A stretch of 64,000 bases of DNA from Paucibacter sp. DJ2R-2 (lineage in GTDB: Bacteria; Pseudomonadota; Gammaproteobacteria; Burkholderiales; Burkholderiaceae_C): the NCBI RefSeq assembly GCF_025717675.1, contig NZ_JAJIRT010000002.1, positions 248,001-312,000 of the forward strand. Reading direction: 5' to 3'. Each line of letters starts with the position of its first letter. The stretch's first letter is position 1. This document shows positions 1-64,000 of this stretch, one piece after another. Under the pieces are notes generated by a model. That model saw nothing but the letters and a program-made list of their open reading frames with translations. It searched no databases and was not told the origin of the DNA. A program made the position numbers and the translations under genes.

Positions 1-1497
1 AGCCTGGGCCAGTTGGGCGACACCTTGCGGCGACTGGGTCGGCTGGATGCGGCCCAGGAGGCTGTGCAGGAAGCCCTGGCCTTGCTGTCGAACTCGCCGA
101 CATCGCGTACTTTTGCGATCGCGCTGAAGTGCTGGGGCGATCTCTCGCTGGACCGTGCCGAGCCCGCCGCGGCGCTGGCTGCCTTCGAGCAGCTGGGGCA
201 CCACCCGCAAGCCCAGACGCAGCCCGATCTGGCCATCTTTGCCTTGCGCGGCCAGGCTCAAGCCCTGTCCCTGCTGGACCGGCCCGAGCAGGCCCTGGCC
301 TGCGCCCTGCGGGCCCTGGAGCGCGCCACCGCCAGCGGCCATGCCTACCGCCAGATTGAAGCCTTGCGCGCACTGGCCAGCCTCCACACACGCCACCCTG
401 TGCTGCCGCGCCCGCCAGGCAGCACGGCGCCCAACGCCGCCCTGCACCACCTGCTGCAAGCTCAGGCCCTGGCCCAGACCCTGCCCGGCTTTGAAACCCC
501 GAGCGAGCTCTCGGAAGCGCTGGCCGACGCCTGGGCTGCGGCCGGCGATATGGCACAGGCCTTCCAGCTCTCACGCGCCGCCAACGCCGCGCGACAGCGC
601 AGCCAGACCGAGCTGGCCAACCAGCGTGTGCTGGCCATGCAAGCCCTGCACCAGACCGACAAGGCCCGCGCAGAAGCGGCCGAACAGGCCCGCCGCGCCG
701 ACACCCTGGTGCGCGAGATGGCGCAGCGCGTGCAGCAAGGCAAGTTGCAGGCCCTGGGGCAGCTGGTGGCCGGTGTCGCCCATGAGCTCAACACCCCGAT
801 CGGCAACAGCCTGATGGCGGCCAGCCACTGGCAGGCGCGCAACGAAGCGTTGGGCCAGGCTGTTCAGGCGCAAGCCCTGCGGCGCAGCGCCCTGGACGAC
901 TACCTGCTGCACGCCCGCCAGTCGGCCGAGCTTCTGGCCCGCAATCTGAGCCGGGCCGCCAGCTTGGTCGAACAGTTCAAGCAGATCGCGGTGGACTCCA
1001 CCACCGAGAAGCGGCGCCACATCAGCCTGCGCCCGCTGTGCGAAGCGGCCCTGCACACCTGCCAGCACGAGGCCTTGCAAGAACAAGGGCTCAAACTCGA
1101 ACTGGAGATCCAAGTCGATGCTGGACTGGAGCTCGACAGCGACCCGGTGGCCCTGCAACAGCTGCTGGCCGAGCTCTGCCACAACGCCCGGCTGCACGCC
1201 TTCGCGGGCCGCAGCGAAGGCCGGCTGCGCCTGCTGGCCGAACCACTGCCCGGCGGCACCGGCTTGCGCCTGAGCCTGAGCGACGACGGCTGCGGCATCG
1301 CCGAGGCCGACCTGGGCCGCATCTTCGAGCCCTTCTTCAGCACCCGCTTCGGCCAGGGCCGCAGCGGCCTGGGCCTGCATGTCTGCCACAACCTGGCCTT
1401 GGCCCGGCTGGGCGGCAGCCTGAGCGTGCAAAGCACCCCCGGCCTGGGCACTTGCTTCGTCTTGGAGCTGGGCGAGATCCAGCGGGAAGCGGGTTGA
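1..1497 (+). CDS. TPR-containing soluble sensor histidine kinase (5'-truncated by window edge)
   Basis: The reading frame is open from base 1, so the true start lies upstream; the TTG at 13 is only internal. The first ~200 visible residues are Ala/Leu-rich helical repeats of TPR type. A short coiled coil (about 210-245) leads into a HisKA-like box, GQLVAGVAHELNTPIGNS, whose His is the phospho-acceptor. The ATP-binding lid follows with an N-box (ELCHNARLHA), a G1 box (DDGCGIAEADLGRIFEPFFS) and a G2 box (GRSGLGLHVC). No membrane segment is visible in this part, so the kinase is probably cytoplasmic and senses through its TPRs. No response regulator lies downstream; a partner may sit outside the window. 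Confidence 0.85.
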   Translation, partial: SLGQLGDTLRRLGRLDAAQEAVQEALALLSNSPTSRTFAIALKCWGDLSLDRAEPAAALAAFEQLGHHPQAQTQPDLAIFALRGQAQALSLLDRPEQALACALRALERATASGHAYRQIEALRALASLHTRHPVLPRPPGSTAPNAALHHLLQAQALAQTLPGFETPSELSEALADAWAAAGDMAQAFQLSRAANAARQRSQTELANQRVLAMQALHQTDKARAEAAEQARRADTLVREMAQRVQQGKLQALGQLVAGVAHELNTPIGNSLMAASHWQARNEALGQAVQAQALRRSALDDYLLHARQSAELLARNLSRAASLVEQFKQIAVDSTTEKRRHISLRPLCEAALHTCQHEALQEQGLKLELEIQVDAGLELDSDPVALQQLLAELCHNARLHAFAGRSEGRLRLLAEPLPGGTGLRLSLSDDGCGIAEADLGRIFEPFFSTRFGQGRSGLGLHVCHNLALARLGGSLSVQSTPGLGTCFVLELGEIQREAG

Positions 1498-1518
1498 CGG
1501 CGCTGAGACGCTCGGCAC

Positions 1519-2148
1519 TTAGGGCTTCGCGCCTTCAAGCCGTTTCAGGGTCAATTCGCGTTGGGCCTTGAGGCGTCGGATCTTCTCCTCCGCTACCGCC
1601 AGTTGCTCGGCGGACACACCCTGCGCGCGACCGAGGGCCAGCCAGTGTTCAAGCTTGGGCAGCTCGGCGTTCGCAGCTTCAACGAAAGCCTGCTGAACGG
1701 CGCGGTGCTCGTCCAACTCTCGACGCAGATGGCCCTCGTGATCGCTGAGCTGCCAGGCCGGGGTTTGAGCTTCCGGCGCGGGGCGGTGCAGGGGTGGTGT
1801 GCGCGGATCGCCATTCACGCGCGCGTCAGCCATGCTCCAGTGGGCAGGCTGCAGTGCATCGGAGGCCACAGGCGAAGGAAGTGCTGCTGGCGTAGCCGGT
1901 GGCACCGGCACCTGTGCTGCTGCTGAGGCCGAAGCAAGCGCGGGCTGCGGATGCGGCGCAGAAGCCGCCGGCGCCTGGCGCGACACCCGCGCGACCTCGG
2001 CCGGTGGCGCCTGCTCGGGCTGCATGGACAAGCCGGCGAGCACCAGTGCCGCGACCAGGGCGCTGGCCAGTAGCAGAGAACTGCTTGCGCCGCCCTGTTG
2101 GCTCGACCCAAACGGCGCGACCTGCGAGCGGGCCCTAGGATCAGTCAT
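1519..2148 (-). CDS. Single-pass membrane protein with periplasmic helical tail, unknown function
   Basis: A 209-aa protein. The ATG at 2148 overlaps the end of the upstream gene by 8 bp, so the two are probably translationally coupled. A short polar N-terminus is followed by one transmembrane helix (about residues 20-42), a Pro/Ala-rich linker and a charged helical C-terminus (about 130-209) rich in Glu, Leu and Arg. I recognise no family. As the last gene of a three-gene operon with a secreted phospholipase-like enzyme and a SurA-like protein, it could be an anchored accessory factor, similar in layout to membrane-tethered lipase foldases. That role is inference only. A longer reading from 2250 would lie inside the upstream gene and is less likely. 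Confidence 0.6.
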   Translation of the reverse strand: MTDPRARSQVAPFGSSQQGGASSSLLLASALVAALVLAGLSMQPEQAPPAEVARVSRQAPAASAPHPQPALASASAAAQVPVPPATPAALPSPVASDALQPAHWSMADARVNGDPRTPPLHRPAPEAQTPAWQLSDHEGHLRRELDEHRAVQQAFVEAANAELPKLEHWLALGRAQGVSAEQLAVAEEKIRRLKAQRELTLKRLEGAKP

Positions 2149-3574
2149 GTGAATGCCCATGGCCCTGCTGCGCGTCGGGCCAGGCCAGCACCGCAGCGGT
2201 CCACGACTCAGGCCAGCCGCGCCGGCCGTCGCCCCAGCGAATATCCGCATCCTGCAGCCACTGGACCTGGGCCTGCGCCCAGCCCTCGCGCATGCGGTCC
2301 AGGGTCAGGGCCAAGCGCGACTGGTAGCGAACGGTTTCGCTACTCAAGGGATGCACGCCCATGCTGCGTGCACTCAGCTGCACCCACTCCCGACCGACGC
2401 TGTCCACGCCCGGTGGGCGCACGCCCAAGGGCGGCTCGCCAGGCTGCGCCGCCATCAACAAACTGAGCGACCAGCGCTCACGCGCATTCTGCTTTGCCTC
2501 TGAATCGTCCAGGCGCCAATGCACGGGCTCCAGCTGCCAGCCCGCCACCGGCGCCTCAGCCAGGGCGCTGAGCTGTGCCGGCGCTTGCAGGGCCCGCAAA
2601 CGCGCCTCGATCTGCTGGGCGCAAAGCGCCGTCGCGCATCGGCCGCGCCAGCCCTGCAGCGACTCGATGCGAGCGAAGTCATCGCTGTGGGCGCGGTAAT
2701 AAGCCTCGATGTCCACGTCCGTGAGGGTGGCGCTGAGCTCGGCCCAGCCCTCGCGCGGGCCATGCGGATCACCATCCAGACCACGGAGCCGCACCCAAGC
2801 CGCGCGCTGCAGTCGCGCCTGCAGCCCACCACGCAGCGCCGCCACATCCTGGGCTTGCCAGCCGGGCTGGCTGGGCAGCCAACGGTCGGCGAAGCGCGCT
2901 TGCAGCAGTTCGTCGCCAGCCGCTTGCACGGGGCGCCAATCGCCGTCCAGCACCGCGGTGCGCGACTGCACATTCATGCGCCCCCAGAGTTCGCTCAAGG
3001 ACAAGGAAGTGCAAGCAGAGTGAACGCATTGCCGCAGCACGGGTAGCCGGGCCGCCAGACGCTGTTGCGCCGGCGACAAGCGGTCATCGAGGCGAAATGC
3101 CGGCGTTGCGGCGAGAAACGCGCGGTGCGTCGCCCCCGGCTTGACGGCCTGCCAGCCCAGGCGCTTGCGTTCCGCAGCCCAGGCTTGCGAGAAAGCGGGC
3201 CCGCTCAGCTGTGTGAGCAGATGGATCCAGAGCCGCTCGACCTCGATCTCAAGCGGATAGGCCACATGCCGAGCCGGGAACAAGCGCTCGGCCGAAATGC
3301 CCTGTGCGACTTGGCGCCCCACCACCCAATCCCGCAGCCATTGCTGCGCCACCCGCTCGCAGGGCAGATCGGGCTCCTGGCGCTGCGCGAGCTGGCACAA
3401 GGCCGCCTGTGCATGGGCCGACAGCGTCACTCCCTCAACCACCACATCAGCCAGCGGCGCCGAAGCCACTGCAGCCGCTCGAGCACTCACAGAAACGTGC
3501 AAGACTGTCCACAGCCCAAAGACCAAAGCCAGCCCAGTCCGGCACCGGCCTCGCCAGCCGCGTCGCTCGCCCAT
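2141..3574 (-). CDS. Secreted SurA/PpiC-like periplasmic protein
   Basis: A 477-aa protein with a signal peptide (Arg-rich n-region, hydrophobic stretch about 13-30, Ala-rich cleavage region). The segment TDVDIEAYYRAHSDDFARI, near residue 287, resembles the helix that precedes the parvulin domain in SurA/PpiC foldases. No clear catalytic parvulin core is visible, so it may be a chaperone rather than an isomerase. Several Cys residues occur in the mature part, and the C-terminus is His-rich (GHGHSHD). It starts only 4 bp after the phospholipase-like gene, which suggests a dedicated folding helper for that enzyme. Assignment to the SurA superfamily is moderate; the substrate is inference. Confidence 0.55.
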   Translation of the reverse strand: MGERRGWRGRCRTGLALVFGLWTVLHVSVSARAAAVASAPLADVVVEGVTLSAHAQAALCQLAQRQEPDLPCERVAQQWLRDWVVGRQVAQGISAERLFPARHVAYPLEIEVERLWIHLLTQLSGPAFSQAWAAERKRLGWQAVKPGATHRAFLAATPAFRLDDRLSPAQQRLAARLPVLRQCVHSACTSLSLSELWGRMNVQSRTAVLDGDWRPVQAAGDELLQARFADRWLPSQPGWQAQDVAALRGGLQARLQRAAWVRLRGLDGDPHGPREGWAELSATLTDVDIEAYYRAHSDDFARIESLQGWRGRCATALCAQQIEARLRALQAPAQLSALAEAPVAGWQLEPVHWRLDDSEAKQNARERWSLSLLMAAQPGEPPLGVRPPGVDSVGREWVQLSARSMGVHPLSSETVRYQSRLALTLDRMREGWAQAQVQWLQDADIRWGDGRRGWPESWTAAVLAWPDAQQGHGHSHD

Positions 3575-3578
3575 GGGC

Positions 3579-4619
3579 TCAGAAACGCTCGGCGGCGCGG
3601 TTCAAGAGATGCACCACCATGGCAATGGCATGGGGCACCACCACGCGACCGACGGTCTTGCGGTCCTTGTGGTCGGTGCTGCTGAGCACGATACCGCCGC
3701 GTGCGTAAGACAGCGCGCCACCTTGACGCAGCAGCGGGCGGATGTCCGTCGCCGTCGGCGCCAGCGGCGTGAAGCTGCCCAAGGCCTCCGTCACCAGCGC
3801 GTCTTCGCTCAGACGCTCCTGGTCGTAATAGTCCTTGACCCAGGTCTCCCAGCCGGTGTGATTGCGTGCCGAAGTGGTCCAGGTGTGGTGCGGCTGGAGC
3901 AGGTCGGTGGTGTGCATCACAAAGCCCAAGCTCTGCACCGTCGGCTTGGCCAGAAACTGGCTCCACCAGTATTGGCCGAGGTTGTCGATGGGCTGGAAGG
4001 GCATTTTCTCAAAGTCCGCGTACATCGCCGGCGTCGAAGTGCTGCCCTGGCGGTAGTTGCGTTCGGTGATGCCGTAGGTGTTGTACTTGCTGCCGTCGCT
4101 GAACCAACCCTTCATGCCGCCCCGACCGTCGTCCAAGTGATCACCCACCAGCCAGGTCGCGGCGAGGTCGTCAATGTCGCCTTTGACGGTCAGCTTGGCA
4201 TAGTTGTAGCCACCGAAGGGGTTGCCATGCACGTCCGGGCCTTGCGTGTGATTCTGGAAATGCCAATACGAGGTGTAGTTGACGATGCCTTTGCCCAAAC
4301 CCCAGACCGGAGCCAACTGGCAATCACCGGTGACTGCGCCGCAGATATAGGTGTCGGCGAAGTCGTCCACGTCGTAGGCACCTTGGCCCAGCTGTTGAGC
4401 AAACTGTTCGACCGTATAGCCAGCCTTGACCAGGCCCGCTTGCAGCTTGACGAAATTGGTGCTGCTCGGGTTGCGCTGCATATACGCCACGGCATCCATG
4501 GCGATGCGTTTGTGCGTTTCCTGCGCGAAGGCATTGGCTTGGTTGGCCAACACGCAGCACATACCTGCAATCAACAGAGCCTTCATATGCGACGACACCG
4601 AGGAAATCAAAACCTTCAT
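3579..4619 (-). CDS. Secreted zinc-dependent phospholipase C / P1 nuclease-like enzyme
   Basis: About 346 aa from the ATG at 4619; ATGs at 4631 and 4586 are also possible and none has a convincing ribosome site. The signal peptide ends ...ANQANA. Cleavage there gives a mature start FAQETHKRIA, so an aromatic residue at position 1 and His at position 6 reproduce the Trp1/His6 spacing of P1-type nucleases, whose N-terminal residue binds zinc through its backbone. Further likely metal ligands are in DVDDFADTY, GDHLDD and MHTTDLLQPHHTW. The family hydrolyses phosphodiesters (phospholipids or single-stranded nucleic acids); which substrate applies here cannot be read. First gene of a leftward operon with a SurA-like protein and a membrane protein. 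Confidence 0.7.
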   Translation of the reverse strand: MKVLISSVSSHMKALLIAGMCCVLANQANAFAQETHKRIAMDAVAYMQRNPSSTNFVKLQAGLVKAGYTVEQFAQQLGQGAYDVDDFADTYICGAVTGDCQLAPVWGLGKGIVNYTSYWHFQNHTQGPDVHGNPFGGYNYAKLTVKGDIDDLAATWLVGDHLDDGRGGMKGWFSDGSKYNTYGITERNYRQGSTSTPAMYADFEKMPFQPIDNLGQYWWSQFLAKPTVQSLGFVMHTTDLLQPHHTWTTSARNHTGWETWVKDYYDQERLSEDALVTEALGSFTPLAPTATDIRPLLRQGGALSYARGGIVLSSTDHKDRKTVGRVVVPHAIAMVVHLLNRAAERF

Positions 4620-4895
4620 GCTCGCCCGCATTCATGACGTCGTGATGAAGGGATCAGCAAGCTAAAGCCACTGCGTTCGAGAGCAGGCCATGCGCAGTTT
4701 CTGGGCCAAATCGCGTCGCACTGATGGATTTCCCATCTGGACCTCCGTAACGATGAATGACCGACAACCACTGTGCATAACCATTGGTTTGCACTGCATG
4801 AAATTTTCTCTCGCTTACGCGACTGTCATCGTCAGCAGGAATACTTCTTTGCGGCATCGGTTCGTTGCCAATATCCAACTAGAAGGAGACTTTCG

Positions 4896-6137
4896 ATGAG
4901 TGAGACCGCTGTAAATACCGCCTCGTCCCTGGAAATTCGCCGAGACTTCCTAAGGCGCAGCCTGATCGGCGCAGGCCTGGTGTCCGTGGGGTCCTCGAGC
5001 GCCTGGGCCCAGAGCCTGCCGGCCGTTCCCGCCAATCCGCAAGGGTCCGAAGGCCTGCAGACCATCGCCTCACTGGCGGCGCTTGGGCCGCTGCAGGCAC
5101 CTGACGCCAATGGACTGCGCCTGCCCTCAGGCTTCAGCTCGCGGGTGATCGCACGCAGCGGGCAGAAGGTGGCATCGACCGGCTACACCTGGCACAGCAC
5201 ACCGGACGGCGGCGCCTGTCTGGCCAGTGGCGACGGCGGCTGGATCTATCTGTCCAATTGCGAGCTCGATGGTGGCAAAGGCGGCGTCTCGGCGATTCGA
5301 TTCAACTCCACGGGCGGCATCACCAGCGCTTACTCCATCTGCAGTGGCACCAGCCGCAACTGTGTCGGCGGCATGAGCCCCTGGAAAACCTGGCTCAGCT
5401 GCGAGGAAGTCGACCGCGGTCGCGTGGTGGAGTGCGACCCTTTCGGCCAGAAGGCGCCGGTGGTGCGCAATGCCTTGGGCTGGTTCGACCATGAGGCACT
5501 GACCTTCGACACGACGACCGGTTTCATCTACCTGACCGAGGACAAGAGCGACGGACGCTTCTACCGCTTCCGCCCAACGCGGGCGAACGACCTGAGCTCG
5601 GGCACGCTGGAAGTGGCCCGGCGCGTCGGCTCGGCCGCGCCCTACTCGCTGCAGTGGCTGAGCGTTCCCACACCCAACCCCAGCAGTTCGGGCACGCGCA
5701 CGCGCAAGCAGGTGAGCTCCAGTTCCAGCTTCAATGGTGGCGAAGGCTGCTGGTTCCACAAGGGCGTCGTGTACTTCACGACCAAGGGCGACAACCGGGT
5801 ATGGGCCTATGAAACCGCAGCCAACCGGTTGAGCATCCTCTACGACGACAACACGGCCAGCAACCCGGTGCTGACCGGAGTGGACAACGTCATAGTCTCG
5901 GCCCTGGGCGATGTCTATGTAGCAGAGGACGGCGGCGACATGCAGATCTGCGTGATCCGACCGAGCGGCGAGGTGGCGCCTATTGTCAAGCTGGAGGGCC
6001 ACAACGCCAGCGAAATGACCGGCATCGCCTTCAGCCCCGATGGCAGCCGCCTTTACTTCAGCTCTCAGCGCGGCACGACGGGCAGCGGCGCCAACGGCGT
6101 GAGCTTTGAGGTGCGAGGCCCCTTCCTGGGCATTTGA
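4896..6137 (+). CDS. phoX: PhoX-family (DUF839) alkaline phosphatase, Tat-exported
   Basis: A 413-aa protein. The start at 4896 is fixed by AGAAGGAGA at 4881-4889 and by the twin-arginine signal RRDFLRRSLIGAG (residues 15-27) with an AWA-type cleavage site near 38; the frame is open further upstream but without a signal. PhoX enzymes are calcium/iron-dependent periplasmic phosphomonoesterases with a beta-propeller fold. The family signature is clear in SPWKTWLSCEEV (161-172), followed by WFDHEAL and LTEDKSDGRFYRF. It is shorter than classical PhoX (about 600 aa), closer to the short DUF839 branch, so the substrate is uncertain. Its last 338 bp and the following 85 bp occur again at 11450-11872. 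Confidence 0.85.
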   Translation: MSETAVNTASSLEIRRDFLRRSLIGAGLVSVGSSSAWAQSLPAVPANPQGSEGLQTIASLAALGPLQAPDANGLRLPSGFSSRVIARSGQKVASTGYTWHSTPDGGACLASGDGGWIYLSNCELDGGKGGVSAIRFNSTGGITSAYSICSGTSRNCVGGMSPWKTWLSCEEVDRGRVVECDPFGQKAPVVRNALGWFDHEALTFDTTTGFIYLTEDKSDGRFYRFRPTRANDLSSGTLEVARRVGSAAPYSLQWLSVPTPNPSSSGTRTRKQVSSSSSFNGGEGCWFHKGVVYFTTKGDNRVWAYETAANRLSILYDDNTASNPVLTGVDNVIVSALGDVYVAEDGGDMQICVIRPSGEVAPIVKLEGHNASEMTGIAFSPDGSRLYFSSQRGTTGSGANGVSFEVRGPFLGI

Positions 6138-6222
6138 GGCTTGCGGGGCGGTACCCGCCCCGCTGCCTGCAGGACGCGCGAGCATCCACATCAAGCAATC
6201 ACTGAACTGCCGTCATGGCAGC
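5800..6222 (+). repeat. phoX 3'-end direct repeat, copy 1 (intact gene)
   Basis: This stretch covers the last third of phoX, its stop codon, a GC hairpin and about 60 further bases. It matches 11450-11872 at a constant offset of 5650 with only scattered substitutions. Both ends of the match are sharp. Confidence 0.9.
6143..6163 (+). terminator. GC hairpin just after phoX
   Basis: A perfect 9-bp stem (gcggggcgg / ccgccccgc) with a 3-base loop begins 6 bp after the phoX stop. There is no T-run, so it may be a processing or stability hairpin or a weak terminator. It is copied unchanged at 11793-11813. Confidence 0.5.
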
Positions 6223-6396
6223 GCTCGAAGCACTTGCATCGAAAGATGGCCTCGGCCGCTCTTGCAACGTGTTCTGGAAGCAGCACGTCTGGGCGAGTGT
6301 CAAGCCCGTCCCGAACTGCAGTTGCAAGTCAGCGACGGCAGCCCAAACACCGTGACGCCTAGCCCAGCGCTGACCTGCTCCCACACAAACACGCAT
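6223..6396. other. Non-coding spacer between phoX and the Kelch gene
   Basis: Spacer between two convergent genes. Apart from the hairpins at 6143-6163 and 6397-6428, I see no gene, promoter or RNA. Confidence 0.5.
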
Positions 6397-6428
6397 AAAA
6401 AAGGCCCGGTTCCTTCCGGAACCGGGCC
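6397..6428 (-). terminator. Rho-independent terminator of the Kelch/PKD gene
   Basis: An 11-bp perfect stem (6403-6413 with 6418-6428) and a 4-base loop. Read on the minus strand it is followed by six T (AAAAAA at 6397-6402 on the plus strand). It lies about 40 bp after the stop codon at 6468. Confidence 0.9.
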
Positions 6429-6467
6429 CTCGGCTGAATCCGCTGAACGTCAGTGGCGCCGCACAAC

Positions 6468-9400
6468 TCAGGGTGCGCGGGTGGTTGCCTTGAACGGCAC
6501 CAGGTAACCACCGATGTTGAGCGTGGCCGTGGTCGTGGTCAGCGGCGAGACACTGCTGCGCACACGCACGCGAACCGACTGGCCCTTGCTCACGGTACCG
6601 GGTGCGTTGGTGAAGGCGGCGCCGGCGATGCTGTACTCACCATTCTCCACACTGATTGGGGCAGCGGTGTTGATGCCCCAGATACCGGCCGACGACGAAG
6701 ACACCCAGGTGTCCGCGGTAACGTTGGTCGCTTCGGTGAAGGCAAAAGCGTCCGGCACGGCATCCTCAGCCACGGTGGTGACGTCGAAGTTGCCCGTGAC
6801 GCCACCGATGGTGACCACTGCGCGCTTGGTCGCCAGGAAAGCACTGCTGCTGGTGACGCGGACACGGATGCCCTGACCATTCAGCACGGTACCCGGGGCG
6901 CTGGTAAAGGCGCCACCGCTGATGCTGTACTCACCGCCTTCAATGCTGATCGGGGTCGGTGCGTTGATGCCATTGACCGTGCGGGTCGAGGACACCACAG
7001 CGGTGTTGGTCAGCACACCCGAGATGGTGTCGAAGGAGAAAGCCGTCGGCACACGGTCGGCCGCGGCGGTGGTGACATCAAAGCGGGTGCTGAAGCTGCC
7101 CACATTCAGGGTCACGCTCTGGCTGGCCAGGTAGTCCGGGCCGGTGGTCAGGCGCACACGCACGGACTGGCCGTTGCTGATGGTGCCCGGAGCCGAAGTG
7201 AAGGCGCCGCCGGCGATGCTGTATTCACCACCGACCACGCTGATCGGCGTGGCGGTGTTGATGCCACCCACCACCTTGCTTTCCGAGACCACCAACGTGC
7301 CAGGCAAGGCCGTGGTGTTAGCCAGGAAGGCGAAGGCTGTCGGCGTGGTGTCAGGCGCCGCGGTCGTGACGGTGAAGCTGCCACTCACGCCGCCCACATT
7401 CAGGCTGACCGTGCTGGAGGTGGAATGCTGGCTGCTGCTGGTCACGCGCACACGCACAGACTGCGCATTGTTGACCGTGCCAGGTGCGCTGGTGAAGGCG
7501 GCGCCATTGATGCTGTACTCACCACCCGAGACGCTGATCGGCGTCGGGGCATTGACACCGGTGACAACCACAACCGGCGAGGTGATCCAGACACCCAGGT
7601 CCACATTGTTCAGGCTGGCGAAGCTGAAAGCCGCGGGGGTGGTGTCCACGCCCGAAGTGGTCACAGCGAAGCTGGCCGACACGCCACCGATGTTCAGCAC
7701 GGTGGTGGTGGTTGCGCCGTAGCTGGAGCTGCTCAGCTGACGCACACGCACGGTCTGGCCCGACAGCACCGTGCCGGGTGCGCTGGTGAAGGCGCCGCCG
7801 TTGATGTTGTACTCACCACCGGTGACGCTGATCGCGGCCGGGCCGTTGATGCCGCGCACGATCACGCCCGCCGAAGCGGTCTGGGTCGACAGCGCGGCAC
7901 CGGTCACCGCGGGGAAGGCAAACGCGTCCGGCGCGGTGTCCAGATTGGACGTGGTGACGTTGAACACGGCGTTGACCGTGCCGATGGTCAGCGTGGCGCT
8001 GGTCGTCTCGCCATAGCCCGCCGCACTGTTGACACGCACGCGCAGGGTCTGACCCTTGGCAACCGTTCCCGGCGCCGAGGTGTAAGGCGCGCCGGCGATG
8101 CTGTACTCACCACCCACGATGCTGATCGGCGTTGCGGTGTTGACACCCCAGACACCGATGCTGTTCGAGATGATTTGCGTGTTCAGCGCCGCGCTGGCCA
8201 CCGGCGTGAAGGCGAAGGCGTCAGGGGTGACGTCTTCGGCCATGGTGGTCACGTTGAAGGGGACGCTGAGCGTGCCCACCGTCACCACGGCCGTCTTGGT
8301 GCTGCCGAAGCTGGTGCTGGACAGCAGGCGCATGCGCACACCCTGACCGTTGGTCACAGTGCCGGCTGCGCTGGTGAAGGCGCCGCCGCTGATGCTGTAC
8401 TCACCGCCCACCACCGAGATCGGCGTCGGGCCGGTGACGGTGATGGTGGCCGTGCCCGAAGACACCAGGGTGTTCAGGGCTGCGTTCGCCTCCGGATTGA
8501 AGACGAAAGGCTTAACGTCGCCGCTGGCGGCCACGGTCGTGGTGTTGAAGCTGGCCGAGAAGCCGCCCACCACCACGGTGACGCCGCGGGTGGTCGAGTT
8601 GGCATTGGCGCTCATGACACGAACGCGCAGCACCTGACCGGCCAGCACCGTGCCGGGGGCGCTGGTGAAGGCGCCACCGTCGAGGCTGTATTCGCCGCCG
8701 CTGACCTGGATCGGGGCTGCGGCATCGATGCCGGCGATGGTCGCCGGCGCAGACACCACCCAGCTGTTCAGGGCCACATTGGCGGCGCTGGCGAAGCTGA
8801 AGGCATCGGGTGTGACGTCCTTGTCCGTCACCACCACATTGATCGACTTCTGCGCGCTTTCGCCGCGGTCATCGGTCACGGTCAACAGCACGGTGTAGGT
8901 GCCGGCTGCGGCGTAGCGGTGGCTGGCCGTGGCGCCTTCGGCGCCGGTGCCATCACCGAAGTTCCAAACGTAGGACACGATGGAACCGTCAATGTCGCGG
9001 CTGGTCGAGGCGTCGAATGCAAACGTGGTGTTCAGCGAACCCGTGGCCGGAGACACGCTGAACGCAGCCTGGGGTGCCTGATTGACCGTGCTGTCGGAAT
9101 CCGCCAAGCTCAGGTGCCAGATGCTGCCCTGGATGGACTGGCCGGGCTCGCGGCCACCGTAAAGCACGGACACCTTGGCGATCGGGTCATAGGACAGCAT
9201 CGCGATGTAGCGGGACGGCGGCGACACGGCCGGGGTCACTTCAGTCCAAACGTTCTTGGCGTAATCGTAGATCCAGGTGTCCGCCAGGAGTTCGGCGGTC
9301 GTGGGCACGGTGGCGTAGAAGTCGCGCACCGAGGTACCGCCGTTCATCACCACCACACCATGCTCCTTGTCGAAGGACATCTGGTGGCCCATGCGAGCCG

Positions 9401-10472
9401 GCGGGCTCACGGGGGTGATCATCTGCGTCCAAGTGTTGGTGGAGAGCTTGTAAGCCCAGGTATCACCCAGCGGACCCTTGCCACCCGGGCAACGGGTGTC
9501 GGAGCCGTCGCAACGGCCGCCGTACAGAATGAAAACATCGTTGACCGAGTCGTAGACCAGGCCGGAACTGATTTCATTGCGCTTGTAGGGGCCGACTTCG
9601 GCATTCGGCTTCTTCAGCGCCCAGGTCTTGGTGCGGGCGTCCAGCACCCAGGTTTCATTCAGCGACACGCCGTTGATGGAGCCGCCGAACATGACGATGG
9701 CCTTGTCAGCCGTCGAATAGGCCGCCGCCGGGGTGTTCGAGCCATAGCCCACATGGGGTGTCGGGCCGGTGTAGCCGTAATGGGCCAGCTGCAGCGCCGC
9801 CCACTTGCGTGTGACGGGCGAGTAGTACCAGGAACCTCCATCGGTCCAGACCTTGATCTGGTAGGTCGAGCCCGGGGCCAGGCCGTAGACCGGGCTGGAC
9901 AGGGTCAGGGTCTTGGTGATGGAGTCGTAGGACTGCACATAGGCCTTGCCGTAGCCGGTGGCCACAGTCCAGTCCTTGAAGTAGTCCGAGGTCACATCGC
10001 TGGGCAGCGAGGAGTCCACCACGGTTGTCGTGTTGGTGCCGGCCTGTGCCGTGCGCACCGTGGCACGAGTGCCGGTGCACTTGTAGCCGCCACCGGAGAG
10101 CGACCAGTACAGGTGGTTGTAGTCGTCGTAGATGGTGACCTGGGTGTCACGGCCATCCGGGCCGGAGAAGCCGAAGGTACCCGGGCAATGGTCCGTGGGG
10201 TTCTCGATGGCGGTCCACTGGTCGGCCACGGTGTCGTACTGCCAGATGTCAGCCACAAAGCCCGAGGCACTGCCTCCGAACAGCATGAGTTTGCCATTCA
10301 GGGAGTCGAAGTCCATGGTCGTCCAGGCGCGCGGGCCCGGGCTGGTCGCGGAGCGGAAGGGCTCCAGCTGCGCCTTTTTGGTCCAGGTGGCAACCAAATT
10401 GCCGGCCCAGCTGCCGCTGGCGGCCAGTCCAAGCGCCAACAGCGTGATCGTGGACCTTGATCGTGTGTACAT
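6468..10472 (-). CDS. Large secreted Kelch-PKD protein with eight C-terminal tandem repeats
   Basis: A 1334-aa protein. The start at 10472 is preferred because AAGGGA lies about 8 bases upstream and a signal peptide follows at once (MYTRSRSTITLLALGLAASGSWAG); the frame stays open to 10541. Residues ~40-460 carry Kelch/galactose-oxidase-like propeller repeats (WTTMDFDSLNGKLMLFGG, VFILYGGR, KVSVLYGGREPG). A PKD domain follows at ~465-550 (VSYVWNFGDGTG, YTVLLTVTDDRG). The rest is eight ~97-aa repeats, each with GGEYSIxGGAFTSAPGT. No PEP-CTERM or LPXTG anchor is visible, so it is probably secreted or surface-attached; the ligand is unknown. It ends in a strong terminator and shares its block with an IS3 remnant and a second phoX tail. 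Confidence 0.8.
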   Translation of the reverse strand: MYTRSRSTITLLALGLAASGSWAGNLVATWTKKAQLEPFRSATSPGPRAWTTMDFDSLNGKLMLFGGSASGFVADIWQYDTVADQWTAIENPTDHCPGTFGFSGPDGRDTQVTIYDDYNHLYWSLSGGGYKCTGTRATVRTAQAGTNTTTVVDSSLPSDVTSDYFKDWTVATGYGKAYVQSYDSITKTLTLSSPVYGLAPGSTYQIKVWTDGGSWYYSPVTRKWAALQLAHYGYTGPTPHVGYGSNTPAAAYSTADKAIVMFGGSINGVSLNETWVLDARTKTWALKKPNAEVGPYKRNEISSGLVYDSVNDVFILYGGRCDGSDTRCPGGKGPLGDTWAYKLSTNTWTQMITPVSPPARMGHQMSFDKEHGVVVMNGGTSVRDFYATVPTTAELLADTWIYDYAKNVWTEVTPAVSPPSRYIAMLSYDPIAKVSVLYGGREPGQSIQGSIWHLSLADSDSTVNQAPQAAFSVSPATGSLNTTFAFDASTSRDIDGSIVSYVWNFGDGTGAEGATASHRYAAAGTYTVLLTVTDDRGESAQKSINVVVTDKDVTPDAFSFASAANVALNSWVVSAPATIAGIDAAAPIQVSGGEYSLDGGAFTSAPGTVLAGQVLRVRVMSANANSTTRGVTVVVGGFSASFNTTTVAASGDVKPFVFNPEANAALNTLVSSGTATITVTGPTPISVVGGEYSISGGAFTSAAGTVTNGQGVRMRLLSSTSFGSTKTAVVTVGTLSVPFNVTTMAEDVTPDAFAFTPVASAALNTQIISNSIGVWGVNTATPISIVGGEYSIAGAPYTSAPGTVAKGQTLRVRVNSAAGYGETTSATLTIGTVNAVFNVTTSNLDTAPDAFAFPAVTGAALSTQTASAGVIVRGINGPAAISVTGGEYNINGGAFTSAPGTVLSGQTVRVRQLSSSSYGATTTTVLNIGGVSASFAVTTSGVDTTPAAFSFASLNNVDLGVWITSPVVVVTGVNAPTPISVSGGEYSINGAAFTSAPGTVNNAQSVRVRVTSSSQHSTSSTVSLNVGGVSGSFTVTTAAPDTTPTAFAFLANTTALPGTLVVSESKVVGGINTATPISVVGGEYSIAGGAFTSAPGTISNGQSVRVRLTTGPDYLASQSVTLNVGSFSTRFDVTTAAADRVPTAFSFDTISGVLTNTAVVSSTRTVNGINAPTPISIEGGEYSISGGAFTSAPGTVLNGQGIRVRVTSSSAFLATKRAVVTIGGVTGNFDVTTVAEDAVPDAFAFTEATNVTADTWVSSSSAGIWGINTAAPISVENGEYSIAGAAFTNAPGTVSKGQSVRVRVRSSVSPLTTTTATLNIGGYLVPFKATTRAP
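6471..8819 (-). repeat. Eight tandem ~290-bp coding repeats
   Basis: Each unit encodes ~97 aa. It begins D-x-x-P-x-A-F-x-F, contains the core GGEYSI-x-GGAFTSAPGTV-x-x-GQ-x-VRVR and ends near F-x-VTT. Units 2 and 8 are the most divergent at their starts. The pattern is typical of extracellular beta-sandwich stalks. High similarity between units makes copy-number change by recombination likely. Confidence 0.9.
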
Positions 10473-10649
10473 GTGCAGTCCCTTGAGATGTAGCAAAGCC
10501 CGGAAAACCGGGCAACTTAAGAAGCGTACGTCATCCGCCATTTCTTGACCGCCCCCTTAATCAGGGGGAACCCGTGAGAAAAGCCTCGCCCGCCCCCCCT
10601 TCCCCCCTGTCTAGGTGGCCAGCTCTGTAGGATGGCGTCAGCTCACCTG

Positions 10650-11445
10650 TCAAGTCGGCAATCGACTACCGAAATCTGCGACGGTGCTTAACCTTGGCAG
10701 AAACTGCTCGGGAGGCAGTCCGCCCTGTGCTTCGTGAGGTCGCTGCTCCATGTAGTTGCGCAGCCAGTCGTCGCTATGTGCCCGACCTGCTCGATGCCCT
10801 AAAACACGTAGGCATCCAAGACCTCGTGCCGGTTGGTCCGGTTGAATCTCTCGATACGGGCGTTCTGGCTGGGCCCACCAGGCTCTATGTGATTGAGCTT
10901 GGTATCTTTGGCCGCTGCACGGTCAATGAAGTCGTGGCTTGTCATCTCTGAGCCATTGCCCATACGGGGCTGCCCGGTGCGCCATACCAGTCGATCAAGC
11001 GATTCAGGGCTCGAATCAGCCGAGCCGATGGAATCGCAATGCCGACCTCGATGCACAGCGCCTCGCGGTTGGCGCCGTCAATCACCTTGATCCTGCGGAA
11101 TCTACGACCGACGAAGAGCAGGTCGTGCATGAAGTCCCGCGCCCAGCCTTGGTTGACCACCGCGCCCGCATGCAGCAGCACGGGATCACACTTCGAGGTT
11201 CGCTTCTGAGTCCACCTGGGAATGTTGAGGCCCAACTGGCAATTCATCCGCCACACGCGCTTATGGTTCCAGCACCGCTTGCTCAGGCGCAGCCGATCAA
11301 AGCACGTCCAGGAACCACTGCGCGAGCTGACTTCAACGATGGCATTCAGCGCGTCGATCACTTCAGCATCACTGGCCACCGCCGGCTCGACCGGCTTGGG
11401 GTCCGAAGCCCTGGACAAGCCCATGATCCCCAAAACCTTGATCAC
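10650..11445 (-). pseudogene. IS3-family transposase OrfB remnant (frameshifted, truncated)
   Basis: Three minus-strand fragments in different frames align in order with an IS3 (IS407-like) OrfB. The first is at 11445-~10970 (WNHKRVWRMNCQLGLN, DFMHDLLFVGRRFR, KVIDGANREAL). The second is at ~10970-10800 (EMTSHDFIDRAAAKD, QNARIERFNRTNRHEVLDAY). The third runs to a stop at 10650 (DDWLRNYMEQRPHEAQGGLP). At least two frameshifts break it, and the usual DNGPE motif reads GNGSE, losing the second catalytic Asp. OrfA and the left end are gone: the gene is cut at 11445, where the second phoX tail begins. Not a functional element. Confidence 0.85.
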
Positions 11446-11449
11446 CGCC

Positions 11450-11787
11450 TATGGGCCTATGAAACCGCAGCCAATCGGTTGAGCATCTTCTACGAGGACA
11501 ACACGGCCAGCAACCCGGTGCTGACCGGAGTGGACAAGGTCATTGTCTCGACTCTGGGAGATGTCTATGTGGCAGAGGACGGCTGCGACATGCAGATCTG
11601 CGTGATCCGACCGAGCGGCGAGGTGGCGCCTATTGTCAAGCTGGAGGGCCACAAGGCCAGCGCAATGACCGGCATCGCCTTCAGCCCCGATGGCAGCCGC
11701 CTTTACTTCAGCTCTCAGCGCGGCACGACGGGCAGCGGCGCCAAAGGCGTGAGCTTTGAGGTGCGAGGCCCCTTCCTGGGCATTTGA
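11450..11787 (+). pseudogene. Truncated second copy of the phoX 3' end
   Basis: Encodes the last ~112 residues of PhoX in the same frame and to the same stop, with a few substitutions (for example NVIVSALG to KVIVSTLG, and an added Cys in AEDGCD). No start, signal peptide or catalytic N-terminal part is present. It is fused upstream to the IS3 remnant. Not expected to be functional. Confidence 0.9.
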
Positions 11788-11872
11788 GGCTTGCGGGGCG
11801 GTACCCGCCCCGCTGCCTGCAGGACGCGCGAGCATCCTCATCAAGCAGGCACTGAACTGCCGTCATGGCAGC
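11450..11872 (+). repeat. phoX 3'-end direct repeat, copy 2
   Basis: Matches 5800-6222, same orientation, offset 5650, including the hairpin at 11793-11813. The pair brackets the Kelch gene and the IS3 remnant. Confidence 0.9.
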
Positions 11873-12216
11873 ACACGGAACGGCAGACGCACCACATCAG
11901 CAATCCGTCAGCAGCCCAGACCGGGCCGCTTGCCTGTTTTCGCAGCAACCCAAGTTTCCGCCTTTGCAATCAAGCACTTGCTGGGCCCGCCCGCAGCTTG
12001 CTCACGGACTTGTCCACAGGCGCTGGGGACAGATGCCAAGGCCTTCGCTACACATGGGCCCGGTCCCAAAGCAGGCCCGGTTCCTTTCAGAACCGCCCCC
12101 TCGATAAGGCTTCAAAACGCAGATGAAGTGGGCCATGCTGGCTGTCACACAAGAGCGCCACACTCGCCACGACTTCGCACTGCCAACTTGGCACTTCTCA
12201 ACTGAAGGGAGATTTC
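11873..12216. other. Non-coding spacer with a decayed terminator-like hairpin
   Basis: No gene is visible. Bases 12074-12104 (ggcccggttcc...gaaccgcccc) resemble the Kelch-gene terminator at 6403-6428 but with mismatches and no T-run, and lie at a similar distance behind the phoX tail. The promoter of the following yidB gene should be in the last ~150 bp; I could not place it. Confidence 0.4.
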
Positions 12217-12669
12217 ATGAGCTTGCTGGATTCACTGCTGGGCGCCGTCAGCAACAACGGGGCGCAAGACGGAGGCGGCCTTTCCGCGCTGATCGGCATG
12301 GTCAGCGCCAGACCCGAGCTGCTGCAGATGGCGGCCAGCTTGCTGGGCAATGACGGCAGCGCGGGCGGGCTCGACGGCCTGTCGGACAAGTTCCGCGCGG
12401 CGGGCCTGGGCGATGTCATTGCCTCCTGGATAGGCAGCGGCCAGAACCAGCCCATCAGCGCCGATCAGCTGCAGCAAGTGCTGGGCAGCGATGCGATAGC
12501 AGGCATGGCGGGCAAGCTGGGACTGGAACCGGCGGACATGGCCGGCCAGTTGTCCAGCATCCTGCCGGGCCTGGTGGACCGGCTCACTCCGGGCGGCCAG
12601 CAGCCCTCGGGCGGCCTTGGCAATGCCGGCGATCTGATGGGCGCATTCGGCTCCCTGTTGCAACGCTGA
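12217..12669 (+). CDS. YidB/DUF937 family protein
   Basis: A 150-aa, Gly/Leu-rich acidic protein preceded by a good ribosome site (AAGGGAGA at 12206-12213). The start (MSLLDSLLGAVSN), a helix-turn region of the type GLGDVIASWIGSGQNQPISADQLQQVLG and a Gly/Pro-rich end are typical of YidB (DUF937) proteins. They are widespread and small, with no proven enzymatic role. No signal peptide. The next gene follows after 36 bp and encodes another small soluble DUF protein, so the pair may be co-transcribed. Confidence 0.8.
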   Translation: MSLLDSLLGAVSNNGAQDGGGLSALIGMVSARPELLQMAASLLGNDGSAGGLDGLSDKFRAAGLGDVIASWIGSGQNQPISADQLQQVLGSDAIAGMAGKLGLEPADMAGQLSSILPGLVDRLTPGGQQPSGGLGNAGDLMGAFGSLLQR

Positions 12670-12705
12670 GCACGCAAGCACAAAGCAAAGCAAAGGAAAA
12701 ACACC

Positions 12706-13095
12706 ATGGGAATGTTCAGCACGATTTTGGCCAAGCTCGGTTTTGGCGCCGACAAGGTAGAGGCCGCGATACCCACGGCCACAGCAGCAGCCACGCCCGT
12801 CCAGGAAGCAGCGGCCCCTACTGTGCAAGCCATCAGCGAGGTCGATGTGGTGGCCAAGCTCGCGGCCCTGGCCTCGGCCCATGCCGAGAAGCTCAACTGG
12901 AAAGTGTCCATCGTGGATTTGATGAAGCTTCTGGGCCTGGACAGCAGCCTTGCCGCTCGCAAGGAACTGGCCAAGGAACTGGGCTGCCCGGCGGACAAGA
13001 TGGAGGAGTCGGCGCAGATGAATATGTGGCTGCACAAGACCGTGCTGCAAAAGCTGGCCCAGAACGGCGGCAACATCCCGGCAGAGCTGCTCTGA
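12706..13095 (+). CDS. DUF3597 domain protein
   Basis: A 129-aa protein. The N-terminal MGMFSTILAKLGFG, an Ala/Pro/Thr linker (about 20-45) and a compact helical domain (VVAKLAALASAHAEKLNWKV, VDLMKLLGLDSS, ARKELAKELG) match the DUF3597 family. The function of the family is unknown. It lies 36 bp after the YidB-like gene and is followed by a terminator at 13138, so these two genes form one unit. Confidence 0.8.
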   Translation: MGMFSTILAKLGFGADKVEAAIPTATAAATPVQEAAAPTVQAISEVDVVAKLAALASAHAEKLNWKVSIVDLMKLLGLDSSLAARKELAKELGCPADKMEESAQMNMWLHKTVLQKLAQNGGNIPAELL

Positions 13096-13137
13096 GTTCG
13101 GCACAAGGCGCCGCCTTGTACGCTCATGCGCAAACCG

Positions 13138-13176
13138 GCAGAAGCCCGAGCCCGACGCCCCGGCCTTCTGCTTTTT
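13138..13176 (+). terminator. Terminator after the yidB/DUF3597 unit
   Basis: A 7-bp stem (gcagaag / cttctgc) around a GC-rich loop, followed directly by TTTTT at 13172-13176. Confidence 0.65.
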
Positions 13177-13258
13177 GGGCTCTGTCTTGGTGAGCGTGGC
13201 CAGGCGGCCTACTTCCGCGCCGGCGGCAAGTCAGCCCCGCTGCCCACCCGCAGCGACC

Positions 13259-13450
13259 CTAGCCCGACTGTGGCACGAGGTCGGCCCTGTTTGATCTCCA
13301 GCACCGACGAACCTCAAGCTCAGCCTCCCCGAGCACCCATCCACTTTGGATGCAAGGCCTGAGCGGACACGGCCACTTCCCGCATGCCAAGGCCGTCCCT
13401 TCATCTCGCGCAGTTGCTTCGGGGCCGCCGGGATTTGATCCAACGCAAGC
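13259..13450 (+). repeat. Degenerate, opposite-orientation relative of the MITE-like element
   Basis: Starts with a version of the 22-bp terminal repeat (17 of 22 positions by eye: ctagcccg...cacgagg) followed by tcggccc. Further in it shares ctttggatgcaaggcct with the reverse complement of 13505-13752. The right end cannot be found, so the boundary at 13450 is approximate. Confidence 0.45.
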
Positions 13451-13504
13451 TCGCATCGCGGCAGGCCGCAGCTTCACGCCACTGTCATCCGTAGCGACGA
13501 AGGT

Positions 13505-13752
13505 CTAGCCCGGATGTTTCACGAGGGACGAGGGAGTTGCGGGAATCCAGGCCGCAGCCAATGGCGCTGAGACAGCCGCAGCCGATGCCCCGAGGCATCG
13601 GCGAGGAGTTGAAGCGTCAGGGGCAAGGTCTGGGCCGCGCAAGCCCGCGTAGGCCCTGTATCCAAAAGGGATAGGACGTCGAAGCGAGAGAACGTCGTGC
13701 TCATCGCTGCTGCGGCCCAGCCGGGGCCGACCTCGTGAAATATCCGGGCTAG
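13505..13752. mobile_element. MITE-like element with 22-bp terminal inverted repeats
   Basis: Bases 13505-13526 (ctagcccggatg...cacgagg) and 13731-13752 are reverse complements with one mismatch, bounding 248 bp with no gene. Inside, 13582-13601 forms a perfect 8-bp stem (ccgatgcc / ggcatcgg). Size, long terminal repeats and lack of coding capacity fit a non-autonomous element moved in trans. I do not recognise the parent IS family. No clear target duplication is visible beyond the palindromic ctag ends. Confidence 0.6.
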
Positions 13753-13813
13753 GGCCACGCCTTGCGCTGAACGGCCCGGCCGTGCAGCACTTCAAAGCAA
13801 CACAGGAGTCTCC

Positions 13814-15235
13814 ATGAGCACCCCAGGTGAACTGATCACAAACCACGTCTTCGACGAACTCCAGCCCGGGCTGCGCGCCAGCTTGCGGCGCGTCATCCGC
13901 ATGGAAGACATCCAGGCCTTCGCGCTGGTGTCTGGCGACGTCAACCCCGCGCATGTGGACACGGCCTACGCGGACGCCAGCCGTTTCCGCGGTGTGATCG
14001 CCCACGGCATGTTCGCAGGCGCGCTGATTTCCAGCTTGCTGGGCACCGAGTTTCCCGGCCCCGGCACGATCTACATCGGCCAGAGCCTGCACTTCCACCG
14101 GCCGGTGCGGCTGGGCGATGCACTGGACGTGGAAGTCGTGGTGATGGACTGCGACGCCGAGACCCACAACGTTCGCCTGGACTGCACGGTCAAGAACCAG
14201 CATGGCGAGCTGGTGGTCAGCGGCGAGGCCCTGGTGCGCGCGCCCACCAGCAAGCTGGCCCTGCCCCGCGTGAGCTTGCCGGAGCTGCACCTGTTCGCCC
14301 CCCAGGCCCGCCTGTTGCACTGGCTGGCCAGTCTGCAGTTGCGCCAGGCACTGCGCTGTGCCGTCGTTCACCCCTGCGATGAGGAGTCGCTCAAGGGCGC
14401 GCTCGATGCCGGCAAGCACGGTCTGATCGTCCCGGTGCTGGTCGGCCCGGCCGGGCGCATTCGCGCCACGGCAGCGCAGGCAGGCCTCTCGCTGGAAGGC
14501 CTGGAACTGCACGACTGCGCCCACAGCCATGCGGCTGCAGAAGTCGCCACCGCCATGGCTGCGGCGGGGGACGTCGCCATGTTGATGAAGGGCAGCCTGC
14601 ACACCGACGAGCTGATCTCTGCCGTGCTGGCCGAGCCGCGCTTGCGCACCGGCCGGCGGCTCTCCCATGTCTTCCGCTTCGAGGTGCCCAGCTATGCCAA
14701 GCCCTTGCTGGTGACCGATGCGGCCATCAACATCCGGCCCAGCCTGGAAGACAAGGCCGACATCGCCCGCAATGCCATCGAGCTGGCCCATGCACTGGGC
14801 GTGACCCAGCCGCGCGTGGCCTTGCTCGCCGCCGTCGAAACGGTCACGCCCCGGCTCAGTTCCACCCTGGACGCGGCCGCCTTGTGCAAGATGGCCGACC
14901 GCGGCCAGATCCGGGGCGCCCTGCTCGACGGCCCATTGGCCTTCGACAACGCCATTTCCAGCGAAGCGGCCGAGATCAAGGGCATCCAATCGAAGGTCGC
15001 CGGCCAGGCCGACATCCTGCTCGTGCCCGACCTGGAGTCCGGCAATATGCTGGCCAAGCAGCTGGAATATCTGGCCGGCGCATCGAGCTGCGGCGTGGTC
15101 CTCGGCGCCCAGGTGCCGATCGCGCTGACCAGCCGGGCGGACAAGGCCTTGTCACGCGTAGCCTCGGCCGCCCTCGCTTGGCTGATGGCCGAGAAAGGGT
15201 CTCAACCAGCAGCCGGCAGCGAGGCCGGCCGATAA
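13814..15235 (+). CDS. Bifunctional MaoC-like enoyl-CoA hydratase / phosphate acetyl-butyryltransferase
   Basis: A 473-aa protein with ACAGGAG 5-11 bases before the ATG. Residues 1-150 are a hot-dog MaoC domain with the hydratase dyad in VSGDVNPAHVDTAYA (Asp42, His47), followed by HFHRPVRLGDAL. Residues ~165-460 are a Pta/Ptb phosphotransacylase domain (GLIVPVLVGPAGRIR, DVAMLMKGSLHTDELI, DAAINIRPSLEDKADI, GQADILLVPDLESGN). Predicted reactions are hydration of short 2-enoyl-CoA and acyl-CoA + phosphate to acyl phosphate. This fusion is common in Burkholderiales, usually near an acetate/butyrate kinase; none is seen here. The gene starts 61 bp after the MITE-like element, which may affect its promoter. 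Confidence 0.9.
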   Translation: MSTPGELITNHVFDELQPGLRASLRRVIRMEDIQAFALVSGDVNPAHVDTAYADASRFRGVIAHGMFAGALISSLLGTEFPGPGTIYIGQSLHFHRPVRLGDALDVEVVVMDCDAETHNVRLDCTVKNQHGELVVSGEALVRAPTSKLALPRVSLPELHLFAPQARLLHWLASLQLRQALRCAVVHPCDEESLKGALDAGKHGLIVPVLVGPAGRIRATAAQAGLSLEGLELHDCAHSHAAAEVATAMAAAGDVAMLMKGSLHTDELISAVLAEPRLRTGRRLSHVFRFEVPSYAKPLLVTDAAINIRPSLEDKADIARNAIELAHALGVTQPRVALLAAVETVTPRLSSTLDAAALCKMADRGQIRGALLDGPLAFDNAISSEAAEIKGIQSKVAGQADILLVPDLESGNMLAKQLEYLAGASSCGVVLGAQVPIALTSRADKALSRVASAALAWLMAEKGSQPAAGSEAGR

Positions 15236-15418
15236 GCGCAGCATCGGTGAGTTGCAGGCTCCGTCCTCGCGGGCGCCGCTGCGCAAGACAAGCACCCAGG
15301 CACTGTCTGCTGCGATGCAGATGATCAGCACGCACAATACCGACCAAGACAGGCATCGCTGCCGCGGTGTGAACGCGCCAACCGGGTGCTCAACCCACTT
15401 TCTCTTGAGATCATCGAC

Positions 15419-17068
15419 ATGCTGCAGAAGAACCAAGCTCTCTCCCAAGCTGCCGCCGCCATCGGCCCGGTGGTGGTGGTCGTGATGGACGGCTACGGCC
15501 TCTCGAAAACGGACGCCGGCAGTGCCATCGCCGCCGCCAAGAAACCGACCCTGGACACGCTGTTCGCGCAGCACCCGAACATCCGCCTGCGCGCCCATGG
15601 CACGGCCGTGGGCATGCCGTCTGACGAAGACATGGGCAACTCCGAAGTCGGCCACAACGCACTGGGCGCCGGCCAGGTCTATGCCCAGGGCGCAGCCCTG
15701 GTGGCCGACTCGATCGCCTCGGGCGAGATCTGGAAGGGCCAGGCATGGAAGGACATCGTCGCGGCCGGCAAGACCGGCCGCCTGCACTGCGTCGGACTGC
15801 TGTCCGACGGCAATGTGCACAGCCATATCGACCACCTCAAGGCCCTGGTGCAACAAGCCAAGGCTGAGGGCATTGCCACCGTGCGCATCCACGCCTTGAT
15901 CGACGGCCGCGACGTGCCCGAGACCAGCGCGCTGGACTACGTCGTGCCCTTCGAGGCCTTTCTGGCCGAGCTGAGCCGCGACGGTTTCGACGCCCGCATC
16001 GCCTCCGGCGGCGGCCGCCAGTCCATCACCATGGACCGTTATGACGCCAACTGGCCCATGGTCGAACGCGGTTGGAAGACCCATGTGCTGGGCCAAGGCC
16101 CGCAGTTCGCCAATGCCACCGCCGCCATCGAAGGGCTGCGCCAGCAGCACCCAGGCGTGATCGACCAAGACCTGCCCGAGTTCGTCATCGCCGAGAACGG
16201 CCAGGCCATCGGCAGCATCGAAGACGGCGATGCAGTGGTGCTGTTCAACTTCCGCGGCGACCGAGCCATCGAGATCACCCGCGCGTTTGAAGAGGGCGCG
16301 GCCTTCGACAAATTCGACCGCGTGCGTGCGCCCAAAGTCACCTACGCCGGCATGCTGCAGTACGACGGCGACCTGAAGCTGCCGGCGCGCTTTCTGGTGG
16401 CGCCACCGGCCATCCGCAACACCTCGGGTGAATGGTTCAGCAAGCTCGGTGTGACGCAGTTCGCCTGCTCGGAAACCCAGAAGTTCGGCCATGTGACCTA
16501 CTTCTGGAACGGCAACCGCTCCAGCAAGTTCGACGGCGAAACTTATCTCGAAGTGCCCAGCGATGTTGTGCCCTTCGAGCAGCGCCCGTGGATGAAATCG
16601 GCTGAGATCACCGACGCGATGATCGCCGCGCTGCAAAGCGGCCAGCACAAGATCCTGCGCTGCAATTTCGCCAACGGCGATATGGTGGGCCACACCGGCA
16701 ACTTCCGTGCGGCGACCATGTCCATCGAAGCGGTCGATCTGGCGCTGAGCCGCCTGCTCAAGGCCGTGGACGCCGCTGGCGGCGTGGCCCTGATCACCGC
16801 CGACCATGGCAATGCGGATGAGATGGTCGAGTTGGACAAAAAGAGTGGCCAGCCTTCGCTGAACAAGGACGGCAGCTTCAAAGCCAAGACCGCCCACACG
16901 CTGAACCCGGTGCCGCTGATCCTGTACCACCGCATCCCTGGCCTGACCCTGGGCCTGAAGCAAACCGCCACCGCCGGCCTGTCCAATATCGCCGCCACCA
17001 CGGCCGCGCTGCTGGGCTATGACAAGCACACCGATTGGGATGAGAGCTTGTTGACCGTGGGCGGCTGA
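15419..17068 (+). CDS. gpmI: 2,3-bisphosphoglycerate-independent phosphoglycerate mutase
   Basis: About 549 aa from the ATG at 15419; a GTG at 15386 would add 11 residues. It interconverts 3- and 2-phosphoglycerate in glycolysis/gluconeogenesis with two Mn ions. The metal/nucleophile motifs of the alkaline phosphatase superfamily are present: VVVVMDGYG (Asp24), the phosphoserine in MGNSEVGHN (Ser75), DGRDVPE, FNFRGDRAIE, NFANGDMVGHTGN and the C-terminal ITADHGNADEM. Length is slightly above the usual 510 aa. It stands alone between the MaoC-Pta gene and a cytochrome c gene. Confidence 0.95.
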   Translation: MLQKNQALSQAAAAIGPVVVVVMDGYGLSKTDAGSAIAAAKKPTLDTLFAQHPNIRLRAHGTAVGMPSDEDMGNSEVGHNALGAGQVYAQGAALVADSIASGEIWKGQAWKDIVAAGKTGRLHCVGLLSDGNVHSHIDHLKALVQQAKAEGIATVRIHALIDGRDVPETSALDYVVPFEAFLAELSRDGFDARIASGGGRQSITMDRYDANWPMVERGWKTHVLGQGPQFANATAAIEGLRQQHPGVIDQDLPEFVIAENGQAIGSIEDGDAVVLFNFRGDRAIEITRAFEEGAAFDKFDRVRAPKVTYAGMLQYDGDLKLPARFLVAPPAIRNTSGEWFSKLGVTQFACSETQKFGHVTYFWNGNRSSKFDGETYLEVPSDVVPFEQRPWMKSAEITDAMIAALQSGQHKILRCNFANGDMVGHTGNFRAATMSIEAVDLALSRLLKAVDAAGGVALITADHGNADEMVELDKKSGQPSLNKDGSFKAKTAHTLNPVPLILYHRIPGLTLGLKQTATAGLSNIAATTAALLGYDKHTDWDESLLTVGG

Positions 17069-17188
17069 GGCTGGACGGCTGCGGGGAGCCGCCCCGCGGG
17101 TCGGGTGATTGACATGATCTTGATCAAGGGCGAGCCGAGGCGCAGCGCCACAATGGAACGAACCCAAGCCATTGAGGAGGAACGCAAG

Positions 17189-17671
17189 ATGCAAGTAAAT
17201 CAAAGTCGAACCAAGGGGCTTAGAACGTCGGCATTGCTGGCATTGCTGGCGCCTCTGGCCTTGTCAATGGCGGGCTGTGCGATCGAGCTTCAGAACAAGC
17301 AGGGCGCCAAAGAGATTGCCGAGGCGGCCAAATTGCCCGGTTCGGTGGCGATCGGCTGGCGCGTGTTCCAAGAGAACTGCGCCGCCTGCCATGGCGCTGC
17401 CGCGAGCGGCACGGGCAAGGCGCCGGATCTCTTGCCCCGAGTGCGGGAGATGGGCTCCGAGCGCTTTTCCAATCTGGTGCTGAAACGCTATGACTGGGCA
17501 GCCACACCCGGCGCCGGCAATGCGGCCGGCTTGAGCCCACGCCCTCCGGGTCAGGTGCAGATGCCGGCCTGGCAAAGCGACCCCGTGGTGAACGCGCATA
17601 TCGCCGATCTGTACGCTTACCTGAGCGCGCGGTCGGAGGGTACACAAGGGCCGGGGCAGCCGGCGCGCTAG
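17189..17671 (+). CDS. Periplasmic class I cytochrome c lipoprotein
   Basis: A 160-aa protein. GAGGAGG at about 17174 selects the ATG at 17189. A lipoprotein signal ends in a lipobox SMAGC (Cys30), so the protein is anchored by lipid in the periplasm. A single haem-binding CAACH (64-68) and a likely Met axial ligand in QMPAW define a small monohaem cytochrome c. The domain ends YAYLSARSEG, typical of the last helix. The redox partner is unknown. Confidence 0.85.
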   Translation: MQVNQSRTKGLRTSALLALLAPLALSMAGCAIELQNKQGAKEIAEAAKLPGSVAIGWRVFQENCAACHGAAASGTGKAPDLLPRVREMGSERFSNLVLKRYDWAATPGAGNAAGLSPRPPGQVQMPAWQSDPVVNAHIADLYAYLSARSEGTQGPGQPAR

Positions 17672-17986
17672 TTTAGGTTGCCGCCCCCTGCGGGGCGGCC
17701 AACAGCCGCGGGCCGCTCAAGCACATGCGGCTTGTCGCAGGGTTCGACCGACTGGGGCAACCCGGGCTCTCATGAGGGATGGTGTGGAAGGGGCTCCGCC
17801 AAGCGGCTGAGCCCAAGCCCGGCTTTCAGGGTGTGCGCTGCGCCCTTCGATTTGCGCCAAGTCAAAGCCTTTGCAGGCAGACGGGGCGCCGACGCGGTAC
17901 TCAAGCGCCTGTAACGGCCTTGTCACGCGCACCTGAACATACTGGCCGAGTCCTTCATCTCGAGCCGTTTTGTTCCGGCCACCATC
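17672..17986. other. 315-bp spacer with a GC hairpin
   Basis: An 8-bp hairpin at 17680-17699 (gccgcccc / ggggcggc) sits just after the cytochrome gene and may help end its transcript, though no T-run follows. The rest shows no gene or clear promoter. Confidence 0.4.
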
Positions 17987-19942
17987 ATGCAAAAGTCCGA
18001 TGCCGTCGCGTCCCTGGGTCAGCACAGCTTGCTCTTGCCCGCCTGGGTCAAAACCGCCTTGCTGGCCAATGATCGATTGAAGCTGTGCCTGACGGTCTTG
18101 CAAGCCGCCGCCAGCCATGCCATGGCCCCCAAACAGGCCTTGCCGGATTTGCGTCACGAGATGGCCGCTGCCAGCCTGGACGCCGCCTGGCTGCGCGAGA
18201 TGCCGGCCCAGGCCAGCCGCGAGGGCGACGATGTGCTGCTGCCCGAGCTGCCCCGCCTGGCCGCCCAGTTGGCCGAGGATCTGGCCTTGATGGCGCGGCC
18301 CTTGCTGCAAACCGAAACCGACCGAGCCACGCGTGAGCGGGTGGCACGATGGACCTCGACCCTGGAAGCCGTGCAAGACGAGGTGCTCAGCCCCGCCCTG
18401 CTGCGCAGCTTGAGCCACGGCCACCGTGCCAAGCATGGCGAGGCCGACGACGACAGCTTGCACCTCTTGGTGATGGACCTGCACAAGCAGCTCAACCAGC
18501 TGGCAGCCAGCCTGGCCAGCGAGTTGATCGAGGGCGCCCATGTCTGGGCCTTGGAAGACGGCGACCGGCCGCGTGTGGCCGCCTTTATGCGCGGCCTGCA
18601 GCGCACCGCACCCTTGAAGTTCGACCACCCCGGTTTGGATACGGCAGCCACGCGCGACAGCGAGCGATTGCTGATCCAAAACGATATCGGCACCAATGAT
18701 GCCCATGTGCTGGTGCTGCAAGTTCAAGGCTTGGCCATCAGCCTGACCTATTCGGACCTGCACAAAACCCGCTTCGAGTTTTTCCAGGCGCAACTGGCCG
18801 CCTATGGCGCGCAATGGTCCGTGCCCGAAGCTCGTGTCTCGGCGGGGCTGAATCAGGGTGAGGCCTATCAGCTGGGCACCGCGCGCTTTGAGGCCGAGGA
18901 CGAGGCCCAGCTCTTGTGGATGCTGGAGGGCGTGGCTTCGCGCATCGTCTTTTTGATCGATTGGAACCGGGCCCGCAAGCGGCTGCTGAACTTTGTCGGC
19001 AAGCGCGAGGCGATTGCGGTGCTGGCCGAGGCGGCCCGGCAGGACGTGGGCCATATGGCCTGGTTGAAGACCGGCGGCGAGCGCATGTTGTTCGAAGCCA
19101 TGCAGGCGCTGGGGGCCGATGCCTTTCGCATTGGCGATCGCTTGGACGAGGTCTTGGGCCAGAGCGGCGCACAGGCCTTTTTGAACGAAGTGCTGCGCAT
19201 GGCCTCGCAAGCTTTGCTGCAAAAACAGCCCAGCGCCCTGGTGGCCGATGAAACCCGTTTGCTGCTGGCGCGGCAGTTGCAACAGCGTGCGCCCGAGTTT
19301 GACCTCTTGGCCGAACACGCGGCCTATTGCCAGACCCTGGCCGAGGGCATCAGTCAGGCCCTGGCCCATGGCTGGGAGCAGGACAAAGAAGCCGCCGCCA
19401 AGCTGGCTCAGCGCGCCAAGACCTGGGAGCGCCAGGCCGACCATCTGGTCATGCAAGCCCGCGAGCGCGCGCGCCGCCAGCCACGCTGGGCACCGTTCGC
19501 GGGCCTCTTGCAAACGGCGGACGATGCGGCCGATGCGTTGGAGGAATGCGCGTTCTTGCTGAGCTTGATCGCCGACCACCATCACCAGGGCTGGAACCGC
19601 GAACTGCGCGAGCTGCTGTCGCAGCTGGCGCAAGCGGTGCTGCATGCGACGCAAGAGCAGGTCAAGGCGGTGGCCGTGGCGCGCGGGCTGAATGCGGCCA
19701 GCGAAGCCGCCGAGCATGATGAGTTTGTGGCCGCCACTTGGCAGGTCTTGCGCGCCGAGCGGCAATGCGATGAGTTGCTGCGGGCCGCCAAACGCTGCAT
19801 GGCCGCCGAGCTGTCGAACGCGGCCGCGCTGATGCTGGTCAACGACCTGGCCAATCAGCTGGAGTTGGCTTCGGACCGCTTGCTCAACGCGGCCTATGCC
19901 CTGCGCGAGCTGGTGTTCAGCAAGACCGAGGTGGGCGCATGA
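17987..19942 (+). CDS. Large protein with C-terminal PhoU-like/DUF47 helical domain
   Basis: A 651-aa, Leu/Ala-rich soluble protein without signal peptide or membrane segments. The last ~220 residues (QDKEAAAKLAQRAKTWERQA, QTADDAADALEECAFLLSLI, LMLVNDLANQLELASDRLL) look like the paired three-helix bundles of PhoU/DUF47 proteins, which bind metal clusters and regulate phosphate transport. The first ~430 residues are not recognised; IVFLIDWNRARKRLLNFVGK near 320 is a conspicuous basic helix. Its stop overlaps the start of the next gene, a half-length PPDK, by 4 bp (ATGA), so the two probably work together. The PhoU-like call is moderate and the function is inference. Confidence 0.6.
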   Translation: MQKSDAVASLGQHSLLLPAWVKTALLANDRLKLCLTVLQAAASHAMAPKQALPDLRHEMAAASLDAAWLREMPAQASREGDDVLLPELPRLAAQLAEDLALMARPLLQTETDRATRERVARWTSTLEAVQDEVLSPALLRSLSHGHRAKHGEADDDSLHLLVMDLHKQLNQLAASLASELIEGAHVWALEDGDRPRVAAFMRGLQRTAPLKFDHPGLDTAATRDSERLLIQNDIGTNDAHVLVLQVQGLAISLTYSDLHKTRFEFFQAQLAAYGAQWSVPEARVSAGLNQGEAYQLGTARFEAEDEAQLLWMLEGVASRIVFLIDWNRARKRLLNFVGKREAIAVLAEAARQDVGHMAWLKTGGERMLFEAMQALGADAFRIGDRLDEVLGQSGAQAFLNEVLRMASQALLQKQPSALVADETRLLLARQLQQRAPEFDLLAEHAAYCQTLAEGISQALAHGWEQDKEAAAKLAQRAKTWERQADHLVMQARERARRQPRWAPFAGLLQTADDAADALEECAFLLSLIADHHHQGWNRELRELLSQLAQAVLHATQEQVKAVAVARGLNAASEAAEHDEFVAATWQVLRAERQCDELLRAAKRCMAAELSNAAALMLVNDLANQLELASDRLLNAAYALRELVFSKTEVGA

Positions 19943-21594
19943 AAGCGATCAGCACAGCGGCCTTGCCGTCCGAACTCTTCCTCCTGGGCTGCGCCGGCCA
20001 AACGCCCTTGGCTCAGGCCAGCCCGCAAGGCCTGGGATTCAAGGCCTTCAATCTGCTGCGCATGGCGCAAATGGGCTTGCCGGTGCCGCCTGCCTTTGTG
20101 TTGGGCACGAAGTTCTGTGCCGACGCAGCATCGCAGGACCAAGCGGCGAGCCCTGAACTCTGGGCGCCAGCGCTGCAGGCTTTGGAATCGGCCAGTGCAG
20201 CGCTGCGCTTCGGCCATGCGGCCCGGCCCTTGCTGCTGTCGGTGCGTTCCGGTGCGCCGGTGTCCATGCCAGGCATGATGGAAACCCTGCTCAATATTGG
20301 CCTCAACGACGAAACGGTGCAGGGCCTGATTCGCCAGACCGGCAATCCGCGCCTGGCCTGGGATGCCTACCGCCGTCTGATTGCCAGCTTTGCAGAAGTG
20401 GTGGTCGGCCTGCCTGCCGCCTTGTTTGAGGACGAATTGAAGCGGCTCTGCGCCGGTCGTGATGAGCGCCAGCTCGACTTTGCCGAGTTGCGCGGCCTCA
20501 CTCAGCGCTTTCTCCAGCTGTACAACCAAGTCGCCGGGAAGCCGTTTCCGCAGTCACCGCAGCTGCAACTGCAGCAAGCGATTGCCGCGGTGTTTGCTTC
20601 CTGGCAATCCGACAAGGCACGCAGTTACCGTGCTGCCCATGGCATTGCCGACGCCATCGGCACGGCCGTCACCGTGCAGGCCATGGTGTTCGGCAACGCG
20701 GGCGCGCGCTCGGGCGCCGGCGTGGGCTTCACCCGTGACCCGCGCAGCGGAGAACCCGGCTTGTGGGTCGATTTCCTGTTCAACGCCCAGGGCGAAGACG
20801 TGGTCTCGGGGCGCCGAAGCGCCCAGGGGCATGAGCAGTTGCAGCAGGTCTTGCCCCAGGTGTGGGAGGAACTGCAGCAAGCTTGTGCGCTCTTGGAACG
20901 CCAGATGGCCGAGATGCAGGACTTCGAATTCACCGTACAGGATGGGCGTTTTTACTTGCTGCAGACGCGGGACGGCAAACGCAGCCCGCAGGCCCAGGCG
21001 CGAATTGCGCTGGATCTATGCCGCGAGGGCGTGATCGATCAGGCGACCGCCCAGCAACGTTGTGCGGGTCTGGACGGCGAAGCCTTGCGGCTCAGCCGTG
21101 TGCTCGCCGCCGATGGACAAGCAGCACAAGCGCTGGCACGGGCGCAGGCGGCCAGCACTGGCGTAGTGGCAGGCCGCATCGTCCTTGACGAAGCCGGCGC
21201 GCGGGCAGCCCAGGCGGCCGGTCAGCCGGCGGTGCTGCTGCGGCGTGACGCCGAGACCGCCGACAGCGCCGCGCTGGCGCTCACCCTCGGGCTCTTGACG
21301 CAAAACGGCGCGCGCACCTCGCATGCCGCCGTGGTGGCACGGCAGATGGGCAAGGTCTGCCTGGTCGCCTGCGAAGGCATGTGGCTGGACGAAGCCGCGC
21401 GCGAGGTCCACTTCGGCGACCGCTGCTTGCGCGAAGGTGACTGGATCAGCCTGGACGGCAACGAGGCCTGTGTCTATGCCGGGCAGGTGCAGACCGAATG
21501 GTGGTGCCCGCCCGGACTGTTGGCGGAGTTGGAACAGCTGAGGCAAGACCTGCCACCCGCTCACACCCAGGCAGAGCAGCTTGTGGGTGCTTGA
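19939..21594 (+). CDS. PEP/pyruvate dikinase-like protein lacking the PEP-binding TIM barrel
   Basis: A 551-aa protein. Residues ~30-345 match the ATP-grasp (PPDK_N) domain: GFKAFNLLRMAQMGLPVPPAF, then SVRSGAPVSMPGMMETLLNI, the phosphate-binding loop of pyruvate phosphate dikinase. Residues ~405-500 are the swivelling phosphohistidine domain with GARTSHAAVVARQMGK; His462 is the expected phospho-acceptor. True PPDK (about 880 aa) continues with a PEP/pyruvate barrel, and that domain is absent. It can therefore be expected to phosphorylate its own His from ATP, but not to make PEP by itself. Coupled (ATGA overlap) to a PhoU-like protein, which might be acceptor or regulator. Confidence 0.75.
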   Translation: MKAISTAALPSELFLLGCAGQTPLAQASPQGLGFKAFNLLRMAQMGLPVPPAFVLGTKFCADAASQDQAASPELWAPALQALESASAALRFGHAARPLLLSVRSGAPVSMPGMMETLLNIGLNDETVQGLIRQTGNPRLAWDAYRRLIASFAEVVVGLPAALFEDELKRLCAGRDERQLDFAELRGLTQRFLQLYNQVAGKPFPQSPQLQLQQAIAAVFASWQSDKARSYRAAHGIADAIGTAVTVQAMVFGNAGARSGAGVGFTRDPRSGEPGLWVDFLFNAQGEDVVSGRRSAQGHEQLQQVLPQVWEELQQACALLERQMAEMQDFEFTVQDGRFYLLQTRDGKRSPQAQARIALDLCREGVIDQATAQQRCAGLDGEALRLSRVLAADGQAAQALARAQAASTGVVAGRIVLDEAGARAAQAAGQPAVLLRRDAETADSAALALTLGLLTQNGARTSHAAVVARQMGKVCLVACEGMWLDEAAREVHFGDRCLREGDWISLDGNEACVYAGQVQTEWWCPPGLLAELEQLRQDLPPAHTQAEQLVGA

Positions 21595-21764
21595 GGCCGC
21601 TGTGTCTTGATGGCGGCCTGCCTGTGCCGCCGCTCAAGTGTCATACGGCTTGGACTGCGCAATCGGCTGCCGCTCTGACGGGGTGGGTCTGATGGGGCGG
21701 CGGGGCGCAAAAGCGCTGGAGCAGCCTGAGGCCGCCCACGCTTCCGCCCTTCCCCCTCGGCCAC

Positions 21765-22586
21765 TCAGCCAGTCAGCAGCCGCATCAAGGCTGCGGGCTC
21801 GGCAGCGGCCAATGAGCGCTCGTCCTGCTCATCCTTCAGCGCCACGCCGCTGAGCTTCCGGGCACGTGCCTCGCGCAGCAGCGCATGCAGCTTGGCGGCG
21901 GCGGCGGGCGCCGGCAGGCCTTCGGGGCGCACATTCGAGATGCAATTGCGTTCGGCATCGACCAGACCCACGCGCGGCGCCCAGCTGAAATAGATGCCCA
22001 GACTGTCCGGCGCCGACAAGCCCGGCCGCTCGCCAATCAGAACCACCACGCAGCGGGCCTTGAGGCGCGCGCCAATCTCGTCACCGATGGCCACGCGGGC
22101 CTGGACCGCCACCACCGGCGGCGCCCAGTTCCAGCCGCCCTCGTCCAGCAGGCGCTCGCGCAGTGCGGCCAGCAGCGGCAGGGCTTGGCGCTGCAGCGCC
22201 AGCGCCGAGAGGCCGTCGGCCAGCACAAAGGCCAAGTCCGGGGCCTCGTCAGCGCGGCCCGCCGGCTGCGCGTCCAGCAGCGCGGCACTGGCGGCATCGA
22301 GCTGACGACCCAGATCGGGGCGCTGCAGATAACGGGCACGATCCTCGGCCTGGCTGTGCACCCGAAGCGGCGCTTCGCCGAGCGCGCGCAGGCCCGCCAG
22401 CAAGGCCTCGGCATCCAGCGGCGTGTGCACGGCATCGCGGGCCTCGGCATGGGCCTGCTGGAAAGCAAGGTGGGCGGCGGTGGGCACGCTGGCGCCGGCG
22501 CGCCCCAGACCGATGCGTGCGGCCGTGTAGCGGCTGAGGCTGGCCCAGGGCTGCGCGGTCACGGCGGGCTTGGCGGTGGCACTCAT
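21765..22586 (-). CDS. eutC: Ethanolamine ammonia-lyase small subunit
   Basis: A 273-aa protein. Together with EutB it forms the adenosylcobalamin-dependent enzyme that splits ethanolamine to acetaldehyde and ammonia. Characteristic stretches are TAARIGLGRAG, FVLADGLSALA, VVVLIGERPGLSAPDSLGIY (part of the B12-binding face) and ERNCISNVRPEGL. The start overlaps the eutB stop by 4 bp. No microcompartment shell, aldehyde dehydrogenase or permease gene is present, so this is the simple catabolic type. No cobalamin riboswitch was seen. Confidence 0.95.
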   Translation of the reverse strand: MSATAKPAVTAQPWASLSRYTAARIGLGRAGASVPTAAHLAFQQAHAEARDAVHTPLDAEALLAGLRALGEAPLRVHSQAEDRARYLQRPDLGRQLDAASAALLDAQPAGRADEAPDLAFVLADGLSALALQRQALPLLAALRERLLDEGGWNWAPPVVAVQARVAIGDEIGARLKARCVVVLIGERPGLSAPDSLGIYFSWAPRVGLVDAERNCISNVRPEGLPAPAAAAKLHALLREARARKLSGVALKDEQDERSLAAAEPAALMRLLTG

Positions 22587-23953
22587 GCCCGCTCCAGCAG
22601 CGCGGCAAAGCCGGCCGGCAAGGCGTCTGCCAGCCGCGGCGAGCCGCCGGGCTCGAACACGCCCATGCGCTGCAACCAGGCCTCGAACTCAGGCGCCGGC
22701 CGCAGGCCCAGCAGGCGGCGCATCGCCAGTGCATCGTGAAAGCTGGTGCTCTGGTAGCCGAGCATGATGTCGTCCGAGCCGGGCACGCCCATGATGTAGT
22801 TGCAGCCGGCAGCGCACAGCATCGTCAGCAGGCTGTCGACATCGTCGACATCGGCCTCGGCATGGTTGGTGAAGCACACGTCCACGCCCATGGGCAAGCC
22901 CAGCAGCTTGCCGCAGCAATGGTCTTCCAGCCCGGCGCGCAGGATCTGCTTGCCGTCGAACAGATACTCCGGCCCGATGAAGCCCACCACGCTGTTGACC
23001 AGGAGCGGCTCGAAGCGCCGCGCCACCGCATAGGCGCGGCACTCCAGCGTCTGCTGGTCGCAGCCCTGGTGCGTGCCGCTGGACAGCGCACTGCCTTGGC
23101 CGGTTTCGAAATACATCACCTGGCGCCCACCGCGTTGCAGCGCCAGCGCGGCTGCCTGCGCCTCGGCGAGCAGGTCCAGCGTGATGCCGAAGCCGCGGTT
23201 GGCGCCCTCGGTGCCGGCGATGGACTGGAACACCAGGTCCACCGGCGCACCGCGATGAATCGCTTCCAGCGTGGTTGTCACATGGGTCAGCACGCAGCTC
23301 TGCGTCGGGATCTCGTGGCGGCGGATCACCGCATCGAGCATCTGCAGCAAGCGCATCACCTGGGGCAGGTTGTCGGTGGCCGGGTTGATGCCGATGACGG
23401 CATCGCCCGCGCCCATCAGCAGCCCGTCCAGCAGGCTGGCGGCGATGCCGGCCTCGTCGTCGGTCGGGTGATTGGGCTGCAGCCGCGTGGCCAGCCGCCC
23501 ACGCAGGCCCAGCGTCGAGCGAAAGCGGGTGACGACCTCGCAGCGCTGCGCGATCAACATCAGGTCCTGCGCCCGGCACAGCTTGCTCAGCGCGGCCACC
23601 ATCTCGGGCGTCAGGCCGGGTGCGATCGCCGCCGTGTCCAGCGCCTCGGCCAGCAGCGCATCGCGCAGGCCACCCACGGTCAGATGCGCAATCGGCGCAA
23701 AGGCCGCGGCATCGTGCGTGTCGATGATCAGCCGCGTGACCTCGTCGCTCTCGTAGGGCACGACGGCCTCGTTCAAAAACGCCTTCAGCGGCAGATCGGC
23801 CAGCGCCAGCTGCGCGGCCACCCGCTCTCGCGCATCGGCAGCCGCCACACCCGCCAGCTCATCCCCCGAGCGCCGCGGGCTCGCCTTGGCCAGCAAGCTG
23901 CGCAGGTCCGCAAAATGAAAGCGCTCAGCGCCAAGACGGTGAACATAGGCCAT
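22583..23953 (-). CDS. eutB: Ethanolamine ammonia-lyase large subunit
   Basis: A 456-aa protein, the usual length. It is the catalytic TIM-barrel subunit that binds ethanolamine at the B12 cofactor. Family motifs: LQPNHPTDDEAGIAASLLDG, GDAVIGINPATDN, THVTTTLEAI, FQSIAGTEGANRGFGI, MYFETGQGSALSSGTHQGCD and GVDVCFTNHAEADVDD. No strong ribosome site is visible before the ATG at 23953, but the conserved N-terminus (HFADLRSLLAKASPRRSGDELAG) shows the start is about right. First gene of the eutBC operon. Confidence 0.95.
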   Translation of the reverse strand: MAYVHRLGAERFHFADLRSLLAKASPRRSGDELAGVAAADARERVAAQLALADLPLKAFLNEAVVPYESDEVTRLIIDTHDAAAFAPIAHLTVGGLRDALLAEALDTAAIAPGLTPEMVAALSKLCRAQDLMLIAQRCEVVTRFRSTLGLRGRLATRLQPNHPTDDEAGIAASLLDGLLMGAGDAVIGINPATDNLPQVMRLLQMLDAVIRRHEIPTQSCVLTHVTTTLEAIHRGAPVDLVFQSIAGTEGANRGFGITLDLLAEAQAAALALQRGGRQVMYFETGQGSALSSGTHQGCDQQTLECRAYAVARRFEPLLVNSVVGFIGPEYLFDGKQILRAGLEDHCCGKLLGLPMGVDVCFTNHAEADVDDVDSLLTMLCAAGCNYIMGVPGSDDIMLGYQSTSFHDALAMRRLLGLRPAPEFEAWLQRMGVFEPGGSPRLADALPAGFAALLERA

Positions 23954-24336
23954 CGCGCGAGTATGCGACAGCGTGAGGGCGGCAGGATGACAGGCGCGTG
24001 GCGGACGATGGCTACCTGCCGCTTGCCTGCAGCCGCGGAGCGCGCAACTCGGCCGGCTTCGCCTTCACGACCTGCGGCACCCAGCGCCGTATCCGCGCTA
24101 CCGCTTCTCGCACGACACAGCCAAACCCGGCAGCGCTGCGATCGCGTTTAACTTGTCCGAGGGCAGCGGAATACCAGTGATGTCGATGGCGGTAAGCAAG
24201 GGCAAAGGCTTGTGTAGGCCTTGCCAGCGGGCGCTACAAGCCCACGAACTGGGCACCATGAATGGCTTTGAGCACTGACTCTGGGCCATGGGTACGAGCT
24301 GAGCCCCAAGATATGGCCCTAGGAAGCTGGCCTCGA
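23954..24336. other. 383-bp spacer between the PQQ dehydrogenase gene and eutB
   Basis: No recognisable gene, RNA or repeat. Short open frames on the minus strand (for example 24098-24331) match nothing I know. The eutBC promoter should lie in the right half. Confidence 0.4.
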
Positions 24337-25530
24337 TCAGCGCGCCAAGCGCAAGAGCTTGCCACTGTCCGTCAAAAGCATCAAAGCGCCATCGGCGGCC
24401 TGACGAACATCGCGAATGCGCTCGCCCTGATCCTTGAACATCTCGGTGCGCGATTGAACCGTGTTGCCGCTGAGCTGCAGGCGCCAAAAAGCTTGGCCGG
24501 CCAACGAGCCCGAGAAGAGCTGGCCCTGCCACTCCGGGAACATGCGGCCGGTGTAGAAGACCAAGCCGGCCGGCGCCACCGACAGCGGCACCCAGTAGGT
24601 CAAAGGTTCCACATAACTCGGCGCATGAACGCCACCGCCGAGGCGGCAGCCTTCGCCGACCGGATCCCCGTAGTTGCAGCCATAGCTCTTGATCGGCCAG
24701 CCAAAGTTGGCCCCCGCCCGGGCGATATTGATCTCATCGCCACCCTGCGGGCCATGCTCGCTGACCCACAGCTCGCCCGTGGCCGGATGCAAGGCTGCGC
24801 CCTGAGGGTTGCGATGCCCAACGCTCCACAGGCCGGCACGAGCGCCCGCGCCGAAGTTGGGGTTGTCGCTGGGGATGCTGCCATCGCGCTGGATGCGCAC
24901 CACCTTGCCCAGCGTCTGTGCCAGGTCTTGCGCCGGTGCACCGAGCTGGCGCTCGCCCAGGGTCACAAACAAACTCTTGTCACGCGCAAACACCAGGCGA
25001 GATCCGAAGTGACCGCCGCCGCTGACTTTGGGCGCCTGCCGGAAGATCGTTGCCACATCGACCAGCGCATTGCCGACCAGACGCCCGCGAGCCACGGCCG
25101 TGCCGGACTTGCCGACTTCCGCGCCCTGGCCGGCTTCGGCATAGCTGAGGTAGACCCAGGGCGTGCTCGCAAAGTCAGGGTCAATGGCCACATCGAGCAA
25201 ACCGCCCTGTCCGGCTGACGCCACCGCGGGCACACCACCGATCGCCATCGATGCCCCTTGGCCGCTGGCCGGCAGCTTCAGCAGGATGCCGCCTTTTTGC
25301 GTCACCAGCCACTGGCCGTCGGGCAGCTGCGTCATGCCCCAAGGGCTTTGCAGATCGCTGCGCAAGATGCTCAGTTGCGGCGCGGCTGGGGTGGGTGCGG
25401 GCGTGGGTGCAGGCGTTGGAGCGGGCGTGGGGCTGGGTTCAGCCGCGACGGAGCTGCCCCCTCCACCACAAGCAACCAAGAGCGAGACGGAAATGCAAGC
25501 CAAGGTGCAAATCGAGGGTCGAGCGGACAT
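24337..25530 (-). CDS. PQQ-dependent sugar dehydrogenase, lipoprotein
   Basis: A 397-aa protein. A short signal ends in LLVACGGGG (Cys21 lipidated), then a Pro/Thr spacer with four PTPA units (about 32-48) lifts the catalytic domain off the membrane. The rest is a six-bladed glucose/sorbosone dehydrogenase propeller: SPWGMTQLPDGQWLVTQKGG, GQGGLLDVAIDPDF, a likely catalytic His in GGGHFGSRLVF, SVGHRNPQGAALHP and ELWVSEHGPQGGDEIN with PQQ/Ca contacts, and NFGWP. It oxidises an aldose or similar sugar in the periplasm and passes electrons to a quinone or cytochrome. Substrate unknown. Confidence 0.88.
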   Translation of the reverse strand: MSARPSICTLACISVSLLVACGGGGSSVAAEPSPTPAPTPAPTPAPTPAAPQLSILRSDLQSPWGMTQLPDGQWLVTQKGGILLKLPASGQGASMAIGGVPAVASAGQGGLLDVAIDPDFASTPWVYLSYAEAGQGAEVGKSGTAVARGRLVGNALVDVATIFRQAPKVSGGGHFGSRLVFARDKSLFVTLGERQLGAPAQDLAQTLGKVVRIQRDGSIPSDNPNFGAGARAGLWSVGHRNPQGAALHPATGELWVSEHGPQGGDEINIARAGANFGWPIKSYGCNYGDPVGEGCRLGGGVHAPSYVEPLTYWVPLSVAPAGLVFYTGRMFPEWQGQLFSGSLAGQAFWRLQLSGNTVQSRTEMFKDQGERIRDVRQAADGALMLLTDSGKLLRLAR

Positions 25531-26141
25531 GGCGGCGGTCTCCGGTGGCGATGTTTGCCGGGAGTCTATGCCGGCCTCCTTTCAAGCGCACACCCCGGCC
25601 AAGACCCGGAAGCAAAAGCCCCGGACGGCTTCCCGTTCGGGACTTAGGTCTCGTCAACGATTTCGCTACTTCCGCTGCCATACCGATGCTTTCGCCAAGC
25701 GTTGGGTGCGAATGGATGGTATCGCCGATGTCCACCGCGCCCGCCCCCATCTCGATCGCCAGGGCGATCACGCCGATCATGTCGCCGGCATGGGTGCCGA
25801 CGATGCCGCCACCGACGATGTGGTGAGTCTCTTCATCAAACAGCAGCTTGGTGAAGCCTTCGTCGCGGCCGTTGGCGATGGCGCGGCCCGAGGCGGTCCA
25901 GGGGAACAGGCCTTCGCAACTGCGAAAACCGCGACTCCGCAAGCTCAACTGGAGTCTTGACTACTTACAGCACCTTTTCGGCTCGCGGCCTTCTCCTTGG
26001 TCACCATGGTGGCCGCCCATCATTTTCGATCGGAGCCTAATGCCATCTCTTGAGTGACAGCATGCGCGATCTCAACGATCATCTCGCCCGCGTATCGCAG
26101 TACAGCGGGGAACTGTACAAAACCACCATCAAGAGCCTGCC
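25531..26141. other. 611-bp region with lpdA fragment upstream of the CHAT operon
   Basis: Contains the decayed lpdA tail (25665-25915) and about 225 bp that should hold the promoter of the CHAT operon. A small open frame at 26062-26163 overlaps the CHAT start. TTGACT at about 25964 could be a -35 box, but no good -10 follows at the right distance. Confidence 0.45.
25665..25915 (-). pseudogene. Decayed copy of the lpdA 3' end
   Basis: Encodes, on the minus strand, about 84 residues matching the LpdA C-terminal dimerisation domain ([53 protein letters not shown]). It aligns without gaps to 31560-31810 at offset 5895 with numerous substitutions (roughly 85% identical by eye). The active-site HPHPT reads HSHPT and GKTIH reads GDTIH. 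It lacks the rest of the gene. The copy has clearly diverged, so it came from another strain or is old. Confidence 0.88.
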
Positions 26142-29100
26142 ATGCCCATTCGTTTTGATCTGATCATCACCGCCGACGATTCAAACCGCAACGCCGAGTT
26201 CCGCCTTTGTGATGCCCAAGGCGTGCAACTCGCCTATCAAAAGACGGCTTTCAAGGACATCCCGGTGAGCCAACAGCGGGCTCTATTTGATTTGCGCAAC
26301 CACCTGCGCCTGTATGTCGAAGCGGGCCAGCAACAGGCGGCCGTGGCGGCCGTTGGTGTGTGCATTGCCGAAACGATCCTGGGCAAAGACATCTTTACCC
26401 AACTCTGGGCATCGCAAGCGCAGCGCACGTTGTGCATCCAGTTGCCAGGCGCTGGGGACAGTGAAAACCACCTCGCTGCCGCGCTGGCTCGTGTGCCCTG
26501 GGAGATCGCCCGGCCGGCCGCCGATCACGCGACCCTTGGCGAGCGCAACCTGCTCGTCCGTGTGGTTCACGACATGCAGGCTACGGCGTCAACGCCAATT
26601 GAGCTAGGGGCGGACGAAGCCCTGCGCGTGCTTTTTGTGTTTGCCGAAGCGCGCGGCTCGCGTCCGCTGGGCGCGCGCAGGGAGCGGCGGGAGCTGTTGC
26701 GGCTCTTTGAGAAGGAAATCTACCCGCAGCGCCGCATCGTTGCGCACTTCCTCACCCATGGCGTCACCCGCGAGCGGCTGACAGCGCAGATTCAGGAAAA
26801 CGGCGGCTACCACGTCGTCCACTGGAGCGGGCACGGCCACATGAACCTGCTTGAACTCTGCAAGCCCGGCGGCGCGAGCGACCGCCTCTCTGGCGGGGAA
26901 CTGCTTGAAATCTTCACGGATGCTGGCGGCTTTCTCCCAAGGCTGTTCTTCCTCAGCGCCTGCCATTCCGGCGACATCCTGCAGGTGAAGGACTGGAGTG
27001 ACTTCCTCGCCGTCGCCCAGGGCCAAGAGCCGGGCACGAGAGAAGCCAACACCAAGGACCTCGATCTCAAAGAACAGCCCGGCTACACCGGCACCGCCCA
27101 TGCGCTGCTGCAAGGCGGCGTGCCCTCCGTGGTGGCCATGCGTTACGCCGTGGGTGACGACTATGCCCGAGAGGCGGCGGTGGAGTTTTACCGCGCCCTG
27201 TTCGCCCACGCCCAGCCGAAGAACGTCGCCGCCGCCCTCACCCAGGCGCGGCAGGCCATGCTGAATAGCAAAAAGCATAACCAAGCGCACTTCAGCGTGT
27301 GCGACCACGCCACGCCCGTGCTCTACGGCGAGGAACAGCCCGGCCTCAGCCTTTTGACCGGGCGCAGCCCAGCCCGCAATCCGCGCAATCCCCGCCTGCA
27401 CACCATCACCGAGCTGAGTACGGCAGGGCACGAGCATTTCGTCGGGCGCACCTGGGAATTGGTCGGGCTGGGGGCGGACTTCATCGGCTCCAGCACCGGC
27501 GTGGAGGTGAAGCCGGTTGCCGTCATCACCGGGCTGGGCGGCATGGGCAAGACCGCGCTGACCGCCGAGGCCTTGGCGTTGTGGGAAACGCGCTTTGAGT
27601 GGGTGCTGCTGTATCAGGCCAAGCCGAATGCGCTCGGCTTTGACGCCACATTGCGCGACATCCACATGAAGCTCATGGGCGAGCTGAAGCTTTACCACGA
27701 CCATGTGCGGGCCCATCCCGCCGATGCCATCCACCGCGATGCCAGCGCCGAGTTCACCGGCCCCCTACGGCTGGAGCGGCTCACGCGCAACCTCCTGCGC
27801 GCACTGAAGGACGAGCCCATCCTCCTCGTGCTGGACAACTTTGAGACCAACCTCAAGGACGCCGACCCCGCCACCCCATATTCAGCCTGCCAGGACCCGG
27901 CATGGGAACGTTGCCTGGCCGTGCTGGCCACCGAACTCGTCGGCTCGCCTTCGCGCGTGCTCATCACCTGCCGGCGTCCGCTCACAGCGCTCGCCGGCGG
28001 GGCGGCGCATGCCGTCCCGCTCGGGCCGCTGCCCGGCGCGGAGGCGGCGCTCTACCTGAGGGAGCAGCCCGGCCTGAGACGCTTGGTCTTTGGCGCAGCC
28101 CCTGAGGAGAAGAAGCTCGCACTCCGTCTGCTGAATGCCAGCCGCTTTCACCCACTGCTGATGGATCGGCTGGCGAAGCTGGCGGCGCAGGCGCCGCTGC
28201 GGCCCCAGCTGCTGGCCGCACTCGATGCGCTGGATAAAACCCAGGACTTCGCCCAGCTCCCGGCGCTTTTTGCCACCACGCCGGGTGATGCAAAAGAACT
28301 GGCCTACCTCGACGATGCGCTGGCTTCTTCGCTCGACCAGCTCATCCGCGACTTGGGCCCGGATGCCCGCCGCCTGCTCTGGATCATCGCCTTGGCCAAT
28401 CAGCCCGAGGCGCAGGGGCTGGTTCAGCGCTTGTGGAGCGGGGAGACGCACGAGCAGCAGCAACTCCGGCAGATCAAGCAGATGCTAGACATGGTGCCGC
28501 AACTCCCGCCGGAGATGCCGGCGGAGTTGAACGCGATGCCACCGGAGCTTCGCGCGATGCTCGACGCCCTGCCGGCCGAGCGGCCGGCGCGGCCGGATTT
28601 GGCGCCGCTGTTGGCCCGGCTGGTGAGCGTGGGGCTGCTCACAGAGGAGCGCGACGCACCGGACGACGCCAACCCGAATCTCAGCTGCCACGAACTCGTC
28701 CGCGAACGCATCCGCGCCTGGATGGCGCAGCGGCCGCAGGACCATGCGGAGTGGACCGAAAACACCATCCGCCTCGCCTACGCCGAGCGGCTGGAGGCTG
28801 TGTATGACGCGCTCCAGCACCAGAACATGAGCGCCGCTCTAGAGGCAGGCAGCCGCGCCGTGGTCTATTGCGTGCAGGCCGGGGCCTGGGATCGGATGGG
28901 CGGTTTTGCCAGCCGCCTGGTCACAAGCACCAACGATCCGCGCTTGCTGGAGACGCTGATCCCGCATCTCCAGATGGCCGCCGAATCCACCTCTGAGGGC
29001 CGGCCGCGCTGGACCTGCCTCGGCAACCTCGCCGATGCACTGAAGAACAGTGGCCGTCCCGATGCCAGCCTGCTCTTCTACGAGCAGGCCGCTGCCCAGG

Positions 29101-30149
29101 CCCGCACCGTCGCCGAGGCGGGAGGCGAGGGCTCCCGGCAGGCGTGGTCGGACCTCGGTTGGATCTCTGGCAACTGGGCGCTTGCTCTCCGGGGTGACGG
29201 CAAGATCGACGCGGCGCGCCAGTGTCAGCTCGACAGCGCCGAGGCGGAGAAGCAAGCTGGCAGCCCTGCCATCCAAGTCATCGGCAGCGAGCTGGAGGCC
29301 CTGCGCATTGACATCCTGCAGGGCCAGGTCAAGGCGGCCTTGCCGAAGGTGGAGGCGCGGCTGGCGCAGGTTGATGCGTGGTGGCAGCAACAGCGCTGCG
29401 GCCAGCAAGTGCCCGAGGCCCCGGATGCAGAGGTCCTCGCTCGCGCGTTCATCAGCGCGCTCGACATTGCCACAGACGCTCACTTTGCCGAGAAGGACTG
29501 GCCCTCCGCCCTGCGCCGCCTTGAAGCCATCCTGGAGGTGAAACGTGCGCTGGAGCGCCCGGCGGAGGACATCGGCACCACGCGGATGAACCGCGCCAAC
29601 GTGCTAAATCGGCTCGGCGATTTCGGCGAGGCCAAGGCCGAGCTGGAGGCCTGCCTCACGCTGTTCCAGTACGACCCGGCCAGGAGCGCCAGGGTGCTCA
29701 GCTCCCTCGCGGACTTGTTCGACAAGCAAGGCGACATCGCCCAGGCCATCATCCAGCAGCGCCGAGCCCTTGCCCTGCGCGAAGCTCTTCCTGATCCCGC
29801 TGCCCGCGCCGGCTCGCACAACAATCTGGCCCACTACCTGGTAAGCAGCGGCAGCCCAGCCGCCCTCGCCGAAGCCCCCCGCCATCAGCTCGCCGCCCTG
29901 GTTTACCGCCTGGTCGCCGGGCTGGGACAGCAGCTCCAGACCTCGCTGCACAACTACGGCGTTCGTTTCCGCCGCGCCCATGCCGCCGGCACCGAGCTCT
30001 CAGTCCCGCGCGTGGCGGAGCTGCTCGCCGAGCCCGCCTTTGCCCCGCTGGCGCAATGGTTGCGCCAACGCCAGCTGCCGCTGGAAGAGCTGCAAGCCGA
30101 TGTGGATCGATTCCTCGCCCGAGCCCGACAGGACGGTAAAGCCCCATGA
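26142..30149 (+). CDS. CHAT-protease / P-loop NTPase / TPR multidomain protein
   Basis: A 1335-aa soluble protein with no signal peptide. Residues ~1-400 are a CHAT (caspase-like) domain with the catalytic dyad His231 (HWSGHGHMN) and Cys274 (FFLSACHSGD) and the typical GVPSVVAMRYAV before the last strand. Residues ~425-700 are an NB-ARC/STAND-like NTPase: P-loop GLGGMGKT (464-471), Walker B LLVLDN (Asp565), sensor-like VLITCRR. A winged-helix-like region (~740-890) is followed by TPR-type helical repeats (~900-1270; SGRPDASLLFYEQAAAQ, LGDFGEAKAELEACLTLFQ). All key residues are present. The stop overlaps the next gene by 4 bp. The weak ribosome site leaves the start slightly uncertain. Most likely a sensor-protease of a conflict system. 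Confidence 0.85.
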   Translation: MPIRFDLIITADDSNRNAEFRLCDAQGVQLAYQKTAFKDIPVSQQRALFDLRNHLRLYVEAGQQQAAVAAVGVCIAETILGKDIFTQLWASQAQRTLCIQLPGAGDSENHLAAALARVPWEIARPAADHATLGERNLLVRVVHDMQATASTPIELGADEALRVLFVFAEARGSRPLGARRERRELLRLFEKEIYPQRRIVAHFLTHGVTRERLTAQIQENGGYHVVHWSGHGHMNLLELCKPGGASDRLSGGELLEIFTDAGGFLPRLFFLSACHSGDILQVKDWSDFLAVAQGQEPGTREANTKDLDLKEQPGYTGTAHALLQGGVPSVVAMRYAVGDDYAREAAVEFYRALFAHAQPKNVAAALTQARQAMLNSKKHNQAHFSVCDHATPVLYGEEQPGLSLLTGRSPARNPRNPRLHTITELSTAGHEHFVGRTWELVGLGADFIGSSTGVEVKPVAVITGLGGMGKTALTAEALALWETRFEWVLLYQAKPNALGFDATLRDIHMKLMGELKLYHDHVRAHPADAIHRDASAEFTGPLRLERLTRNLLRALKDEPILLVLDNFETNLKDADPATPYSACQDPAWERCLAVLATELVGSPSRVLITCRRPLTALAGGAAHAVPLGPLPGAEAALYLREQPGLRRLVFGAAPEEKKLALRLLNASRFHPLLMDRLAKLAAQAPLRPQLLAALDALDKTQDFAQLPALFATTPGDAKELAYLDDALASSLDQLIRDLGPDARRLLWIIALANQPEAQGLVQRLWSGETHEQQQLRQIKQMLDMVPQLPPEMPAELNAMPPELRAMLDALPAERPARPDLAPLLARLVSVGLLTEERDAPDDANPNLSCHELVRERIRAWMAQRPQDHAEWTENTIRLAYAERLEAVYDALQHQNMSAALEAGSRAVVYCVQAGAWDRMGGFASRLVTSTNDPRLLETLIPHLQMAAESTSEGRPRWTCLGNLADALKNSGRPDASLLFYEQAAAQARTVAEAGGEGSRQAWSDLGWISGNWALALRGDGKIDAARQCQLDSAEAEKQAGSPAIQVIGSELEALRIDILQGQVKAALPKVEARLAQVDAWWQQQRCGQQVPEAPDAEVLARAFISALDIATDAHFAEKDWPSALRRLEAILEVKRALERPAEDIGTTRMNRANVLNRLGDFGEAKAELEACLTLFQYDPARSARVLSSLADLFDKQGDIAQAIIQQRRALALREALPDPAARAGSHNNLAHYLVSSGSPAALAEAPRHQLAALVYRLVAGLGQQLQTSLHNYGVRFRRAHAAGTELSVPRVAELLAEPAFAPLAQWLRQRQLPLEELQADVDRFLARARQDGKAP

Positions 30150-31432
30150 AGCTACCCCAACTTTTTCAAGCCCTCAGCGCCGCCGTGCAGCGGGGCGACC
30201 GCCCGGCCGCGCTGGAACTGGGCCGCCAGATTCAGCAACAGCTGGCCAGCGAAAGCGCCGAGCACGCCACCCTGGAGCGCCAGATGCGCGCCTTGCTGGC
30301 GGAGCTGGACGGTGCCCCGCCGCCCGCCGCATCACCTGCCCAGCCACTCGAGGAGTTGATCTTCGACCCACTCGCCGAACGCGGTGGCTTGGATGATCAG
30401 CCGGAGGAAGCGTCGCCCAGCGCAGAAAAGGAGACTGCCTCTTCAGCACTGACGGGCGACGCGCGCCTGTTTCCGCTGTGGTTTGGCACCAACCGCCGCG
30501 CCACGGCCGATGGCAAAGGCTTCAGCGGTGAGCGCGATGCGCAGACCACCGTGGGCCGGGTGCTCGTGCGCGTGCCCGAGGCCCACCGCTTCGGCGAAAC
30601 CGGCAGCGGCTTTTGGCAAAAGCTCAAGCGCTTGGATTTCCGTGATGACCGCCTGCGCCTGCACGAGGTTCAGGTGCAGGACGAAGCAGGCTTCTACGCC
30701 AGCCTGCAAGCCGCCACGCAGCACGACGGGGCGACGCACGCGCTGCTCTTCCTGCACGGCTTCAATGTGAGTTTTGAGGAGGCCGCCATCCGCGCAGCGC
30801 AGCTCGGCTGCGATCTGGCGGTGCCGGGCGTCACGGCCTTCTTCAGCTGGCCCTCACGCGCTGCCGTGGCGTGCTACCCGGCCGATGAAGCCAGCATCGA
30901 GGCCAGCGAACGGGCCATCACCGATTTTCTGGTGGACTTCGCCACCCGCTCAGGCGCTCAGAAGATCCATGTGATCGCCCACAGCATGGGCAATCGCGGC
31001 CTGCTGCGTGCCTTGCAACGGATTGCCGCCAACGCGCAGACGCAGGGCCGGGTGAAGTTTGGCCAGATCTTTTTGGCGGCACCCGATGTGGACCGCGACC
31101 TGTTTCTCGACCTCGCTCATCTGTACCCGGCGCACAGTGAGCGCACCACGCTCTACGCCTCCGCTGCCGATCTGCCCGTGCATCTCTCGTCCAAGCTGCA
31201 CAGCGCCCCGCGCGCGGGCTATTTCCAGCCCTACACCGTGGCGCCCGAGGTGGACACGGTGGCTGTGCCCGACTTCGACCTCGATCTGCTGGGCCACAGC
31301 TACTTCGCCCAGGCCGCAGCGCTGCTGCACGATATGTTCGACCTGATGCGACTGGACGCCCCACCGTCTTCGCGGCAGCGCCTGAGTGCAGCACTCGAAG
31401 AAGACCAGCGTTTCTGGAGGCTGCGGCTCTGA
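30146..31432 (+). CDS. DUF900 alpha/beta hydrolase with helical N-terminal domain
   Basis: A 428-aa protein. Residues 1-55 are an amphipathic helical pair (LPQLFQALSAAVQRGDRPAA, ATLERQMRALLAEL). Residues ~57-102 are a Pro/Ala/Glu-rich, apparently disordered linker. The rest is a DUF900-type serine hydrolase: FPLWFGTNRRA, oxyanion strand ALLFLHGFNVSFEEAA, nucleophile elbow HVIAHSMGNRGL (Ser280), a likely acid in LAAPDVDRD and a likely His384 in LLGHSYFAQ. Relatives include lipases and esterases. It is translationally coupled (ATGA) to the CHAT-NTPase-TPR gene, so it is the probable effector or substrate. No signal peptide. Followed by a bidirectional terminator. Confidence 0.85.
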   Translation: MKLPQLFQALSAAVQRGDRPAALELGRQIQQQLASESAEHATLERQMRALLAELDGAPPPAASPAQPLEELIFDPLAERGGLDDQPEEASPSAEKETASSALTGDARLFPLWFGTNRRATADGKGFSGERDAQTTVGRVLVRVPEAHRFGETGSGFWQKLKRLDFRDDRLRLHEVQVQDEAGFYASLQAATQHDGATHALLFLHGFNVSFEEAAIRAAQLGCDLAVPGVTAFFSWPSRAAVACYPADEASIEASERAITDFLVDFATRSGAQKIHVIAHSMGNRGLLRALQRIAANAQTQGRVKFGQIFLAAPDVDRDLFLDLAHLYPAHSERTTLYASAADLPVHLSSKLHSAPRAGYFQPYTVAPEVDTVAVPDFDLDLLGHSYFAQAAALLHDMFDLMRLDAPPSSRQRLSAALEEDQRFWRLRL

Positions 31433-31466
31433 TTTGCGCACCAGAAACGATTCGTCATACCCAGCG

Positions 31467-31503
31467 AAAAAGCCCTGACCAGTTTCCCGGACGGGGCTTT
31501 TTT
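31467..31503. terminator. Bidirectional terminator between the hydrolase gene and lpdA
   Basis: Stem aaaaagccc (31467-31475) with gggcttttt (31494-31502); T-runs follow on both strands. It serves the CHAT operon on the plus strand and the aceE-aceF-lpdA operon on the minus strand. Confidence 0.88.
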
Positions 31504-31519
31504 CTTGCGCTAAGGCCGC

Positions 31520-33343
31520 TTACTTCTTGCTGGGCGGAAGGTCCGTGCAAGACCCGTGCGCCACTTCCGCCGCCATGCCGATGCTCTCGCCCAGTGTCGG
31601 ATGCGGGTGAATCGTCTTGCCGATGTCCACCGCGTCGGCGCCCATCTCGATGGCCAAAGCGATCTCGCCGATCATGTCGCCGGCATGGGTGCCGACGATG
31701 CCGCCGCCGACGATGCGGTGCGTCTCTTCATCGAAGAGCAGCTTGGTGAAGCCTTCGTCGCGGCCGTTGGCGATCGCGCGGCCCGAAGCCGACCAAGGGA
31801 ACAAGCCCTTCTTGACCTTGATGCCTTGGGCCTTGGCCTGGTCTTCGGTCAAACCCACCCACGCCACTTCCGGGTCGGTGTAGGCCACGCTCGGGATCAC
31901 GCGGGCATCAAACTGGCTCTTGCTCAGGTGCGCATCGCCGAGGATGGCGCCAGCGGCCACTTCGGCCGCCACATGGGCTTCGTGCACCGCCTTGTGCGCC
32001 AGCATGGGCTGGCCGACCACATCGCCGATGGCGAAGATGTGCGGCACATTGGTGCGCATCTGCACATCGACGTTGATGAAGCCACGGTCGGTCACGGCCA
32101 CGCCGGCCTTGTCGGCTGCGATCTTCTTGCCATTGGGCGTGCGGCCCACAGCTTGCAGCACGAAGTCGTAGACGCCTTCGCTCTTGGTGCCGTCCAGGCC
32201 CTCGAACTGCACCTTGATGCCTTCAGGCGTGGCCTCGGCACCGACGGTCTTGGTCTTCAACATGATGTTGTCGAAGCGCTTGGCGTTCATCTTCTGCCAG
32301 ACCTTGACCAGATCGCGGTCGGCGCCTTGCATCAGGCCGTCCAGCATCTCGACCACATCGAGGCGTGCGCCCAGGGTCGAGTAGACCGTGCCCATTTCCA
32401 GGCCGATGATGCCGCCGCCGATGATCAGCATCTTCTTGGGCGTGCCCTTGAGTTCCAGCGCGCCGGTCGAATCGACGATGCGCGGGTCTTGCGGCAAAAA
32501 GGGCAGGCGCACCGCTTGCGAGCCGGCCGCAATGATGGCCTGCTTGAAGCGAAGCACCTTCTTGGCGCCGGTCTTGGCCTGGGCCTCGCCGGCGGTTTCT
32601 TCGACTTCCACATGGAAGGCGTCGATGAAGTTGCCGTAGCCGCGCACGGTGGTGACCTTGCGCATCTTGGCCATCTGGGCCAGGCCGCCGGTCAGCTTGC
32701 CGATGACCTTTTCCTTGTGGCCGCGCAGCTTGTCGATGTTGACGGTCGGGGCGCCGAAGTCCACGCCCAGATCGCCGAGGTGCGAGACCTCATCCATCAC
32801 CGCGGCCACATGCAGCAAGGCCTTGGACGGGATGCAGCCCACATTCAAGCAGACACCGCCCAGGGTGGCATAACGCTCCACCAGCACGACCTTCAAACCC
32901 AGGTCAGCGGCGCGGAAAGCGGCTGAGTAGCCGCCCGGGCCGGCGCCCAGCACCAAGACATCGGCTTCCAGATCGACCGGGCCGCTGTAGCTGCCGGCGG
33001 CGGGGACGAAGGCGGGAGCAGGAGCGGGGGCAGGGGCAGCCGCCACAGGGGCGGCAGCTGCGGCAACAGGAGCAGCAGCAGGCGTAGGTGCAGGCGCAGC
33101 AGCCGCTTCGGACTCCAGCACCAGCAACAGCGTGCCCTGGTTGATCTTGTCACCCAGCGCGACCTTGACTTCCTTGACCACGCCGGCATGCGAGGACGGG
33201 ATCTCCATCGAGGCCTTGTCGGACTCCACGGTCACCAGGCTTTGCTCGACCTTGACCGTGTCACCGACCTTGACCAGCAGCTCGATGACGGCCACATCCT
33301 TGAAGTCGCCGATGTCGGGAACTTGTACTTGAACCAATGCCAT
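31520..33343 (-). CDS. lpdA: Dihydrolipoyl dehydrogenase (E3) with N-terminal lipoyl domain
   Basis: A 607-aa protein; ribosome site GGAGA lies 8 bases before the ATG. It re-oxidises dihydrolipoamide of the pyruvate dehydrogenase complex with NAD+. Residues 1-78 form a lipoyl domain with the modified Lys in ESDKAS (Lys43), then an Ala/Pro hinge (80-120). The FAD site [10 protein letters not shown] and the redox disulfide [13 protein letters not shown] (Cys165, Cys170) follow, and the C-terminus has HPHPTLGES with the base His. The lipoyl extension is usual in Burkholderiales and Neisseria. Last gene of aceE-aceF-lpdA (15-bp gap). Its 3' end is repeated, in decayed form, at 25665-25915. Confidence 0.96.
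31560..31810 (-). repeat. lpdA 3'-end direct repeat (intact-gene copy)
   Basis: Partner of 25665-25915 in the same orientation, offset 5895. The two copies bracket the CHAT/hydrolase operon. Confidence 0.88.
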
Positions 33344-33358
33344 GTCAGGGTTCTCCGG

Positions 33359-35041
33359 TCAGAGCACGATGCGGCGGAAATCGGCCAGCAGCGAAGCGAA
33401 GTAGACATTGAAGCGCGCAGCGGCCGCGCCGTCGATGACGCGGTGGTCCCAGCTCAAGGAGAGCGGCAGCATCAGACGCGGCTGGAAAGCCTTGCCATCC
33501 CACTTGGGCTCGATCTGGCTCTTGCACACGCCCATGATGGCCACTTCCGGCGCATTGATGATGGGGGTGAAGTAACGACCACCGATGCCGCCCAGGGACG
33601 AGATGGTGAAGCAGCCACCGCTCATCTCGGCCGGGCCCAGCTTGCCGTCGCGCGCCTTCTTGGCCAGCTCGCCCATTTCGGCGCTGATCTCGAAGATGCC
33701 CTTCTTGTCGGCGTCCTTGATCACCGGCACGACCAGGCCGTTGGGCGTGTCCGCCGCAAAGCCGATGTGGAAGTACTTCTTCAGCACCAGCTTTTGCGCG
33801 TCGCCCTCGCCTTCCAGCGAGGCATTGAACTCGGGGAACTTCTTGAGCGCCGCCACGGCCGCCTTGATCATGAAGGCCAGCATGGTGACCTTGACCGCCG
33901 CCGGGTTCTTCTCGTTTTCCTTGTTCGTTTGAACACGGAAGGCTTCCAGCTCGGTGATGTCGGCGTCGTCGTGGTTGGTCACATGCGGGATGACCACCCA
34001 GTTGCGGTGCAGATTGGCACCGCTGATCTTCTTGATGCGGCTGAGGTCCTTGCGCTCGATGGCGCCGAACTTCTCGAAGTCCACCTTGGGCCAGGGCAGC
34101 AGGCCAGCCAGGCCCGCGCCGCCGGCCGCAGCCGGGGCAGCTGCAGGTGCCACCGCCTTTTGCGCTGCGGTCTGCACCGCACCGGCCATCACGGCCTTGA
34201 CAAAGGCCTGCAGGTCTTGCTCCTGGATGCGGCCATTCGGGCCCGTGCCCTTGACCTCGTCCAGCGGCACACCCAGCTCACGCGCCATGCGGCGGATGCT
34301 GGGCGAGGCGTGCGGCAGCTTGCCCTTGAGCACGCTCGGGTCGTGAGCGGGCACGGCTACAACTGCAGCAGCAGCCGGCGCGGCCACCACGGCTGCAGCA
34401 GCCGGAGCAGTCACGGGTGCAGCAGCCACAGGCGCGGCGGCCACGGGTGCAGCAGCAGCGCCCTGCACTTCCACCAGCGCCAGCAGCGAGCCCTTGGCCA
34501 CCTTGTCACCGAGCTTGACCTTGAATTCCTTGATCACACCAGCGTGCGAAGACGGGATCTCCATCGAGGCCTTGTCGCTCTCGACCGTGATCAGGCTTTG
34601 CTCGACCTTGATGCTGTCGCCGACCTTGACGAAGACCTCGATCACCGCCACCGACTCGAAGTCGCCGATATCGGGCACGAACACTTCGACCAGGCTGCTC
34701 GCTGCTGCCGAGGCGGCGGCCACAGGAACAGCGGCCACCGGCGCAGCAGCGACCGGAGCCGGTGCAGCAGGAGCGGCAGCCGGCACAGCAACAGCCGCCG
34801 AGCCCGCAGCCTCGACCAGCAGCACCAGGCTGCCTTCATTGACCTTGTCACCCAGGGCGACCTTGATCTCGCGCACCACGCCAGCGTGGCTGCTCGGAAT
34901 CTCCATCGAGGCCTTGTCGCTCTCGACCGTGATCAGGCTTTGCTCCACGGACACCGTGTCGCCCACCTTGACGAGCAGCTCGATCACCGCCACGTCCTTG
35001 ACGTCCCCGATGTCGGGAACTTTCACTTCTACCAATGCCAT
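33359..35041 (-). CDS. aceF: Pyruvate dehydrogenase E2, dihydrolipoyl acetyltransferase
   Basis: A 560-aa protein. The start at 35041 has GGAGA 5-9 bases upstream; an upstream ATG at 35065 would run into aceE. Domain order: lipoyl 1 (1-77, Lys43), Ala/Pro hinge, lipoyl 2 (~117-193, Lys157), Ala-rich hinge, E1/E3-binding domain ([19 protein letters not shown]), and the catalytic core ending in [15 protein letters not shown] with the active-site His. It moves the acetyl group from E1 to CoA. It lies 20 bp after aceE and 15 bp before lpdA in one operon. The two lipoyl domains and that of LpdA are near copies of each other. Confidence 0.96.
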
Positions 35042-35061
35042 GTCTGTCTCCGCGAGCGCGA

Positions 35062-37785
35062 TCAAGCGTACAGGGGGTTGATCTTGTTGACGTTGAGGCC
35101 GTACTTGGCAATCGCCTCAGCCACCTTGGTGGCCGGGATCTTGCCTTCATCGGCCAGGCTCTTGAGCGCAGCGACGACGATGTAGTGGCGGTTGATTTCG
35201 AAGTGCTCGCGCAGCTTGGAGCGGAAGTCCGAACGGCCGAAACCATCGGTACCCAGAACCTTGAAGCTGCGGCCGGCGGGGATGAAGGCGCGGATCTGTT
35301 CCGCGTAGTTCTTCATATAGTCGGTCGAGGCCACGACCGGGCCGCTGGTGCGGCTCAGCTGTTGGGTCACGAAAGGCACGCAGGACAGCTCGGTCGGGTG
35401 CAGCAGGTTCCAGCGCTCGGCGTTCTGGCCGTCGCGGGCCAGCTCGTTGAAGCTCGGGCAGCTCCAGACATGGGCGCCCACGCCCCACTCCTGCTCCAGC
35501 AAGACCTTGGCCGCCTGGCTTTCGCGCAGAATGCTGCCGGAGCCGAGCAAATTGACCGTCAGGGCCGTGCCGGCCTGGGCTTCTTCCAGCAGGTACATGC
35601 CCTTCAGGATCTGCGCCTCGGTGCCGACCTTGAGGCCGGGCATGGCGTAGTTCTCGTTCAGCAGGGTGATGTAGAAGTAGACGTTCTCCTGGTCTTCCAC
35701 CATGCGCTTGAGGCCGTGCTGCATGATCACCGCCACTTCGTGCGCGAAGCTCGGGTCATAGCTGATGCAGTTCGGAATCGTGCCGGCCAGGATGTGGCTG
35801 TGGCCGTCTTCGTGCTGCAGGCCTTCGCCGTTCAGCGTGGTGCGGCCCGAGGTGCCGCCCAGCAGGAAGCCGCGCGCCTGCATATCGCCGGCCGCCCAGG
35901 CCAGGTCACCGATGCGCTGGAAGCCGAACATCGAGTAGTAGACGTAGAACGGGATCATGACCCGGTTGTTCGTCGAGTAGCTGGTGGCCGCAGCGATCCA
36001 GCTGGCCATGCCGCCGGCTTCGTTGATGCCTTCTTGCAGGATTTGGCCGTCCTTGGCCTCGCGGTAGTACATCACCTGGTCCTTGTCGACCGGGGTGTAG
36101 TTCTGACCTGCGGGGTTGTAGATGCCGATCTGGCGGAACAGGCCTTCCATGCCGAAGGTGCGGGCCTCGTCGACCAGGATGGGCACGACGCGCGGGCCCA
36201 GGTCCTTGTCACGCAGCAGCTGGGTCAGGAAGCGCACATAGGCCTGCGTGGTCGAGATCTCGCGGCCTTCGGCGGTCGGCTCGAGCACGGCCTTGAAGGT
36301 GTCCAGCGGCGGTGCGCTGAAGCTCTCGTCGGCCTTGACGCGGCGCTGCGGCAGGTAGCCGCCCAGGGCCTTGCGGCGCTCGTGCAGATAGCGCATCTCG
36401 GGCGTGTCGTCGGCCGGCTTGTAGTAAGGCAGCTTGGGCAGCTCGCTGTCGGGAATCGGGATGCCGAAACGGTCGCGGATGTACTTGATGTCCTCGTCGG
36501 TCAGCTTCTTGGTCTGGTGGACGGTGTTCTTGCCTTCACCGGCCTTGCCCATGCCGTAGCCCTTGACGGTCTTGACCAGCAACAGCGTCGGCTGCTTGGA
36601 GTCGTTGTTGTGGGCGGCATGGAAAGCGGCGAAGACCTTCTCGGGCTGGTGGCCACCACGGCGCAGCTCGAAGATCTCCTCGTCGCTCATGTGCTCGACC
36701 AGCTTGGCGGTCTCGGGGTACTTGCCGAAGAAATGCTTGCGGACGTAAGCGCCGTCATTGGCCTTCATGGCCTGGTAGTCGCCGTCCACGGTTTCCATCA
36801 TCAGCTGCTTGAGCTTGCCGCTCTTGTCGCGCGCCAGCAGCTCGTCCCAGCCCTTGCCCCAAATCAGCTTGATGACCTTCCAGCCGCTGCCGCGGAACTC
36901 GCCTTCGAGTTCCTGGATGATCTTGCCGTTGCCGCGCACCGGGCCGTCCAGGCGCTGCAGATTGCAGTTGATGACGAAGACCAGATTGTTCAGGCCTTCG
37001 CGTGCGGCCAGGCCGATGGCGCCCAAGGATTCCGGCTCGTCCATCTCGCCGTCGCCCATGAAGGCCCAGACCTTGCGGTTCTCGGTGTTGGCGATGCCGC
37101 GTGCATGCAGGTACTTCAGGAAGCGCGCCTGATAAATGGCCATCAAGGGGCCCAGGCCCATAGAGACGGTCGGGAACTGCCAGAACTCGGGCATCAGCTT
37201 CGGATGCGGGTAGCTGGACAGGCCCTTGCCGTCGACTTCCTGGCGGAAGTTGTCCAGCTGCGCCTCGTTCAGGCGGCCTTCCAGGAAGGCGCGGGCGTAA
37301 ATGCCGGGGGCGCTGTGGCCTTGGATGTAGAGCAGGTCGCCGCCGTGCTCTTTGCCTGGTTCGGCGCTCTCGGCATGCCAGAAATGGTTGAAGCCGGCGC
37401 CCAGCATGGAGGCCAGCGAGGCGAAGGAGCCGATATGGCCGCCCAGATCGCCACCGTCGGCCGGGTTCAGGCGGTTGGCGCGCACGACCATGGCCATGGC
37501 GTTCCAGCGCATATAGGCGCGCAGGCGCTTCTCGATCTCGATATTGCCGGGGCAACGCGCTTCCTGCTCAGCAGGAATGGTGTTCACATAGGCCGTGGTG
37601 GCCGAGAAGGGCACGTCGATGCCGGACTGGCGGGCATGCTCGATCAGGGTGTTCAGCAGGAAATGGGCACGTTCACCACCTTCTTCACCAATGACGGCGG
37701 ACAGAGCGTCCAGCCATTCCTTGGTTTCCAGCGAATCGGTGTCATTGGCGGCTGCGCCTAGAAAGGACTGGGGCTGCGCGGACAT
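35062..37785 (-). CDS. aceE: Pyruvate dehydrogenase E1 (homodimeric type)
   Basis: A 907-aa protein, close to the 887 aa of E. coli AceE. The ATG at 37785 is favoured by GGAGAC 6 bases upstream; an ATG at 37818 would add 11 residues. It is the thiamine-diphosphate decarboxylase of the complex. Motifs: [13 protein letters not shown] (catalytic His), FWHAES, the ThDP/Mg site [24 protein letters not shown] written across residues ~230-255, and [10 protein letters not shown]-like and [16 protein letters not shown] near the end. First gene of the operon; the promoter must lie in 37786-38044, shared divergently with the sensor kinase. Confidence 0.96.
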
Positions 37786-38044
37786 GGCTTGTCTCCGAAG
37801 ATTTGACTCGAGGGGCATGCAGCGGCTGGTTTTGCGCCAGCTTCACTGCCCGTCCCCAGGCTAAAAAACCTTGCCCGGACAATGCTCCGGACAAAGCAAC
37901 GGCTTGAACGTCGTGTGCGTTTGCGGCGAGTGTCTCACAAGATTTGCCCACTCTCAAATGGTGCGAATGCTTTTCATATTGCGAAAAGAGTTACAGAGGA
38001 GTGTCAAACAAAAAGCCCCTGCCGCACCCGGATAATCGCCCGCT
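37786..38044. promoter_or_regulatory. Divergent control region between aceE and the sensor kinase gene
   Basis: A 259-bp spacer, relatively AT-rich around 37935-38020. It must contain the aceE promoter (leftward) and the kinase promoter (rightward). Sites with a dyad look such as cggacaatgctccg (37876-37889) are visible, but no box can be assigned with confidence. Confidence 0.4.
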
Positions 38045-40633
38045 ATGTCTTTTCTTACCGATCTCCAAGGCGCTGCGCGCCAGATGGTTCAGCCCCTGCG
38101 CCGGGTGCTGGTGCGCTGGTGGCTCAGCCAGTCGCCCTCGCGGCAAGACCGCTTCGCCACCCTGGGCCCGCTGATCTCCGTCCTGCTCTTCCTGACCGCC
38201 ATCATCCTGGCCTTCTGGTACCTGCGAAACGAGGAAATCGAGCGCGAGTCGGAGGCCGTCAAGCGCGACAGCGAGATCGCCCAGCAGCAGATCCGCGTGC
38301 GCCTGAATGACAACCAGGAACAGCTGCTGCGCATCGCGCGCGAGATCGTCACCCGCGCGGTCGACACCCAGGAGTTCAGCGCCCAGGCCAAGGCCTTCGC
38401 CCGCGACCGGCCCGAAATCACCCACATCACCTGGCTGAGCAATCGCCGCGAGGCACGCGCCAGCGTCAGCGGCGCCGGCTTCCAGGACGACTCCCTGATG
38501 TCGGCCGAGGGCCATGACCCCTCCATGCCCCTGGCCAATCAGAGCAACCCGGCCGAGCTGGCCTTCCAGGCGGCGCGCGAACGCCGCCAGCCCAGTTACT
38601 CACCGCCCTTTGCCGACAACATCGGCACCCGGGTGTTCCAGATCCATGTGCCTCTGATCGACCGCAGCGGCTTTGCCGGCGTGCTGATCGCCGAGTACTC
38701 GATCGAAGCCCTGTTGCGCTACTACGTGCCCAGCGAGGTGACGACCCGCCATGTGGTGGCCATCCTCGACGCTGGCGAGCAGATCGTCGCCAGCACCGTC
38801 ACGCAAATGCCGGGCACGCGCCCCAAGCGCGCCCTGATCCTGCACGAGGTGCCGCTGGCCCCGGCCATGAACGGCCTGGTGCTGCGCGGCGAGGGCTACC
38901 GCACCTCGATCGGACTGATCAGCAACACCTTGTTCTGGATGGTGGTGGCGCTCTCGGTGCTGACCGTCTGGATGCTGCTGGGCACCTGGAAGCACATGCG
39001 CCGGCGCCTGCACATCCAGAACGCGCTGTCCAGCGAAACCAATTTCCGCCGCGCCATGGAGAACTCCATGCTGACCGGCATGCGCGCCATGGACATGGAG
39101 TCGCGCATCTCCTACGTCAACCCGGCCTTCTGCGCCATGACCGGCTTCTCGGAAGCCGAGCTGATCGGCCGCAAGCCGCCCTTCCCCTTCTGGCCACCCG
39201 ACCGCCTGGAGGAAAACGCCCGCCTGCTGCAGCAAGAGCTGCAAGGGCGCAGCCCGGCCGGCGGCGTCGAGGTGAAGATCCTGCGCAAGGACCACACCAT
39301 CTTCGACGGCCGCGTCTACATCTCGCCCCTGGTGGACAGCAAGGGCAAGCAGACTGGCTGGATGACCTCGATGACCAACATCACCGAGGCCAAGCGCGTG
39401 CGCGACCAGCTGTCCGCCTCGCATGAGCGCTTCACCACCGTGCTGGAAGGCCTGGACGCCGCCGTGTCCGTGCTCTCGGTGCAGCAGGGTGAGCTGCTGT
39501 TCGCCAACCGCAGCTACCGGCTCTGGTTCGGCGCCGACCCGGCCGGCCATGCCCTGCTCTCGGGCAGCCAGCTGGGCCGCAGCAGCGGGCCGGACGCCGA
39601 CGAAGAGGTGGACGACTACAGCGGCCTGCCCGCCCAGGCCCTGACCGAAATGGGCTCGGACCCGCGCGAGGTGTATGTCGAGTCGCTGGAGATGTGGTTC
39701 GACGTGCGCTCGCGCTACCTGCAGTGGACCGACGGCCGCCTGGCGCAGATGTTGATCGCCACCGACATCACCACCCGCCGCCATGCCGAAGCCCAGGCCG
39801 CCAACCAGGCCGAGAAGGCACAGATGACCAGCCGCCTGATGACCATGGGCGAAATGGCCTCCAGCGTGGCCCACGAGCTGAACCAACCCCTGACCGCCAT
39901 CACCAACTACTGCAACGGCATGGTCTCGCGGGTTCGCAATGACAGCATCCAGAAGGACGATCTGCTGGCCGCGCTGGAAAAGACCGCCAAGCAGGCCCAG
40001 CGCGCCGGTCAGATCATCCACCGCATCCGCAACTTCGTGAAACGCAGCGAGCCCAAGCGAGAAGCGGCCCAGGCCTTCGACATCGTCGAGGATGCGGTCG
40101 AGCTGGCCGGCATCGAGCTGCGCCGCCGCAATGTGGCCATCCACACCTACATCGCGCAGCGCCTGCCGACCCTGATGGTGGACCCCATCTTGATCGAACA
40201 GGTCTTGATGAACCTGCTCAAGAACGCGGCCGAGGCGATCGACAACGCAGGCCTGCCGGTGTCGCGCCGCCACATCGAACTGCGTGTGGTGCCCAAGCAC
40301 ACCCCCGAACTCGGGGGCCATATCGACTTCAGCGTCACCGACATGGGCCCGGGCATGCCCGAGGAGGTGATCTCCCGGATGTACGAGGCTTTCTTCTCGA
40401 CCAAGGCCGATGGATTGGGCATCGGCCTAGGGTTATGCCGGTCTATCGTGGAGTCTCACCAGGGTCGGATCCGTGCTGAGAACTTATACAATGGCGAGGC
40501 TGTTGTAGGCTGCAGGTTCGCCTTCAGCATCCCGGTAGACATCTCCCGAGTTGACCCGCCTCTGGCGAATGGGCCACTCGGGCCGACGACAGGATCCGAA
40601 GGATCCGCAGTAAACAAACAAGCGACACCATGA
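38045..40633 (+). CDS. Membrane sensor histidine kinase with PAS domains (FixL/DctB type)
   Basis: An 862-aa protein. Membrane segment 1 (about 41-62) and segment 2 (about 295-317) frame a ~230-residue periplasmic sensor (likely double-Cache/PDC fold). Two PAS domains follow (about 335-455 and 460-580; YVNPAFCAMTGFSEAELIGR is a classical PAS core). The H-box is MASSVAHELNQPLTAITNY with His610. The ATPase has NLLKNAAEAIDNA and GLGIGLGLCRSIV. The stop overlaps the next gene, a FixJ-like regulator, by 4 bp, so they are partners. The conserved position beside aceE and folD suggests a role in carbon or redox control, but the signal is unknown. Confidence 0.88.
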   Translation: MSFLTDLQGAARQMVQPLRRVLVRWWLSQSPSRQDRFATLGPLISVLLFLTAIILAFWYLRNEEIERESEAVKRDSEIAQQQIRVRLNDNQEQLLRIAREIVTRAVDTQEFSAQAKAFARDRPEITHITWLSNRREARASVSGAGFQDDSLMSAEGHDPSMPLANQSNPAELAFQAARERRQPSYSPPFADNIGTRVFQIHVPLIDRSGFAGVLIAEYSIEALLRYYVPSEVTTRHVVAILDAGEQIVASTVTQMPGTRPKRALILHEVPLAPAMNGLVLRGEGYRTSIGLISNTLFWMVVALSVLTVWMLLGTWKHMRRRLHIQNALSSETNFRRAMENSMLTGMRAMDMESRISYVNPAFCAMTGFSEAELIGRKPPFPFWPPDRLEENARLLQQELQGRSPAGGVEVKILRKDHTIFDGRVYISPLVDSKGKQTGWMTSMTNITEAKRVRDQLSASHERFTTVLEGLDAAVSVLSVQQGELLFANRSYRLWFGADPAGHALLSGSQLGRSSGPDADEEVDDYSGLPAQALTEMGSDPREVYVESLEMWFDVRSRYLQWTDGRLAQMLIATDITTRRHAEAQAANQAEKAQMTSRLMTMGEMASSVAHELNQPLTAITNYCNGMVSRVRNDSIQKDDLLAALEKTAKQAQRAGQIIHRIRNFVKRSEPKREAAQAFDIVEDAVELAGIELRRRNVAIHTYIAQRLPTLMVDPILIEQVLMNLLKNAAEAIDNAGLPVSRRHIELRVVPKHTPELGGHIDFSVTDMGPGMPEEVISRMYEAFFSTKADGLGIGLGLCRSIVESHQGRIRAENLYNGEAVVGCRFAFSIPVDISRVDPPLANGPLGPTTGSEGSAVNKQATP

Positions 40634-41253
40634 GTCTGATTCCGAAGAAGGGCAATGTCTACGTCGTCGATGATGACGAGGCCGTACGCGACTCGCTGCA
40701 ATGGCTGCTCGAAGGCAAGGACTACCGGGTCAAGTGCTTCGACTCCGCCGAATCCTTCCTCAGCCGCTATGACCCCCGCGAAGTCGCCTGCCTGATCGCC
40801 GACATCCGCATGGAAGGCATGAGCGGCCTGGAGCTGCAAGACCGCCTGATCGAGCGCCACAGCCCCCTGCCGGTGGTCTTCATCACTGGCCACGGCGATG
40901 TGCCCATGGCGGTGCAGACCATGAAAAAGGGCGCGATGGACTTCATCGAAAAGCCTTTCAAGGAAGAAGAACTGGTGGCCCTGGTCGAGCGCATGCTGGA
41001 CCAGGCTCGCAACGCCTTCTCCACCCACCAGGAAGCCGCCAGCCGCGACGCCCTGCTCTCGCGCCTGACCACGCGTGAATCCCAGGTGCTGGAGCGCATC
41101 GTCGCCGGCCGCCTGAACAAGCAGATCGCCGACGACCTGGGCATCAGCATCAAGACGGTGGAGGCGCACCGCGCCAACATCATGGAAAAGCTGAACGCCA
41201 ACACGGTGGCCGATCTGCTCAAGATCGCCCTGGGCGCACCGGCCAAGGCCTGA
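40630..41253 (+). CDS. FixJ/NarL-type response regulator
   Basis: A 207-aa protein. The receiver domain (8-122) has the acidic pocket VVDDDEAVRD, phospho-acceptor Asp58 (LIADIRMEG), VVFITGHGD and Lys in FIEKPF. The C-terminal LuxR helix-turn-helix is LTTRESQVLERIVAGRLNKQ...LGISIKTVEAHRANIMEKL. It starts inside the kinase stop codon (ATGA). Expected to bind DNA as a dimer when phosphorylated by the preceding kinase; targets unknown. Confidence 0.93.
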   Translation: MSLIPKKGNVYVVDDDEAVRDSLQWLLEGKDYRVKCFDSAESFLSRYDPREVACLIADIRMEGMSGLELQDRLIERHSPLPVVFITGHGDVPMAVQTMKKGAMDFIEKPFKEEELVALVERMLDQARNAFSTHQEAASRDALLSRLTTRESQVLERIVAGRLNKQIADDLGISIKTVEAHRANIMEKLNANTVADLLKIALGAPAKA

Positions 41254-41314
41254 TATCGACTCACCCTGACGAGGCCGCTGAATGCGGCCTCGTTGCATTT
41301 CTGGAAGCACAAAC

Positions 41315-42187
41315 ATGACCGCCCAACTGATCGACGGCAACGCCCTGTCCCAACAAGTCCGCGCCGAAGTGGCGCAACGCGCCGCGGCGCTGACGGCCAA
41401 GGGCCTGAAACCGGGCCTGGCCGTGGTGCTGGTGGGCGACAACCCGGCCTCCCAGGTCTATGTGCGCAACAAGGTCAAGGCTTGCGCCGACGCCGGCCTG
41501 CACTCGGTGCTGGAAAAGTACGAAGCGACCATGAGCGAGGCCGAACTGCTGGCCCGCGTCGAGGCCCTGAACAATGACCCCGCCATCCACGGCATCCTGG
41601 TGCAGCTGCCCCTGCCCAAGCACATCGACGACCACAAGGTCATCGAGGCCATCTCTCCGGCCAAGGACGTGGACGGCTTCGCGATTGAGAGTGCCGGCGC
41701 GCTGATGGTGGGCGAGACCGGCTTCAAGGCCTGCACGCCCTACGGCTGCATGAAGATGCTGGAAAGCATCGGCATGAAGGACCTGCGCGGCAAGCATGCC
41801 GTGGTGATCGGCCGCTCCAACATCGTCGGCAAGCCCATGGCCATGATGCTGCTGCAGGCCAATGCCACCGTGACGGTCTGCCACAGCGGCACCGCCGACC
41901 TGGCCCACCACACCCGCCAGGCCGACATCGTCGTGGCCGCCGTGGGCAAGCGCGATGTGCTGACGGCCGACATGGTCAAGCCGGGCGCGGTGGTCATCGA
42001 TGTGGGCATGAACCGCAACGATGAAGGCAAGCTCTGCGGCGACGTCGATTTCGCGGGCGTCAAGGACGTGGCCGGCTGGATCACCCCGGTGCCCGGTGGC
42101 GTCGGCCCTATGACCATCACCATGCTGCTGGTCAACACGATGGAGTCGGCCGAACGCGCCGCAGCTCAAACCGCAGGCGCCGTATGA
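41315..42187 (+). CDS. folD: Methylenetetrahydrofolate dehydrogenase / cyclohydrolase
   Basis: A 290-aa protein; GGAAG 8 bases before the ATG at 41315 selects this start over one at 41282. It converts 5,10-methylene-THF to 10-formyl-THF with NADP. Motifs: [18 protein letters not shown] with the catalytic Tyr/Lys, [41 protein letters not shown] (dinucleotide site), [16 protein letters not shown]. Its stop overlaps the oligopeptidase start by 4 bp. Confidence 0.96.
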
Positions 42188-44205
42188 GCAATCCGCTTTT
42201 GTCCACTGCCGCCCTGCCGGCCTTTGCCAGCATCCGCCCCGAGCACATCGCCCCGGCGGTCGAACAGCTGCTGAACAAGGCCGATGCCGCCCTGGCCCTG
42301 GCCACCTCGGAGGCGACGCCGGCCGATTTCGAAGCCTTGTCCGCCAGCCTCGGCGTGGCCACCGAACGTCTGGGTGCGTCCTGGGGCGCCGTCGGCCACC
42401 TCAATGCCGTGGCCAACACGCCCGAGCTGCGCGAGGCCTACAACGCCGCCCTGCCGGCTGTCACCGAGTTCTTCACCCGCCAGGGCTCGGACGAGCGGCT
42501 CTACGCCAAGTACAAGGCCATCGCCGCCAGCCCGACCGCGGCCACGCTGAACCCGGCGCGCCAGCAGGCACTCAAGCTCTGGCTGCGTGACTTCGTGCTC
42601 TCCGGCGCCGAGCTTCATGGCGAGGCCAAGACCCGCTTCGCCGCCATCCAGGAACGCAGCGCCGAGCTGGCCCAGACTTTCTCCGAGCATGTGCTGGACG
42701 CCACCGACGGCTATGCCTACTACGCCAGCGCGGACGAGATGGCCGGCGTGCCGGCCGACGCGGTGCAGGCTGCGCGCGCTGCCGCCGAGGCCGAGGGCAA
42801 GGAAGGCCACAAGCTCACCCTGCATTTCCCCAGTTACCTACCTGTCATGCAGTACGGCAGCCACCGCGGCCTGCGCCAGCGGCTCTACACCGCCTATGTG
42901 ACCCGCGCCAGCGAACTGGGCGACAAACCCGAGCAGGACAACAGCGCCGTCATGCAAGAGCTGCTGCAGCTCCGCCAGGAAGAAGCGGAGCTGCTGGGTT
43001 TCGCCAATTTCGCGGAAGCTTCGCTGGCCGCCAAGATGGCCGATTCGCCGCAGCAGGTGCTCGATTTCCTGCGAGACCTGGCCCGCCGCGCCCGCCCCTT
43101 TGCCGAGAAGGACCTGGCCGAGCTGCGCGAGTTCGCGGCCCGCGAGCTGGGCCTGGCCGAGTTGCAGGCCTGGGACACGGCCTACGCCTCCGAGAAGCTC
43201 AAGGAAGCCCGCTACGCCTTCAGCGACGAAGCGGTACGCCAGTATTTCCCGGTGCCACGAGTGCTGGCTGGCCTGTTCAGCATCATCGAGCGCCTGTTCC
43301 AGGTGACGATCAGCGAGCAGCCGGCCGAGGTCTGGCACGAGTCCGTCAAGTTTTATCGTTTGGAGCGGAATGGCGCCCTGGTTGGCCAGTTCTATCTCGA
43401 CCTCTACGCCCGCCCCGGCAAGCGCCCCGGCGCCTGGATGGACGAAGTGCGCAGCCGCTGGGCCCGGCCCGAGGGCACACAGCAGACGCCGGTGGCCCAG
43501 CTGGTCTGCAACTTCACGCAGCCTGCGGGTGATCGGCCGGCACTGCTGACCCACGACGACGTCACCACCCTGTTCCACGAATTCGGCCACGGCCTGCACC
43601 ACCTGCTGACCCAGGTGGACGAGCTGGGCGTCTCCGGCATCTCAGGCGTCGAGTGGGATGCCGTCGAACTGCCCAGTCAGTTCATGGAGAACTTCTGCTG
43701 GGAATGGGAGGTGCTTCAGCAGCTGACCGCCCAGGTCGACAGCGGCGAGCCCCTGCCGCGCGAGCTCTTCGACAAGATGCTGGCGGCCAAGAACTTCCAG
43801 AGCGGCATGCAGACTCTGCGCCAGATCGAGTTCGCCCTGTTCGACATGCGCCTGCATGCCGAGACCGACAGCGCCGCGCAGATCCAGGCCGTGCTGAACG
43901 AGGTGCGCAGCGAAGTGACCCTGATGAAGTCACCCGACTTCAACCGCAGCCAGCACAGCTTCTCGCACATCTTCGCGGGCGGCTATTCGGCCGGCTACTA
44001 CAGCTACAAATGGGCGGAGCTGCTCAGCGCCGATGCCTGGAGCGCCTTCGAGGTGGAAGGCGTGTTCAACGCCGAGACCGGCCGCCGCTATCTGCAGAAC
44101 ATCCTGGAAGTCGGCGGCTCACGCCCGGCCATGGACAGCTTCAAGGCCTTCCGCGGCCGCGAGCCCCAGATCGATGCCTTGCTGCGGCATCAAGGCATGA
44201 GCTGA
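42184..44205 (+). CDS. prlC: Oligopeptidase A, M3 zinc metallopeptidase
   Basis: A 673-aa protein, family length. Cytoplasmic enzyme degrading short peptides such as signal-peptide fragments. Zinc motif [10 protein letters not shown] (first His at 465) with the third ligand Glu in [16 protein letters not shown], and the M3 end motif [21 protein letters not shown]. Translationally coupled to folD (ATGA overlap). Convergent with the sensor kinase gene to the right; a GC hairpin separates them. Confidence 0.94.
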
Positions 44206-44215
44206 TGTGCTGCTC

Positions 44216-44249
44216 GGCGGGGCGGGCCGTTTGCGCCGCCCACCCCGCC
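44216..44249. terminator. Hairpin between convergent prlC and sensor kinase genes
   Basis: An imperfect ~11-bp GC stem (ggcggggcggg with the complementary cccaccccgcc region) in the 50-bp gap between two converging genes. T-content after it is low, so termination is only likely, not certain. Confidence 0.45.
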
Positions 44250-44255
44250 CTTCAT

Positions 44256-45572
44256 TCAGCGATGCAGCGGCAGGCGCGCCCTGACCTGATGGCGAGGCCC
44301 CACTTGCGCGAAAGAGAGCTCGCCGCCCAAACGCACCACCGTCTGCTGCACGATGGCCAGGCCCAGGCCGAAGCCCGGCAGGTTGCGGCTGGCATCACCG
44401 CGGGCAAAGGCTTCCAGCAGATGGCCAGCGCCGCCGGGCGGCAAGCCCGGGCCTGCATCCGAAACGATCAGCAGGGCACTGTCATCGCCGACCTGCGATA
44501 GCTCGACCTCGACTGGCAAACCGCCATGCTTGATCGCGTTGTCGATCAAGTTGACGATCAGGCGCTCGATCAACAAGCCATGGGCATTCTGGAGCTTCAA
44601 GCACTCAGGCACCTTCAAGGCTAAATCGCTCAAAGGCAGCTCAAAGCCAGCCAAAGCGCGCTGCGCCAACTGCACCAGATCCACCTCTTCCGCCAACTCC
44701 ACAGCGCTGGCCCTCACAAACTCCAGAAAACTGGCTGTGAGTCGATCCGCATGGTCCACATTGCGCGTGATGCTGGCCACACCCTCTGCGTTCTCAACTG
44801 ACTCGGGCAACATCTCCGCAGCCAGCCGGATGCGACTCAAGGGGCTGCGCAGATCATGCGAAACACCGGCCAGCAACAAAGCCCGCTCCCGCTCGTTGCG
44901 CTGCAAGCGATCCGCCAGTGACTGGTATGCGGCAGAGATGGCGATCAACTCGGGCGGCGCCCTGCTGGACTGCCGACTCAGCCTCAAGGCTCCCTGCTGA
45001 TGGCCACTGTCCGCGTGGGCTTGCATGTGCGCACGCAAATGCGCCAAGGGCCCCGTCAAATCCCGAGCGAAGCTCCGGCTGAGCCAGGCGAGCACCAAGA
45101 TCATCAGCGCCAGGCCGACGGTCATGCGCGGAGCCCAACGCGGCAGTGCCGCAGCACCCGCACCGCTCATCCAGACCGGAGTCGTGTCAGCCAAGCGGAC
45201 TTGCGTCAACAGGCGGACCTGACCCTCACTGAAGTTCAGCCACACCTGGTCCGCCGTGATTCCGTGTCGGGCCAATTCCCGCAAAAACTCCACGGGGGCG
45301 GGCCAGGCCGTCACATCCAGTCTGAGCCCGTCCGGAGGGGCCGTGTGGATCTGGACACCCGAAATCAAGCCATAGGCCGGCACATCAATCGGGCGGGGCG
45401 CGCGCAGCGCCTGTATCAGCTGCGGCGCCAACGATGCCGCGAGGTGAGGCGCCAGCAACTGATTGCGCTCCACGACCAGCAAGCCACCAAAAACCAGCAC
45501 AAAGCCGGCCAGCAGCAACACCTGGGCCAAGACCAGGCGCAAAAATAAGGAATCAAAGCGCTTGGGGATCAT
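44256..45572 (-). CDS. EnvZ-type sensor histidine kinase
   Basis: A 438-aa protein; the ATG at 45572 overlaps the regulator gene by 20 bp, which suits a coupled pair. Two membrane segments (about 11-33 and 149-166) frame a ~115-residue periplasmic sensor. A HAMP linker (about 167-222) is followed by the H-box LLLAGVSHDLRSPLSRIRLA (His239), N-box LIVNLIDNAIKHGG, G1 VSDAGPGLPPGG and G2 GFGLGLAIVQQ. This organisation is that of EnvZ/OmpR systems. Divergent from a PEP-CTERM surface protein gene, a possible target. Confidence 0.9.
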   Translation of the reverse strand: MIPKRFDSLFLRLVLAQVLLLAGFVLVFGGLLVVERNQLLAPHLAASLAPQLIQALRAPRPIDVPAYGLISGVQIHTAPPDGLRLDVTAWPAPVEFLRELARHGITADQVWLNFSEGQVRLLTQVRLADTTPVWMSGAGAAALPRWAPRMTVGLALMILVLAWLSRSFARDLTGPLAHLRAHMQAHADSGHQQGALRLSRQSSRAPPELIAISAAYQSLADRLQRNERERALLLAGVSHDLRSPLSRIRLAAEMLPESVENAEGVASITRNVDHADRLTASFLEFVRASAVELAEEVDLVQLAQRALAGFELPLSDLALKVPECLKLQNAHGLLIERLIVNLIDNAIKHGGLPVEVELSQVGDDSALLIVSDAGPGLPPGGAGHLLEAFARGDASRNLPGFGLGLAIVQQTVVRLGGELSFAQVGPRHQVRARLPLHR

Positions 45573-46290
45573 CACCGCCGGGGCTCCGCGAAGGCGCAAG
45601 CCTCGGCACAAAAGCATAACCCTCACCCCGAATGGTCTCTATCCAATCACTTCCGGGCATGGCCTGTTCCAGGCGGCGGCGCAGTCGCCCGACCTGCACA
45701 TCCACCGTGCGGTCCTGCGGCCGGTAGCTGCCCGCCTGCACCGCCTCGCTCAGCTGCTCGCGCGAGACGGCCTGGCCGGGGGTGCGAATCAGCTCAATCA
45801 GCAGCCTGAACTCGATACCGGTCAGTGTGATGACTTGCTCGCTGACCGACACCTCGCGGCGCAGCAGGTTCACGTGCAGCGGGCCAAAGCTCCAGGTGGT
45901 GACCGGCTGGCTGGCCGGCGGCGCCTGACGTCGGATCAGCGCACGCAGCCGCGCCACCAGCTCGCGCTTCTCGAAGGGCTTGGCCAGGTAGTCATCGGCG
46001 CCCAGTTCCAGGCCCAGCACACGGTCGAAAGGGTCGCCTCGGGCGGTCAGCATCAAGATGCCCAGTCCCGGGTAGGCGGCCCGCCAGCGCCGGCACAGAT
46101 CCATGCCACTGGCATCGGGCAGCATCACATCGAGCAGCACGACTGCCGGCAGCGCACTGGCCAGCGCCTGCTCGGCCTGCGCGGCATTGTGGGCCGCACG
46201 CACCGCCCATCCTTCCGCCTGCAAGAGGCGCAGCAGCATGGCGGAAAGCTCGACATCGTCGTCGACAAGCAGCAGGGAGGGCTGGGACAT
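45553..46290 (-). CDS. OmpR-family response regulator
   Basis: A 245-aa protein. The start at 46290 is chosen because the receiver begins immediately (SLLLVDDDVELSAML); the frame is open to 46530 but upstream sequence is not receiver-like. Phospho-acceptor Asp54 (VVLLDVMLPDASG), Lys in YLAKPFEKREL. The winged-helix DNA-binding domain has ITLTGIEFRLLIELIRTPGQ and DRTVDVQVGRLRRRLE. Partner of the overlapping kinase gene. The 288-bp gap to the divergent gene at 46579 probably contains its binding sites. Confidence 0.93.
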   Translation of the reverse strand: MSQPSLLLVDDDVELSAMLLRLLQAEGWAVRAAHNAAQAEQALASALPAVVLLDVMLPDASGMDLCRRWRAAYPGLGILMLTARGDPFDRVLGLELGADDYLAKPFEKRELVARLRALIRRQAPPASQPVTTWSFGPLHVNLLRREVSVSEQVITLTGIEFRLLIELIRTPGQAVSREQLSEAVQAGSYRPQDRTVDVQVGRLRRRLEQAMPGSDWIETIRGEGYAFVPRLAPSRSPGGDDPQAL

Positions 46291-46378
46291 CAGGAGCGCC
46301 TTGGCAAGGTCGGGCGCACTCGGCAGCGAGTGCTGTGGGCAAGGCAGTGGATCGTAAGCCAATTCAGCGCGCGCCCTG

Positions 46379-46405
46379 TATGACATTGCTGCAGCCCATA
46401 TGACA
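46379..46405. promoter_or_regulatory. Possible regulator site: two TATGACA repeats 20 bp apart
   Basis: TATGACA occurs at 46379-46385 and 46399-46405 in the gap between the OmpR-type regulator and the divergent PEP-CTERM gene. Direct repeats at one-to-two helical turns are usual for OmpR-family sites. Weak evidence. Confidence 0.25.
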
Positions 46406-46578
46406 GCGGTGTCGTGAATCGTCGCGTTATGTCGCACACGCAGAAGGCGAATCTTCGGAAACTGCGATGCGTTGTACCGATGCCTGGATGGCCATACACA
46501 AGCCCTGACTTGGGCGATCCCTCGGTGCATGACAGCGACCTCATTCCTCCAACGATACAGAGCCTACAGGGAACATCC

Positions 46579-49500
46579 ATGAACACCAGCACCGCCGCGG
46601 CCAAGCGCCCCACAGTTCGCCGAGTCACCAGCCCGATGTCAGGCGCGCCTCGTCCGTCCACGCTCTGCCTGGCCATCGCCACGGCGCTGAGCCTGGGCAT
46701 CGTCGACACGGCAGAGGCCGCCGTCTGGACCTGGACCGGCGCGACCACCACCCCCGGCGGCCCCACCGCTTTGTGGAGCACGGCCGGCAACTGGAGTGGC
46801 GCCTCGGTCGGCGTACCCAAGGACGGCGACTCCCTGGTCTACAACGGCAACAAGGCACCGCTGCAAATCGTTGACATTTCCGGCGCAACGGCTCAGGTCC
46901 TGCTGCTGAAAGACATCTCCTTCACCGCCGATGCCACCGACTTCATCCTGACGCCCAAGGCCTCGACACCGACCACCTTGAAGCTGAGCGGCAACGTCAG
47001 CAACCTGGGCCAGAGGCAGACCTTCAACGTGGCCGTGGAAGCGATCGGCGGCAGCGCCGAACAGATCTGGAATGGCGGCAGCAACGGCATGCTGCTCAGC
47101 AATGCCTGGCTGTCCGGCAGCAGCACCAAGCTGACCTTGAGCAACAACGTGGCCATTCAGAAAGGCGGAACGATTGCCTTGGGCAATCTGGCCAATGAGT
47201 CACTGAACTTGAACATCAAGGCCGGCAGCAGCGCGACGCTGGACATCTTGGACATCGCGCGGGGCAAGCTGAGCCAAGGGACGCTCTTGGTGGACGGAAA
47301 CTCGTCCAAACTGAGCACGAGAGACATCAACATCGGCCACAGCGGCACCGGCGTTTTGACGGTTCAGAACAGCGCCCAGGTCAACATCAGCAACAGCGCC
47401 AAGCTTGGCACTGCGCCGGACAGCAAGGGCACTCTCCTGGTCAGCGGTCTCGGCTCGCAATTCAGCAGCGCAGGTTCGCTCTTCCTGGTTGGCGAGCAGG
47501 GCTCTGGCAGCTTGACCATTGAGAACGGTGGTTTGGCCAGCAACGTCAATTCGGTGATTGCAGACAGGCTCGGCAGTACCGGCAACGCGGTGGTGACCGG
47601 CCAAGGATCGCAATGGGTCAATACCTTGAGCCTCATCGTCGGCCAAAGCGGCCAAGCTTCACTGAGCATTCTGGATGCAGGCAAAGTGACGGCGCAAGAC
47701 TTGGCGATTGGCGCGCGGGGCGTGCTCACGCTCGATGGCGGCAGCTTGCAGATCGCCAACGCCTCCATGGCCAGCGGTGGCTCCTTCAACTGGATCAAGG
47801 GCGTTCTGGCTTACACCGACAAGGCCAGCCTGGGTTCGGCCCTGCTGCCCTCCTTCAGCACCCTGTCCAGCGGCAAGACCTTGAGCGTGGCCAATGCGCT
47901 GACGATCGGCGGCGCCAGCGCCCTGAACCTGAGCGGCGGCAACGCCAACGCCGGCAGCCTGGTCCTGCAAGGGCAAGCTGAGGTGGGCAGCTTCAGCGAG
48001 CTCAGCGTCGGTGCGGGCGGGATGAACAGCAGCGGCGTCCTGCAGTTGAGCGGCGGCACGTTCCGAACCGCCGGTGCAGCCGTGAGCTCGGGCATCGTGA
48101 ATGGCTACGGCGTGATCACCGGCAGCGGCGGTTTCAACAACGCCGGCCTGCTGCGGCAGGGCGAAGGCACGCTGGTCTTGAGCAGCACCGGCCTCAATGA
48201 GAACTCGGGCACCTGGGACATGCAGGCCGGCCGTACGCTCAGTCTGCAAGGCGCAGACCTGAACAACCGCGGCAGCCTGAACTTGAACGGCGGCTTCATT
48301 TCGGGCACGGCCGCCGTCGTGAATGCGGCCCAAGGCAGCATCAGCGGCAGCGGTCGCATCAGTTCGGGCTTCAGCAACAACGGCAGCCTGATCGTCGACG
48401 CCGGCCGAACCCAGATCGATGCCAACTTCGTCAACCGGGGTCAGGTCTTGCTGAGCAGCAATGCGGCCAACCTGGCGGGCGGCCAGGTCGACAACCGCGG
48501 CCTGATCCAAGGTTTCGGCAAGATCAACAACAACATCACGCAAGCCGACGCGAACGGCCGCATGGAAGCTCAAGGCGGCACGCTGACGATGGCCGGTCAG
48601 ATGGTCGGTTCCAACCGCGGCATCCTGGCCGCAAGCGACGGCGGCAAGCTGCTGATCAGCCAGGGCCTGGCCAGCAACGCAGGTCAAATCCAGCTGAGTG
48701 GCGGCACCGTGGACAACAACGGCCGAGCGCTGGTCAACGAAGTCGGCGCCAGCATCAACGGCTTCGGCACCCTGCGCTCGGGCACGCTGAGCAACAAGGG
48801 CCAGATCCTGCTGAGCGGCGGCACCTCGGACGTGCGCGCCGACATCGTGGCCCAGGCCGGCAGCGAGATCATCCTCTCCGGTCAGAGCAACACCAGCTTC
48901 TACGGCAGCGTCGAGGTGATGAGTGACGCGGAGCTGCGTGTTTCAGAAGGTTCGGTCGCCACCTTCGCGGGCCTGGTGAAGCAACGCACCGGATCCAATG
49001 TCAACGGCGACGGCAAGATGTTCTTCGAGGGAGGCCTGAACATCGGCAACTCGCCGGGCTACGGCTACATCCAAGGCTCGGTGGTCTTCGCTTCCAGCAA
49101 CTTCTACGAAGCGGAGATCGGCGGCACCGCGGCCTGCACGGCGCAAAGCTGCGCCCTGGGTTCGCCCCTCTTGGACAGCAGCTTCGACAAGCTGGTGATC
49201 GGCGGCAACCTGAGGATGGGCGGCACCTTGACCTTGAAATCCTGGAACGGCTTTGTGGCGCAGGCCGGCCAAAGCTTTGACCTGCTCGACTGGGGCAGCA
49301 GCAGCGGCACCTTCAAGGCCATCGACGCCTCGGGCTTGAGCCTGGCCGCAGGCACACAGCTGGATTACAGCCAGCTCTACACCAACGGCACGATCACGGT
49401 GACGGCAGTGCCGGAACCAGAGAGCTATGCGCTGATGCTGGCCGGGCTGGGCGCCATCGGTTTCATCGCTCGCCGCCGGCGCGCCCAAGCCGGGGTCTGA
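46579..49500 (+). CDS. PEP-CTERM-anchored beta-helix surface protein
   Basis: A 973-aa protein; ACAGGGAA precedes the ATG at 46579. A long n-region is followed by a signal helix (about 30-50, ending TAEAA). Nearly the whole body is Ser/Gly/Asn-rich short repeats of autotransporter-passenger type (SGTGVLTVQNSAQVN, GTLLVSGLGSQF, GQILLSGGTSD), predicting a parallel beta-helix. The C-terminus is a PEP-CTERM sorting signal: VPEPES, a hydrophobic helix and RRRR. No beta-barrel translocator is present. PEP-CTERM proteins are processed by exosortase and often accompany exopolysaccharide. Ligand unknown. Codon use is like its neighbours. Confidence 0.85.
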   Translation: MNTSTAAAKRPTVRRVTSPMSGAPRPSTLCLAIATALSLGIVDTAEAAVWTWTGATTTPGGPTALWSTAGNWSGASVGVPKDGDSLVYNGNKAPLQIVDISGATAQVLLLKDISFTADATDFILTPKASTPTTLKLSGNVSNLGQRQTFNVAVEAIGGSAEQIWNGGSNGMLLSNAWLSGSSTKLTLSNNVAIQKGGTIALGNLANESLNLNIKAGSSATLDILDIARGKLSQGTLLVDGNSSKLSTRDINIGHSGTGVLTVQNSAQVNISNSAKLGTAPDSKGTLLVSGLGSQFSSAGSLFLVGEQGSGSLTIENGGLASNVNSVIADRLGSTGNAVVTGQGSQWVNTLSLIVGQSGQASLSILDAGKVTAQDLAIGARGVLTLDGGSLQIANASMASGGSFNWIKGVLAYTDKASLGSALLPSFSTLSSGKTLSVANALTIGGASALNLSGGNANAGSLVLQGQAEVGSFSELSVGAGGMNSSGVLQLSGGTFRTAGAAVSSGIVNGYGVITGSGGFNNAGLLRQGEGTLVLSSTGLNENSGTWDMQAGRTLSLQGADLNNRGSLNLNGGFISGTAAVVNAAQGSISGSGRISSGFSNNGSLIVDAGRTQIDANFVNRGQVLLSSNAANLAGGQVDNRGLIQGFGKINNNITQADANGRMEAQGGTLTMAGQMVGSNRGILAASDGGKLLISQGLASNAGQIQLSGGTVDNNGRALVNEVGASINGFGTLRSGTLSNKGQILLSGGTSDVRADIVAQAGSEIILSGQSNTSFYGSVEVMSDAELRVSEGSVATFAGLVKQRTGSNVNGDGKMFFEGGLNIGNSPGYGYIQGSVVFASSNFYEAEIGGTAACTAQSCALGSPLLDSSFDKLVIGGNLRMGGTLTLKSWNGFVAQAGQSFDLLDWGSSSGTFKAIDASGLSLAAGTQLDYSQLYTNGTITVTAVPEPESYALMLAGLGAIGFIARRRRAQAGV

Positions 49501-49525
49501 GCCCGGCGGCCCGGCTGGGCGCCAT

Positions 49526-49558
49526 GACATCGGCTTGACACCGGCTTGACATCGGCTT
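49526..49558 (+). promoter_or_regulatory. Three tandem 11-bp repeats, probable OmpR-type operator
   Basis: gacatcggctt, gacaccggctt, gacatcggctt follow each other without gaps. Eleven-bp phasing is that of OmpR/PhoB-family half-sites. The last repeat begins within a TTGACA (49546-49551) that could be a -35 box, with a weak TTTCTA 17 bp downstream. The operon that follows encodes such a regulator, so autoregulation is plausible. Confidence 0.5.
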
Positions 49559-49609
49559 CACAAGGGGATTTCTAGACTGTGGCTCACACCCACCGTCTGG
49601 AACTCCCAC

Positions 49610-50686
49610 ATGAAACATCTGCTCCGTCACCGCCTCGTCAGCGCCCTGCTGGCCTCCACCTGCCTGACCCTCGGCATGTCGCCCAGCTGGGCCGTCACAC
49701 CCACAGCCAGTACGCCGGCCAAAGTCCTGATCGTCGTCAGCGGCGAAGGTCGCGAGCAGGGCAAGACCCGGCCCGGCTTTGAGATGGACGAGTTCGCCCA
49801 GGCCTGGCTGCTGCTGCGTGCCAACGGCCTGAACATCGAGGTCGCCAGCCCCAAGGGCGGCGCCGTCGAGGCCGACCGCTACGACCCGGCGGACGATTAC
49901 AACAGCCGCCTGGCCGCCGACCCGCAAGCCCTGGCCGCCCTGAAGCAAACCCGCAGCACGGCCGAGCTGAAGGCCAGCGACTACCGCGCCGTGCTGGTCA
50001 TGGGCGGCAAGGGCGCCATGTTCGACCTGCCCAAAGACCCCGGCCTGCACACGCTGCTGCGCGAGATGGACGCCCAGGGCGGCGTGATCGCCGCCGTCTG
50101 CCACGGCCCGGCCGCCCTGGCCGAGGTGCGGCGCGCCGATGGCCAGCCCCTGGTCGCCGGCCGCCGCCTCACCGGTTTCAGCAATGAGGAAGAAGCGGCC
50201 TTCGGCAAGAAGTGGGCGGCTCAGTTCCCCTGGCTGCTGGAAGACAAGCTCAAGGCCCAGGGCGCGCGCTGGGACGAAGCCTCGCTGATGATGCCCAAAG
50301 TGGTGGTGGACGGCCGCCTGATCACCGGCCAGAACCCCTTCTCCACCACCGCCATGACCGAGGCCGTGCTGCGCGCGCTGGGCCAGGAGCCCAAGGCTCG
50401 CCAGCCCTTTCGCGATGAAGCCACCATGAGCCTGGCACAGCGCTGGCTGGAGGGCGAACAGGCCGCCGTGCAAGCGCAGCTGGCCGCCGATGCCAAGGCC
50501 TACAAAATGGAGCTGATCGCCATGCTGGGCGTCTACCAGTTCAAGAATGCCGGCGATGATGCGAGCCGCCGCCAAGCGCTTTCGCTGATGCGCCTGGCCG
50601 AGCCGCACTTCAAGCACGAGCGTCTGAGCCTGAGCATCCAGGAAGCGAAACAATCGCTGGCCACCGTCAATCACCACCAACCCTGA
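49610..50686 (+). CDS. Secreted DJ-1/PfpI family protein
   Basis: A 358-aa protein. Signal peptide 1-28 (...MSPSWAV). Residues ~38-250 are a class I glutamine amidotransferase-like fold of the Hsp31/DJ-1 group: VLIVVSGEG, an acidic partner in GFEMDEFAQA (Glu58), VASPKGG, and the nucleophile elbow AAVCHGPAAL (Cys164, His165). Members are deglycases, chaperones or glyoxalases, mostly cytoplasmic; export is less usual. The ~100-residue C-terminal helical extension is not part of the family core. First gene of an operon with a two-component system 17 bp downstream, which may respond to envelope or carbonyl stress (inference). Confidence 0.83.
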   Translation: MKHLLRHRLVSALLASTCLTLGMSPSWAVTPTASTPAKVLIVVSGEGREQGKTRPGFEMDEFAQAWLLLRANGLNIEVASPKGGAVEADRYDPADDYNSRLAADPQALAALKQTRSTAELKASDYRAVLVMGGKGAMFDLPKDPGLHTLLREMDAQGGVIAAVCHGPAALAEVRRADGQPLVAGRRLTGFSNEEEAAFGKKWAAQFPWLLEDKLKAQGARWDEASLMMPKVVVDGRLITGQNPFSTTAMTEAVLRALGQEPKARQPFRDEATMSLAQRWLEGEQAAVQAQLAADAKAYKMELIAMLGVYQFKNAGDDASRRQALSLMRLAEPHFKHERLSLSIQEAKQSLATVNHHQP

Positions 50687-50703
50687 TCGAGCAGCAAGGC
50701 CCC

Positions 50704-51399
50704 ATGACGACGACACCCAGCCTGCCTCTGCGCATCCTCGTGGTCGAAGACCACGCGCCGCTGCGTGCCCAGATCGTCGAGCTGCTGCAAGCGGCCGGCT
50801 GGCGGGTCGAGGAAGCCAGCGACGGCCGCCTGGGCCTGCAGCTGGCCCTGGAGCAGCCGCCCGACGTGCTGCTGCTGGACCTGGGCCTGCCAGGCCTGGA
50901 CGGGCTGCAAATCTGCCAGCGCCTGCGCCAGCAGGCCGAACGCCACATCCCGGTGCTGATGCTGACCGCGCGCGACAGCCTGGCCGACAAAGGACAGGGC
51001 TTCGCCGCCGGCGCCGACGACTACCTGCTCAAGCCCTTTGCCGGCGAGGAACTGCTCTGGCGCTGCCAGGCCCTGTCCCGGCGTGGCGAGCTCGGCCGCA
51101 GCCCCCTGCTGGAACGCGGCCCGCTGCAGATCGACCGGCGCAGCGCCGAAGTGCGCATCGAGGGTCAGGTCTTGCCGCCCTTGCCGCGCCAGGCCTACCG
51201 CCTGCTGCTGGCCCTGGCCGAGGCGTACCCGCGCACGCTCAGCCGCAGCGAACTGCAGCAGGCGCTCTGGGCCGACGAGCCGCCCGAGTCCGACGCCTTG
51301 CGCAGCCATCTCTACACCTTGCGCCAAGCCCTGGGGCCGGCGCAAACCTTGATCAAGACCGTGCACAGCGTGGGTCTGCGCCTGGACCTTCCCGCATGA
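50704..51399 (+). CDS. OmpR/QseB-type response regulator
   Basis: A 231-aa protein. Receiver: ILVVEDHAPLR, phospho-acceptor Asp59 (VLLLDLGLPGLDG), MLTARDS, YLLKPF. DNA-binding winged helix: LPRQAYRLLLALAEAYPRTLSR and DALRSHLYTLRQALG. The start overlaps nothing, but the stop overlaps the next gene, a histidine kinase, by 4 bp. Likely binds the 11-bp repeats in front of this operon. Confidence 0.92.
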   Translation: MTTTPSLPLRILVVEDHAPLRAQIVELLQAAGWRVEEASDGRLGLQLALEQPPDVLLLDLGLPGLDGLQICQRLRQQAERHIPVLMLTARDSLADKGQGFAAGADDYLLKPFAGEELLWRCQALSRRGELGRSPLLERGPLQIDRRSAEVRIEGQVLPPLPRQAYRLLLALAEAYPRTLSRSELQQALWADEPPESDALRSHLYTLRQALGPAQTLIKTVHSVGLRLDLPA

Positions 51400-52736
51400 A
51401 CCTGAGCATCAACACCACCGGCTACCGTGCGCGCCTGCGGCAGCGCCTGATGCTGGCCTTCACCGGCTACACCGTGCTGGTCAGCGCGCTGTTCGGCCTC
51501 TTTGCCATGGCTTTTGTCTACACCGTCGAAGACCAGTTCTTCGACAGCGCCCTGCGCCAGGAAGCCCAAGCCCAAGACATCAGCCTGCGGGCCGGCAGGG
51601 GCTGGCGCGAGCCGGCGCAGGACTTCATCCGCCTGTACCGGCCTGGCCAGGCCCTGCCCGAGGACCTGGCGCAGGCGCGCCTGCGCGAGCCCCGGTCCCG
51701 CGAACTGAGCGGCGAGCAAGGCCGCCACTACCACCTCTGGCCCCTGCCCGAAGACCACGGCCTGCTGGTGGCCGAGGTCAGCGGCCAGCTGATCGTGCGG
51801 CCCATGCGCCGGCAGCTGCTGGTCTGGCTGGGCGCCTGGGGCGGCGGCCTGGCCCTGCTGGCCCTGGGCCTGGGCTGGTGGCTGGCGCGCCGCACCAGCG
51901 CGCCTCTGGCCCGGCTGGCGCAAGCGGTCGCGCAGAGTCGACCGGAACAATTTCCCACCGATCTGGCGGCGCGTTATGGCGACGACGAAGTGGGCCTACT
52001 GGCAGCCCACCTCGCCCAGCAAAACCAGCGCACGCGGGAGTTCATCGCACGCGAACAGGCCTTCAGCCGCGATGCCAGCCACGAGCTGCGCACGCCGCTG
52101 GCGGTGCTGAGCCTGGCCTGCGAGCGCCTGGCCGGCCAGAGCTTGCCGCCTGCGCAGACCGCCACGCTCAACTCCATGAGAGCAGCCCTCTGGCAGCTGC
52201 AGCAGACGGTGGAGCTGCTGCTGGCCCTGTCCCGCGAAGCCAGCCCGAACCCGAGCACGGTCGCGGGTCAGGCCCAGCCGCTGGCCCTGCTGCCCCAGAT
52301 CGAACAGCTGGTGCTGGCCCACGCCCCCTTGCTGGATCAGCAAGGCATCGAGCTGGAGCTCGAGGTGCCGCCCGCCCTCACCCGCTCCTGGCCGCCGGCC
52401 CTGACCCAGCTGCTGCTGGCCAATCTGCTCGGCAACGCCCTGGCCCACCGGCAAACGCCGCAGATCCGCATCAGCGCCGATGCGCAGCACCTGAGCATCG
52501 CCAATGCCAGTGCCGCCCCGCCCGAGGCCCTGCTGGGCACCGACGCGGCCGGCCGCCAGCCCGGCCTCAAGGGCGAAGGCAGCGCCGGCCTGGGCCTGGG
52601 CTTGTCCATCGTGCGCCGCCTGGCCGAGCGCCATGGCCTGCGGCTGGAGCTGCAGCACGCTTCGGGCTGGACCACGGTCTGCCTGATGGACGCGCCGCCA
52701 CCCGCGGATGGGGCCGGCACCGGCACTATCGTCTGA
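51396..52736 (+). CDS. Sensor histidine kinase (QseC/PmrB type)
   Basis: A 446-aa protein. Membrane segments at about 18-42 and 140-163 enclose a ~95-residue periplasmic part. A HAMP-like linker leads to FSRDASHELRTPLAVLSLA (His229), N-box LLANLLGNALAHRQ and a G2 box GLGLGLSIVRRLAE. The G1 box is weak: where DDGPG is expected the sequence reads IANASAAPPEALLG, which is seen in some kinases of this subgroup. Translationally coupled to the regulator (ATGA). Confidence 0.88.
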   Translation: MNLSINTTGYRARLRQRLMLAFTGYTVLVSALFGLFAMAFVYTVEDQFFDSALRQEAQAQDISLRAGRGWREPAQDFIRLYRPGQALPEDLAQARLREPRSRELSGEQGRHYHLWPLPEDHGLLVAEVSGQLIVRPMRRQLLVWLGAWGGGLALLALGLGWWLARRTSAPLARLAQAVAQSRPEQFPTDLAARYGDDEVGLLAAHLAQQNQRTREFIAREQAFSRDASHELRTPLAVLSLACERLAGQSLPPAQTATLNSMRAALWQLQQTVELLLALSREASPNPSTVAGQAQPLALLPQIEQLVLAHAPLLDQQGIELELEVPPALTRSWPPALTQLLLANLLGNALAHRQTPQIRISADAQHLSIANASAAPPEALLGTDAAGRQPGLKGEGSAGLGLGLSIVRRLAERHGLRLELQHASGWTTVCLMDAPPPADGAGTGTIV

Positions 52737-52748
52737 GCCCCGACAACC

Positions 52749-53015
52749 ATGGTCTTTCTCCTGTTTGCCGCCCTGACCCTGGCCTGCCTGCTGGCCCCCA
52801 GCTGGCTGCTGCGCCGCGGCCTGCACCCGCTGGCGGCTTGGTTGTTGGCTGCCGGCATGTGGCCGACCAGCGTGCTGATCCTGGAGCTGCTGCCACGCGC
52901 TCCGGGCGGCGGGGACTCCATGCTGCTGGTGGCCCTGATCACCGGCAGCTTGCTGGGCCTGGCCCTGGCGGGGCTGGGCACCCTGCTGGCGCTGTGGCGG
53001 CGGCGCGGGCACTGA
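52749..53015 (+). CDS. Small two-to-three-helix membrane protein
   Basis: An 88-aa, very hydrophobic protein with helices at about 2-17, 27-48 and 58-82, ending in Arg-rich WRRRGH. It starts 12 bp after the kinase stop and is probably the last gene of that operon. No family recognised. It might modulate the kinase, as small membrane proteins do in other systems, but this is speculation. Confidence 0.55.
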   Translation: MVFLLFAALTLACLLAPSWLLRRGLHPLAAWLLAAGMWPTSVLILELLPRAPGGGDSMLLVALITGSLLGLALAGLGTLLALWRRRGH

Positions 53016-53145
53016 ACCCACCCTGAGCCAAGTCGCTGAGCGGGGGGCCGCTTGCATCGTCCCCCCGCCGAGCTCACAGATGCTTCACACGCGGCCACTT
53101 AGCCTTGCCGTCCCGGCCCCGAGAGGCCCTGGCAGGTCACCGCTC

Positions 53146-54093
53146 ATGAAGACACCCATCTGGAAGAAGAAAACTCGCGCCAAGATCATGGTTTCCATCC
53201 TCGGCCTCATCGCCGCCACGGCCGCGCTGTGGTGGGGCATCTTTGCACTCAAGCCCTATCAAATCTCGCCCGATCAGATGCAGGCGCGCTACCGCTACAG
53301 CGCTCCGGCCGCCTTCACGCCAACGCTGAAAGACCTGGGCCGGCACGGCTACGAGGTCCGCTTCAACAGCTTCGACGGCGCCGCCGTCAACGGCCGCCTC
53401 CAGTACCCCAGCGACCCGGCTCAGGCCAAGACGCCGTTCCCGCTGCTGATCGCCATGCATGGGCTGGGCCGCAGCCATATGCGTTGGTGGCAGGCCACGT
53501 ACAAGGGCCGCGAAACCTTGGAGCACACCCACCTCGTCACCGAGCAAGCCCTGAAGCAAGGCTATGCCGTGCTGGCCCTGGATGCACGCCGCCACGGCGA
53601 GCGCAAGAACCTCGAATACAGCGTGATCGATCTGATGCGCGATATGGACCTGTGGGGCCAGCGCGAGCCCTATGAGCAGATGATCATCGACAGCATCAAG
53701 GACTACCGCCTGCTGCTGGACTGGCTGCTGCCGCAGCCGCAGATCGACGCCCGCCGCGTGCAGACCACCGGCTACAGCATGGGCGGGCAGATGGCGCTGA
53801 TCCTGGGCAGCCTGGAGCCGCGCATCACAGCAGTGGCCGCCATCGTGCCGCCGCATGTGGACGACAAAGTGGCCGCCGTGTCGCCGCAGCGCTTCTTTGC
53901 CGGCCTCGCGGGCAAGGACAAGCTCTGGCTGCTCAGCGCCGACGATGACGAGTACGCCTCGGCCCAGCAAAACCAAGCCTTGTTCGAGGCCCTGCCAGGC
54001 GCCGCGAACCGGCATCTGCGTTTCCCCGGCGGCCACCTCTTGCCGACCAGCTATGCCGAGCAACTGCGTCCCTGGCTGGCACCGATGCCCTGA
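53146..54093 (+). CDS. Membrane-anchored alpha/beta hydrolase
   Basis: A 315-aa protein from the ATG at 53146; an upstream ATG at 53080 lacks a ribosome site. One N-terminal membrane helix (about 11-33) anchors the enzyme with its domain in the periplasm. The fold shows LIAMHGLGRSHM (oxyanion), LALDARRHGERK, nucleophile elbow TTGYSMGGQMAL and PGGHLLP with the likely catalytic His. It resembles dienelactone hydrolase/acyl-peptidase-type esterases. Substrate unknown; next to, but probably not part of, the copper cluster. Confidence 0.75.
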   Translation: MKTPIWKKKTRAKIMVSILGLIAATAALWWGIFALKPYQISPDQMQARYRYSAPAAFTPTLKDLGRHGYEVRFNSFDGAAVNGRLQYPSDPAQAKTPFPLLIAMHGLGRSHMRWWQATYKGRETLEHTHLVTEQALKQGYAVLALDARRHGERKNLEYSVIDLMRDMDLWGQREPYEQMIIDSIKDYRLLLDWLLPQPQIDARRVQTTGYSMGGQMALILGSLEPRITAVAAIVPPHVDDKVAAVSPQRFFAGLAGKDKLWLLSADDDEYASAQQNQALFEALPGAANRHLRFPGGHLLPTSYAEQLRPWLAPMP

Positions 54094-54115
54094 TCGCCTG
54101 ACATACACTGCCGCC

Positions 54116-54481
54116 ATGGGCATCTTCTGGCGCATCACCTTGGCATGGCTGCTGGCCGTGGCCATGCCGATTCAAGGCATGGCCGCTGTGTCCATGCGCT
54201 TCTGCATGGCGCTGCCCCAGCCCAGCCCGGCCTGCCATGAGCAGGCCTTAGAGCAATCCGCCGAGCCCACAGCTCCGGCTGCTTTTGAGGAAGCTGCACC
54301 AGACCACGCAGGCAGCTGCAGCGCCTGCGCCGCCTGCTGCCACGCGGTCGCGCCGCCGAGCGTGCTGCCCCTGCTGGAGCCGGTCGCCGGCGAACTGCCC
54401 CAGGCCAGCGACTTGATCGCCAGCCACGCCCGCGTGCTGCCGGGCGGGCTCGAACGTCCACCGCGAAGCGCGCCCCGCTGA
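54116..54481 (+). CDS. Small Cys-rich secreted protein, CopL/DUF2946-like
   Basis: A 121-aa protein. A signal peptide (ITLAWLLAVAMPIQGMAAV) precedes a mature part with RFCMALP, PACHEQ and a cluster CSACAACCHA. Such small Cys/His proteins stand in front of copper-resistance operons in Burkholderiales and are thought to bind copper in the periplasm. Family naming is from resemblance only. Starts 22 bp after the hydrolase gene; the copper genes follow. Confidence 0.6.
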   Translation: MGIFWRITLAWLLAVAMPIQGMAAVSMRFCMALPQPSPACHEQALEQSAEPTAPAAFEEAAPDHAGSCSACAACCHAVAPPSVLPLLEPVAGELPQASDLIASHARVLPGGLERPPRSAPR

Positions 54482-54608
54482 TCGGCCGGGCCGGCACCGC
54501 ATGTGCCGGACTCTCAGCCCACTGACCCAGCCCGGCTCCGGGGCGCCCGACGCTTGCGTCGACGCCCGGAGCCTCCCTCCGGTCCTTGCTGACTCACGCG
54601 AGAACACC

Positions 54609-55013
54609 ATGAAATTTCCTGCACCGGGCAAGGCGCTCCCACGCCACTTGCTGTGCGCCTTGCTGTGCGCGCCACTGACCTTGGCTCTGGCGCCCGCGGC
54701 CTCGGCCTCGGCCCAAACGCCACGATCGACCAGCCCAAGCCCAAACACAAGCCTGAGCGCCGACCCGCTGGACCCCAGCGTGCCCCTGCCAGCGCTGCGC
54801 TACCGCTCCGCCCTGCAAAGCTACCGCGCCGATCCGGGCACCGAGTTGGGCGATTGGAAGGCCAGCAACGAGCGCGTCCAGCGCATCGGCGGCTGGCGGG
54901 CCTATGCACGCGAAGCGAACGCCAGCCCCGCCAACGCAGCGGCGAGCGCACCCGCGAGCCAAGCCAAACCCGAACCCGCCCCCAAGGCCGGCGGCCACAG
55001 CCACCACCACTGA
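54609..55013 (+). CDS. Small periplasmic protein of the copper cluster, His-rich tail
   Basis: A 134-aa protein with signal peptide (about 1-36), a short conserved-looking middle (ALRYRSALQSYRAD...LGDWKASNERVQRIGGWRAYAREA) and an Ala/Pro tail ending GGHSHHH. Proteins of this plan are common before copper-efflux TolC genes. The terminal His cluster could bind Cu or Ni. Lies 9 bp before the TolC-like gene, so in the same operon. Confidence 0.65.
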   Translation: MKFPAPGKALPRHLLCALLCAPLTLALAPAASASAQTPRSTSPSPNTSLSADPLDPSVPLPALRYRSALQSYRADPGTELGDWKASNERVQRIGGWRAYAREANASPANAAASAPASQAKPEPAPKAGGHSHHH

Positions 55014-55022
55014 GCCGCGCCC

Positions 55023-56468
55023 ATGAATCCCTGCCAAAAAAAACATCATCCCGGCCGGCGCCGCATCGGCAGCCTGCTGACCCTGGCCGCCACCATGGCA
55101 CTGGCAGGCTGTGCCAGCCTCCAACCTGAGGCCGCCCTGGCGCCAGTCCAGGAAGCCGCGCGCAAGCATCTCGGCGCCAGCGTCCAGCCCAGCCACAGCG
55201 ACGAGGACTTGCGCGCCGTGGCCGAACGCGTCGGCGAGCTGCTGGCCGCACCCTTGAGCGCCGACGCCGCCGTGCAGATCGCCCTGCTCAACAACCGCGG
55301 CTTGCAAGCCAGCCTGGCGGAGCTGGGCATTGCAGAAGCCGAACGCGTGCAAGCCAGCCGCTTGCCCAACCCCGGCTTCAGCCTGGGCCGGACGCGGCGA
55401 GGCGACGAACGCGAGATCGAGCGCGGCGCCTCCTTTGACCTGGGCCATTTGATCGGTCTGCCCTGGGCGCGCGAACTGGAGAACCGGCGCCTGACGGCCC
55501 GTCAGCAGCAGCTGACGCTGGACGTGCTGAGCCTGGCCGCTGACACCCGCCGGGCCTACCTCCTCGCCGTGGCGGCCCAGCAAAACGCGGCCTATGCGCG
55601 CGAAGTCCAGGCGGCCGCCGAGGCCGGCGCCGAGCTCGGCCGGCGCATGGCCCAGGCCGGAAACTGGAATGCATTGCAGCAAGCGCGCGAACATGGCTTC
55701 TATGCCGAGGCCGCCTTGCAAACCGCCCGCGCCGAAGCGGCGGGGCTGGCGACTCGCGAGCGCCTGATTCGCCTGCTCGGCCTCTGGGGTGCGCAGACCG
55801 CGCGACTCACCTTGCCCGCGCGCCTGCCCGAGCTGCCGGCCGCCGCCCTGGAGCAGCCCGAGATCGAACAGGCGGGTCTGGCCAGCCGGCTCGATGTGCA
55901 GGCGGCCCGCAGCCAGGTCGAGGCCAGCGCGCGCAGCCTGGGGCTGAGCCGGGTCCGCGGTTTCATCAACGTGCTGGAGCTGGGCGCGCAGCGCAACAGT
56001 TCCAACGAAGCGCCCGTGCAAACCGGCTACGACATCCGCTTCGAGCTGCCCCTGTTCGACTGGGGCGATGCGCGGGTGGCGCGGGCCGAGGCCGTCTATA
56101 TGCAGAGCGTGCACCGCGCCGCCCAGACTGCCATCGCCGCCCGTTCGGAGCTGCGCGAAGCCTATCTGGGTTACCGCTCGGCCTACGACATCGCCCGCCA
56201 CCACCGCGACGAGCTGTTGCCAGCCGCCAAGCGCATTTCCGAGCAAAACCTGCTGCGCTACAACGGCATGTTCATCAGCGTGTTCGAGCTGCTGGCGGAC
56301 ACACGCGCCCAGATCGGCGTCGTGCGCGCCTCCATCGATGCCTTGCGTGATTTCTGGCTGGCCCAGGCCGACCTCGAGATGGCACGCCTGGGCAAGCCCG
56401 CACTTGACAGCGCGGCCGCCGCCAGCAGCGGCGCAGCGCCCACTGGCGCCGCCGCAGCAGCCCACTGA
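55023..56468 (+). CDS. TolC-family outer-membrane efflux lipoprotein (copper cluster)
   Basis: A 481-aa protein. Lipoprotein signal with lipobox ALAGC (Cys30). Two TolC-type repeats of long alpha-helices follow (SADAAVQIALLNNRGLQASL...ERVQASRLPNPGFSLG; IARHHRDELLPAAKRISEQN). Typically the outer-membrane channel of a CusCBA-like pump, but no CusA/CusB partners lie nearby, so it either works with a pump elsewhere or has another role. The following multicopper oxidase gene starts 18 bp downstream. Confidence 0.83.
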   Translation: MNPCQKKHHPGRRRIGSLLTLAATMALAGCASLQPEAALAPVQEAARKHLGASVQPSHSDEDLRAVAERVGELLAAPLSADAAVQIALLNNRGLQASLAELGIAEAERVQASRLPNPGFSLGRTRRGDEREIERGASFDLGHLIGLPWARELENRRLTARQQQLTLDVLSLAADTRRAYLLAVAAQQNAAYAREVQAAAEAGAELGRRMAQAGNWNALQQAREHGFYAEAALQTARAEAAGLATRERLIRLLGLWGAQTARLTLPARLPELPAAALEQPEIEQAGLASRLDVQAARSQVEASARSLGLSRVRGFINVLELGAQRNSSNEAPVQTGYDIRFELPLFDWGDARVARAEAVYMQSVHRAAQTAIAARSELREAYLGYRSAYDIARHHRDELLPAAKRISEQNLLRYNGMFISVFELLADTRAQIGVVRASIDALRDFWLAQADLEMARLGKPALDSAAAASSGAAPTGAAAAAH

Positions 56469-56486
56469 TTTCAGGAGTTATCGATC

Positions 56487-57932
56487 ATGCTTTCCCGACG
56501 CAATTTCTTCCAGGGCGCCGGCGCCTTGACCGCCGCCGTCTCGGCCAGCGCCGTCAGCCGCGTGGCCATGGCCGGCCTGCCCGAGCCCGTGCTGCAAGGC
56601 GCGGCCGACAGCGCGCCGCCCTTGCAACCGAGCACCGGCCGCCCCTACCGGCCGGTGCTGACCCTGAACGGCTGGACCCTGCCCTGGCGCATGAACCAGG
56701 GGGTCAAGGAGTTCCACCTCGTGGCCGAGCCGGTGCTGCGCGAGCTGGCGCCCGGCATGAAGGCCCACCTCTGGGGCTACAACGGCCAGTCACCGGGGCC
56801 GACGATCGAGGTCGTCGAGGGCGACCGGGTGCGCATCTTCGTCACCAACAAACTACCCGAGCACACCAGCATCCACTGGCATGGCCAGCGCCTGCCCAAT
56901 GGCATGGACGGCGTGTCCGGCCTGACGCAGAAGTCGATTCAGCCAGGCAAGACCTTTGTCTATGAGTTCGTCGCGCGCCGGCCCGGCAGCTTCATGTACC
57001 ACCCCCATGCCGACGAAATGACGCAGATGGCCATGGGCATGATGGGCCTCTGGGTCACCCACCCGGCGCCTGCGGCCAAGAAGCAGCAAGGCTTGATCGA
57101 GCCGGTCGACCGCGACTTCTGTTTCCTGCTCAATGCCTTCGACATCGAGCCCGGCGCGGCCACGCCCAAGATCATGACCATGCTGGACTTCAACCTCTGG
57201 TGCTGGAACAGCCGGGTCTTCCCCGGCATCGACACGCTCAATGTGCGCAAGGGCGACCGGGTGCGCATCCGCGTCGGCAACCTGACCATGACCAACCACC
57301 CCATCCACCTGCATGGCCATGAGTTCACGGTCACAGGCACCGATGGCGGCCCGGTGCCAAAGACGGCACGCTGGCCCGAGGTGACCACCGACGTGGCGGT
57401 GGGCCAGATGCGCCAGATCGAGTTCATCGCCGACGAGGAAGGCGACTGGGCCTTCCATTGCCACAAGAGCCACCACACCATGAACGCCATGGGCCACGGC
57501 CTGCCGACCATGATCGGCGTCGACCACAGCCAGCTGGCCCGCCAGATCACCCGTCTGGTGCCCGACTACATGGTGATGGGCGAGCGTGGCATGGCCGATA
57601 TGGCCGAAATGACCATGCCCCTGCCCGACAACACCATGCCCATGATGAGCGGCGACGGCCCCTTCGGTGGCGTCGAGATGGGCGGCATGTTCTCGGTGCT
57701 GAAGGTGCGCAAAGACCAGAAAGCCGGCGACTACAGCGACCCGGGCTGGTACCGCCACCCGCCCGGCGAAGTCGCCTTCGAGTGGACCGGCGCCCTGCCC
57801 GAACCGGCCCGCTTCGCGGCCGACAGCGCCCTGCCCCGGGCCAAGCCGCCGCAAGCCCCGCGCTCGGCCGCGACCCCGGCCCCGGCCGTCGAGCTGCGGG
57901 CGCGCAAGCCCAGTGGTCATGGCGGCCATTGA
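56487..57932 (+). CDS. Tat-exported multicopper oxidase (CopA/CueO-like)
   Basis: A 481-aa protein. Twin-arginine signal SRRNFFQGAGAL (3-14). Cupredoxin copper motifs: SIHWHGQRLPNGMDG (His130, His132), FMYHPHADEM (His172, His174), MTNHPIHLHGHEF and the type 1/3 motif HCHKSHHTMNAMGHG. Oxidises Cu(I) to Cu(II) with O2 in the periplasm, lowering copper toxicity. A Met/Gly-rich stretch near 370-395 (MAEMTMPLPDNTMPMM) may load copper. Ribosome site CAGGAG before the ATG. Compact length compared with CopA (about 600 aa). Confidence 0.92.
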   Translation: MLSRRNFFQGAGALTAAVSASAVSRVAMAGLPEPVLQGAADSAPPLQPSTGRPYRPVLTLNGWTLPWRMNQGVKEFHLVAEPVLRELAPGMKAHLWGYNGQSPGPTIEVVEGDRVRIFVTNKLPEHTSIHWHGQRLPNGMDGVSGLTQKSIQPGKTFVYEFVARRPGSFMYHPHADEMTQMAMGMMGLWVTHPAPAAKKQQGLIEPVDRDFCFLLNAFDIEPGAATPKIMTMLDFNLWCWNSRVFPGIDTLNVRKGDRVRIRVGNLTMTNHPIHLHGHEFTVTGTDGGPVPKTARWPEVTTDVAVGQMRQIEFIADEEGDWAFHCHKSHHTMNAMGHGLPTMIGVDHSQLARQITRLVPDYMVMGERGMADMAEMTMPLPDNTMPMMSGDGPFGGVEMGGMFSVLKVRKDQKAGDYSDPGWYRHPPGEVAFEWTGALPEPARFAADSALPRAKPPQAPRSAATPAPAVELRARKPSGHGGH

Positions 57933-57986
57933 AACCCCGGGGCCCAGCCCTGACACCGACAAGGGCAGCGAAACAGGAGGCCGAAC

Positions 57987-58511
57987 ATGGCTCGCAGCAC
58001 AAGCACTGACACCCTGATGAACACCTGCAGCGACGCCGGGCTGGCGCGCCGGCGACTGCTGCTGGGCGGCGCCATCGGCCTGCTGCTCGGGCCAGCCGGC
58101 TTGGCAGGGGCGGCGCCGGCCGCGCGCAGCGCGCCCCTGATGCAGGTCTGGAAAGGCCCGGCCTGCGGCTGCTGCAAGGACTGGATCGAGCTGCTGCGGG
58201 CCCAGGGCCTGCGCGTGGAGGTCCATGAGCAGGGCAATAGCGATGCCCGCGCCCGGCTTGGCATTGCGCTGCAATACGGCTCCTGCCATACCGCCCTGAT
58301 CGGCGGCTATGCCATCGAAGGCCATGTGCCGGTGCGCGAGATCCTGCGCTTGCTGAAGGAGCGCCCCGAGGCCATAGGCCTGGCGGTGCCCGGCATGCCG
58401 CTCGGTTCACCCGGCATGGACGGCCCGGAGTATGGCGGCCGCCGCGATCCCTACCAGGTGCTGCTGCTGAGCCGGGACGGCCGCACCCGCGTCTATCAAA
58501 ACTACCCTTGA
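57987..58511 (+). CDS. DUF411 metal-binding protein
   Basis: A 174-aa protein, ribosome site AACAGGAGG. An Arg-rich signal (ARRRLLLGGAIGLLLG) resembles a Tat or Sec signal. The DUF411 core has WKGPACGCCKDW (Cys60, Cys62, Cys63) and YGSCHTALIGGYAIEGHVP. These proteins accompany copper-resistance operons and are thought to bind Cu or other soft metals. In the operon between the multicopper oxidase and the CusF-like gene. Confidence 0.88.
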   Translation: MARSTSTDTLMNTCSDAGLARRRLLLGGAIGLLLGPAGLAGAAPAARSAPLMQVWKGPACGCCKDWIELLRAQGLRVEVHEQGNSDARARLGIALQYGSCHTALIGGYAIEGHVPVREILRLLKERPEAIGLAVPGMPLGSPGMDGPEYGGRRDPYQVLLLSRDGRTRVYQNYP

Positions 58512-58522
58512 AGGAAGCCCCC

Positions 58523-58891
58523 ATGAAATCTAGTTCCCATTGCGGCCGGGCCGGCCTCCTGGCCGCGGCCCTGCTGTCGACACTTCTGCCTCTGCCGGCG
58601 CGCAGCCAAGCCGCCAGTGCGCCTGCACATGGCGCACACAGCACGCATGCGGCCGGCATGATGGAAGGCCAGGGCGAAGGCGAGGTCCGCAAAATCGACC
58701 GCGCCGGCAAGAAGCTGACCCTCAAGCATGGCGAGATCAGCGGCATGGACATGCCGCCCATGACCATGGTGTTCGCGGTCAAGGAGGCGGCACTGCTTGA
58801 TCGATTCAAGGTCGGTGACCAAGTTCGCTTCAAGGTCCAGCAGGTGGGCGCAAGCCTGCTCGTGACCGAGCTGCTGCCGGCCAGGCGCTGA
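58523..58891 (+). CDS. CusF-like periplasmic copper-binding protein
   Basis: A 122-aa protein; AAGGAAG precedes the ATG at 58523. Signal peptide 1-30, then a His/Met-rich spacer (HGAHSTHAAGMM) and the CusF beta-barrel. Copper ligands align by spacing with E. coli CusF: His36 to His69, Met47 to Met80, Met49 to Met82. Trp44, which caps Cu(I) in CusF, is Met77 here (GMDMPPMTM). Last gene of the copper operon. No CusA/CusB partner is nearby, so it may chaperone copper to the oxidase or to an unlinked pump. Confidence 0.85.
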   Translation: MKSSSHCGRAGLLAAALLSTLLPLPARSQAASAPAHGAHSTHAAGMMEGQGEGEVRKIDRAGKKLTLKHGEISGMDMPPMTMVFAVKEAALLDRFKVGDQVRFKVQQVGASLLVTELLPARR

Positions 58892-59721
58892 ACGGCCGGA
58901 CACGTCTCACTCAGCGCGAACGAAGCCACCCGGCGAACTCATGGGCATGGCGCTTGGCCAGAACCCTGCAGTCCAAGTAGCACTGGAACCGGGTGCACAC
59001 GAACAAGGTCACGACGGATGTCAGCGGGTTCCAGGAATACCCGCTGCAGTCCGTCCAGCTGATTCGCGACCTCGGGGCTGCGAGCGTGGCCGACCTCATC
59101 GACGTCGTTGGCGGCGCGTCCACGCTGCTTGATGTCGTCAATCAATTCCAGGCCGGCCAGCACACTGGCACCCCATGTGCTTCCATTGCGATGATGGATC
59201 ACTGCCCAAACTTGGGCCTTGTGCGTGGACCAGAGTGGCGCCGGCTGGCCACTTTCGGCGGTTCAGATCATTCGGGCGCGAAGAATGAACGGCAGCAATA
59301 TGCCCGAAGCGAAAGCCCGTCGAATCTCGGCAAGCGCTGTATGTGGCCATTCGTTCTGGGTGAGCCAAGGAACGCAGTCGCCGAGACCGGCCGCTGAGCG
59401 CTGGGCGCTTCATTGACCGGATGGCCACCTGTTCCGTCTCAAATCAGCCGGACGTTCCGATTCTGAGCGGCCGCCGAACCCAATGTGGCCAAGCCAAGCG
59501 AAAGTCACTGCCGACTGTCTGCCTTCAAGGGCTCCGAGTGGTTTCACCGTGTGAGTACTTTTGAAAGCAGCAAGTTTGAAGGCCGAGCGGCTGCTCCTGG
59601 CACGCTCCCGATTGCGGTGGCCGGGTGCAAGTGCCCCAGGGCGAGATCGCAACTCTGCTCGAGGCCAGTTGTCCGGGCCAGAGGCTTGCGCCCCTTAGCG
59701 CGGTTATGGTCGAATGATCCG
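58892..59721. other. 830-bp stretch without a recognisable gene
   Basis: Base composition is less GC-rich than the flanks and frames on both strands are short and protein-like only in patches (for example plus-strand 58993-59397). Several short variants of tggcca and aagcgaaag recur between 59250 and 59520, suggesting old repeat or pseudogene material. I see no RNA gene or transposase motif. Confidence 0.45.
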
Positions 59722-59907
59722 ATGTCTCGAGCCGTGCTGCTGGTACTACTGATGCTGGGCGGCGGAGCCAAGGGGCAATCCTTGACGGCTTTTGCCGACC
59801 CGATGCCCTGCCTGATCAGCAAACCAACCGATGGCCACAGCATTGTGAGGTGGGCTGCCGCCGACATATGGGCTCTGGTGAGAGCGATCGCCTGGAACTT
59901 GCGATGA
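59722..59907 (+). CDS. Short secreted ORF coupled to the EAL gene, possibly a remnant
   Basis: A 61-aa frame with a good signal peptide (MSRAVLLVLLMLGGGAKGQS) followed by TAFADPMPCL, which resembles the first strand of periplasmic solute-binding sensor domains. Its stop overlaps the start of the EAL gene (ATGA), as in an operon. It is too short for a binding domain, so it may be the stump of a truncated sensor gene. Low confidence. Confidence 0.35.
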   Translation: MSRAVLLVLLMLGGGAKGQSLTAFADPMPCLISKPTDGHSIVRWAAADIWALVRAIAWNLR

Positions 59908-61841
59908 AATCATCCCCGGATTCCTTAGTGGCTGACACCGCCAGTGGCCCCTCGTTACGTCGGCTCGAGCCCGCGATGAGCTTGGGCCTGAGCGATCGAT
60001 TGATCGATCGGATGGTGTTGATAGCAAGCGCCGCCGCCGCAATCTCTGCTGCGGTTTTGTTTCACGCCCAGGTCTATCCAGTTTCGATGGTGGTCGACGC
60101 CTTGGCCGCGCTGCTGCTGGTCTTGCTGTGGCTTGTTCGGCATCGAATTCCTTCGGGGCGACGCCTGGCGTGTCTAGCCCTAAGTGGCATATTGGTAGCT
60201 GCGCCGGCGATTGTCTATAACCCGTACGCTCCAGACGGCTACCTGTTGGTGGCTGCGGTGATGGCCTTGTCGTTCACCAATTGGAGCGGCCCGCGTGCCT
60301 TGGCCTTACCGATAGCCTGCGTGCTGTTACTTGCGGCGATGGCGGTCGCAGTCAGCCTGGGCTGGATCCATGTGACCACGGATGCCCCTAATTTTGCCGC
60401 TCGACCGCAAGCTTGGGTCATCGTCTGCCTGACCTTGGTGGTGCTTGGAACTGCAATGGGCGGAGCGATTTTCGAGTTGAAGCACCGGCTTTTGAGTCAA
60501 ATTGAACTCCTCGAGTCCGGCAATCGCAAGCTCTTCCGCTTCGCTTATCAGGACGCAGTCACGAGTTTGTGGAACGGTGAATTTCTGAGCCGGGAGCTCG
60601 AGCGGCACCGTGCCTCGGGCCAAGTGCACCATTTGATGGTGATTGAACTCACGGGGCTGCGTGAGCTGAGTGCTCTGAATGGACCGCGGCGGGTGGACCA
60701 GCTTTGGCGCGAAGGTGTCGAGCTTTTGCGCAAGAACCTCTCCGCCAAATCGTTGCTGCTTTGCCGCCTATCCGGTGATCAGCTGGCGGTGTGGTCGCCC
60801 GAGGTGAAGCCACACCGTCTGGTCGAGGCCAGCCAATCCTTCATGGCTCATGCACGGACCGAACTGTCATTAGACCGGCTGGGCATACAGTTCCATGCGG
60901 CCTTGGTGAGTTTTCCGGTGCACGGCGCCGAGCTGGACGCCTTGCGACGCAGCGCTCAGGTGGCCTTGAGGCGCGCGGTTGTTCAAGGTCCGGGTGCTTG
61001 CGTGGCCTTTGCGGACGAGATGGCGCAGCAATTGAGTGATGAACAACTGCTGAGGGATCGGGTGCGCTTGGCCTTGGATCAAAACGGTTTCTACGCCGTT
61101 TATCAGGCCAAAGTCGATCGTGAGCATCAGCAGGTCGTCGGCTTCGAAGGACTTGCGCGTATGCGTCCATTGGGTGATGAGCAGGTTCCCGGACCCGCGA
61201 CTTTCATTGGCGTGCTTCATGCCGAGGGGTGGATGACCCAGTTCGGTGAGCGTATGTTGCAGCTCATCCTGCAAGACCTGCCGGCCTTGTGTGATCGCTA
61301 TGGAGTCGACATTCAGGTCGCTGCCAACGTATCGCCTGCCTTGTTTCTTTCTCCTAGCTTTCCCGATCTGCTGCAGCGCCTACTGCTTGAAAGTGGCGTG
61401 AAATCCAGCAATCTCATCGTTGAGATCACCGAGGAAGTTTTCGTTGGTGATCTGCAGCGTCTGCGTCTGGCCTGCGGGGCGTTGCGGGACATGGGGGTTC
61501 AGGTCTCGCTGGACGATTTCGGCAGCGGCTTCTCCTCACTGAGCTACCTGCGCGAGGTGCACTTCGATGAGATAAAAATCGACCGTTCCTTCGTCCAGCG
61601 GATTGAGACGGATCGGCGCAGCCAACTGGTCTTGTCGACCCTGTGCGAACTCGGCCGCGACTTCGACTGTCGGGTCGTCATCGAAGGGGTAGAGACGGCG
61701 GGCCAAGTCGAAAGCATCAGCGGGCTCCAAGGCGTATTCCTGCAAGGCTTCTACTTCGCCCGGCCGCAGCCGCTGGACCAACTACTGGGGTCACTGACAC
61801 TGCCAAACGCTGGCACCTTGAAAGCGACTCCGGCTGCCTGA
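59904..61841 (+). CDS. Membrane GGDEF(degenerate)-EAL c-di-GMP phosphodiesterase
   Basis: A 645-aa protein. Five or six membrane helices (about 30-190) form an N-terminal sensor. The GGDEF domain (about 215-375) is degenerate: the signature reads LSGDQLAVW, so it should not make c-di-GMP. The EAL domain (about 390-630) has FEGLARM in place of EAL, AANVSPALF, EITEEVF, DDFGSGFSSLSYL, IKIDRSFV and VIEGVET, so the metal and catalytic residues are nearly all present and hydrolysis of c-di-GMP is likely. The ATG at 59904 is used because it follows CTGGAAC and the membrane part starts soon after. Confidence 0.85.
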   Translation: MKSSPDSLVADTASGPSLRRLEPAMSLGLSDRLIDRMVLIASAAAAISAAVLFHAQVYPVSMVVDALAALLLVLLWLVRHRIPSGRRLACLALSGILVAAPAIVYNPYAPDGYLLVAAVMALSFTNWSGPRALALPIACVLLLAAMAVAVSLGWIHVTTDAPNFAARPQAWVIVCLTLVVLGTAMGGAIFELKHRLLSQIELLESGNRKLFRFAYQDAVTSLWNGEFLSRELERHRASGQVHHLMVIELTGLRELSALNGPRRVDQLWREGVELLRKNLSAKSLLLCRLSGDQLAVWSPEVKPHRLVEASQSFMAHARTELSLDRLGIQFHAALVSFPVHGAELDALRRSAQVALRRAVVQGPGACVAFADEMAQQLSDEQLLRDRVRLALDQNGFYAVYQAKVDREHQQVVGFEGLARMRPLGDEQVPGPATFIGVLHAEGWMTQFGERMLQLILQDLPALCDRYGVDIQVAANVSPALFLSPSFPDLLQRLLLESGVKSSNLIVEITEEVFVGDLQRLRLACGALRDMGVQVSLDDFGSGFSSLSYLREVHFDEIKIDRSFVQRIETDRRSQLVLSTLCELGRDFDCRVVIEGVETAGQVESISGLQGVFLQGFYFARPQPLDQLLGSLTLPNAGTLKATPAA

Positions 61842-62200
61842 GCAGAGATTTATCTTGAGGACCAACATAAGTTGATGAATTGGCGGGTTTGTTCCGTTGG
61901 CCCTCAGCGCAATGCAGTGCCGTCCTTCAAACCTCTTGTTTCATCGCATCAGCTTTGAGTTCCTGGTTCGGTCGAGCCCTTCGTCGGCATTGCGCTTGCA
62001 TCATCGGACCGCCGCATGCGACTTGGGCTCCAGCTGTGTGAGACCTTCTTCCTCACTAATTGTCTTCCTCGAAAGAAAAACCGGCGGTATGCTGAGGCGC
62101 GCCTTTGCCGCTTTTTGGGCAACGACAGCCAATGGCTAGCGCGATTTTTCCAGGCACCAAAAACCGCACCGTCACGGCGCTGATGAGAACGGAGAAAAGC
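61842..62200. other. 359-bp spacer before the chemoreceptor gene
   Basis: No gene or RNA seen. The region is more AT-rich than the surroundings and should hold the chemoreceptor promoter; I could not identify a sigma-28 or sigma-70 box with confidence. Confidence 0.4.
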
Positions 62201-63760
62201 ATGGGATCGGGCAGCAACATCAAAATCGGAGCCCGCCTAGGTTTGGCGTTTGGCGCGGTGTTATTGATCACGGCCTTGATTGCGGGCATTGGCGTCTGGC
62301 GGCTCGGCACGCTCAAGGCCGCAGCCAATGATTTGGCCACCATCGAGATGGACCGCAGCACTCTGGCGGCTCGCTGGACGGCCAATATCAATTTGAACTG
62401 GGTGCGTACCTCGGCCGCCTTGTTGGCCAGCGACGCCGCCTATGTCAAGTCCTTGCAGGCCGACATGGAGACCACCTCCAAGCTGATCGGTGAGACTCAA
62501 AAGCAGTTGGAGCCCTTGATTGCGGATGCCAAAGGAAAGGACTTGCTCGCCGACATCAGCAAGGCGCGAGAAAGCTACCGCGGGCCGCGCAGTGAACTGA
62601 TGAAAAAGAAACTGGCAGGGGAAGACGTGGCTGAAGCGGTCAAGTCGAATTTGCAACCCTTGGCCACTTCCTATTTGGCCGCGCTCGATAGGCTGGATCA
62701 GCATATGGACGAGATGCTGAGAAAGAGTCAGGCCGACACCAATGCCGTGGCGCAGGCCGGCCAATGGATTTTGGGTCTGGGTGCCGTCTTGTCCTTGGGC
62801 CTGGGACTGCTGTTCGCCCTGGTTGCAACCAAGTCGATTACGGGCCCCATGAGCCAGGCGGTGGGTTCGGCCCAAGCAATCAGCGACGGCGACCTGACTG
62901 TGAGCATTGCCACACAGGGCAGCGACGAGTCCGCGCAGATGCTGCAAGCCCTGCTGGCCATGCGAGACAAATTGGCCCATGTCGTCGGCGAGGTCAGGGA
63001 GAACGCCGAGGGCGTCTCCACCGCCAGCGCCGAAATAGCCCAAGGCAACCACGATTTGAGCGCGCGCACGGAGATGCAGGCCAGTGCCATCCAGCAGACG
63101 GCGGCTTCGATGGAAGAGTTGGGCGCCACCGTCAAGCAAAACGCAGCGAACGCCCACCAAGCCAATCAAATGGCCGTGGCGGCATCCAAGGTGGCCATCA
63201 AAGCCGGCGATGTGGTCAACGAAGTGGTCGAGACGATGAAGGGCATCAACGACAGCTCCAAGCGCATCGCCGACATCATTACCGTGATTGACGGAATCGC
63301 CTTTCAGACCAATATCCTCGCCCTCAATGCCGCCGTCGAGGCGGCCCGGGCCGGCGAGCAAGGGCGCGGCTTCGCCGTGGTAGCGTCCGAGGTGCGCAGC
63401 CTGGCGGGGCGTTCGGCCGAGGCCGCCAAGGAGATCAAGGCCTTGATCAGCACCAGCGTCGAGCGGGTCGAACTCGGCAGCAGCCTGGTCGACCGGGCCG
63501 GTGTCACGATGACCGAGGTGGTGGCTTCGATTCAAAAAGTCACCCACATCATGGGCGAGATCAGCGCCGCCAGCAGCGAGCAAAGTTCCGGCGTGTCGCA
63601 GATCGGCGGTGCGGTGCAGAAGATGGACCGAGTGACGCAGCAGAACTCTGCCTTGGTCGAAGAGATGGCAGCGGCGGCCAGCAGTTTGCGCAACCAGGCC
63701 CAGGCATTGGTGCAGGTCATGGCGATCTTCAAGTTGGCGGACAGGCGCGCTCAACGCTAA
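62201..63760 (+). CDS. Methyl-accepting chemotaxis protein
   Basis: A 519-aa protein; GGAGAAAAGC directly before the ATG at 62201 selects this start over ATGs upstream to 62105. Layout: membrane helix 1 (about 12-34), periplasmic four-helix bundle (about 35-185), helix 2 (about 190-214), HAMP (about 215-268), then the long signalling coiled coil with the invariant tip [20 protein letters not shown] and [20 protein letters not shown]. No CheR-binding pentapeptide at the C-terminus (ends KLADRRAQR). Ligand unknown. Next to a c-di-GMP phosphodiesterase, another motility-related gene. Confidence 0.95.
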
Positions 63761-63770
63761 GCTTCGTTCA

Positions 63771-64000
63771 TGCGTACACCTTGGCTCATCAGGCCTGTTT
63801 CCGTGGCGTGGTGTGCTGGCCTGTGGGCGTACTTTCTGAAGGCTTTGCTGCTTGCTTTCTGGCTCATTTGCGCAGCCAAGGTCGGGGCGCAACCCTCCTC
63901 GCAGGCGAAGGAAATCAAGCCTCCTCAGACTGCGGCTGAGCGCGAGTCAGCATCAGCCGCAAGAGTCATGCTGCTGGTGTCCTACCACGCCGGCATGGCC
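63771..64000 (+). CDS. 5' part of a secreted or sensor protein (runs off window)
   Basis: The visible 76 residues show a long signal/anchor helix (about 20-40) ending near GAQPSS, a charged linker, and RVMLLVSYHAGMA. The last motif resembles the first strand of the periplasmic substrate-binding domains found at the N-terminus of sensor kinases and diguanylate cyclases (xLxLNSYHxGxxW). The rest is outside the window, so this is a guess. Confidence 0.5.

What the first reader, a model, noticed from the sequence alone, without database searches (positions are those of the whole stretch)
17987..21594. PhoU-like protein coupled to a pyruvate phosphate dikinase that lacks its PEP domain
The dikinase keeps the ATP-grasp domain and the catalytic His462 but stops before the TIM barrel, so it can phosphorylate itself but not form PEP. 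Its only tight partner is a 651-aa protein ending in PhoU/DUF47-like helices and with an unrecognised 430-aa front. This suggests a phosphorelay or ATP-driven phosphotransfer with an unknown acceptor.
Basis: partly seen in the sequence, partly recalled or inferred. Interest (0 to 1): 0.62.

Follow-up and report, generated by a model that had tools for sequence, protein, structure and literature searches.

The report
Shortened dikinase with PhoU-tailed partner
A two-gene unit found in scattered proteobacteria pairs an ATP-driven phosphate-loading enzyme that has lost its usual product-making domain with a conserved partner protein of unknown activity ending in a PhoU-like domain; it resembles a recently described regulatory kinase of mycobacteria but has its own partner, and so makes it testable where such an enzyme sends its phosphate.

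Summary
Window 17987-19942 encodes a 651-aa protein ending in a PhoU/DUF47-like domain. It overlaps by 4 bases a 551-aa pyruvate phosphate dikinase (PPDK) relative (19939-21594) that keeps the ATP-grasp domain and swivel histidine (His462) but lacks the PEP barrel. Only two other proteins of the genome, PtsI-like and PEP synthase-like, carry a barrel. The pair is a real unit: neighbours in the same order in 35 of 35 loci examined, and present in exactly the same 18 of 200 family genomes. Catalytic residues, six partner histidines and four E/D-x3-D motifs are conserved in 35 of 35. The short-dikinase kind is already in print: VadK (Rv1127c) autophosphorylates on the matching histidine and regulates metabolism (PMC13400623). 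The window's enzyme forms a separate clade (100/100) with a different, unnamed partner. It shares with the VadK-type small partners a short motif, S-x-H-x6-H. One genome fuses such a small partner behind the short dikinase, where the barrel would be. Best reading: the partner takes the barrel's place as recipient of the phosphohistidine. New variant of a known kind.

The parts
17987..19942 (+). Partner protein, 651 aa, start ATG, stop TGA
   Evidence: ORF; followed by a short dikinase in 35 of 35 loci; 79 invariant positions in 35 sequences
17987..18436 (+). Partner aa 1-150, N-terminal mostly helical region
   Evidence: AlphaFold models; 11 of 150 positions invariant
18452..18484 (+). Partner aa 156-166, motif D-S-L-H-L-L-V-M-D-L-H (His159, His166 invariant), shared in short form with the small partners of VadK-type dikinases
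   Evidence: 35 of 35 keep both His, 33 of 35 the Ser; profile match 26.5 against at most 18.9 in 60 column shuffles; 14 of 14 small partners examined
18518..18985 (+). Partner aa 178-333, alpha/beta domain with invariant H214, D233, D238, H240, D257, H259, D325
   Evidence: 39 of 156 positions invariant, half of all invariant positions; secondary structure; fold matches weak
18986..19291 (+). Partner aa 334-435, helical region with invariant His356
19292..19939 (+). Partner aa 436-651, PhoU/DUF47-like domain with four E/D-x3-D motifs (E481-D485, D512-D516, E591-D595, E626-D630)
   Evidence: PF01865 above cut-off; VIA-align Z 24.1, rmsd 2.4, 203 residues to 3l39; motifs acidic at both ends in 35 of 35
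19939..19942 (+). ATGA overlap of partner stop and dikinase start (translational coupling likely)
19939..21594 (+). Short dikinase, 551 aa, PPDK relative without the PEP/pyruvate barrel
20032..21078 (+). ATP-grasp domain, about aa 32-380, with Lys35, Arg103, Glu330, Gln342, Arg344
   Evidence: PF01326; alignment to solved PPDK; 35 of 35 conserved; that these are the catalytic residues is recalled
21223..21465 (+). Swivel (PEP-utilizers mobile) domain, PF00391 match aa 429-509
21322..21324 (+). Codon of the catalytic His462 (RTSHAAVVAR)
   Evidence: H462 and T460 in 35 of 35

Best explanation
A VadK-like two-protein phosphohistidine system. Step 1, inferred from homology and residue conservation: the short dikinase transfers phosphate from ATP to its own His462 (as a PPDK relative, probably giving AMP and pyrophosphate). 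Step 2, inferred: with no barrel to turn to, the swivel domain docks on the partner, whose conserved S-x-H-x6-H helix and His/Asp-rich alpha/beta domain stand in for the missing third domain and receive or sense the phosphate. Step 3, inferred: the PhoU-like tail, if it binds metal as its motifs suggest, makes the outcome depend on phosphate or metal state. The output probably adjusts acetyl-phosphate, acyl-CoA and PHA metabolism, whose genes recur beside the pair, much as VadK adjusts the methylcitrate cycle.
For: Neighbours in the same order and strand in 35 of 35 loci, down to 33% partner identity. The same 18 of 200 family genomes have the full partner and the partner-type short dikinase; none has only one. 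Residues matching PPDK's Lys, Arg, Glu, Gln, Arg and His of the active site are kept in 35 of 35. PF02896 in the genome only in a PtsI-like and a PEP synthase-like protein. Short dikinases of this pair form one clade (100/100), and all short or small-partner-linked relatives together lie opposite the 9 full-length enzymes (88/83). In 9 of 14 plasmid loci with a VadK-type small partner, it lies directly beside a dikinase, and one genome (G038, L033) fuses it to the C-terminus of a short dikinase, where the barrel sits in PPDK. Small partners and the window's partner share S-x-H-x6-H. Published: VadK autophosphorylates on His422; [quoted passage not shown] PTA, AckA, FabI or PhaC within 5 kb in 18 of 35 loci in different arrangements; GpmI, cytochrome c and EutB of the window recur in 0 of the 34 others.
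Against: No phosphorylation or binding was measured. The link between the two partner families is confined to about 20 profile columns (E 0.0028 and probability 10.9% against the N-terminal part; E 0.013 and 3.3% against the whole partner). A profile of the small family gives the 35 window-type partners at most 5.4 bits, so whole-domain homology is not shown. Two small partners sit beside dikinase relatives of about 850 aa (L068, L153) whose extra 330 residues match no barrel (no PF02896 up to E 0.1); what that tail does is unknown, so a simple 'partner replaces barrel' rule may not hold. In 5 of 14 plasmid loci the small partner is not directly beside a dikinase. 17 of 35 loci show none of the four acetyl-P/PHA genes within 5 kb. 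Many of the 35 loci are close relatives, so counts are not independent.
Confidence: 0.5

Rival explanations
1. Small-molecule dikinase: the partner's alpha/beta domain binds a metabolite and the swivel histidine phosphorylates it, as in HpeHI, PpsAB or rifampin phosphotransferase; the product feeds acyl or alcohol metabolism.
For: The alpha/beta domain is enzyme-like in conservation (39 of 79 invariant positions, including H214, D233, D238, H240, D257, H259). HpeHI shows that dikinases can be split over two proteins (PMC12167813, abstract and discussion). VadK-type loci on plasmids lie among CoA ligase, acyl-CoA dehydrogenase, thiolase or P450 genes; in Methylocella the pair follows beta-oxidation genes.
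Against: In HpeHI the swivel is on the acceptor subunit, here it is on the dikinase. The dikinase scores 492.7 bits on PPDK and 28.4 on the RPH model. No solved acceptor domain matches the partner's front above weak levels, though this does not exclude one. The own genome has no separate swivel-bearing acceptor protein: its other PF00391 hits are the PEP synthase-like and PtsI-like proteins and a RedH/PigC-like ligase.
Confidence: 0.3
2. Non-transferring regulator: the phosphorylated dikinase only binds and modulates metabolic enzymes, as proposed for VadK and methylcitrate synthase; the partner is a chaperone or a phosphate/metal sensor.
For: Working model for VadK (PMC13400623, section 16); operonic Rv1126c improved VadK solubility (same paper, find passages). 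PhoU-like domain with all four acidic motifs.
Against: The partner's alpha/beta domain is more conserved than a mere chaperone or sensor should need (a judgement).
Confidence: 0.13
3. Split PPDK: a separate barrel protein completes the enzyme.
For: None found.
Against: PF02896 occurs only in a PtsI-like and a PEP synthase-like protein of this genome. VadK was likewise judged to have no such subunit (PMC13400623, section 5).
Confidence: 0.02
4. Decaying remnant of a PPDK.
For: The barrel is lost.
Against: 94 invariant dikinase positions and 79 invariant partner positions over 35 loci; exact co-occurrence.
Confidence: 0.01

Closest known systems
VadK (Rv1127c) of Mycobacterium tuberculosis and its operonic partner Rv1126c (PMC13400623)
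   Same: Short PPDK with ATP-grasp and swivel His only, no barrel; neighbouring partner gene; genomic link to short-chain acyl metabolism
   Different: Separate clade from the VadK-type dikinases in the tree (100/100; Rv1127c itself was not in it); below the NF004531 cut-off (410.9 against 456); partner is a different 651-aa protein with alpha/beta and PhoU-like domains
Pyruvate phosphate dikinase (EC 2.7.9.1; Clostridium symbiosum, maize)
   Same: ATP-grasp and central domains align over about 500 residues with active-site residues kept
   Different: PEP/pyruvate barrel absent
HpeHI, CreHI, PpsAB phenolic dikinases; rifampin phosphotransferase (PMC12167813)
   Same: ATP-grasp plus swivel-His chemistry, in HpeHI, CreHI and PpsAB spread over two proteins
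   Different: Swivel sits on the acceptor subunit there; their ATP-grasp resembles RPH and PEP synthase more than PPDK; no homologous acceptor domain seen here
PhoU / DUF47 proteins (beside Pst or PiT phosphate transporters)
   Same: C-terminal 216 residues: fold and four E/D-x3-D motifs
   Different: Fused to 435 further residues; coupled to a dikinase, not to a transporter; the four DUF47-only hits in related genomes do sit beside PiT

Membership tests
Pyruvate phosphate dikinase | ATP-grasp domain with active-site residues | tested here: met
Pyruvate phosphate dikinase | Swivel domain with catalytic His | tested here: met
   PF00391 50.5 bits, cut-off 23.1; His462 in 35 of 35
Pyruvate phosphate dikinase | PEP/pyruvate-binding barrel, on the chain or as a subunit | tested here: not met
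   match ends at 523 of 874; no barrel subunit found in the genome
VadK-type short dikinase | ATP-grasp plus swivel His without barrel | tested here: met
VadK-type short dikinase | Same clade and model as actinobacterial VadK-type enzymes | tested here: not met
   own clade 100/100; NF004531 410.9 bits, cut-off 456, whereas the M. avium plasmid enzyme scores 867.6
VadK-type short dikinase | Small (about 200 aa) neighbouring partner of the L052/L054 family | tested here: not met
   partner is a different family; only a short motif is shared
VadK-type short dikinase | ATP-dependent autophosphorylation on the swivel His | not testable with these tools
   -
PhoU/DUF47 (C-terminal domain only) | PF01865 above cut-off, PhoU fold | tested here: met
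   27.3 bits against 24.4; Z 24.1, rmsd 2.4, 203 aligned to 3l39; 9 of 11 diverse members match PF01865 at E up to 5
PhoU/DUF47 (C-terminal domain only) | E/D-x3-D motifs | tested here: met
   four motifs acidic at both ends in 35 of 35
PhoU/DUF47 (C-terminal domain only) | Gene beside Pst or PiT transporter | tested here: not met
   flanking genes in the window are a cytochrome c and eutC
HpeHI-type two-component small-molecule dikinase | ATP-grasp and swivel on separate chains | tested here: not met
   both on the 551-aa chain
HpeHI-type two-component small-molecule dikinase | Rifampin-binding-like acceptor domain | tested here: inconclusive
   no clear fold match for partner aa 1-435

The most novel reading that the evidence does not exclude
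Short dikinases with S-x-H-x6-H partners are a third, ATP-fed bacterial phosphohistidine signalling system, beside two-component systems and the PTS: the swivel histidine passes its phosphate to a partner protein (window His159 or His166, or the His/Asp site of the alpha/beta domain) that has taken the place of the PEP barrel, with a PhoU-like metal/phosphate sensor built in, and sets acyl-phosphate/acyl-CoA flux.
Probability: 0.27. Interest if true: 0.85.

Novelty: new variant of a known kind. Interest (0 to 1): 0.6.

Why it matters
VadK shows that a barrel-less PPDK is a living kinase, but where its phosphate goes is open. This pair gives a version from free-living bacteria with a dedicated, highly conserved partner that carries candidate acceptor histidines. 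The shared motif and the natural fusion suggest one test for both systems: does the partner replace the barrel as phosphate recipient? If so, a metabolic enzyme was turned into a signalling device by exchanging one domain.

Tried and rejected
Split PPDK with a separate barrel: disfavoured by PF02896 in the own genome. Decay: rejected by conservation. Whole-domain homology of partner aa 1-175 with the small Rv1126c-like partners: it looked plausible from two collinear but insignificant BLAST pieces (E 0.95 and 3.4), but profile comparison supports only about 20 columns and the small-family HMM gives at most 5.4 bits; not claimed. Fold search of partner aa 1-435: best rows are T4 MotA C-terminal domain (Z 8.7, rmsd 3.2, 106 residues) and other middling matches; not used. 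Large glutamate dehydrogenase (E 0.048 and weaker) and YbjN (E 0.32 and weaker; its relative AmyR 0.28) appeared in Foldseek; not used. No PDB sequence relative of the front was found. Promoter/terminator scan: no more than chance. Paper searches for a DUF47-dikinase or PhoU-PPDK pair: (2 papers; 106 papers, 20 seen as listing; none; 30 papers, 10 seen as listing) showed none describing it; the library lacks most subscription papers. Rv1126c and Rv1127c sequences were not read; mycobacterial plasmid relatives (L052, L060) stand in for them, and that Rv1126c belongs to their small-partner family is assumed from gene order and size (partly recalled). L033 was labelled 'degenerate' in the tree; one search showed it to be a dikinase-small partner fusion. 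The second Methylocella tundrae record (L048), in which partner and dikinase are broken into pieces, was left out of the counts; records duplicating a G-genome locus were counted once. L053 was dropped from the tree as a copy of L069. Of 23 plasmid records with a small partner, 14 were examined.
Full report
What is there. In a genome of the Roseateles/Paucibacter group (nearest named relative found: Paucibacter sp. Y2R2-4, 95% identical partner) two genes on the + strand overlap by ATGA: 17987-19942 (651 aa) and 19939-21594 (551 aa). The second is a PPDK relative: PF01326 and PF00391, TIGR01828 over 18-508 of 865, and its family profile aligns with solved PPDK over residues 14-523 of 874 at E 1.3e-146. 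It stops where the PEP/pyruvate barrel would begin. The first ends in a PhoU/DUF47-like domain; the predicted model (mean pLDDT 79.9, pTM 0.52, 8 sequences) matches PhoU-like structure 3l39 with Z 24.1, rmsd 2.4 over 203 residues. Pfam names only PhoU_div in more than one of 11 diverse members (9 of 11); other rows are single members at E 0.0022 or weaker.

It is a unit. Among 39 close relatives, the window's genome included, 8 have the full partner and the same 8 have the adjacent short dikinase; the other dikinase hits were three enzymes with frames of 933-1003 aa and the G038 protein described below, and one weak extra partner hit matched only the PhoU part. In 200 genomes of the family, 22 match the partner profile: 18 over its full length and 4 only in the PhoU part; those 4 are DUF47 proteins encoded beside PiT phosphate transporters. 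The same 18 and no others have the partner-type short dikinase; 13 further genomes have other PPDK relatives, of which G923 and G1032 have short dikinases beside a VadK-type small partner. Wider samples, own genome included in the first two: 2 of 369 in the class, 4 of 398 in the phylum; 4 of 150 in the order of G719. The plasmid collection adds Aquabacterium and Methylocella. In all 35 loci examined the dikinase follows the partner on the same strand, with 0-180 bases between aligned ends, and 443 in L123, where the reading frames are 17 bases apart; several of these loci are near copies of each other.

It is under selection. Over 35 loci, 94 dikinase and 79 partner positions never change. 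Dikinase Lys35, Arg103, Glu330, Gln342, Arg344, Thr460 and His462 are kept in 35 of 35; that these correspond to PPDK active-site residues follows from the alignment and recalled PPDK biochemistry. The partner keeps His159, His166, His214, His240, His259, His356 and acidic residues at both ends of four E/D-x3-D motifs (481/485, 512/516, 591/595, 626/630) in 35 of 35. That E(D)XXXD is the PhoU motif is stated in the abstract of PMC5686610 (seen in the listing); that such motifs bind metal in PhoU proteins is recalled. Half of the invariant partner positions (39 of 79) lie in the alpha/beta domain aa 178-333.

No barrel elsewhere. PF02896 hits in this genome are a PtsI-like (597-aa frame) and a PEP synthase-like (860-aa frame) protein only (named from size and domains). 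PF00391 (swivel) hits are those two, a RedH/PigC-like ligase and the short dikinase. So neither a split PPDK nor a separate swivel-bearing acceptor protein was found.

What is known. Short PPDK is in print: VadK (Rv1127c) has only the ATP-grasp and kinase domains, autophosphorylates on His422 with ATP and Mg, and affects methylcitrate-cycle flux; it was purified with help of operonic Rv1126c; relatives were noted in Nocardia, Streptomyces, Rhodococcus and Burkholderia ambifaria (PMC13400623: abstract, sections 5, 8, 16, 17, 18 and find passages). HpeHI (PMC12167813: abstract, introduction, discussion, find passages) is a two-protein small-molecule dikinase of another type. Paper searches showed no work on a PhoU/DUF47-dikinase pair (two of these lists were cut at 20 of 106 and 10 of 30).

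How it relates. Plasmid loci show VadK-type dikinases with a small protein of about 200 aa, often annotated MarR-like. Of 23 plasmid records with it I examined 14: it lies directly beside a dikinase in 9, one gene away in 1 (L065), about 5 kb away in 1 (L069), and no dikinase was seen within about 7 kb in 3 (L064, L066, L071). Of two short dikinases of Azospirillum, L055 had no small partner nearby; L077 was not tested for one. In a tree of 40 dikinases, the 16 with the window's kind of partner form one clade (100/100), apart from the VadK-type group; these, the VadK-type group (which includes the fusion L033 and the roughly 850-aa L056 and L068) and Azospirillum together lie opposite the 9 full-length enzymes with 88/83 support, so one loss of the barrel is possible but not shown. 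The small partners carry S-x-H-x6-H near their C-terminus in 14 of 14; the window's partner carries D-S-L-H-L-L-V-M-D-L-H. Profile comparison finds this stretch alone (score 26.5 against at most 18.9 in 60 column-shuffled controls and 11.8 reversed; E 0.0028 and probability 10.9% against the N-terminal part). A strict form of the motif, drawn from both families, has 95 hits among 12,861 reading frames of 158 sources, all with strings of the kinds seen in the partners (the sources were chosen for the dikinases, and not every hit frame was inspected). In G038 a small partner is fused behind a short dikinase (784-aa frame, 202 bits to the small-family profile, no PF02896). Two small partners sit beside dikinase relatives of about 850 aa (L068, L153) whose tails match no PF02896 up to E 0.1; a third such relative, L056, has a barrel match below cut-off (E 0.0046). 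These speak against a simple replacement rule.

Context. PTA (often fused to MaoC), AckA, FabI or PhaC lie within 5 kb in 18 of 35 loci: 17 of the 27 loci from the window's family, Hydrogenophaga, Aquabacterium and a betaproteobacterial MAG, and in G719, a genome from another class, AckA with a phosphoketolase. Orders and strands differ between loci. The window's other neighbours GpmI, cytochrome c and EutB recur in 0 of 34. In Methylocella the pair follows thiolase, hydroxyacyl-CoA dehydrogenase, acyl-CoA dehydrogenase and enoyl-CoA hydratase genes; in G1031 (L113) it follows an acetyl-CoA synthetase-like enzyme ('propionyl' would be my reading). In 17 of 35 loci none of the four genes was found within 5 kb, and some of those contigs end close by.

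Conclusion. Shown: the pair, its exact co-occurrence in the family sample, conserved active-site residues and acidic motifs, absence of a recognised barrel, a clade of its own. Inferred: autophosphorylation, docking of the swivel on the partner, and a role in acyl-phosphate/acyl-CoA control. Unknown: the final phosphate acceptor. It works like VadK in anatomy, but it is not a member of the VadK-type clade, and it is not a PPDK.

Noticed in passing
L033:1012-3363 (G038, same order): Natural fusion of a short dikinase with a VadK-type small partner (784-aa frame), in the position of the lost PEP barrel.
   Followed up: yes
L052, L060, L061, L062, L065, L067, L069, L070 (plasmids of Mycobacterium, Rhodococcus, Diaphorobacter): Dikinase and small partner lie with a separate 'PEP-utilizing enzyme' and, in several, CoA ligases, acyl-CoA dehydrogenases or phosphatases, suggesting multi-part small-molecule dikinases.
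   Followed up: partly
L070:5426-7597 and L064:5186-7567: The small partner is fused to an AMP-binding (acyl-activating) enzyme in one Rhodococcus plasmid and to a swivel-domain protein in another.
   Followed up: partly
L056:4905-7436 and L066:6989-7561 (Methylibium petroleiphilum PM1 plasmid): An 843-aa PPDK relative with a barrel match below cut-off lies near Rieske oxygenase genes; a small partner lies about 22 kb away near B12-dependent mutase genes.
   Followed up: no
G000 C7, L040:4009-7059 (-): RedH/PigC-like ligase (969.7 bits to RedH, below its cut-off of 1350), near what look like a phosphopantetheinyl transferase, a methyltransferase and an acyl-CoA dehydrogenase (these three read by eye): possible pigment or other natural-product cluster.
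   Followed up: partly
window 26142-30149: 1335-aa protein with CHAT domain, AAA ATPase and TPR repeats.
   Followed up: no
window 21765-23953 (-): eutB and eutC (ethanolamine ammonia-lyase) convergent with the pair; not conserved beside it elsewhere (EutB 0 of 34 other loci).
   Followed up: partly
L048 against L047 (Methylocella tundrae): In one record of the plasmid the pair and the preceding beta-oxidation genes are annotated as many fragments, in the other they are intact; possibly sequencing error in one record.
   Followed up: no
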